From contig JBFLYA010000040.1 in NCBI GenBank assembly GCA_040757115.1, forward strand, positions 1 through 23,651: a DNA stretch of 23,651 nucleotides, written 5' to 3'. Below the pieces are notes generated by a model. It was given only the letters and a program-made list of their open reading frames with translations. It did not search any database and was not told the origin of the DNA. Both the position numbers and the translations under genes were made by a program. Shown piece by piece: positions 1 through 23,651 of the stretch. Numbering within the stretch: the first letter of the stretch is position 1; each line of letters starts with the position of its first letter. This DNA is from a bacterium. GTDB taxonomy: Bacteria; UBA9089; CG2-30-40-21; SBAY01.

Positions 1-112
1 TATAAAAACATCAAGAAACTCTAAGGAAATAACTATAGAAATACAATAATAAAAAATTAATTTTAATCCTGTTCATCTGCGAAAATCTGCGTCCCATTTT
101 ACATTTTCAGGG
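1..112. repeat. Dispersed repeat, inverted copy of 6913-7029
   Basis: Bases 1-97 match the reverse complement of 6933-7029 with one mismatch that I can find. Weaker similarity continues to about 112 (TTTTCAGGGG against the CTCCTGAAAA side at 6918). The repeat probably continues to the left of the window. It contains the motif GCGAAAATCTGCGTCCCAT, a wobbling ATCTGCG-type sequence that recurs at 2634-2656 and 7068-7084. No coding potential is seen. Confidence 0.9.
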
Positions 113-268
113 GAAACGGTCATGCCCTGCTGGGGCACAAACGGGGATGAAAATTGAGCATAGAGATTAGAGATTGGAGATTAGCAAGAGTGCAGGTTCT
201 AATTCACTAATTCGCTAATCTCTAATTAACTATTTTTCAGGAGAATCCTCCATTTCAGTGACGCATTA
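113..268. mobile_element. MITE-like palindromic element, degenerate copy
   Basis: The right end (TTTCAGGAGAATCCTCCATT, then TCAGTGACGCATTA) matches the right ends of the elements at 1226-1430 and 13687-13864. The left end is weaker: GGTCA followed by GGGGATGAAAAT. The internal stem differs from the other two copies: AGAGATTAGAGATTGGAGAT on the left pairs roughly with ATTCGCTAATCTCTAATT on the right. A small GC hairpin, TGCCC-tgct-GGGGCA, sits near the left end. No ORF is present. Confidence 0.55.
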
Positions 269-288
269 CTTTTTTGTCAATTTCTTTC

Positions 289-317
289 TTGACATTTTGA
301 ATCAATAGTGATAAAAT
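289..317 (+). promoter_or_regulatory. Sigma70-type promoter
   Basis: TTGACA (289-294), a 17-nt spacer and TAAAAT (312-317). It points towards the GC-rich folded element, the antitoxin-like remnant and then the Lrp/AsnC gene. It was probably the promoter of the now decayed antitoxin-like gene and may still transcribe the regulator. Confidence 0.6.
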
Positions 318-333
318 ACAGGAAACTGTATAA

Positions 334-434
334 TGCGGCGATGAGTGGTAATTGCCGTGTTCCCCCCTTCGCTCCGCTCGGGGAGAACAAGGCAATGGAG
401 ACAGATGCCCTTCGGGGCACCGCTTATCGCCGCA
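334..434. repeat. GC-rich element folding as a three-way junction
   Basis: The element is much richer in GC than its surroundings and almost fully self-complementary. The outer stem pairs 334-348 (TGCGGCGATGAGTGG) with 420-434 (CCGCTTATCGCCGCA) over 15 bp with G-T pairs. Arm 1 is 351-396, ATTGCC pairing with GGCAAT and TGTTC-CCCC pairing with GGGG-GAACA. Arm 2 is 406-419, TGCCC-TTCG-GGGCA, a UUCG tetraloop closed by C-G. It lies between a promoter and the remnant at 466. It could be a REP/MITE-like element or a structured leader RNA; I recognise no named family. Confidence 0.65.
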
Positions 435-465
435 TCAGGCATATAAAAAACATTGGAGATTAATC

Positions 466-594
466 ATAACACAACTTCTTGAAAAAGCCTTTGTAGAGTC
501 AGAAGATATATTAGATAAACTGGCGGATGAAACAATTGCTGAGCATACACAAGGTAAGACAAAAACCATAGGGCTTCACAAAATTATAAAGTAA
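466..594 (+). pseudogene. Decayed antitoxin-like small gene
   Basis: Reading from ATA at 466 gives TQLLEKAF followed directly by VESEDILDKLADE and a tail containing AEHTQGKTK. I recall a common family of about 80-residue antitoxin-like proteins that begin with LLEKAF, have a middle block of roughly 35-40 residues around a KLPE-like motif, and end with an ESED-LADEA-EH-GKT segment. Here the middle block is missing and the expected ATG is ATA, although a GGAG ribosome binding site remains at 455-458. I therefore read it as a broken copy with an in-frame deletion plus a lost start. An upstream ATG at 352 would give a longer reading frame, but that frame runs through the GC-rich hairpin and is not credible. 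No toxin gene lies beside it. Confidence 0.5.
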
Positions 595-603
595 GTAATC
601 AAA

Positions 604-649
604 TGGTAACTGGTAACTAATTACCATTCACCAGTTACCAATTACCAAA
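604..649. repeat. GGTAAC-type palindromic repeat before an RBS
   Basis: GGTAACTGGTAACTAATTACC on one arm and CCAGTTACCAATTACCAAA on the other form an imperfect hairpin. It ends a few bases before the AAGGAGG ribosome binding site of the Lrp/AsnC gene. Related copies lie at 13300-13327 (before ispD) and 15995-16020 (before the class V aminotransferase). Confidence 0.75.
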
Positions 650-667
650 GATAAGGAGGTAAATTTT

Positions 668-1162
668 ATGTTAGATTCAAAAGAAAAACAGATTTTGAAG
701 ATATTAGAAAGGGATGCAAAGGTTACACCAGAAAAGATTGCGACGATGATTGGGATGACGGAAGAAGAGGTATCGGCTAAGATTAAGGAATTTGAGGATA
801 AGAAGATTATCGTGCAATACAAGACGATTATTGACTGGGAAAAAGCTGAGGAAGAAGTGGTTTATGCCTTTATTGATGTTAAGGTAGTTCCAGAGCGCAA
901 TGTCGGATTTGACGCCGTGGCAAAAAGAATATATAAATTCCCGGAGGTGCATTCGCTATATCTACTCTCCGGAACTTACGATTTATCCGTAGTAGTAGAA
1001 GGTAAAAGTATGAAAGAAATAGCCTTCTTTGTAGCAGAAAAATTGGCTACAATAGACCATGTTCAAGGCACAATAAGCCATTTTGTCTTGAAAAAGTATA
1101 AAATAGACGGCCAGGTGCTTGAACCAGAGGCAGGAGATAAAAGATTGGCAGTCACGCCGTAA
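668..1162 (+). CDS. Lrp/AsnC-family transcriptional regulator
   Basis: This 164-residue protein has the Lrp/AsnC layout. Residues 1-50 form a winged helix-turn-helix (KQILKILERDAKVTPEKIA, then MTEEEVSAKIKEFEDKKII). Residues about 66-150 form a RAM-type ligand-binding and oligomerisation domain (VYAFIDVKV, the LYLLSGTYDLSVVVEG core, and a late ISHFVLKKYK strand). The start is set by AAGGAGG at 654-660, 7 nt before the ATG. It lies upstream of an aminotransferase on the same strand, a pairing also seen in Bacillus subtilis with the alanine transaminase gene alaT and its Lrp-type regulator alaR. By analogy it may sense an amino acid and control the aminotransferase, but the 317-bp gap is occupied by repeats, so cotranscription is uncertain. 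The ligand cannot be told from sequence. Confidence 0.92.
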   Translation: MLDSKEKQILKILERDAKVTPEKIATMIGMTEEEVSAKIKEFEDKKIIVQYKTIIDWEKAEEEVVYAFIDVKVVPERNVGFDAVAKRIYKFPEVHSLYLLSGTYDLSVVVEGKSMKEIAFFVAEKLATIDHVQGTISHFVLKKYKIDGQVLEPEAGDKRLAVTP

Positions 1163-1167
1163 GAAAA

Positions 1168-1225
1168 CGGTCAGAGGTCAGATTTAAAGGCATTACCTTA
1201 TTTTCTGTCTTCGGTCCTCTGACCG
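1168..1225. repeat. Hairpin repeat with GGTCAGAGG arms
   Basis: CGGTCAGAGG (1168-1177) pairs perfectly with CCTCTGACCG (1216-1225) around a loop of about 38 nt. It begins 6 bp after the stop codon of the Lrp/AsnC gene. There is no T-run after it, so it is not a clear terminator. CCTCTGACC occurs again at 1431-1439 on the far side of the neighbouring element. Confidence 0.6.
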
Positions 1226-1430
1226 TAATAGGTCAGTGATTTTGGGGGATGAACATTAACCTGCGGATTACAGAATGATGAAAATAGTAGGCAAGTAGGT
1301 AGTAGGTAAGTAGGAAAGGGATAAAGGATGTGCACAGTATTCTTCCCCGGTAGGCAATGTCTCCCTTTCCTACTTTCCTACTCTCCTACTTCCTACTTTC
1401 AGGAGAATCCCCCATTTCACTGAGGCATTA
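1226..1430. mobile_element. MITE-like element with TAAT-TCAGTGA inverted ends
   Basis: The left end is TAATAGGTCAGTGATTTTGG and the reverse complement of the right end is TAATGCCTCAGTGAAATGGG, both followed by a GGGGGAT block. Internal stems are wobbling tandem motifs: AGTAGGCAAGTAGGTAGTAGG-like on the left, TTTCCTACTCTCCTACTTCC-like on the right. The flanks carry CCTCTGACC on both sides (1216-1224 and 1431-1439), a possible 9-bp target duplication, although that word also belongs to the adjacent hairpin family. A 24-bp ATCTGCGGATTA-type insert lies inside the left half between two GATGA words. A sister copy lies at 13687-13864. No transposase is encoded. Confidence 0.75.
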
Positions 1431-1479
1431 CCTCTGACCTTTGTTTTCTTGCCTCTGACATCTGATAGAAAGGTGATTT

Positions 1480-2634
1480 ATGAAGGATATAATTTCAGAT
1501 AAAGTAAAAAATATTCCCCCATCCGGCATCAGGAAATTCTTTGATTTAATCCTTGGGATGGAAGATGTAATTTCTTTAGGCGTAGGCGAGCCTGACTTTG
1601 TTACTCCGTGGCATATTCGGGATGCGGCTATTTACTCATTAGAACAGGGCTATACCTCTTACACCTCTAATTCTGGCTTGTTAGAATTGCGGGAATTGAT
1701 TACCCAGAGGATTAAAGATGATTACAAGGTAAAGTATAACCCGGTAAATGAAGTCTTAATCACTGTTGGTGTAAGTGAAGCCCTTGATTTAGCGATGAGG
1801 GCTATTCTTAATCCTGACGATGAGGTGATTATTCCAGAACCATCTTATGTTTCTTATAAACCCTGTGTTATCTTTGCTGGCGGGAAACCCGTAGTTATCC
1901 CAACCAATGCCTCAACTGGCTTCAAGATTAAACCAGAACAGATAGAACAGACAATAACTGAAAAAACTAAGGCTATTTTACTTTCTTATCCATCTAATCC
2001 TACTGGAGCAACGATGAATAGAGAAGAGTTAAGCAAGATAAGTGAAGTCGTAAAAAGATATGAATTAATTGTTATTGCAGACGAGATATACAAATTACTT
2101 ACTTATGATGATGAACCTGTTTGTTTTGCCTCTTTGCCGGGGATGAAGGAGCGGACTATTCTCCTGGATGGTTTTTCTAAGGCTTATGCGATGACTGGTT
2201 GGCGAATAGGATATGCCGCTGGTAATTCAGAAATTATTGGTGCGATGACCAGAATACATCAATATACGATGCTTTGTGCCTCAATCATTAGCCAGCGAGC
2301 GGCAATACAAGCTTTACGCAATAGTGACAAAGCGGTAGAAGAGATGCGAAATGAATATAATCAGCGACGAAGATTAATTGTCAAAGGGCTGAATGAAATC
2401 GGGTTAGAATGCACAATGCCAGGCGGGGCATTCTATGTTTTTCCATCAATTAAAAGGACAGGTTTGACTTCCGAAGGGTTTGCTGAAAAATTGCTTCGTG
2501 AACAAAAAGTTGCCGTCGTCCCCGGCACAGCCTTTGGTGAGTGCGGAGAAGGGTATATTCGTTGTTCTTATGCGACCTCAATGGCAAAAATTGAGAAGGC
2601 ACTGGAAAAAATGGGGGAATTTTGCGGTGTGTGA
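1480..2634 (+). CDS. PLP-dependent class I/II aminotransferase
   Basis: This 384-residue protein is a fold-type I aminotransferase of the aspartate/aromatic/alanine aminotransferase group. Visible landmarks are LGVGEPDF (residues 33-40), PSNPTG with the conserved Asn173, the PLP-contacting D201 and Y204 in ADEIYK, the Schiff-base Lys234 in GFSKAYAMTGWR, and the substrate-carboxylate Arg near residue 363 in GYIRCSYA. Its length is normal for the family. The start has an AAGGTGA ribosome binding site. The Lrp/AsnC gene upstream suggests an amino-acid-responsive role, possibly alanine or aspartate transamination; the substrate is not decidable. The stop codon is immediately followed by an ATCTGCG-type repeat (2634-2656), so the final few residues may have been altered by repeat insertion. 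Confidence 0.93.
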   Translation: MKDIISDKVKNIPPSGIRKFFDLILGMEDVISLGVGEPDFVTPWHIRDAAIYSLEQGYTSYTSNSGLLELRELITQRIKDDYKVKYNPVNEVLITVGVSEALDLAMRAILNPDDEVIIPEPSYVSYKPCVIFAGGKPVVIPTNASTGFKIKPEQIEQTITEKTKAILLSYPSNPTGATMNREELSKISEVVKRYELIVIADEIYKLLTYDDEPVCFASLPGMKERTILLDGFSKAYAMTGWRIGYAAGNSEIIGAMTRIHQYTMLCASIISQRAAIQALRNSDKAVEEMRNEYNQRRRLIVKGLNEIGLECTMPGGAFYVFPSIKRTGLTSEGFAEKLLREQKVAVVPGTAFGECGEGYIRCSYATSMAKIEKALEKMGEFCGV

Positions 2635-2672
2635 AAATCTGCGTAATCTGCGGATAAAAAAGGAATTGGAAT

Positions 2673-3164
2673 ATGCTGGATTATTTAGGGATAATTGATG
2701 CTTTCGATAAAGCAGAAATTAAATATATTATCGTCGGAGGTATGGCCGTTAATCTCCATGGCATTCCAAGAATGACTTATGATCTGGATTTACTCCTTGA
2801 TTTGGAGGATGAAAATCTGTCGAAATTCCTTAATCTTTTGAAAGAATGGGGATATAAACCCAAAGTCCCAGTGGATATTATGGATTTTGCTAATCAAGAA
2901 AAAAGAAATGATTGGATAAAAAATAAAAATATGAAGGCATTTAATCTTGTAAATGAAGAATCAATAGTAAGAGAAATTGATGTAATAATTGATTCACCAG
3001 TTAGTTATATCCAGGCAAAAAATAATATTAAATATGTAAAATTATACCATAATTTAGTCCCGGTTATTGGGCTAAATGACCTGATAATGATGAAAAAAAA
3101 TACAGGTAGAAAACAAGATGAAGCAGATATCAGATATCTGGAGGTGAAACTTGGAAAAGAATAA
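2673..3164 (+). CDS. Nucleotidyltransferase, AbiEii/DUF6036-like
   Basis: This 163-residue protein carries the minimal nucleotidyltransferase signature. VGGMAVNLHG supplies Gly22-Gly23, and RMTYDLDLLLD supplies the metal-binding pair Asp37 and Asp39. A later IDVIID segment could give the third acidic residue. This arrangement (GG, about 13 residues, DxD) is typical of stand-alone nucleotidyltransferases annotated as AbiEii/toxin-like or DUF6036. Its stop overlaps the following small gene by 14 bp, so the two are translationally coupled. A toxin-antitoxin or other accessory role is plausible for such pairs but is inference. The start has AAGGA about 8 nt upstream of the ATG. Confidence 0.8.
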   Translation: MLDYLGIIDAFDKAEIKYIIVGGMAVNLHGIPRMTYDLDLLLDLEDENLSKFLNLLKEWGYKPKVPVDIMDFANQEKRNDWIKNKNMKAFNLVNEESIVREIDVIIDSPVSYIQAKNNIKYVKLYHNLVPVIGLNDLIMMKKNTGRKQDEADIRYLEVKLGKE

Positions 3165-3336
3165 AAAGGGTGGGTTTGAATATTATTTAACTAATGAGCA
3201 GATTGAAGATTATAATAATTGGCCAGTAGAGATGAGATTAAAATGGCTTTCAGAATTTAATGCACTAAGAAAATATTACCCAAAAGAGATAATAGAAAGT
3301 CATGAAAAATTCAGGAGTGGTGAATTGATGAGGTAG
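3151..3336 (+). CDS. Small protein coupled to the nucleotidyltransferase
   Basis: A 61-residue protein starting at TTG, chosen because GGAGGTGA lies 3 nt upstream at 3140-3147 and no ATG fits. It begins 14 bp inside the upstream gene. Features are an early YYLTNEQIEDYNNWPVEMR segment, a WL-EFN-L helix and a charged C-terminus. I recall similar small proteins of the form YLT-EQI-x-P-EEKLRWLE-N beside nucleotidyltransferases, where they may be the partner of a two-gene module. There is no HEPN signature, so it is not HepT. Function unknown. Confidence 0.7.
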   Translation: MEKNKKGGFEYYLTNEQIEDYNNWPVEMRLKWLSEFNALRKYYPKEIIESHEKFRSGELMR

Positions 3337-3389
3337 AAATAGACCTCAGTATTTCACCGTAGTCAAGGTCTGCCCCCACTATCAATAGA

Positions 3390-4694
3390 ATGAATTATTC
3401 GCAAGTTATTGATTATCTTTATAGTTTAGAAAGATTTGGTATTCAATTAGGATTAGAAAGAATTACCAGATTGTTAGATATTTTAGGCAATCCGCATAAG
3501 GATTTGAAATATATTCATGTCACCGGAACGAATGGAAAAGGTTCTGTTGTAACTTTTATTGGAGAAATCTTAAAGACTGCCGGCTTTAAAGTCGGTATCT
3601 ACACCTCTCCTCATTTTATATCATTTACAGAAAGAACGACGATTAACGGCATTCCCATCTCTGAAGATGATGTCGCACAAATAATCTCTGAAAAAATACT
3701 ACCGGCAATAAAAATTCTTCCTCCGGATTTAACCCATCCTACTTACTTTGAAATAGCCACAGCGATTGCTTTAACATATTTTGCCTGGCAAAAGGTTGAT
3801 TTTGCGGTATTAGAGGTGGGTCTGGGCGGAAGATTAGACGCAACTAATGTTGTTACACCTTTAGTCAGTGTCATTACTTCGATTGGATTAGAACATCAGG
3901 ATGTTTTAGGGGAAACTTTAGAACAAATTGCTTATGAAAAGGCAGGAATAATAAAACAAAATGTGCCAGTAGTTAGTGCGGTAGCTCCACTAAAAGCCAG
4001 AGAAGTAATAAAAAAACTTGCCAAATCACAAAATTCAAAACTCTACCAGCTGGGTAAAGAGATAAAATTTAGCATAACCCAATATCCTGCCTCAACCTCA
4101 AATTATCAATTTAAAGTGCGTGGATTATTGGGAGAGTATTCAGAGTTACAAACTTCACTTTTAGGCCACCACCAGATAATTAACGCCACAACATCAATTG
4201 CTACAATAGAGATTTTAATAAAGCATTATGGACTTAAAATTACTCCTCAAGATATTAAAAAAGGTTTATTCGAAGCAAAAATTCGGGGTAGATTAGAACT
4301 CATAAAGAAAGATTCACTTAGCTTTTTATTAGATGGGGCACATAATCCTGCAGGTGTGATTGTTTTAAGAAAGGCACTTAAAGACTATTTTCCACACAGA
4401 AGATTAATTTTAATTATTGGAATCCTGAATGATAAAGATATAAAAACAATGATGAAAAAATTACTCTCTCATAATGAGCGTATTTCCCGCATAATTATTA
4501 CTCACCCCAAAACAAATAGAGCGGCAGATACAAAAACAATATATCAAGAAGTAAGTAAATATACGGATAAAATTATAGTTATTCCTCCCGTCGAAGAAAG
4601 TATAAAATATGCCGCATCAATAGCCAGTTCAGTTGATTTAATTTGCATCACTGGTTCATTATACACTATTGCCGAGGCAATTGAGCTTTTGTAA
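3390..4694 (+). CDS. folC: Folylpolyglutamate/dihydrofolate synthase FolC
   Basis: This 434-residue protein belongs to the Mur ligase-like FolC family. It adds glutamate to folates (and in many bacteria to dihydropteroate) with ATP in the cytoplasm. The P-loop is HVTGTNGKGSVV (residues 43-54). It is followed by YTSPHF, the EVGLGGRLDATN metal and substrate region, LLGHHQIINA at the domain hinge, and LDGAHNP in the C-terminal domain. Length is normal. The N-terminus fits FolC proteins starting at ATG 3390, although no good ribosome binding site precedes it. It converges with gltX across a palindromic element at 4708-4949. Confidence 0.96.
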   Translation: MNYSQVIDYLYSLERFGIQLGLERITRLLDILGNPHKDLKYIHVTGTNGKGSVVTFIGEILKTAGFKVGIYTSPHFISFTERTTINGIPISEDDVAQIISEKILPAIKILPPDLTHPTYFEIATAIALTYFAWQKVDFAVLEVGLGGRLDATNVVTPLVSVITSIGLEHQDVLGETLEQIAYEKAGIIKQNVPVVSAVAPLKAREVIKKLAKSQNSKLYQLGKEIKFSITQYPASTSNYQFKVRGLLGEYSELQTSLLGHHQIINATTSIATIEILIKHYGLKITPQDIKKGLFEAKIRGRLELIKKDSLSFLLDGAHNPAGVIVLRKALKDYFPHRRLILIIGILNDKDIKTMMKKLLSHNERISRIIITHPKTNRAADTKTIYQEVSKYTDKIIVIPPVEESIKYAASIASSVDLICITGSLYTIAEAIELL

Positions 4695-4707
4695 CTATTC
4701 CGTGCTT

Positions 4708-4949
4708 GTAACCGTTCACCGCAGAGACACAGAGAGGCAGAGAAAAAATTAAAATCTATCATCAGAGACAGAAATTTCCTTTTTTTGTGCATTTTGGGTC
4801 TTTCGTTATTTATTAATCTTTTAATACTTACTTTCGACTAACTGTTTTTAAGCATTTTTAAACACCGAAAAACGCGAAAAAAAGATATTTTCCTCTCTGT
4901 TTCTCTGCGTCTCTGCGTCTCTGCGGTAAAGGATTACCTGAACGGTTAC
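4708..4949. mobile_element. Palindromic element with GTAACCGTTCA ends
   Basis: The left end, GTAACCGTTCA (4708-4718), is the exact reverse complement of TGAACGGTTAC at 4939-4949. Inside these ends are wobbling arms: CACCGCAGAGACACAGAGAG on the left and CTCTGCGTCTCTGCGTCTCT on the right. The central AT-rich part (about 4745-4890) has no recognisable gene. The flanks read CCGTGCTT (left) and CCGTGCCC (right), a possible imperfect 8-bp target duplication. The same end sequence appears in the element at 21436-22012 and at 23359-23378. Confidence 0.75.
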
Positions 4950-4968
4950 CCGTGCCCTTTGTTCAGTG

Positions 4969-6396
4969 CTAATTGGTTTTAATTCTTTTTAAAGACACTT
5001 CCTTGCCTAATACCGCTATGATTTCAGGTAACTCAGGGCCGTGTATCTTACCAGTCAATGCCACTCTAATTGGCATAAATAATTCTTTACCTTTGACACC
5101 AATTTCTTTTCCTATATCTTTAATCACTGATGCTATCTTTTCTGGGGATAAATCATCTGTCTCTTCTAATTTTTTAGAGAAGTAATCTAATATTTGCGTT
5201 GCCTTCTCACCATTTAAAATCTCTTTTGTCTCATCATCGAAGATTATTTTTGAATTAAAAATGTAATCAACCTGGTCAGTAATTTCTGAGAGGCAATTTA
5301 TGCGGTCTTTAACCAAATCCACGACTGCCTTAAGCCACTCAAAATCACCACAACAGGTGACACATCCTTTCTTTTTCAAATAAGGGATAGCCAATTTAGT
5401 CAATCTAACCAAATCAGCATTTCTAATGTAATTGCCATTCATCCAGTTTAACTTATCTATGTCAAAAATCGCCGGACTTTTGGTCACCCGTTCTAATGAA
5501 AAATCTTTGATGAGTTCATCTACAGAATAAATTTCTTTGTTTTGCTCAGCTGAAGACCAACCGCGCAGTGCCAGATAATTGACCAATGCCTCTGGTAAAT
5601 AGCCCAGTTCTCGATAAGCCTCTGTGGATGTTGCCCCATGTCGTTTTGAGAATCTTGCCCCATCTGGTCCTAAAATCATTGGTAAATGTGCAAATTGTGG
5701 CAGGTCAAATCCAAATGTTTGATAGAGTAATATTTGTTTAGGGGTATTTGATAAATGGTCATCCCCACGAATGATATGGGTTATTTTCATTAAATAATCA
5801 TCTATTACCACCGCGAAGTTGTATGCCGCAACACCATCAGAGCGAATAATGACAAAGTCATGCAGGATTTCTGAAGAAAATTCTACATCCCCTCGAATTA
5901 AATCCTGGACGACAATCATCTCGTTTATTTCCGGGATTTTAAATCGAATGACGGGTTTTCTGCCTGCGTCTGTTAATTGTTGTCTTTGTGATGTGGTTAA
6001 ATTTCTACACCTACCATCATATCCGTGTATTCCTTGTTTTCTTTTTGCCTCCAGTTCTTCCTCAGTGCAATAACAATAATATGCCCTGTCTTCTTGCAAG
6101 AGTTTATCCGCATATTCTTGATAAATTTTTAATCTTTCTCGCTGGCGATACGGGGCATACTCGCCACCGACTTCAGGACCTTCATCCCAATCAAGCCCAA
6201 GCCATTTCAACGAACTAATAATTGTTCCTTCAGAGGCTTGTGCGGACCTCTCTAAATCCGTATCTTCAATTCTTAAGATAAATTTACCCTTGTGGTGTCT
6301 GGCAAATAGCCAGTTAAATAATGCTGTGCGGACACCACCTAAATGGAGATAACCTGTTGGACTGGGTGCAAATCTTACCCTAACCTTCTGTTCCAT
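4969..6396 (-). CDS. gltX: Glutamate-tRNA ligase
   Basis: This 475-residue class I aminoacyl-tRNA synthetase charges tRNA with glutamate. The HIGH-type motif is seen in FAPSPTGYLHLGGVRTALFN (residues 9-28) and the KMSKS-type motif as FSKRHG (249-254). Cys108, Cys110 and Cys130 lie in the zinc-finger region; the fourth ligand (often His) is replaced in the CRN context. The C-terminal anticodon-binding helices run from about residue 320. Length matches the family. Its start overlaps the end of ispF by 17 bp, so the two are co-translated. Whether it is discriminating or also charges tRNA-Gln cannot be judged here. Confidence 0.97.
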   Translation of the reverse strand: MEQKVRVRFAPSPTGYLHLGGVRTALFNWLFARHHKGKFILRIEDTDLERSAQASEGTIISSLKWLGLDWDEGPEVGGEYAPYRQRERLKIYQEYADKLLQEDRAYYCYCTEEELEAKRKQGIHGYDGRCRNLTTSQRQQLTDAGRKPVIRFKIPEINEMIVVQDLIRGDVEFSSEILHDFVIIRSDGVAAYNFAVVIDDYLMKITHIIRGDDHLSNTPKQILLYQTFGFDLPQFAHLPMILGPDGARFSKRHGATSTEAYRELGYLPEALVNYLALRGWSSAEQNKEIYSVDELIKDFSLERVTKSPAIFDIDKLNWMNGNYIRNADLVRLTKLAIPYLKKKGCVTCCGDFEWLKAVVDLVKDRINCLSEITDQVDYIFNSKIIFDDETKEILNGEKATQILDYFSKKLEETDDLSPEKIASVIKDIGKEIGVKGKELFMPIRVALTGKIHGPELPEIIAVLGKEVSLKRIKTN

Positions 6397-6871
6397 AGCC
6401 TATTTTTACCACACTTACTACGGCTACACAGGCAATTGCCTCTTTTTCACCAATGATACCGAGTCCTTTAGTCGTAGTAGCTTTGATATTTACCTCCTCT
6501 TCCTCAACATTAACCACTTTAACCACATTCTTTTTCATCTGGTCAATGTATGGAGACAATTGCGGTTCTTGAGCGATAATGGAGGCATCAATATTATTTA
6601 TAATAAAATTTTTCTCCGTGACTATTTTATAAACTCTTTCTAACAAGGTAATGCTGGAAATTCCCATTAATTCAGGTTTGCCTACACCGAATGTTCTGCC
6701 AATATCTCCCTGCCCCACACTGCCTAATAAGGCATCAATAATTGCATGGATTAGAACATCGGCATCCGAATCGCCTTCTAATCCCTTTTCATAAGGAATT
6801 TCTACCCCACCTAAGAGCAATTTCCTACCTTTGACTAATTTATGAATATCAATTCCAATTCCAACTCGCAT
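6380..6871 (-). CDS. ispF: 2-C-methyl-D-erythritol 2,4-cyclodiphosphate synthase
   Basis: This 163-residue enzyme of the non-mevalonate (MEP) isoprenoid pathway converts CDP-ME 2-phosphate to the cyclic diphosphate. Metal-binding residues are visible as Asp8 and His10 in GIGIDIHKL and His42 in ADVLIHAIIDALLG. The DSDADV segment and the late TTTKGLGIIGEKEAI block are family hallmarks. The start is supported by AAGGAAGAT 6 nt upstream of the ATG. It forms an operon with gltX. The preceding pathway gene ispD lies on the same strand about 5.7 kb upstream, which is unusual because ispD and ispF are often adjacent or fused. Confidence 0.97.
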   Translation of the reverse strand: MRVGIGIDIHKLVKGRKLLLGGVEIPYEKGLEGDSDADVLIHAIIDALLGSVGQGDIGRTFGVGKPELMGISSITLLERVYKIVTEKNFIINNIDASIIAQEPQLSPYIDQMKKNVVKVVNVEEEEVNIKATTTKGLGIIGEKEAIACVAVVSVVKIGYGTEG

Positions 6872-6912
6872 TTTTTATCTTCCTTGAAAATAATCCGCAA
6901 GATTTTACCGCA

Positions 6913-7029
6913 GATTCTCCTGAAAATAGGTTATGGGACGCAGATTTTCGCAGATGAACAGGATTAAAATTAATTTTTTATTATTGTATTTCTATAGTTA
7001 TTTCCTTAGAGTCTCTTGATGTTTTTATA
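6913..7029. repeat. Dispersed repeat, inverted copy of 1-112
   Basis: Near-identical reverse complement of 1-97 (at 6933-7029), with weaker similarity to 6913. The gene-free stretch 6872-7135 also holds further ATCTGCG-type and CTCTGTGTCCATCTGCG-type words at about 7055-7130. No gene is seen between the end of the STAND gene and ispF. Confidence 0.9.
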
Positions 7030-7135
7030 GTGCCTTAGTAGTTTTTCTTTAAAATCTTGTAAATCCTGTAAATCTGCGTCCCATTAATTTTCATCGTCCT
7101 CTGTGTCCATCTGCGAAGAAAAATCTTGCCTCCCA

Positions 7136-10100
7136 TTACCCTTTTTCTATCTTAAACAAGCTCAGGGTGCCGTTCTGGTTGGCGGTGAGGATTAGGAGAT
7201 TGCCACTTTTATCCTCAGTGAGGCTTATACCCATCGGTATCCATAAAAGATGGATACACTGAATCTCTTTGCCGCTGGCTACATCCCATAGCCTGAGGGT
7301 ATTATCACTTGATGCCGAGAGGACGCTTTTGCCATCTATAGAGAAGGCACAACTCAACACCGCATCCGTATGTCCTGAGAACTGCCGCATCTCTTTGCCG
7401 CTGGCTACATTCCATAGCCTGAGGGTCCTATCCCTTGATGCCGAGAGGATGCTTTTGCCGTCGCCAGAGAAGGCACAACTCAACACCTCAGCCCTATGTC
7501 CTGAGAACTGCTGTATCTCTTTGCCGCTGGCTACATCCCATAGCCTGAGGGTCCTATCCCTTGATGCCGAGAGGATGCTTTTACCATCCGGAGAGAAGGC
7601 ACAACTTAACACCGCATCCGTATGTCCTGAGAACTGGCGCATCTCTTTGCCGCTGGCTACATCCCATAGCCTGAGGGTATTATCCCTTGATGCCGAGAGG
7701 ATGCTTTTGGCGTCGTTAGAGAAAGCACAACTCCACACATCATCCGTATGTCCTGAGAACTGGCGCATCTCTTTGCCGCTGGCTACATCCCATAGCCTGA
7801 GGGTGCTATCACTTGATGAAGAGAGGATGCTTTTGCCGTCATCAGAGAAGGCACAACTCAACACCCCAGCCGTATGTCCTGAGAACTGCCTCATCTCTTT
7901 ACCACTGGCTACATCCCATAGCCTGAGGGTCTTATCCCTTGATGCCGAGAGGATGCTTTTGCCGTCGCCAGAGAAGGCACAACTAAACACCACATCCGTA
8001 TGTCCTGAGAACTGCCTCATCTCTTTACCACTGGCTACATCCCATAGCCTGAGGGTTCTATCACTTGATGCCGAAAGGATACTTTTGCCATCGCCAGAGA
8101 AGGCACAACTCAACACATCATCCGTATGTCCTGAGAACTGGCGCATCTCTTTGCCTCTGGCTACATCCCATAGCCTGAGGGTTCTATCCCTTGATGCCGA
8201 AAGGATACTTTTGCCATCGCCAGAGAAGGCACAACTCAACACATCATCCGTATGTCCTAAGAACTTCCGCATCTCTTTGCCTCTGGCTACATCCCATAGC
8301 CTGAGGGTCTTATCACTTGATGCCGAGAGGATGCTTTTGCCATCGCCAGAGAAGGCACAACTCAACACCGCAGCCGTATGTCCTGAGAACTGGCGCATCT
8401 CTTTGCCTCTGGCTACATCCCATAGCCTGAGGGTTCTATCCCTTGATGCCGAGAGGATGCTTTTGCCGTCGCCAGAGAAGGCACAACTCAACACCGCATC
8501 CGTATGTCCTGAGAACTTCCGCAGCTCTTTGCCGCTGGCTACATCCCATAGCCTGAGGGTTCTATCCCTTGATGCCGAGAGGATGCTTTTGCCGTCGCCA
8601 GAGAAGGCACAACTCAACACCGCATCCGTATGTCCTGAGAACTTCCGCAGCTCTTTGCCGCTGGCTACATCCCATAGCCTGAGGGTTCTATCCCTTGATG
8701 CCGAGAGGATGCTTTTGCCGTCGCCAGAGAAGGCACAACTCAACACCGCATCCGTATGTCCTGAGAACTTCCGCAGCTCTTTGCCGCTGGCTACATCCCA
8801 TAGCCTGAGGGTCTTATCACTTGATGCCGAGAGGATGCTTTTGCCGTCCGGGGAGAAGACACAACCCGTCACCACATTATCATGTTTCAGGTTAGGTGAG
8901 CCAAAGAAACCTTGAAGGGACTTACCTACATTCGTTGAGTAATATCCAAAGTTTTTGTCCTCAGGATGGTATCCTTGGGTATCAAGACAAAGGACATTAG
9001 AATAGAAGAGAGAAGACTCATCCCGCCATTTCCTTTGCCAGGCATCAATCATCTCCTTTTGGACTATCTTCTCTAATAAGTTCATTCGTAGATTGAGCAA
9101 TTCAGAGGAGGTATCAAAGAAATTTTTAGCCGGGATGTAGGTTTCCAGCAATGTATTTCTGGATAGCCTGGATGAGCCATCAAAATGCCTTAAGGCATCA
9201 TTTAATACCCCTTTATCTTCACTCATAAGGACATCACTCATGGTTTTATATACCCATTCAGGTCTTTTCTTGCTTATCTCTTTTTCTTTTTCTTTTTGCG
9301 GTTTTATAGTTTGAAGTTTTTCCAGCTCCTCTTTCTCTATCCTTTCCATGCCGCATAAACAGCGGTATAAAAGTGAGGTATGGGCTAAATCCTTACCGTT
9401 TTTAAGCCCTGCAATGATACTATATCCTATCTCCCTATCCTTTTCAGAGGCAATAGAGAGGGTCTCAAGTCGATGGTCGATGTCTATCCGAGCAACCCCT
9501 TTAATGTCTATCCCTTTATTTATTGTTATCCATCTGGCGGCGAGAAATTCCATTACTGTAGAATGGAGGAAGGTTAACTCTTCATAGCCTGAAGGGATGA
9601 GGAGTTGGGTATTAATGAGTTCCGTAATCCAGTCATCTGCATCTTTCACCTCACTTTTCTCAATCTCGGCTTTGATAGTAGTCCGGTTGATGTCTCTACG
9701 AGGGGAGCCGCTTACCGATTCATAGAGGCATTGGTAGGATAGAGAAGAGAGGCAATCATATTGTTTTGCCGCCTCAGGTTTTTTTAACAGTGAATCTGGC
9801 TTTTTGGCTTCAATGAAGAATTCCCTTATCCTCTCAGGATATTCAAATTCCCTAAATTTTATTCTCTCCCATATTCGTAAGAGGAAGAACTTAACGAGGA
9901 TATCGAACATTACATATCTTCTTTCAATTTTCTCAAAAAACTGATAATATATCATCAGCAGGATAGCGGTAAGTGGTGTGCCGGCAATTCTTTTTACCAC
10001 CTCTTCCCTCCAGACAACCTCATCAAATCTTTTATAAAGTTCTGTCTCTTCACCATAAAAGCCTTTAACTAATTGCCGTAGTTGTTCTGTATCAAGTGAG

Positions 10101-11863
10101 GCAACCGTAAATATGGGGATATCATCGGTGTGGTAAACATCCTCAATCTTTCTTGAGGTAAGGAAGAGTTTATTTTTGTCCTGCTCTTTAATTTCTTTCA
10201 TCAGGTTTTTTATTATATCCATTATTATCTTGCGGTTTTCTAATGATGCTTCATCAAACCCATCCACATATAGGGCTAATGAATTATTTTCCCATTTTTG
10301 TAGGGCTTCATTTGTTGCTGTTTGCAAGGCAACTTCTTCATCTACAGTCAAGGTTTCCGGCTCTCTTTTAGGGAATAGGAAGCCAGAGAGGAGGTATGCT
10401 ATGGCAGAAGACCGCTCATATCTTGCCGATTCAGGTTTATGACCCATCCTTTCACACCATTTGCCAAAGTCTGGCAGTTCCCTGCAGGGCACAAAGATAG
10501 GTGTCTTTTCATCCTTGAAGGTAGAATGGGTAAAATAATGCAGGATAGTGGTCTTGCCTGCACCGGGAATGCCATAGATAAATCCTTTGTTAAATGTTTC
10601 AAATACCTCTTTGGCGGTATATGAGGTCTTTTCCTTTTCCTTCTCTTCCTCATATTTTCCCTTTACCTCTATACTCAATCCTCTGGGTAGGAAACCAGCT
10701 CTTTTGGACACACCTGTTTTTTGAGTAAGGGTTATATCTATGTTAAGATTGATAAAGTTTTGCTCAATGTCAATAGAGGGATACAATCCTGCCAGCACCG
10801 GGATAGTTTTTGATTTATCTTTAAGGGCTTGTAGTTTTGCCTCAAAGTCAGATAGCCTTGCTTCCTGTGGCAGGAAGAGGCGATGGAGGAAGACTTTTTG
10901 GGTTTGGGTAAATCCTTTTAGATGGAACTCGCCTAAGGGGACGGAACTGATATTATTTGGTTTAAGCTGGGCTTGTAATCCCTGAAATAAGGCATCGGTA
11001 ACGATTAATTCATCCTGCATTGCCTCTTTCTCTATTCTAAATGTTCGTATAGCCTCAGAGCCGGTTAAATCTATCTTCTTGCCTTTTTCATCAAGCCAAA
11101 ATTGGCAATAACCCAGATGTGCAATCATCCGCAATAGAACCTTGAAGCCAAACTTATCTTTTATCTGCCGCTCCCGAAACAAGGCAAGCATCACCTGGGT
11201 AAGTTCCTGCGTCTTATTTGAGTCGCCAAAAAACAGCACCCCATCACCGATAGACCTTATCCATTCAAAGCCATAATCTTCAACAACTTCTTTGGATTTC
11301 TGGTAATAGTAATCAAGGAATTGTTGGGTGTAGGAATGACCCAGTCTTTCAGATTGAGGAGTGAAATTGACAATATCTATGAGGCAGAGGATACCACATC
11401 CCTGTGCGGTATTAATCTTAAAATCAAAACTACCGCCTGTGCGTCTTGAGAATAAATCCGGTGCCTCTCTGGCAATCCGAACAAAGCCTGTATCCTGAAC
11501 CCAGAAGATAAAGTTATGGTTATACTCTGCTAACACATCCCGTGAGAGATTCAGGTTGCTTAGTGCGTCGGTCGGAGCATCATCCCAGCCGTAGAAAGAG
11601 ACTACCGCAGGCGGGTCAGTAGGTAGCTTGTTGTCTCTAAGTAGCTGTAATGGGTCTGGGTTATCTGAGGTGATGTAGAACTCGTGGAATGACAAGAAGG
11701 GTAATTTTTGGTTGTGTCTCTCTTCTTTAATTCTCTCAATGATTCGCTTTGGGACTTCTTCCTGATTATAGACAGCGAGGACAAACTTACAGGTTTTAGC
11801 AACATCTATAAGAGTATAGAGCCTATTAAATTCTTCTTCAAATTGACTAATCTTTCCGTTCAT
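7136..11863 (-). CDS. STAND protein: cyclase-like domain, NACHT NTPase, 14 WD40 blades
   Basis: A 1575-residue multidomain protein. Residues 1-150 form an N-terminal domain ending in REAPDLFSRRTGGSFDF, resembling a domain I recall from other large STAND/TPR proteins. Residues about 156-330 are a class III nucleotide cyclase-like domain: metal Asp163 in LIDIVNFT, Asp207 in SIGDG, and a closing LGEFHLKGF motif; the usual catalytic Asn of the VNxAxR motif is not evident (AIRTFR). Residues about 425-640 are a NACHT NTPase: Walker A GIPGAGKTT (431-439), Walker B LYVDGFDEA (531-539), LTSR (568-571). A helical region contains a FLHSTVMEFLAARW motif. Residues about 990-1575 are 13 near-identical 42-residue WD40 blades plus one degenerate blade. 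The ATG has AAGGA 6 nt upstream. STAND proteins are ligand-triggered switches, often in phage defence; here the WD40 array would sense and the cyclase domain would signal (inference). Confidence 0.9.
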   Translation of the reverse strand: MNGKISQFEEEFNRLYTLIDVAKTCKFVLAVYNQEEVPKRIIERIKEERHNQKLPFLSFHEFYITSDNPDPLQLLRDNKLPTDPPAVVSFYGWDDAPTDALSNLNLSRDVLAEYNHNFIFWVQDTGFVRIAREAPDLFSRRTGGSFDFKINTAQGCGILCLIDIVNFTPQSERLGHSYTQQFLDYYYQKSKEVVEDYGFEWIRSIGDGVLFFGDSNKTQELTQVMLALFRERQIKDKFGFKVLLRMIAHLGYCQFWLDEKGKKIDLTGSEAIRTFRIEKEAMQDELIVTDALFQGLQAQLKPNNISSVPLGEFHLKGFTQTQKVFLHRLFLPQEARLSDFEAKLQALKDKSKTIPVLAGLYPSIDIEQNFINLNIDITLTQKTGVSKRAGFLPRGLSIEVKGKYEEEKEKEKTSYTAKEVFETFNKGFIYGIPGAGKTTILHYFTHSTFKDEKTPIFVPCRELPDFGKWCERMGHKPESARYERSSAIAYLLSGFLFPKREPETLTVDEEVALQTATNEALQKWENNSLALYVDGFDEASLENRKIIMDIIKNLMKEIKEQDKNKLFLTSRKIEDVYHTDDIPIFTVASLDTEQLRQLVKGFYGEETELYKRFDEVVWREEVVKRIAGTPLTAILLMIYYQFFEKIERRYVMFDILVKFFLLRIWERIKFREFEYPERIREFFIEAKKPDSLLKKPEAAKQYDCLSSLSYQCLYESVSGSPRRDINRTTIKAEIEKSEVKDADDWITELINTQLLIPSGYEELTFLHSTVMEFLAARWITINKGIDIKGVARIDIDHRLETLSIASEKDREIGYSIIAGLKNGKDLAHTSLLYRCLCGMERIEKEELEKLQTIKPQKEKEKEISKKRPEWVYKTMSDVLMSEDKGVLNDALRHFDGSSRLSRNTLLETYIPAKNFFDTSSELLNLRMNLLEKIVQKEMIDAWQRKWRDESSLFYSNVLCLDTQGYHPEDKNFGYYSTNVGKSLQGFFGSPNLKHDNVVTGCVFSPDGKSILSASSDKTLRLWDVASGKELRKFSGHTDAVLSCAFSGDGKSILSASRDRTLRLWDVASGKELRKFSGHTDAVLSCAFSGDGKSILSASRDRTLRLWDVASGKELRKFSGHTDAVLSCAFSGDGKSILSASRDRTLRLWDVARGKEMRQFSGHTAAVLSCAFSGDGKSILSASSDKTLRLWDVARGKEMRKFLGHTDDVLSCAFSGDGKSILSASRDRTLRLWDVARGKEMRQFSGHTDDVLSCAFSGDGKSILSASSDRTLRLWDVASGKEMRQFSGHTDVVFSCAFSGDGKSILSASRDKTLRLWDVASGKEMRQFSGHTAGVLSCAFSDDGKSILSSSSDSTLRLWDVASGKEMRQFSGHTDDVWSCAFSNDAKSILSASRDNTLRLWDVASGKEMRQFSGHTDAVLSCAFSPDGKSILSASRDRTLRLWDVASGKEIQQFSGHRAEVLSCAFSGDGKSILSASRDRTLRLWNVASGKEMRQFSGHTDAVLSCAFSIDGKSVLSASSDNTLRLWDVASGKEIQCIHLLWIPMGISLTEDKSGNLLILTANQNGTLSLFKIEKG
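7266..8890 (-). repeat. 126-bp tandem repeats encoding WD40 blades
   Basis: Thirteen units with a period of exactly 126 bp (42 codons) lie in frame inside the STAND gene. Successive units at about 8503-8628 and 8629-8754 look identical base for base. The others differ at few codons, mainly after GHT, at the residue after SAS, before TLRLW and in the K-E-[LMI]-[RQ]-[KQ] segment. High identity makes the array prone to unit gain, loss and gene conversion. Confidence 0.93.
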
Positions 11864-12015
11864 AAAATGTCCTTAACGATGGGGTGCACATCAATCCATA
11901 AATCATCGTTACGATATTCTAATAGAGCCAGGTTATGGAGTAGTTCGCGGACAACAGGTTCATTTGTTCCCTGTTTCTTCTCACCTTTATGAACCCTCCT
12001 TCTGGCTAAAATTAA
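11860..12015 (-). pseudogene. Small ORF coupled to the STAND gene, start unclear
   Basis: An open frame ends in TGA overlapping the STAND start codon (ATGA), the classic arrangement for translational coupling. It reads EPVVRELLHNLALLEYRNDD followed by LWIDVHPIVKDIL, which looks like a real folded segment: a helix, then a winged-helix-like HPIV motif of the kind seen in STAND-associated proteins. The frame has no ATG, GTG or TTG start. A strong promoter and an AAGGAGGG site lie directly upstream, and the GTG at 11982-11984 that suits this site is in another frame, giving only a 21-residue peptide. Either a frameshift has broken a small gene, or the GTG frame is a leader peptide. I favour a frameshifted small gene. 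Confidence 0.4.
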
Positions 12016-12043
12016 CTATATCACAATATTCATCTATTGTCAA
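12015..12043 (-). promoter_or_regulatory. Strong sigma70-type promoter of the STAND gene
   Basis: On the minus strand: TTGACA (12038-12043), a 17-nt spacer and TATAGT (12015-12020). The predicted transcript starts near 12008 and reaches an AAGGAGGG site, the small coupled ORF and the STAND gene. This suggests the STAND gene has its own transcription independent of ispD. Confidence 0.75.
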
Positions 12044-12108
12044 TAAACTTTGTGCGACCTTCGACAAGCTCAGGGTCACATAGTAAGCCTGCCAAGCCAT
12101 TTTTTTAA

Positions 12109-12570
12109 CCTGTGCAATCAATAATTCACCACGGAGACACAGAGGCACAGAGAAAAATTAACAGACAAGTCTCTTGAGGCCGTCTTTTAAAACAGGCACA
12201 TTAAAATTCATAATAAGACCAATTTTAATCCCGGACAATCGTAAATAAGTCAACAGTTGTGCAGTATGAATTGGTAGTATGTCCTCGACTACTTTAATCT
12301 CAAGAATAACCTTTTCTTCGACTACAATATCAATTCGATACCCACAGTCAAGTTTGATTCCTTTGTATTCAAGAGGAAGAGGTCTTTGCCGTTCAAATTT
12401 CAAACCACTTAAATGAAGCTCGTGACAAAGGCATTCTTCATAAGCTGATTCCAATAGACCAGGCCCCAAATACCGATGAACTTCTATTGCCGCTCCAATT
12501 ATTTGCTCTGTAAGTTCTTTTTCTAAAATCATTACTCCGTGCCTCCGTGTCTCTGTGGTGATTGCACAGG
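12109..12570. mobile_element. GxxExxY cassette with terminal inverted repeats
   Basis: The ends are perfect inverted copies: CCTGTGCAATCA (12109-12120) and TGATTGCACAGG (12559-12570). Just inside them, CACCACGGAGACACAGAGGC at 12127-12146 faces the inverted GCCTCCGTGTCTCTGTGGTG at 12541-12560 (two mismatches). The only gene inside is the GxxExxY gene. The cassette lies at the 3' end of ispD: the last 12 ispD codons and its stop are read from the terminal repeat, and the GGAGGCACGGAG motif of the repeat serves as ribosome binding site for the GxxExxY gene. I see no clear target duplication. Confidence 0.75.
12158..12532 (-). CDS. GxxExxY protein (PD-(D/E)XK-like)
   Basis: This 124-residue protein has the family-defining motif Gly25-x-x-Glu28-x-x-Tyr31 in [14 protein letters not shown]. 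It also carries a PD-(D/E)XK-type nuclease signature: Asp68 in [11 protein letters not shown] and Glu78-x-Lys80 in ILEIKVVE, then [18 protein letters not shown] and a C-terminal [15 protein letters not shown]. It is full length for the family. The ATG overlaps the ispD stop (TAATG). No biochemical role is established to my knowledge; a nuclease activity is inferred from the motif. Both sides of the gene are inverted repeats, and a decayed relative at 17220-17333 has the same setting, which suggests a link between the protein and the repeats. Confidence 0.92.
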
Positions 12571-13281
12571 TCGAATCCCTTTATTTCCCCTTATTTTTCT
12601 ATCCTTTAATATTGCCTTTGCGACTAATAGGTCATAAGGTACGGTAATTTTGATGTTCTCATAGTCTCCTTTTACCCATTTTACCTTCCCGCCCAATCGT
12701 CTAATTAATAAGGCATCATCTGTGGCATAAAAATTATCCTGATATGCCTTTTCGTAAGCATCTCTGATTAAATCATATTTAAAGACCTGTGGTGTTTGAA
12801 TCATCACTAAACTATCTCTATCCCAGGTTTCTTCAATCCACTCACCACCATTTATTGATTTAATCGTATCTACTGGCGTAACACCAGGTATCGCTCCGCC
12901 TGTCTGTCTTGCCTCAGCAATAGTTTCATCTATTAACCGCTGGGTAATAAATGGTCTGGCTCCATCATGAATAAGAACTAATTCTGTCTCAGGAAGAACT
13001 TTTCTTAATCCATTATAGACCGAATCCTGTCGCTGTTCCCCGCCCGGGATAACCTCAGTTACCTTTATAAACCTATATTTTTCTACAATCTCTCGCTGAG
13101 TATAGGCAATATCATCTTGTGGAACAACGAGTATAATGTAATCAATAGACATTGATTCAGATAAAATTTTTAAAGGATAGTAAATCAATGGATGATTGTT
13201 AATCATAATAAATGATTTAGGTATTTGGCTACTCATTCTTTCGCCTTTACCTGCGGCAACCAGGATAGCACAAATCTTCAT
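12532..13281 (-). CDS. ispD: 2-C-methyl-D-erythritol 4-phosphate cytidylyltransferase
   Basis: This 249-residue enzyme joins CTP to MEP in the non-mevalonate isoprenoid pathway. The N-terminal nucleotide-binding motif is [19 protein letters not shown] (residues 6-24; Lys22 in PK). Further landmarks are the [10 protein letters not shown] block, GVTPVDTIK, and the TDDALLIRR segment. The C-terminus ([12 protein letters not shown]) is not IspD-like: it is translated from the terminal repeat of the adjoining GxxExxY cassette, so the native stop has been lost or displaced. The start has AAGGAGA about 5 nt before the ATG, preceded by a GGTAAC-type repeat. Confidence 0.96.
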
Positions 13282-13299
13282 TATCTTCTCCTTTTATTT

Positions 13300-13327
13300 G
13301 GTAATTGGTAACTGGTAATTGGTAACC
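13300..13327. repeat. GGTAAC-type repeat before the ispD RBS
   Basis: Read on the minus strand, CCAGTTACCAATTACCAAA is followed by four bases and AGGAG, exactly as before the Lrp/AsnC gene. It covers the 5' leader of ispD. Confidence 0.75.
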
Positions 13328-13341
13328 TGGTTAAATATCGC

Positions 13342-13558
13342 AAAAATTCGGTGGTGTCTGAAAATAACTCTAATAGTGAAATCTATGCAGATTTGGTGTC
13401 CAAAAGGGGATAAGGAGATAAAAGGAGATATGGAGATTATTCATTGTAATTTGCAAAATTTTAGAATGAATTTATCTCCTAATCTCCATAATCCCCATAT
13501 CTCCTTTTCTTACACTATTTCAACCTTTATGCTATATTAAGACACCACCAAAAATTCG
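13342..13558. mobile_element. MITE-like element with perfect 8-9 bp target duplication
   Basis: Inverted ends GGTGGTGTCT (13350-13359) and AGACACCACC (13540-13549) enclose about 200 bp. Both sides carry AAAAATTC(G), at 13342-13350 and 13550-13558, a perfect direct duplication of 8-9 bp. The inner arms are wobbling tandem motifs: GGGGATAAGGAGATAAAAGG on the left and ATCTCCATAATCCCCATATC on the right. Subterminal AATAGTGAAA and TACACTATTTC also pair. No gene is credible inside. Confidence 0.85.
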
Positions 13559-13686
13559 ATAAATTTGTCGATTTTATCGAAATCTCTTTATCAACCATTT
13601 TTCAAAAACCGGGTCAGCTATTTTGTATATTCCTCTTGTTATAACTGTTTTAAAGTAAATCCCATTAGTTTAGCACCTGTTTACTG

Positions 13687-13864
13687 TAATAAGTCAGTTA
13701 TTTGGGGGAATGAAAATAGTAGGCAAGTAGGTAGTAGGGAAGTAGGAAAGGGATAAAGGATGTGCACGGTATTCCTCTTCTGGGGACAATGTCTCCCCCT
13801 TTCCTACTCTCCTACTCTCCTACTTCCTACTTTCAGGAGAATCCCCCATTTCACTGACCCATTA
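13687..13864. mobile_element. MITE-like element, sister copy of 1226-1430
   Basis: The left end is TAATAAGTCAGTTATTTGGG; the reverse complement of the right end is TAATGGGTCAGTGAAATGGG. It shares the AAATAGTAGGCAAGTAGGTA block, the GGGATAAAGGATGTGCAC centre and the CTACTTCCTACTTTCAGGAG right arm with 1226-1430, but lacks the 24-bp inner insert of that copy. The flanks read TGTTTACTG (left) and TGTTTACCG (right, one base further out), a possible 9-bp duplication with one mismatch. The remaining stretch 13559-13686 shows nothing I can identify. Confidence 0.75.
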
Positions 13865-13890
13865 TTGTTTACCGTAGTTAAATATCGTAA

Positions 13891-14310
13891 TTAAATATCA
13901 AATATAACCTGCGTTCTAAAATATCCTTCTTTTTCTTCTATTTTTAATTGATGGTAGGTTACGGTTTTAATTTCCCGCAATAGTTCATGTCGATTTGGGT
14001 CATATAGTTCTCCAGATGCCTTTGCTTTAAGAGAAGTAGTCCCAATTTCCTTGATACTAAATTTCTTAAGTATTAAATTCCCGACAGTATGATTATACAA
14101 CAATTCGCTTAAAAAGGCAACTAAAATTTCCTCAAGGTCATTTCCTGAAACCTTAATGTCCACAGTTTTTGTGGGATTAACTTGATTTAAGTCCACAACT
14201 AAGATGCTAAACATTCCGTAGGCAGTATTCGCAAAGGCTTGTTTAAGTGTTTTTCCGTAGCCAATGATGCCAATATCTGCGGTATGTTCAAAGATGTCAA
14301 ATCGTTTCAT
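13891..14310 (-). CDS. Archease family protein
   Basis: This 139-residue protein matches archease: an N-terminal FEHTADIGI motif with Asp12, a LVAFLSELLYNHTVG-like helix, a YDPNRHELLREIKTVTYHQL core, and a C-terminal hydrophobic segment ending in FDI with a conserved Asp138. Archease activates the RNA ligase RtcB by promoting guanylylation and metal binding. rtcB is not in this window. The ATG follows GGAAAGAG, and a TTGACA/TATTCT promoter lies upstream. It is divergent from the solute-binding protein gene. Confidence 0.93.
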   Translation of the reverse strand: MKRFDIFEHTADIGIIGYGKTLKQAFANTAYGMFSILVVDLNQVNPTKTVDIKVSGNDLEEILVAFLSELLYNHTVGNLILKKFSIKEIGTTSLKAKASGELYDPNRHELLREIKTVTYHQLKIEEKEGYFRTQVIFDI

Positions 14311-14331
14311 TCTCTTTCCTCTATCAATTAA

Positions 14332-14360
14332 AGAATACTATTTTAATTGAGATTTGTCAA
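14332..14360 (-). promoter_or_regulatory. Promoter of the archease gene
   Basis: Minus strand TTGACA (14355-14360), 17-nt spacer, TATTCT (14332-14337), about 20 nt before the ATG, leaving room for the GGAAAGAG ribosome binding site. Confidence 0.65.
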
Positions 14361-14390
14361 TATTTTTTTAAGAACCCCTCCAAAAAAAAC

Positions 14391-14418
14391 TTGACATAAA
14401 AGATTAAGTTGGTATAAT
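14391..14418 (+). promoter_or_regulatory. Promoter predicting a leaderless mRNA
   Basis: TTGACA (14391-14396), 16-nt spacer, TATAAT (14413-14418). Only 7 nt separate the -10 box from the ATG at 14426, so transcription should start at or next to the start codon. There is no ribosome binding site, which agrees with a leaderless transcript. Confidence 0.7.
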
Positions 14419-14425
14419 ATATAAT

Positions 14426-15988
14426 ATGTTTAATAAAAAATTATGGCTGATTTATATTATTTGTGGAATTTTACTGGGTTGTGGACAACCAAAAGAGGAT
14501 AAATCTATCTTCAAAAGCCGATTATCTGCTGATGTAACTACATTAGACCCGGCTTTAGTCGTTGATGTTTCAGGGGGGATGTTAACGGCTAAATTATTCA
14601 ATGGACTGGTAAAATACAATGAAAAAATGGAAATAGTTCCTGATATTGCTGAAGGCTGGGAAATCTCAAAAGATGGAAAGACATATACATTTTATTTAAA
14701 AAAAGGGGTGAAATTTACTAATGGTCGTGAGGTCGAGTCCTCTGACTTTAAATATTCTATTCAACGAGTTTTAAACCTAAAAACAAAATCCCCTCGCACC
14801 TGGGTATTTGATAAAATATCAGGAGCAAAAGAGTGTCTGACAGGAACAACAACTGAGTGCTCAGGATTAGTTATAAAGGATAAATGGACACTCCAGATAA
14901 TTCTTGAAGAGGCATTTGCACCTTTTTTAGGATTTTTAGCGATGCCAACGGCGTATGTTGTGCCAAAAGAAGATGTTGAAAAATGGGGTGATGACTTCTC
15001 AAAATATGTAGTTGGCACAGGCCCTTTTAAATTGGAAAAATGGGTCAATGATGAAAAAATAGTCTTCGTGGCAAATCCGGATTATTTTGAGACAAAACCA
15101 AAGGTAAAAAGATTAGAATATCGCATCATACCAGAGGAATTAACTGCGTGGGCAGAATTTGAATCTAAAAAATTAGATGCAATAGCTATCCCAACAGCCG
15201 TATTTGACCAGGTAATCACTGACCCGCAATGGCAAAAATACATCGTCAGTCAATCGGGAATGAATGTTTATTATTTAGGGCTAAACTGCCAGAAACCACT
15301 TTTTGATAAGGTAGAGGTGCGACAGGCTCTAAACTATGCCATTAATAAAGAGATAATTTTAAATACCGTCCTAAAAAATCGGGGAATTATTTCGCATGGT
15401 CCAATACCTCCGATAATTCAAGGTTACTCAAATAATCTTAAACCTTATGAATACAATCCTCAAAAAGCAAAAGAATTATTGACTCAGGCTGGATATCCAG
15501 ATGGCTTTTCAATGAAAATATACCAGAAAAGTAGTCGTGAGGTGTTAGAGATTACGGAAATATTACAGGCTCAATTAAAAGAAGCAGGAATAAAGGTAGA
15601 AATTGTGCAACTTGAGTGGAGCACTTTAAAAGAGATGATTAATGAAGGAAAAACTGATGCCTTTTATCTTGCCTGGATTGCCGATTATCCAGATGCAGAA
15701 AATTTCTTGACCCCACTTTTTCATTCAAAAAACTTTGGGAGTGGTGGAAATCGTGCATTTTATAAAAATCAAGCAGTTGATGAATTAATCGAACAGGCTC
15801 AACAAACTACTGATTTAGATGAAAGGATAAAATTATACCAACAAATTGAAACTAAAATTCATAAAGACTGTCCCTGGGTATTTCTTTGGCATCAAAAGGA
15901 ATTTAGCCTTCATCAACCCTGGATAAAAGGCTACAAATCCTATCCAATTTGCAATGCAGATAAAGGAACCTCAATATCACGAAATTAA
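14426..15988 (+). CDS. Family 5 (peptide-type) solute-binding lipoprotein
   Basis: A 520-residue ABC-transporter substrate-binding protein of the OppA/DppA family. The signal peptide MFNKKLWLIYIICGILLGCG has a lipobox LLGC, with lipidated Cys19. The mature part has the family landmarks: the LDPALVVD opening, a LVKYNEKMEIVPDIAEGWEI segment, VGTGPFKLEKW, VRQALNYAINKE, and YLAWIADYPDAENFL near the C-terminus. It should bind peptides or a related solute outside the inner membrane. No permease or ATPase genes lie alongside, so it is an orphan component here. The start is fixed by the signal peptide and lies directly after a -10 box. Confidence 0.94.
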   Translation: MFNKKLWLIYIICGILLGCGQPKEDKSIFKSRLSADVTTLDPALVVDVSGGMLTAKLFNGLVKYNEKMEIVPDIAEGWEISKDGKTYTFYLKKGVKFTNGREVESSDFKYSIQRVLNLKTKSPRTWVFDKISGAKECLTGTTTECSGLVIKDKWTLQIILEEAFAPFLGFLAMPTAYVVPKEDVEKWGDDFSKYVVGTGPFKLEKWVNDEKIVFVANPDYFETKPKVKRLEYRIIPEELTAWAEFESKKLDAIAIPTAVFDQVITDPQWQKYIVSQSGMNVYYLGLNCQKPLFDKVEVRQALNYAINKEIILNTVLKNRGIISHGPIPPIIQGYSNNLKPYEYNPQKAKELLTQAGYPDGFSMKIYQKSSREVLEITEILQAQLKEAGIKVEIVQLEWSTLKEMINEGKTDAFYLAWIADYPDAENFLTPLFHSKNFGSGGNRAFYKNQAVDELIEQAQQTTDLDERIKLYQQIETKIHKDCPWVFLWHQKEFSLHQPWIKGYKSYPICNADKGTSISRN

Positions 15989-15994
15989 AAGCGA

Positions 15995-16020
15995 GTAATG
16001 GGTAACTAATTACCAGTTAC
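15995..16020. repeat. GGTAAC-type repeat before an RBS
   Basis: GTAATGGGTAACTAATTACC then AGTTAC forms a short palindrome and is followed by TAAAGAAGGAGG, the ribosome binding site of the next gene. It is a shorter relative of the repeats at 604-649 and 13300-13327. Confidence 0.65.
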
Positions 16021-16044
16021 TAAAGAAGGAGGAAAGAATAAAAA

Positions 16045-17187
16045 ATGGGTAAAAAGTATTATCTGATGTCGCCAGGACCTACCTCAGTTCCACCAGAGGT
16101 AAGTTTAGCTGAGGCAAAACCGATTCTTCACCATCGGACAAAGGACTTTGAAGCGGTGCTTGGTAAGGTAAATGAGGAGATAAAATATCTATTCCAGACA
16201 CAAAATGATGTTTTTACCTTTGCTTCATCAGGAACAGGGGCAATGGAATCAGCCGTGGCAAATCTGCTCTGTGCCGGTGATACTGCTCTGGTTGTTCGAG
16301 GTGGAAAATTCGGTGAACGGTGGGGAAATATCTGTAAGGCTTATGGTGTTAATTTTATTCCTTTAGACATAGAATGGGGTTGTGCGGTTAGCGCCAATGA
16401 GATTGAGGCTAAATTAAAGGAGAACCCAAATATAAAGGCGGTATTTACTACCCTGTGTGAGACCTCTACGGCAACCCTTATGCCGATTAAAGAAATTGGT
16501 GAGGTAGTTGCCAAAACTACTGCGTGTCTGGTGGTAGATGCGGTTAGCGGTCTGGGCGTGGATGAATTCAGGATGGATGAGTGGAATGTCGATGTCGCCG
16601 CAGTTGGCTCTCAAAAGGGCTTGATGATTCCACCAGGATTGGCTTTTGCCGCAGTTAGCCCCAGGGCAATGGCAATGAGTAAAACTTCGACCTTACCTAA
16701 ATTCTATTTCTCTTTTGCGGCGTATAAAAAAGGATTGGAATCTGGTGAACCGCCTTATACCCCTCCTGTTTCTTTGATTTATGCCTTGCGACAGGCACTT
16801 GATATGATTAAACAGGAAACTATAGAAAAGGTATGGCAAAGACATGCCATTTTGGCACAAGCTACCCGCGCCGGAATTACAGCATTAGGCTTACGACTCC
16901 TATCAAAAAGCCCGGCAAATGGACTGACGGCGGCTTTTGGACCTGGAGAAGATGACGGCGGGATTATTGTTAAAAAATATAGCCAATTAGGGATAACCGT
17001 AGCCGGCGGTCAGGACCATCTCAAAGGAAAAATATTTAGAGTTGCTCACATGGGTTATGCAGAGATGTTTGATGTCATCATGGCTATCTCTGCCTTAGAA
17101 ATGATATTAATGGACATAGGCTATAAATTTGAGATTGGTGCCGGGGTAAAAGCCGCTGAGGAGGCACTTCAAAAACTATCTGGTTAG
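16045..17187 (+). CDS. Class V aminotransferase (alanine/serine-glyoxylate type)
   Basis: This 380-residue PLP enzyme resembles the alanine-glyoxylate/serine-pyruvate aminotransferase group. The N-terminus has the MSPGPTSVPPEV motif (residues 8-19) and HHRTKDF, where HR is substrate-related. SSGTGAMESAVANLL (61-75) binds the cofactor phosphate, Asp165 in VVDAVSG contacts the pyridine nitrogen, and Lys191 in GSQKGLMIPPGLAF is the Schiff-base lysine. Length is normal. AAGGAGG at about 16026-16032 precedes the ATG by a slightly long 12 nt. It follows the solute-binding gene by 56 bp on the same strand. The physiological substrate (serine, alanine or glyoxylate) is not decidable. Confidence 0.93.
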   Translation: MGKKYYLMSPGPTSVPPEVSLAEAKPILHHRTKDFEAVLGKVNEEIKYLFQTQNDVFTFASSGTGAMESAVANLLCAGDTALVVRGGKFGERWGNICKAYGVNFIPLDIEWGCAVSANEIEAKLKENPNIKAVFTTLCETSTATLMPIKEIGEVVAKTTACLVVDAVSGLGVDEFRMDEWNVDVAAVGSQKGLMIPPGLAFAAVSPRAMAMSKTSTLPKFYFSFAAYKKGLESGEPPYTPPVSLIYALRQALDMIKQETIEKVWQRHAILAQATRAGITALGLRLLSKSPANGLTAAFGPGEDDGGIIVKKYSQLGITVAGGQDHLKGKIFRVAHMGYAEMFDVIMAISALEMILMDIGYKFEIGAGVKAAEEALQKLSG

Positions 17188-17202
17188 ACTAAAAGAGATT
17201 AG

Positions 17203-17363
17203 ACCACGAAGAACACGAAGTGAAATTTGATGAAATATCTAATGAAGTTAGCAAATATTAAAGTTGGCTTGTTATGTTGATAAATTTCAATGTAGAAAGA
17301 TTGAAAGAAGGCATAAAAAGATTTGTTCTGTAACATCTCCCTGCCCTTCGTGCTCTTCGTGGT
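17203..17363. mobile_element. Decayed GxxExxY cassette with inverted repeats
   Basis: ACCACGAAGAACACGAAG (17203-17220) and CTTCGTGCTCTTCGTGGT (17346-17363) are inverted copies with two mismatches. Between them lies only the remnant of a GxxExxY gene. Right of the cassette, GAATAGTTACC resembles the GTAAC-TTCACC ends of other elements. The rest of the gap to 17512 holds TCCGTGTCTATCTATGGCTG and CTTTGTGTCTGTGCGTCTTT words of the same wobbling type and no gene. Confidence 0.65.
17220..17333 (+). pseudogene. GxxExxY protein gene, internally deleted
   Basis: From GTG at 17220 the reading gives KFDEISNEV, like the start of GxxExxY proteins. Shortly after comes IKVGLL in one frame and then INFNVERLKEGIKRFVL-stop in another. 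The latter aligns with the C-terminus of the intact protein at 12158-12532 ([20 protein letters not shown]). The central part, including the GxxExxY motif and the nuclease-like residues, is gone, and a frameshift separates IKVGLL from NFNV. The remnant is on the plus strand and lies inside inverted repeats. Confidence 0.7.
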
Positions 17364-17512
17364 GAATAGTTACCAAAAGGATTAAAAATCAGTGTTTCAT
17401 CCGTGTCTATCTATGGCTGAATAATTACGATTTATTTTACATTTTTCTTTGTGTCTGTGCGTCTTTGTGTGATTATTATCCTTCTGAAAATATCCACATA
17501 GGGAGTTAAAAG

Positions 17513-18676
17513 ATGCAAATGAACAAAAGGTTAATATGGGTTAATCTTATTTTAATAATCTTGTTATCCAGTGGCTGTGTCGCACTACCTCATAAGCCTA
17601 CTCCTAAAACCCCACAAGAGATAGCCAGAGCATTAGAACAGGAGAATTTTGACCTGGCTACGGCATACAACAAAGCCGGGATGTTGGAAGAAGCATTATA
17701 TTTCTCTAAGGAGGTATTGAAGTTAAATCCACAACATCAACAGGCTCAGGAGCTTCGAGATAAGATATTAGATGAATTAAAAAAGGAGAAAACACCACCT
17801 ACACCTGAAGAACCAAAACAAGAACCTTTACCCTCTTTAAAAGAGATTCAGCCGCTTCCCGCTAAAGAAATATCGCCTCTAAAAGAAAAAGAGGCTATTG
17901 CTGAAATTGAGGGATTACCTGAAAAGGAAGTAAAGTTAGAGATAAAAAAAGTGCCGACACAAAAACCTCCTGCGGTGCCCGAGTTACCTTTTTTTGAATT
18001 TGCTAAAGAATTACGCACAAAAAGGTTATATGCGGATGCTATTACAGAACTCTCAAATATATTAAACGATTATCCAAATACTCCTTTAAGAGAAAAGATA
18101 GATTTTGAATTAGCCAATAATTATTTTGACCAGGCTCAATACGATAAGGCGTTAAATCTTTTCTCTCAAATTATGACACAAAAAAAAGACCTTCAATATG
18201 ATGCTCAATTAATGCTTGCAAAATGTTATGAAAAAACAGGAGACCATGAAAAAGCAAAGATAGAATATCTAAGATTGATTAAGCGTTTGAATATTCTTAC
18301 ACTTCCTAAAATAGAAGAAGTAAGTAAAGAAGTTACGGCATTAAAATCTATTTTAGACAAAACTACACCGCTTCCCCAAAAAAAGGAAGATTTAGAAGCA
18401 GAAGCTCATTTTGGTGTTGGGAATGTGTCTCGTGCAAGAAGGGAATATCGCCAGGCATTAGTCGAATATGATAATACAATAAAAAAATCTCCAAAATCTC
18501 CAGTCTCGGCAGATGCGGCTTTTTATATTGCGGATATTTATGATAATGTCATAGAACTCAGGGATTATGAGCAGGCAGTAAATGCCTACACTCGAGTCAT
18601 ATCGGACTATCCAGACAGCAAATGGATAGATAGAGCTAAAGAGCGGAAAAAATATTTGATAGATAATTATCTATAG
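17513..18676 (+). CDS. TPR lipoprotein
   Basis: This 387-residue protein has a signal peptide with the lipobox LSSGC (lipidated Cys22). Residues about 45-90 form an initial TPR unit (AYNKAGMLEEALYFSKEVLK). A proline-, lysine- and glutamate-rich linker runs from about 95 to 160. Residues about 160-265 are further TPR-like helices (FAKELRTKRLYADAITELSN, DQAQYDKALNLFSQI). A last pair near the C-terminus contains AFYIADIYDN and QAVNAYTRVISDYPDSKW, like BamD/YbgF-type tripartite repeats. It is probably a membrane-anchored scaffold protein in the periplasm. The ATG at 17513 follows GGGAG by 7 nt; the ATG at 17519 is an alternative. Function otherwise unknown. Confidence 0.85.
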   Translation: MQMNKRLIWVNLILIILLSSGCVALPHKPTPKTPQEIARALEQENFDLATAYNKAGMLEEALYFSKEVLKLNPQHQQAQELRDKILDELKKEKTPPTPEEPKQEPLPSLKEIQPLPAKEISPLKEKEAIAEIEGLPEKEVKLEIKKVPTQKPPAVPELPFFEFAKELRTKRLYADAITELSNILNDYPNTPLREKIDFELANNYFDQAQYDKALNLFSQIMTQKKDLQYDAQLMLAKCYEKTGDHEKAKIEYLRLIKRLNILTLPKIEEVSKEVTALKSILDKTTPLPQKKEDLEAEAHFGVGNVSRARREYRQALVEYDNTIKKSPKSPVSADAAFYIADIYDNVIELRDYEQAVNAYTRVISDYPDSKWIDRAKERKKYLIDNYL

Positions 18677-18721
18677 TAGTTATTAACGAAAATTTCTCAT
18701 AGAACAGATATAGCAACAGGG

Positions 18722-18786
18722 TTGATGGTTTATAGTTTATAGTTTCATAGACTATCAACTATCAACTATCAACCATAGACTATCAA
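18722..18786. repeat. Palindrome of CTATCAAC-type motifs
   Basis: TTGATGGTTTATAGTTTATAG on the left pairs loosely with CTATCAACTATCAACCATAG on the right. Just upstream, TCTATAG-AGTTATTA at about 18670 recurs at about 21609. No gene is present in 18677-19294, which is filled by this and the next three palindromes. Confidence 0.6.
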
Positions 18787-18823
18787 CAATACTAATGTGA
18801 ACTTTTGATTAATACTTACTATA

Positions 18824-18929
18824 TAAGCGTTCCTGTGTCCGCTTTCAGCCGTCAGTATTTAGATACAGGATGATATACATCTTGTATCTTGCATCTCCTG
18901 ACTGCTGATACCTGATGGCTGAACGCTTA
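18824..18929. repeat. Palindrome with TAAGCGTTC ends
   Basis: TAAGCGTTC (18824-18832) is the inverse of GAACGCTTA (18921-18929). Inside, AGCCGTCAG pairs with CTGATGGCT and AGATACAGGATG pairs with CATCTTGTATCT, so the whole unit folds as nested stems. Confidence 0.65.
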
Positions 18930-18946
18930 CACAAAACTAATCATGT

Positions 18947-19094
18947 CCCACAATTTTTACTGGACACCGTGAAGAGTGATAATTCACAATTCACAATTGA
19001 CAATTCACCATTCACCATTTTAAGGAGATTTAGGGAAGAAATTGTGAATGGTGAATTGTGAATGAATGTAACATTGTCCACTAAAACTTATGGG
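18947..19094. mobile_element. Palindromic element with CCCA-TGGACA ends
   Basis: Left CCCACAATTTTTACTGGACA and right TGTCCACTAAAACTTATGGG are inverted with a few mismatches. The inner arms are wobbling motifs: ATTCACAATTCACAATTGAC on the left, ATTGTGAATGGTGAATTGTG on the right. No clear target duplication and no gene. Confidence 0.65.
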
Positions 19095-19113
19095 TAAAGA
19101 TAAGTACAGAAGC

Positions 19114-19266
19114 CTCTCGGATAAAAATAGGAAGTAAGAAATGGGAAATAGGAAGTAAATAAAACAAAATTCCTACTCTCTACTCTCTACTTAAAAAGTG
19201 GGGGGTGAAGGAAAAATTTGCGGTGTGCGAAGGCTAATAAAATTACCGCTTAATTTTATCCGAGAG
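19114..19266. mobile_element. Palindromic element with CTCTCGGATAAAA ends
   Basis: CTCTCGGATAAAA (19114-19126) is the exact inverse of TTTTATCCGAGAG (19254-19266). The inner arms are AGGAAGTAAGAAATGGGAAA-like and TCCTACTCTCTACTCTCTAC-like. A separate 9-bp hairpin, ATAAAATTA/TAATTTTAT, sits at 19237-19259. It ends 28 bp before the SPOR gene. Confidence 0.7.
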
Positions 19267-19294
19267 CGTTCTTACACAAAAAGGGGGTATTAAA

Positions 19295-20119
19295 ATGAAG
19301 AAAAAAACAGGTGCACAAGAACATACTATTATTATCAGCACAATATTAGGCAGTATCCTCGTGTTTGTGCTGGGGTTCTTTTTGGGACGAGCCTGGGTAT
19401 TGATGCCACAGGAGAAAATGACTAAAGTTAAAAAAACTACTCCTGTGGTCAGTGAGCAAAAAGAGGAAGAATTTGAAGATACCTTATCCCAACTTCGAGA
19501 ACAAAAAAGAATGATTGAAGAATTGGAAAAACAAGAAACCCAAAAAATTGAAGAGGGAAAACGAAAAAAGGAATCGGAATTGAGGTTAGCTCAATTAAGA
19601 GAAAAAAAGAAACAAGAACAACAAGAAAAGGAGTTAGCTAAAAAGGGAGAGAAAGAAAAACTGCTTGCGGACCAAAAAGAAAAAGAAAGATTAGCCAAAC
19701 TTGCCCAGGAAAAAGAATTAGCTATGAAAGAAGAAGAAGAACAAAAACGCAGATTACAGAAAGAACTAAAAAGAAAACAAGAGGTTGAAAAGAAGGCACT
19801 TGAGGCTAAACAAAAAGCAATTAAGGAACAAAAACCACAACCACCAGTTGAAGAAAAAGAAACTCCTTCTTCTCCTTCTCAAGAAGAATTTACAATTCAA
19901 CTGCAATCCTCACAAAATAGAGAACGGGTTGAAGAATTACTCACAGAATTAAGAAATAGAGGCTATTTAGCCTATGCCATCCAGGTTGACCTCAAAGAAA
20001 AAGGCATCTGGTATCGAATTAGACTTGGGAAATACAATAGCCGTGAAGAGGCGTTGAACGAAGCGGAGAAATTAAAAAATAAAGGCGTCATCAGTAACTA
20101 CTTGATTACTAAGAGGTAA
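19295..20119 (+). CDS. SPOR-domain inner-membrane protein
   Basis: This 274-residue protein has a short lysine-rich N-terminus, one transmembrane helix (residues 11-34, with STILGSILVFVLGFFLGRAW), a long charged Lys/Glu-rich coiled coil (about 60-190), and a C-terminal SPOR domain (about 196-274, with EEFTIQLQSS and IWYRIRLGKYNSREEA). SPOR domains bind denuded glycan strands of septal peptidoglycan, so a role in cell division or wall remodelling at the division site is likely. The topology would place the coiled coil and SPOR domain in the periplasm. A G-rich AGGGGG site precedes the ATG. It converges with the LptF/LptG gene with 14 bp between the stops. Confidence 0.88.
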   Translation: MKKKTGAQEHTIIISTILGSILVFVLGFFLGRAWVLMPQEKMTKVKKTTPVVSEQKEEEFEDTLSQLREQKRMIEELEKQETQKIEEGKRKKESELRLAQLREKKKQEQQEKELAKKGEKEKLLADQKEKERLAKLAQEKELAMKEEEEQKRRLQKELKRKQEVEKKALEAKQKAIKEQKPQPPVEEKETPSSPSQEEFTIQLQSSQNRERVEELLTELRNRGYLAYAIQVDLKEKGIWYRIRLGKYNSREEALNEAEKLKNKGVISNYLITKR

Positions 20120-20133
20120 ATAGGAATTTGTTT

Positions 20134-21234
20134 CTATGCCTTCCTGAATAACCGAATTAAGAAAATCATTCCCATCATACCGAGAATAATGTTAGGTATC
20201 CACATCGCTAAAAGAGGCATAAGTAATCCTTTTTCTGCTAAATTTTCATTTAGTTTTAGCAGAAGATAATAGATAAAGACAATTAAAATACATGTGCCAA
20301 ATCCAATCGATTTCTCTTTATGTTTAACCATTAGACCTAATGGAACTCCAATAAGGATAAATGCCAAACAGCCAAATGGCATGGCGATATGTTTACCCAA
20401 TTCAATGAGTAAAGGTTGGAGATTTAAGTTTAATTCTTTGTATCTTTTTATCTCTTCTTTTAATTCCACGATGGTCATTGCCTCAATACTCTTGGGGAGA
20501 TTTTGGTTTATTTTATTCTCATTTGCGGCTAAATTAATTGTATGAACATCAAAGGCTAATATATGATATTTAGAAGGGTCTTTATCATCAACATGATGAA
20601 TAACTCCATCTTGCAGTCTTAAGATTACCCCTTTGTTAGTTTTTGAGTATATCGCCATTTTAGCGAAGATAGCTTCTTTAGGCACACCTAACTCACCACC
20701 ATATTCACAGATGTAAATACCTTTCAACCGTTGTTTTTCTTTATCTAACTTATCAATAAAAAGTTCCCTTTGCCCAATTTTAATAAATCTTTTTTCCTCA
20801 AGGTAGCTAGATGGCTGTTGCAGAAGTAACTCTGATTGAATTTTTTCAATTGTGAAATTAGTCCAGGGTAATAAAGTCTCTGCAATAATTAATGTGATGA
20901 GGCTAAAAAGTATTCCGGAGATAATCATCCAGATAATTGAAGAAATGAGGCTTATGCCACTTGCCCACATAGCCGTAATCTCATTTTCTGCTTTAAGTTT
21001 TCCCCAGGTAATTGTTGTTGCCATAAGAAGAGCGATTGGGAGAGAAATATTAAAAGTAGCCGGGATATAGCATAAGAAAAGTTCAATAATCAAAATTCCA
21101 GGAATTTGTTTTGTAATTATCAATTCACTTGATTTGAATATCTCGCTCAAGAAAAAAATGAATGTAAAAAGACACATCCCAAAGAAAAAAGGGAAGATAT
21201 GCTCTCTTAAAATGTAGCGATGAATGATTTTCAT
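20134..21234 (-). CDS. LptF/LptG-family permease (YjgP/YjgQ)
   Basis: This 366-residue membrane protein belongs to the LptF/LptG family, which forms the inner-membrane part of the lipopolysaccharide export ABC transporter with LptB. There are about three N-terminal membrane helices (IIHRYILREHIFPFFFGMCL through LSLPIALLMAT-type segments, then IISSIIWMIISGILFSLITL), a periplasmic beta-jellyroll domain (about 130-255), and three C-terminal helices (HIAMPFGCLAFILIGVPLGL through the LGMMGMIFLIRLF end). The GKLKAENEITAMWASGIS segment is the cytoplasmic coupling helix typical of the family. LptF cannot be told from LptG by eye. The start codon sits 6 nt after a -10 box. Confidence 0.92.
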   Translation of the reverse strand: MKIIHRYILREHIFPFFFGMCLFTFIFFLSEIFKSSELIITKQIPGILIIELFLCYIPATFNISLPIALLMATTITWGKLKAENEITAMWASGISLISSIIWMIISGILFSLITLIIAETLLPWTNFTIEKIQSELLLQQPSSYLEEKRFIKIGQRELFIDKLDKEKQRLKGIYICEYGGELGVPKEAIFAKMAIYSKTNKGVILRLQDGVIHHVDDKDPSKYHILAFDVHTINLAANENKINQNLPKSIEAMTIVELKEEIKRYKELNLNLQPLLIELGKHIAMPFGCLAFILIGVPLGLMVKHKEKSIGFGTCILIVFIYYLLLKLNENLAEKGLLMPLLAMWIPNIILGMMGMIFLIRLFRKA

Positions 21235-21240
21235 AAGTAA

Positions 21241-21269
21241 ATTATAGCATAAAAATAGTCAAAAGTCTA
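21241..21269 (-). promoter_or_regulatory. Extended -10 promoter predicting a leaderless mRNA
   Basis: Minus strand TGCTATAAT, an extended -10 with TATAAT at 21241-21246, and a weak -35 TAGACT 17 nt upstream (21264-21269). Six nt separate the -10 box from the ATG at 21234, so +1 falls on the start codon. No ribosome binding site is present. Confidence 0.6.
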
Positions 21270-21401
21270 TAATTTTCTGTAAGCATCGGTTGTGTAAAAA
21301 GATATAAAGATATTTTTTCTCCGTGATTCACCGGTGTCCCTTCCCTTTGTATTTCATTTCACAACATCCCAGAGATGTAGGTAAGTTTCAATTACTACCT
21401 A

Positions 21402-21430
21402 TTGACAAAAATCCTCTGGTATGGTATCAT
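21402..21430 (+). promoter_or_regulatory. Promoter cut off from its gene by an element
   Basis: TTGACA (21402-21407), 17-nt spacer, TATCAT (21425-21430). The predicted transcription start coincides with the left end of the palindromic element at 21436. The next gene in this direction is the unknown membrane protein at 22074. Confidence 0.55.
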
Positions 21431-21435
21431 ATCAA

Positions 21436-22012
21436 GTAATCGTTCAGGTGTAAGTAAGGGAAAATGGAAAAGTAGGGAAAAAGGGGAAAAATATTAAAGA
21501 ATTTCATTTCAAATTTTTGGAGTTCTCAATTCCTGAAGCTGTCAGGAACAGGTTTATTGAGGATTGTGTGCTTTGTCAGTATCACAGAATCGAAGAGCAA
21601 GCGAATCGTCTATAGCAGTTATTAGTCAAAATTTTACTCAGGGGGGATAAGTAAAAAATCCCAAATCCCAAGCACCAAATCTCAAATAAGCACCAAATTC
21701 CACATACCAAAAAGCGAATTAGAGATTAGTGAATTAGAGATTAGATTTTACTAATTCGCTAATTCGCTTAATTCACTAATTCACTAAATGGAATTTGGAA
21801 TTTGTGATTTGGAATTTCATAGCCATATTTGGGGCAAATTTCGATTAATAAGTGCTATAAATCGGGGACTCCGTTTAAAAAAAGGAACTTATTTTTGCAA
21901 AAACTATAATGCGGGAACGACCAGAACAACTTTCAAATTCCTATACATAAAAATAAATCTCCCATTTTTCCATTATTTCCCCTTTTCCCTTAATTACACC
22001 TTGAACGGTTAC
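21436..22012. mobile_element. Composite palindromic element with GTAAYCGTTCA ends
   Basis: The left end is GTAATCGTTCAGGTGTAAG and the reverse complement of the right end is GTAACCGTTCAAGGTGTAA, followed by wobbling GGGAAAATGGAAAAGTAGGG-like arms on both sides. A second palindrome is nested at about 21657-21822, with AATTAGAGATTAGTGAATTAG on the left, ATTCGCTAATTCGCTTAATT on the right, and ATTCCA/GGAATTTGG words outside. A decayed coding fragment lies at 21454-21615. The ends match those of the element at 4708-4949. No transposase seen. Confidence 0.65.
21454..21615 (+). pseudogene. Coding fragment inside the element
   Basis: An open frame without a start codon reads KEFHFKFLEFSIPEAVRNRF, then IEDCVLCQYHRIEEQANRL-stop. 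The amphipathic character and the CxxC pair look like genuine protein rather than noise, but I do not recognise a family. It may be the C-terminus of a decayed gene. Confidence 0.25.
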
Positions 22013-22073
22013 AATTAAGAGGAACTGTTGTCACTGTTATTATTGCATTTCCTGTGAGGTAGGTAGGTTGAGA

Positions 22074-23228
22074 ATGATTGAGTTTATTGAAAAACTATTA
22101 AGATGGATATCACTACCAAAGGTTAAGATACAACAAAATCAGGTAGTCTTTAAAGGAAGAAATATCCTCTTTGTAAAAAAATGGTGTTTAGACTTCTTGT
22201 TTTGTGGCATCTTCCTCTCCTTGCTATTTATGGGTAGATATTGTTGGTTTCACTCTTTTTTATGTCTCTTAGTTTTGACATCGCCTTCTTTCATCCTTTT
22301 CTGTATTCTCTTTGCCTTTTTATTCGCTGGCTTTTCCTTTGATGACCAAAAGAGAGAGATAGTTAGATCTAAGGGTATGAGCATCCCTTATGAGAAGGTG
22401 AAGGGTATTTATATAACCGAGGTTGGAAAACTATTAAGGGTTAGTATTAAAGAGAAGGGGTTGTTAAAAGAGAGCTCTCTTGCTGAGGCATTATCTATAG
22501 AGGATAAACAAAGATTGATGGAGGAATTGGATAAAAGATTTCCTCCTGAAATACTTCATGAAAGAAGGTTTTTTATTTGGAGATTTCCAGCACAGACGAT
22601 GATGCTTTTGATTCTTTTTATATCTTCAATCTACATCTTTTATGTATACCAGGAATGTCCGCAGGTTAGAATAATTCCAAAGAAAAGGGGCTGGGAAATT
22701 TCTCAACCTACGAAAGAAAACAGGTATAATCTAAGAGGAATTGCCTTTTCACTTCCTGAAGGCTTTAAGTTTGTGAAAGCAAAAAATGGAAGACTTTTCT
22801 TTAAGAATAAGGAAACAGGGATTGTAGTTGATTCTGGCTTTTATAAATCACTTCCTTCAGCTCTCTCTTTAGAACTTTATTACTTTACTGGAATAAAAGA
22901 GAGTTATGGTCTATATCAAGCAGTTTACTACGCCCGCTTTGGGATAATACCCTTAGTTTTAAAGGCTATTAGGTTAAGTGGCAGGAAAAAGGTAGAGATT
23001 TATGAGATTGAAGAAGAGGTGTTTAAGGGATTCATTATGAGGTGTCTCCAGGATAAAAGATGGGTGGCAGATATCCTTCTAAAGAATAAAAAGAAAGGAT
23101 GGGAGATAAATTTTATGATTTCAAGTTCAAAAAGGATAGAAGAAGATGACTTAAAAACAATTGTAGCTGTTGCTAATGTCACAAGTTCATTACCCGTCCT
23201 GTCTTTAAACTCTACTCGCCCGAAGTAG
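22074..23228 (+). CDS. Membrane protein of unknown function
   Basis: I do not recognise this protein (384 residues from ATG 22074). The in-frame TTG at 22068 would add two residues; I prefer the ATG because GGTAGG lies 6 nt before it. Two hydrophobic helices lie near residues 35-85 (around WCLDFLFCGIFLSLLFMGRY and FILFCILFAFLFAGFSF). They are followed by a soluble segment with a PH-like look (KREIVRSKGMSIPYEKVKGI), a third helix near residues 180-200 (MMLLILFISSIYIFYVY), and a C-terminal domain of about 180 residues with GIAFSLPEGFKFVKAKNGRL. The final residues run into sequence that in another frame is a TPR remnant, so the native C-terminus may be altered. Confidence 0.75.
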   Translation: MIEFIEKLLRWISLPKVKIQQNQVVFKGRNILFVKKWCLDFLFCGIFLSLLFMGRYCWFHSFLCLLVLTSPSFILFCILFAFLFAGFSFDDQKREIVRSKGMSIPYEKVKGIYITEVGKLLRVSIKEKGLLKESSLAEALSIEDKQRLMEELDKRFPPEILHERRFFIWRFPAQTMMLLILFISSIYIFYVYQECPQVRIIPKKRGWEISQPTKENRYNLRGIAFSLPEGFKFVKAKNGRLFFKNKETGIVVDSGFYKSLPSALSLELYYFTGIKESYGLYQAVYYARFGIIPLVLKAIRLSGRKKVEIYEIEEEVFKGFIMRCLQDKRWVADILLKNKKKGWEINFMISSSKRIEEDDLKTIVAVANVTSSLPVLSLNSTRPK

Positions 23229-23341
23229 AACTTGTCTTCGCTCAGCTCCATTTAGCCCGGGGCAACACCACTCAAGCCAAATCATACGCCGAATCCGCCC
23301 ACACCAAAGCCAAATCTATGCACTACCATAGCGTTTTCTAA
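23177..23341 (+). pseudogene. C-terminal remnant of a TPR-type gene
   Basis: An open frame without a start reads SPEVELVFAQLHLARGNTTQ, then AKSYAESAHTKAKSMHYHS and VF-stop. This is a TPR-like helical hairpin, and its GC content is clearly higher than that of the genes to the left. It overlaps the end of the preceding membrane-protein gene in another frame, which suggests a junction where a TPR gene lost its 5' part. Confidence 0.5.
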
Positions 23342-23358
23342 GTAGATATAACATATCA

Positions 23359-23378
23359 TCTCTGTGGTGAACGATTAC
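23359..23378. repeat. Single end of a GTAATCGTTCA-type repeat
   Basis: TCTCTGTGGTGAACGATTAC is the inverse of GTAATCGTTCACCACAGAGA and matches the ends at 4708 and 21436. No partner end is seen in the window. It lies 9 bp before the -35 box of the next promoter. Confidence 0.6.
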
Positions 23379-23387
23379 TAATTTTTC

Positions 23388-23416
23388 TTGACATTGTCAT
23401 ATAAATGTCTTATAAT
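23388..23416 (+). promoter_or_regulatory. Consensus promoter predicting a leaderless mRNA
   Basis: TTGACA (23388-23393), 17-nt spacer and TATAAT (23411-23416), a full consensus match. The ATG at 23423 lies 6 nt after the -10 box, so +1 should fall on or next to it. Confidence 0.75.
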
Positions 23417-23422
23417 TGTAAT

Positions 23423-23584
23423 ATGATAGTTTTTGACTCCTCAACAATCATTCTCCTTGCTAAGATAGAGATTTTAGATGCATTTCTCTTAAATTTCCAG
23501 GACAGAACTTTAGTTACTCCAAAAGTAACTATTCAGCACAATTATTCGATCTGTGCGGTTAGAAGAGAAACCTCCCCGCATTAA
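23423..23584 (+). pseudogene. PIN-domain protein, truncated after about 38 residues
   Basis: The start MIVFDSSTIILLAKIEILDA is a typical PIN-domain first strand with the acidic Asp5 and the SS/T-LILLAKI pattern of VapC-like or DUF3368 proteins. It continues through FLLNFQDRTLVTPKVTIQ. After residue 38 the sequence stops resembling a PIN domain and ends at TAA 23582. Most of the catalytic domain is therefore missing. The promoter is intact. Confidence 0.5.
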
Positions 23585-23651
23585 GGTTAAAGACGTACTC
23601 TCCCTTCTCCGCCGCTGGCGGGGGATTAAGGATGTGAAAATCTTCTCAACT
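23553..23651 (+). other. GC-rich coding fragment, runs off the window
   Basis: In the +1 frame relative to the PIN remnant, an open frame from GTG 23553 reads VRLEEKPPRIKVKDVLSLLR and continues RWRGIKDVKIFST to the window end. Base composition rises in GC here, so this looks like a different gene joined to the truncated PIN gene. Family not recognised; the start is not supported by a ribosome binding site. Confidence 0.3.

Follow-up and report, generated by a model that had tools for sequence, protein, structure and literature searches.

The window, the whole 23,651-nt stretch of DNA analysed here, is contig C40 of a 4.3-Mb genome (G000) in 462 contigs. It contains a compact cassette delimited by two outer inverted ends, ACCTGTGCAATCA on the plus strand (12108–12120) and its partner TGATTGCACAGGT on the minus strand (12559–12571), which are 100% complementary over 13 bp. 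The first-pass annotation had described these ends as perfectly inverted, which is correct, but had given their length as 12 bp. The end type is that of ISKra4/ISLre2-like insertion sequences (IS) and is the same as in a transposase-carrying element on contig C221 (L080:653–2328). The exact outer 13-mer occurs only twice in the 4.3 Mb, both times at this cassette, and 22 more copies with one mismatch are found in the genome, compared with none for a reversed control pattern. Inside these ends lie two inner arms. The left arm (12125–12152, plus strand) consists of TTCACC followed by three CACRGAG words and has homologs at GxxExxY loci in many phyla; the right arm (12535–12560, minus strand) reads CACCACAGAGACACGGAGGCACGGAG. 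Superimposing CACCACGGAGACACAGAGGCACAGAG at 12127–12152 on its inverted partner at 12535–12560 gives 23/26 identical positions, and the pair, TTCACCACGGAGACACAGAGGCACAGAG / CACCACAGAGACACGGAGGCACGGAG, is built of the word CACRGAG. The sole open reading frame between the arms is a GxxExxY gene of 124 codons (12158–12532, minus strand), whose Shine-Dalgarno-like purines are contributed by the right arm, directly adjoining the start codon (...GGAGGCACGGAGTA-ATG). Both the arms around a single gene and the repeat as a source of its ribosome-binding site had been proposed from the letters alone.

The cassette sits at the 3′ end of ispD (12532–13281, minus strand; TIGR00453), whose stop codon overlaps the GxxExxY start codon in the string TAATG. 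The last 12 codons of ispD (12535–12571) come from the repeat, which is read through from 12571 to 12535. IspD of the congener G005 is 98% identical, with the match limited to residues 1–234, and the DNA of the two genomes differs right after the ispD body, in agreement with the earlier suggestion that the repeat rewrote the end of this gene. Because ispD of G005 then runs into different DNA, comparison with this congener did not yield a clean empty site corresponding to the window copy, and a clean target duplication is likewise absent at 12108/12571. We see it as about an even call that the window copy is a word-palindrome cassette that acquired ISKra4/ISLre2-type ends and now lies at the 3′ end of ispD.

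GxxExxY proteins form an uncharacterised family that is frequent in metagenomic genomes. The window protein belongs to it, matching the TIGR04256 GxxExxY profile over its full length (E = 2.9e-46, 156.6 bits, curated cut-off 35 bits), and it also matches PF13366 (PDDEXK_3; E = 1.5e-43). In an alignment of 80 homologs, residues D68 and K80 are invariant, and E78, Q92, and Y96 are conserved in at least 90%, which upholds the PD-(D/E)XK-like pattern D68/E78-x-K80 reported in the first-pass annotation. An AlphaFold model computed with the 80 homologs as input has a pLDDT of 95. Its top structural match is Cas4 SSO0001 (Z 9.9 over 96 residues, 2.6 Å), and many other PD-(D/E)XK folds also match, among them archaeal Hjc (Z 7.0). 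We take D68, E78-x-K80, and Q92-x-x-x-Y96 to fit the RecB/Cas4 arrangement. With a RecB/Cas4-type PD-(D/E)XK fold in the model and the D, ExK, and QxxxY residues in the alignment, we predict the protein to be a minimal nuclease of this type. It is much smaller than Cas4 and RecB nucleases, at 124 amino acids, and its match to Cas4 profiles is weak (E 0.01). Solved structures include no sequence relative. The comparison with known defence genes returned these weak Cas4 matches only, and we rejected the assignment of the protein to a known defence gene. Some moderately diverged GxxExxY copies differ with dN/dS of 0.10–0.11, pointing to purifying selection; between close paralogs the ratio is 0.2–0.5, a range resting on few changes. 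Our literature search on the TIGR04256/PF13366 family and on the repeat strings returned two incidental mentions and no link to a function, mobility, or repeats.

The association between gene and arms extends far beyond this locus. We scored inverted repeats between 150-bp flanks, counting a score of at least 12 as positive, in the best 80 GTDB species loci (78 scored) and in 33 loci taken one per genome. Flanking inverted repeats are present at 49/78 and 20/33 loci, respectively (61–63%), against 4/568 (0.7%) other open reading frames in the same loci, 9% of swapped flanks, and 0% elsewhere. Most GxxExxY genes thus do have such repeats, contrary to the outcome that the first-pass annotation had named as refuting its idea. 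By record titles, the loci scoring positive come from at least 13 phyla. The arms consist of two to four quasi-periodic words of 7–9 bp, mostly CRCRRAG, and end outward at a TT[CA]A|CC (TTMACC) boundary. Other words (AATCTGCG, GACAGGAT, CACGAAT, CGCCGAT) occur beside CRCRRAG or in genomes that lack it. Core elements in other phyla have TTMACC ends and no IS ends, and 37/40 are without target duplication; we therefore rejected IS ends as a feature of all copies. Variation in the arms follows that of the protein (Mantel r 0.26) more closely than variation in distant flanks does (0.09). The correlation is significant but modest; distant flanks carry some signal, and linkage alone could give the same result. 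Viral contigs contained two GxxExxY loci only.

The same words are also dispersed as repeats lacking the gene. Counts of the pattern CCRCRRAGN{1,3}CRCRRAGN{1,3}CRCRRAG in 290 genomes, most of them from different families, were compared with TIGR04256 matches, taking at least two sites as presence. Repeat and gene occur together in 47 genomes, the repeat only in 9, the gene only in 23, and neither in 211 (odds ratio 48, p = 1e-27, without phylogenetic correction). Outside the phylum of the window genome, the corresponding counts are 36, 7, 22, and 206 (p = 1e-22, again uncorrected for phylogeny); within it, ACCACRGAG repeats are found in 12/13 gene carriers and 0/6 others. All 26 genomes with at least 20 sites carry GxxExxY. 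The correspondence has exceptions on both sides: 9 genomes have repeats with no detected gene, and in 23/70 genomes with GxxExxY, CRCRRAG sites number zero or one; some of these genomes use other words, and others show none. The gene is single in some genomes (e.g., G065) and multi-copy in G000 and G005. One complete 5.0-Mb genome has a single GxxExxY gene and 127 dispersed sites; those sampled are solo arms built of the words that flank this gene. Gene-less hairpins of 55–130 bp are found in other phyla.

The window itself contains several such palindromes. The one at 4708–4949 is gene-less and combines IS66-type ends, GTAACCGTTCA, with the same inner words as the cassette (CCGCAGAGACACAGAG); a gene-less inverted word pair, ACGCAGATTTTCGCAGATGAACAGGAT, lies at 6939–7115, and a third gene-less palindrome (13420–13508) is made of GGAGATA words, which in this genome belong to another GxxExxY clade. 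Between the ACCACGAAGAACACGAAG words of the palindrome at 17203–17373 lies what is left of a GxxExxY C-terminus with a broken frame (INFNVERLKEGIKRFVL by eye). Further gene-less inverted word palindromes (AAGTAGG, ATTCACA, GGGAAAA) at 1286–1398, 13718–13831, 18981–19063, and 21446–22001 have no known partner gene, and the same holds for a GxxExxY partner of the genome's word classes AAGTAGG, ATAGTTTATAGTTG, and ATTCACA. Between these features, positions 7136–11863 encode a protein of 1575 aa in which an NTPase region and WD40-type repeats are apparent; its match to NACHT antiphage proteins (EruA, 1e-06) is weak and below the cut-off. The genome as a whole has 62–68 GxxExxY matches, intact and truncated. 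Most of the copies inspected lie between inverted repeats, and their inner arms vary with the protein clade (GCAGAGACGCAGAG, GGGGATAAGGGGATAAAGGAGATA, GGAGAAATGGGGAAAAGGGAGAA, CGCAAAGGACGCAAAGG, CACGAAGAGCACGAAG). A census of 373 kb of its sequence identified 34 inverted word-arm pairs with arms within 1.5 kb: one encloses an intact GxxExxY gene, five enclose remnants, and 28 are empty, with no enclosed open reading frame over 49 aa otherwise. With GxxExxY or its remnants in 6/34 pairs and other genes in none, the repeats do not enclose random genes as often as GxxExxY, which the first-pass annotation had named as a second refuting outcome.

Outer ends in this genome fall into two main types, GTAACNNTTCA and ACCTGTG[A/C]AAT, the latter being that of the window copy. 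They bring in the main rival explanation, possible though rather doubtful as a full account, in which the unit is a mobile insertion cassette with GxxExxY as passenger, mobilised in trans by IS66-type and ISKra4/ISLre2-like transposases. On this view, MITEs without the gene derive from it by deletion, and what keeps the gene in place is a benefit to itself or to the host. Such passenger movement clearly contributes in this genus. IS66-type ends (end type GTAACNNTTCA, pattern GTAACYRTTCASS) number 975 in the genome vs 2 for a control pattern; a decayed IS66 element (L075) has the same ends, and the ACCTGTG type is common to the L080 element, whose ISKra4/ISLre2-like transposase scores below the curated cut-off. 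IS66 duplicates 8 bp of its target (PMC3281130), and 8-bp duplications, with no other length, flank 13/41 IS66-type end pairs. Copies with GTAAC ends thus have all the hallmarks of an IS66-type mobile insertion cassette, namely GTAA-starting ends, the 8-bp duplication, and a cognate though decayed transposase; the window copy does not. With 975 IS66-type ends in 4.3 Mb and one recognisable, decayed full-length IS66, the MITE load is very large, and the assembly has no evident live transposase.

Comparison with G005 revealed empty and filled versions of four insertions, three with GTAAC ends (L363:1090–1437, duplication GAAAAATA; L371:756–1009, GAAATACT; L398:13043–13281, AATTTATC) and one with ACCTGTG ends (L331:4000–4174, AAAATATT). 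Empty sites of the kind that the first-pass annotation had called for are therefore found between the two congeners at other loci, and they agree with passenger movement. IS66-type or ISKra4/ISLre2-like ends accompany the movement of many copies in the genus, so a classical transposase accounts for at least some of the mobility there, and GxxExxY could be cargo. The genus copies resemble mobile insertion cassettes and passenger-gene MITEs in having IS-type ends and no transposase inside, with 8-bp duplications for the IS66-type ends. They differ from them in that one cargo family, GxxExxY, recurs with unrelated outer ends, and that the arms in other phyla are without IS ends and target duplications, which together with the rarity of other cargo speaks against the passenger explanation. 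So does the behaviour of the two repeat layers, as inner arms track the protein clade whereas outer ends switch: the window protein and its 64–69% identical relatives have the same inner words but different outer ends, so the IS-type outer ends look secondary.

One orthologous site captures the relationship between cassette and palindrome. In G005, arms of CGCAAAGG words enclose a GxxExxY gene (L331:11783–12172), and in G000 the same place (L064:2406–2461) is a 56-bp gene-less hairpin with the same arms. The flanks are collinear over 1267 and 467 bp, and IS ends are absent. With or without the gene, this is thus a single element in two states; the change was probably an internal deletion rather than a gain. 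On a Sphingomonas plasmid (L312; NZ_CP155749.1 482397–483738), a GxxExxY gene with a weak upstream arm only lies between fabD and fabG, and a relative has 436 bp less in the corresponding stretch. It is very improbable that the arms are merely expression or transcript-end signals, a ribosome-binding site upstream and a hairpin downstream, unrelated to mobility. Here and at several homologous genes the upstream arm does provide Shine-Dalgarno purines, but hundreds of gene-less copies, presence and absence at orthologous sites, and the precise hairpin replacing a cassette argue otherwise, and the dispersed gene-less copies largely refute such signals as a complete explanation.

GxxExxY is not the only gene packaged in this way. 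A four-helix-bundle gene (TIGR02436, Avd/S23-like) lies between inverted GCAGAGA word arms at L067:18357–18881 in this genome; it is the one such cassette in a wider scan covering 395 kb. Of 11 TIGR02436 genes on cyanobacterial and Azospirillum plasmids, 8 lie between inverted word repeats scoring at least 15, mostly of GCAGGGGA words. We therefore rejected GxxExxY as the only cargo. The phenomenon is wider than GxxExxY, whose uniqueness is weakened because TIGR02436 genes are packaged likewise, and a nuclease-specific role does not explain these similar palindromes. Four-helix-bundle genes between arms would fit a different agent, in which a RAYT (HuH Y1 transposase) or another enzyme spreads the word palindromes and carries both gene families along. 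A REP-associated tyrosine transposase gene (NF047646) is present in the genome (L066:13378–13842), and REPINs are similar inverted doublets (PMC3116915). We nevertheless consider this improbable: it is one gene, met by chance in 395 kb, yet many unrelated word classes coexist, and the arms do not start with the conserved GTAG tetranucleotide that defines TnpAREP substrates at the palindrome (PMC8266576).

The closest known organisation is that of REPtrons, in which RAYT/TnpAREP genes are associated with REP/REPIN palindromes (PMC3116915, PMC8266576). As in REPtrons, inverted palindromic repeats stand on both sides of a gene and are dispersed without it as hairpin doublets, the repeat type follows the gene clade, and core elements have no clear target duplication. 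Unlike in REPtrons, the enclosed protein has a PD-(D/E)XK fold rather than that of an HuH Y1 transposase, and the arms are periodic runs of CRCRRAG words ending in TTMACC rather than carrying GTAG. The gene, which in REPtrons is present as a single copy, is single in some genomes here and can be multi-copy in others. We do not classify the GxxExxY cassette as a REPtron despite its similar organisation, because it lacks both the HuH enzyme and the GTAG tetranucleotide.

The gene and its repeats form a unit that recurs across phyla and has gene-less derivatives. The reading we find most likely, with middling confidence, is a RAYT/REP-like partnership that employs a non-HuH nuclease. Gene-repeat co-occurrence and the lack of IS ends elsewhere make action of the nuclease on the arms the most economical reading. 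The GxxExxY nuclease would recognise the arms, probably in hairpin or single-stranded form, and would cut or trim them near the TTMACC boundary. The cut arms would then be copied or re-inserted without target duplication, a functional parallel to RAYT and REP with another fold, and internal deletion of the cassette would generate the gene-less palindromes. In this genus, cassettes and hairpins have also gained IS66-type or ISKra4/ISLre2-like outer ends, and those with IS66-type ends insert with 8-bp duplications. The first-pass annotation had proposed GxxExxY as a RAYT-like mover or processor of these repeats. That idea gains from the general gene-repeat association and from the dispersed gene-less repeats that co-occur with the gene; on the other side, the TIGR02436 cargo weakens the uniqueness of the pairing, and IS-type transposase ends are involved in the genus.

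Rather more tentatively, the cassettes may represent an element class present in many phyla, in which a RecB/Cas4-type GxxExxY protein recognises and propagates inverted DNA-word arrays, a PD-(D/E)XK counterpart of REP/RAYT and maybe one of several gene-word pairings, the four-helix-bundle genes being another. Our analysis suggests that gene and repeats form a partnership, overlooked so far, which spreads through genomes. The gene-repeat link provides a testable substrate for GxxExxY and a candidate enzyme for the word-repeat palindromes that abound in many environmental bacteria. If true, the gene-word partnership would explain many spurious repeat-encoded protein ends, including that of IspD here, and repeat-nuclease partnerships of the REP/RAYT kind would have arisen with an unrelated fold and would shape genomes across many phyla.
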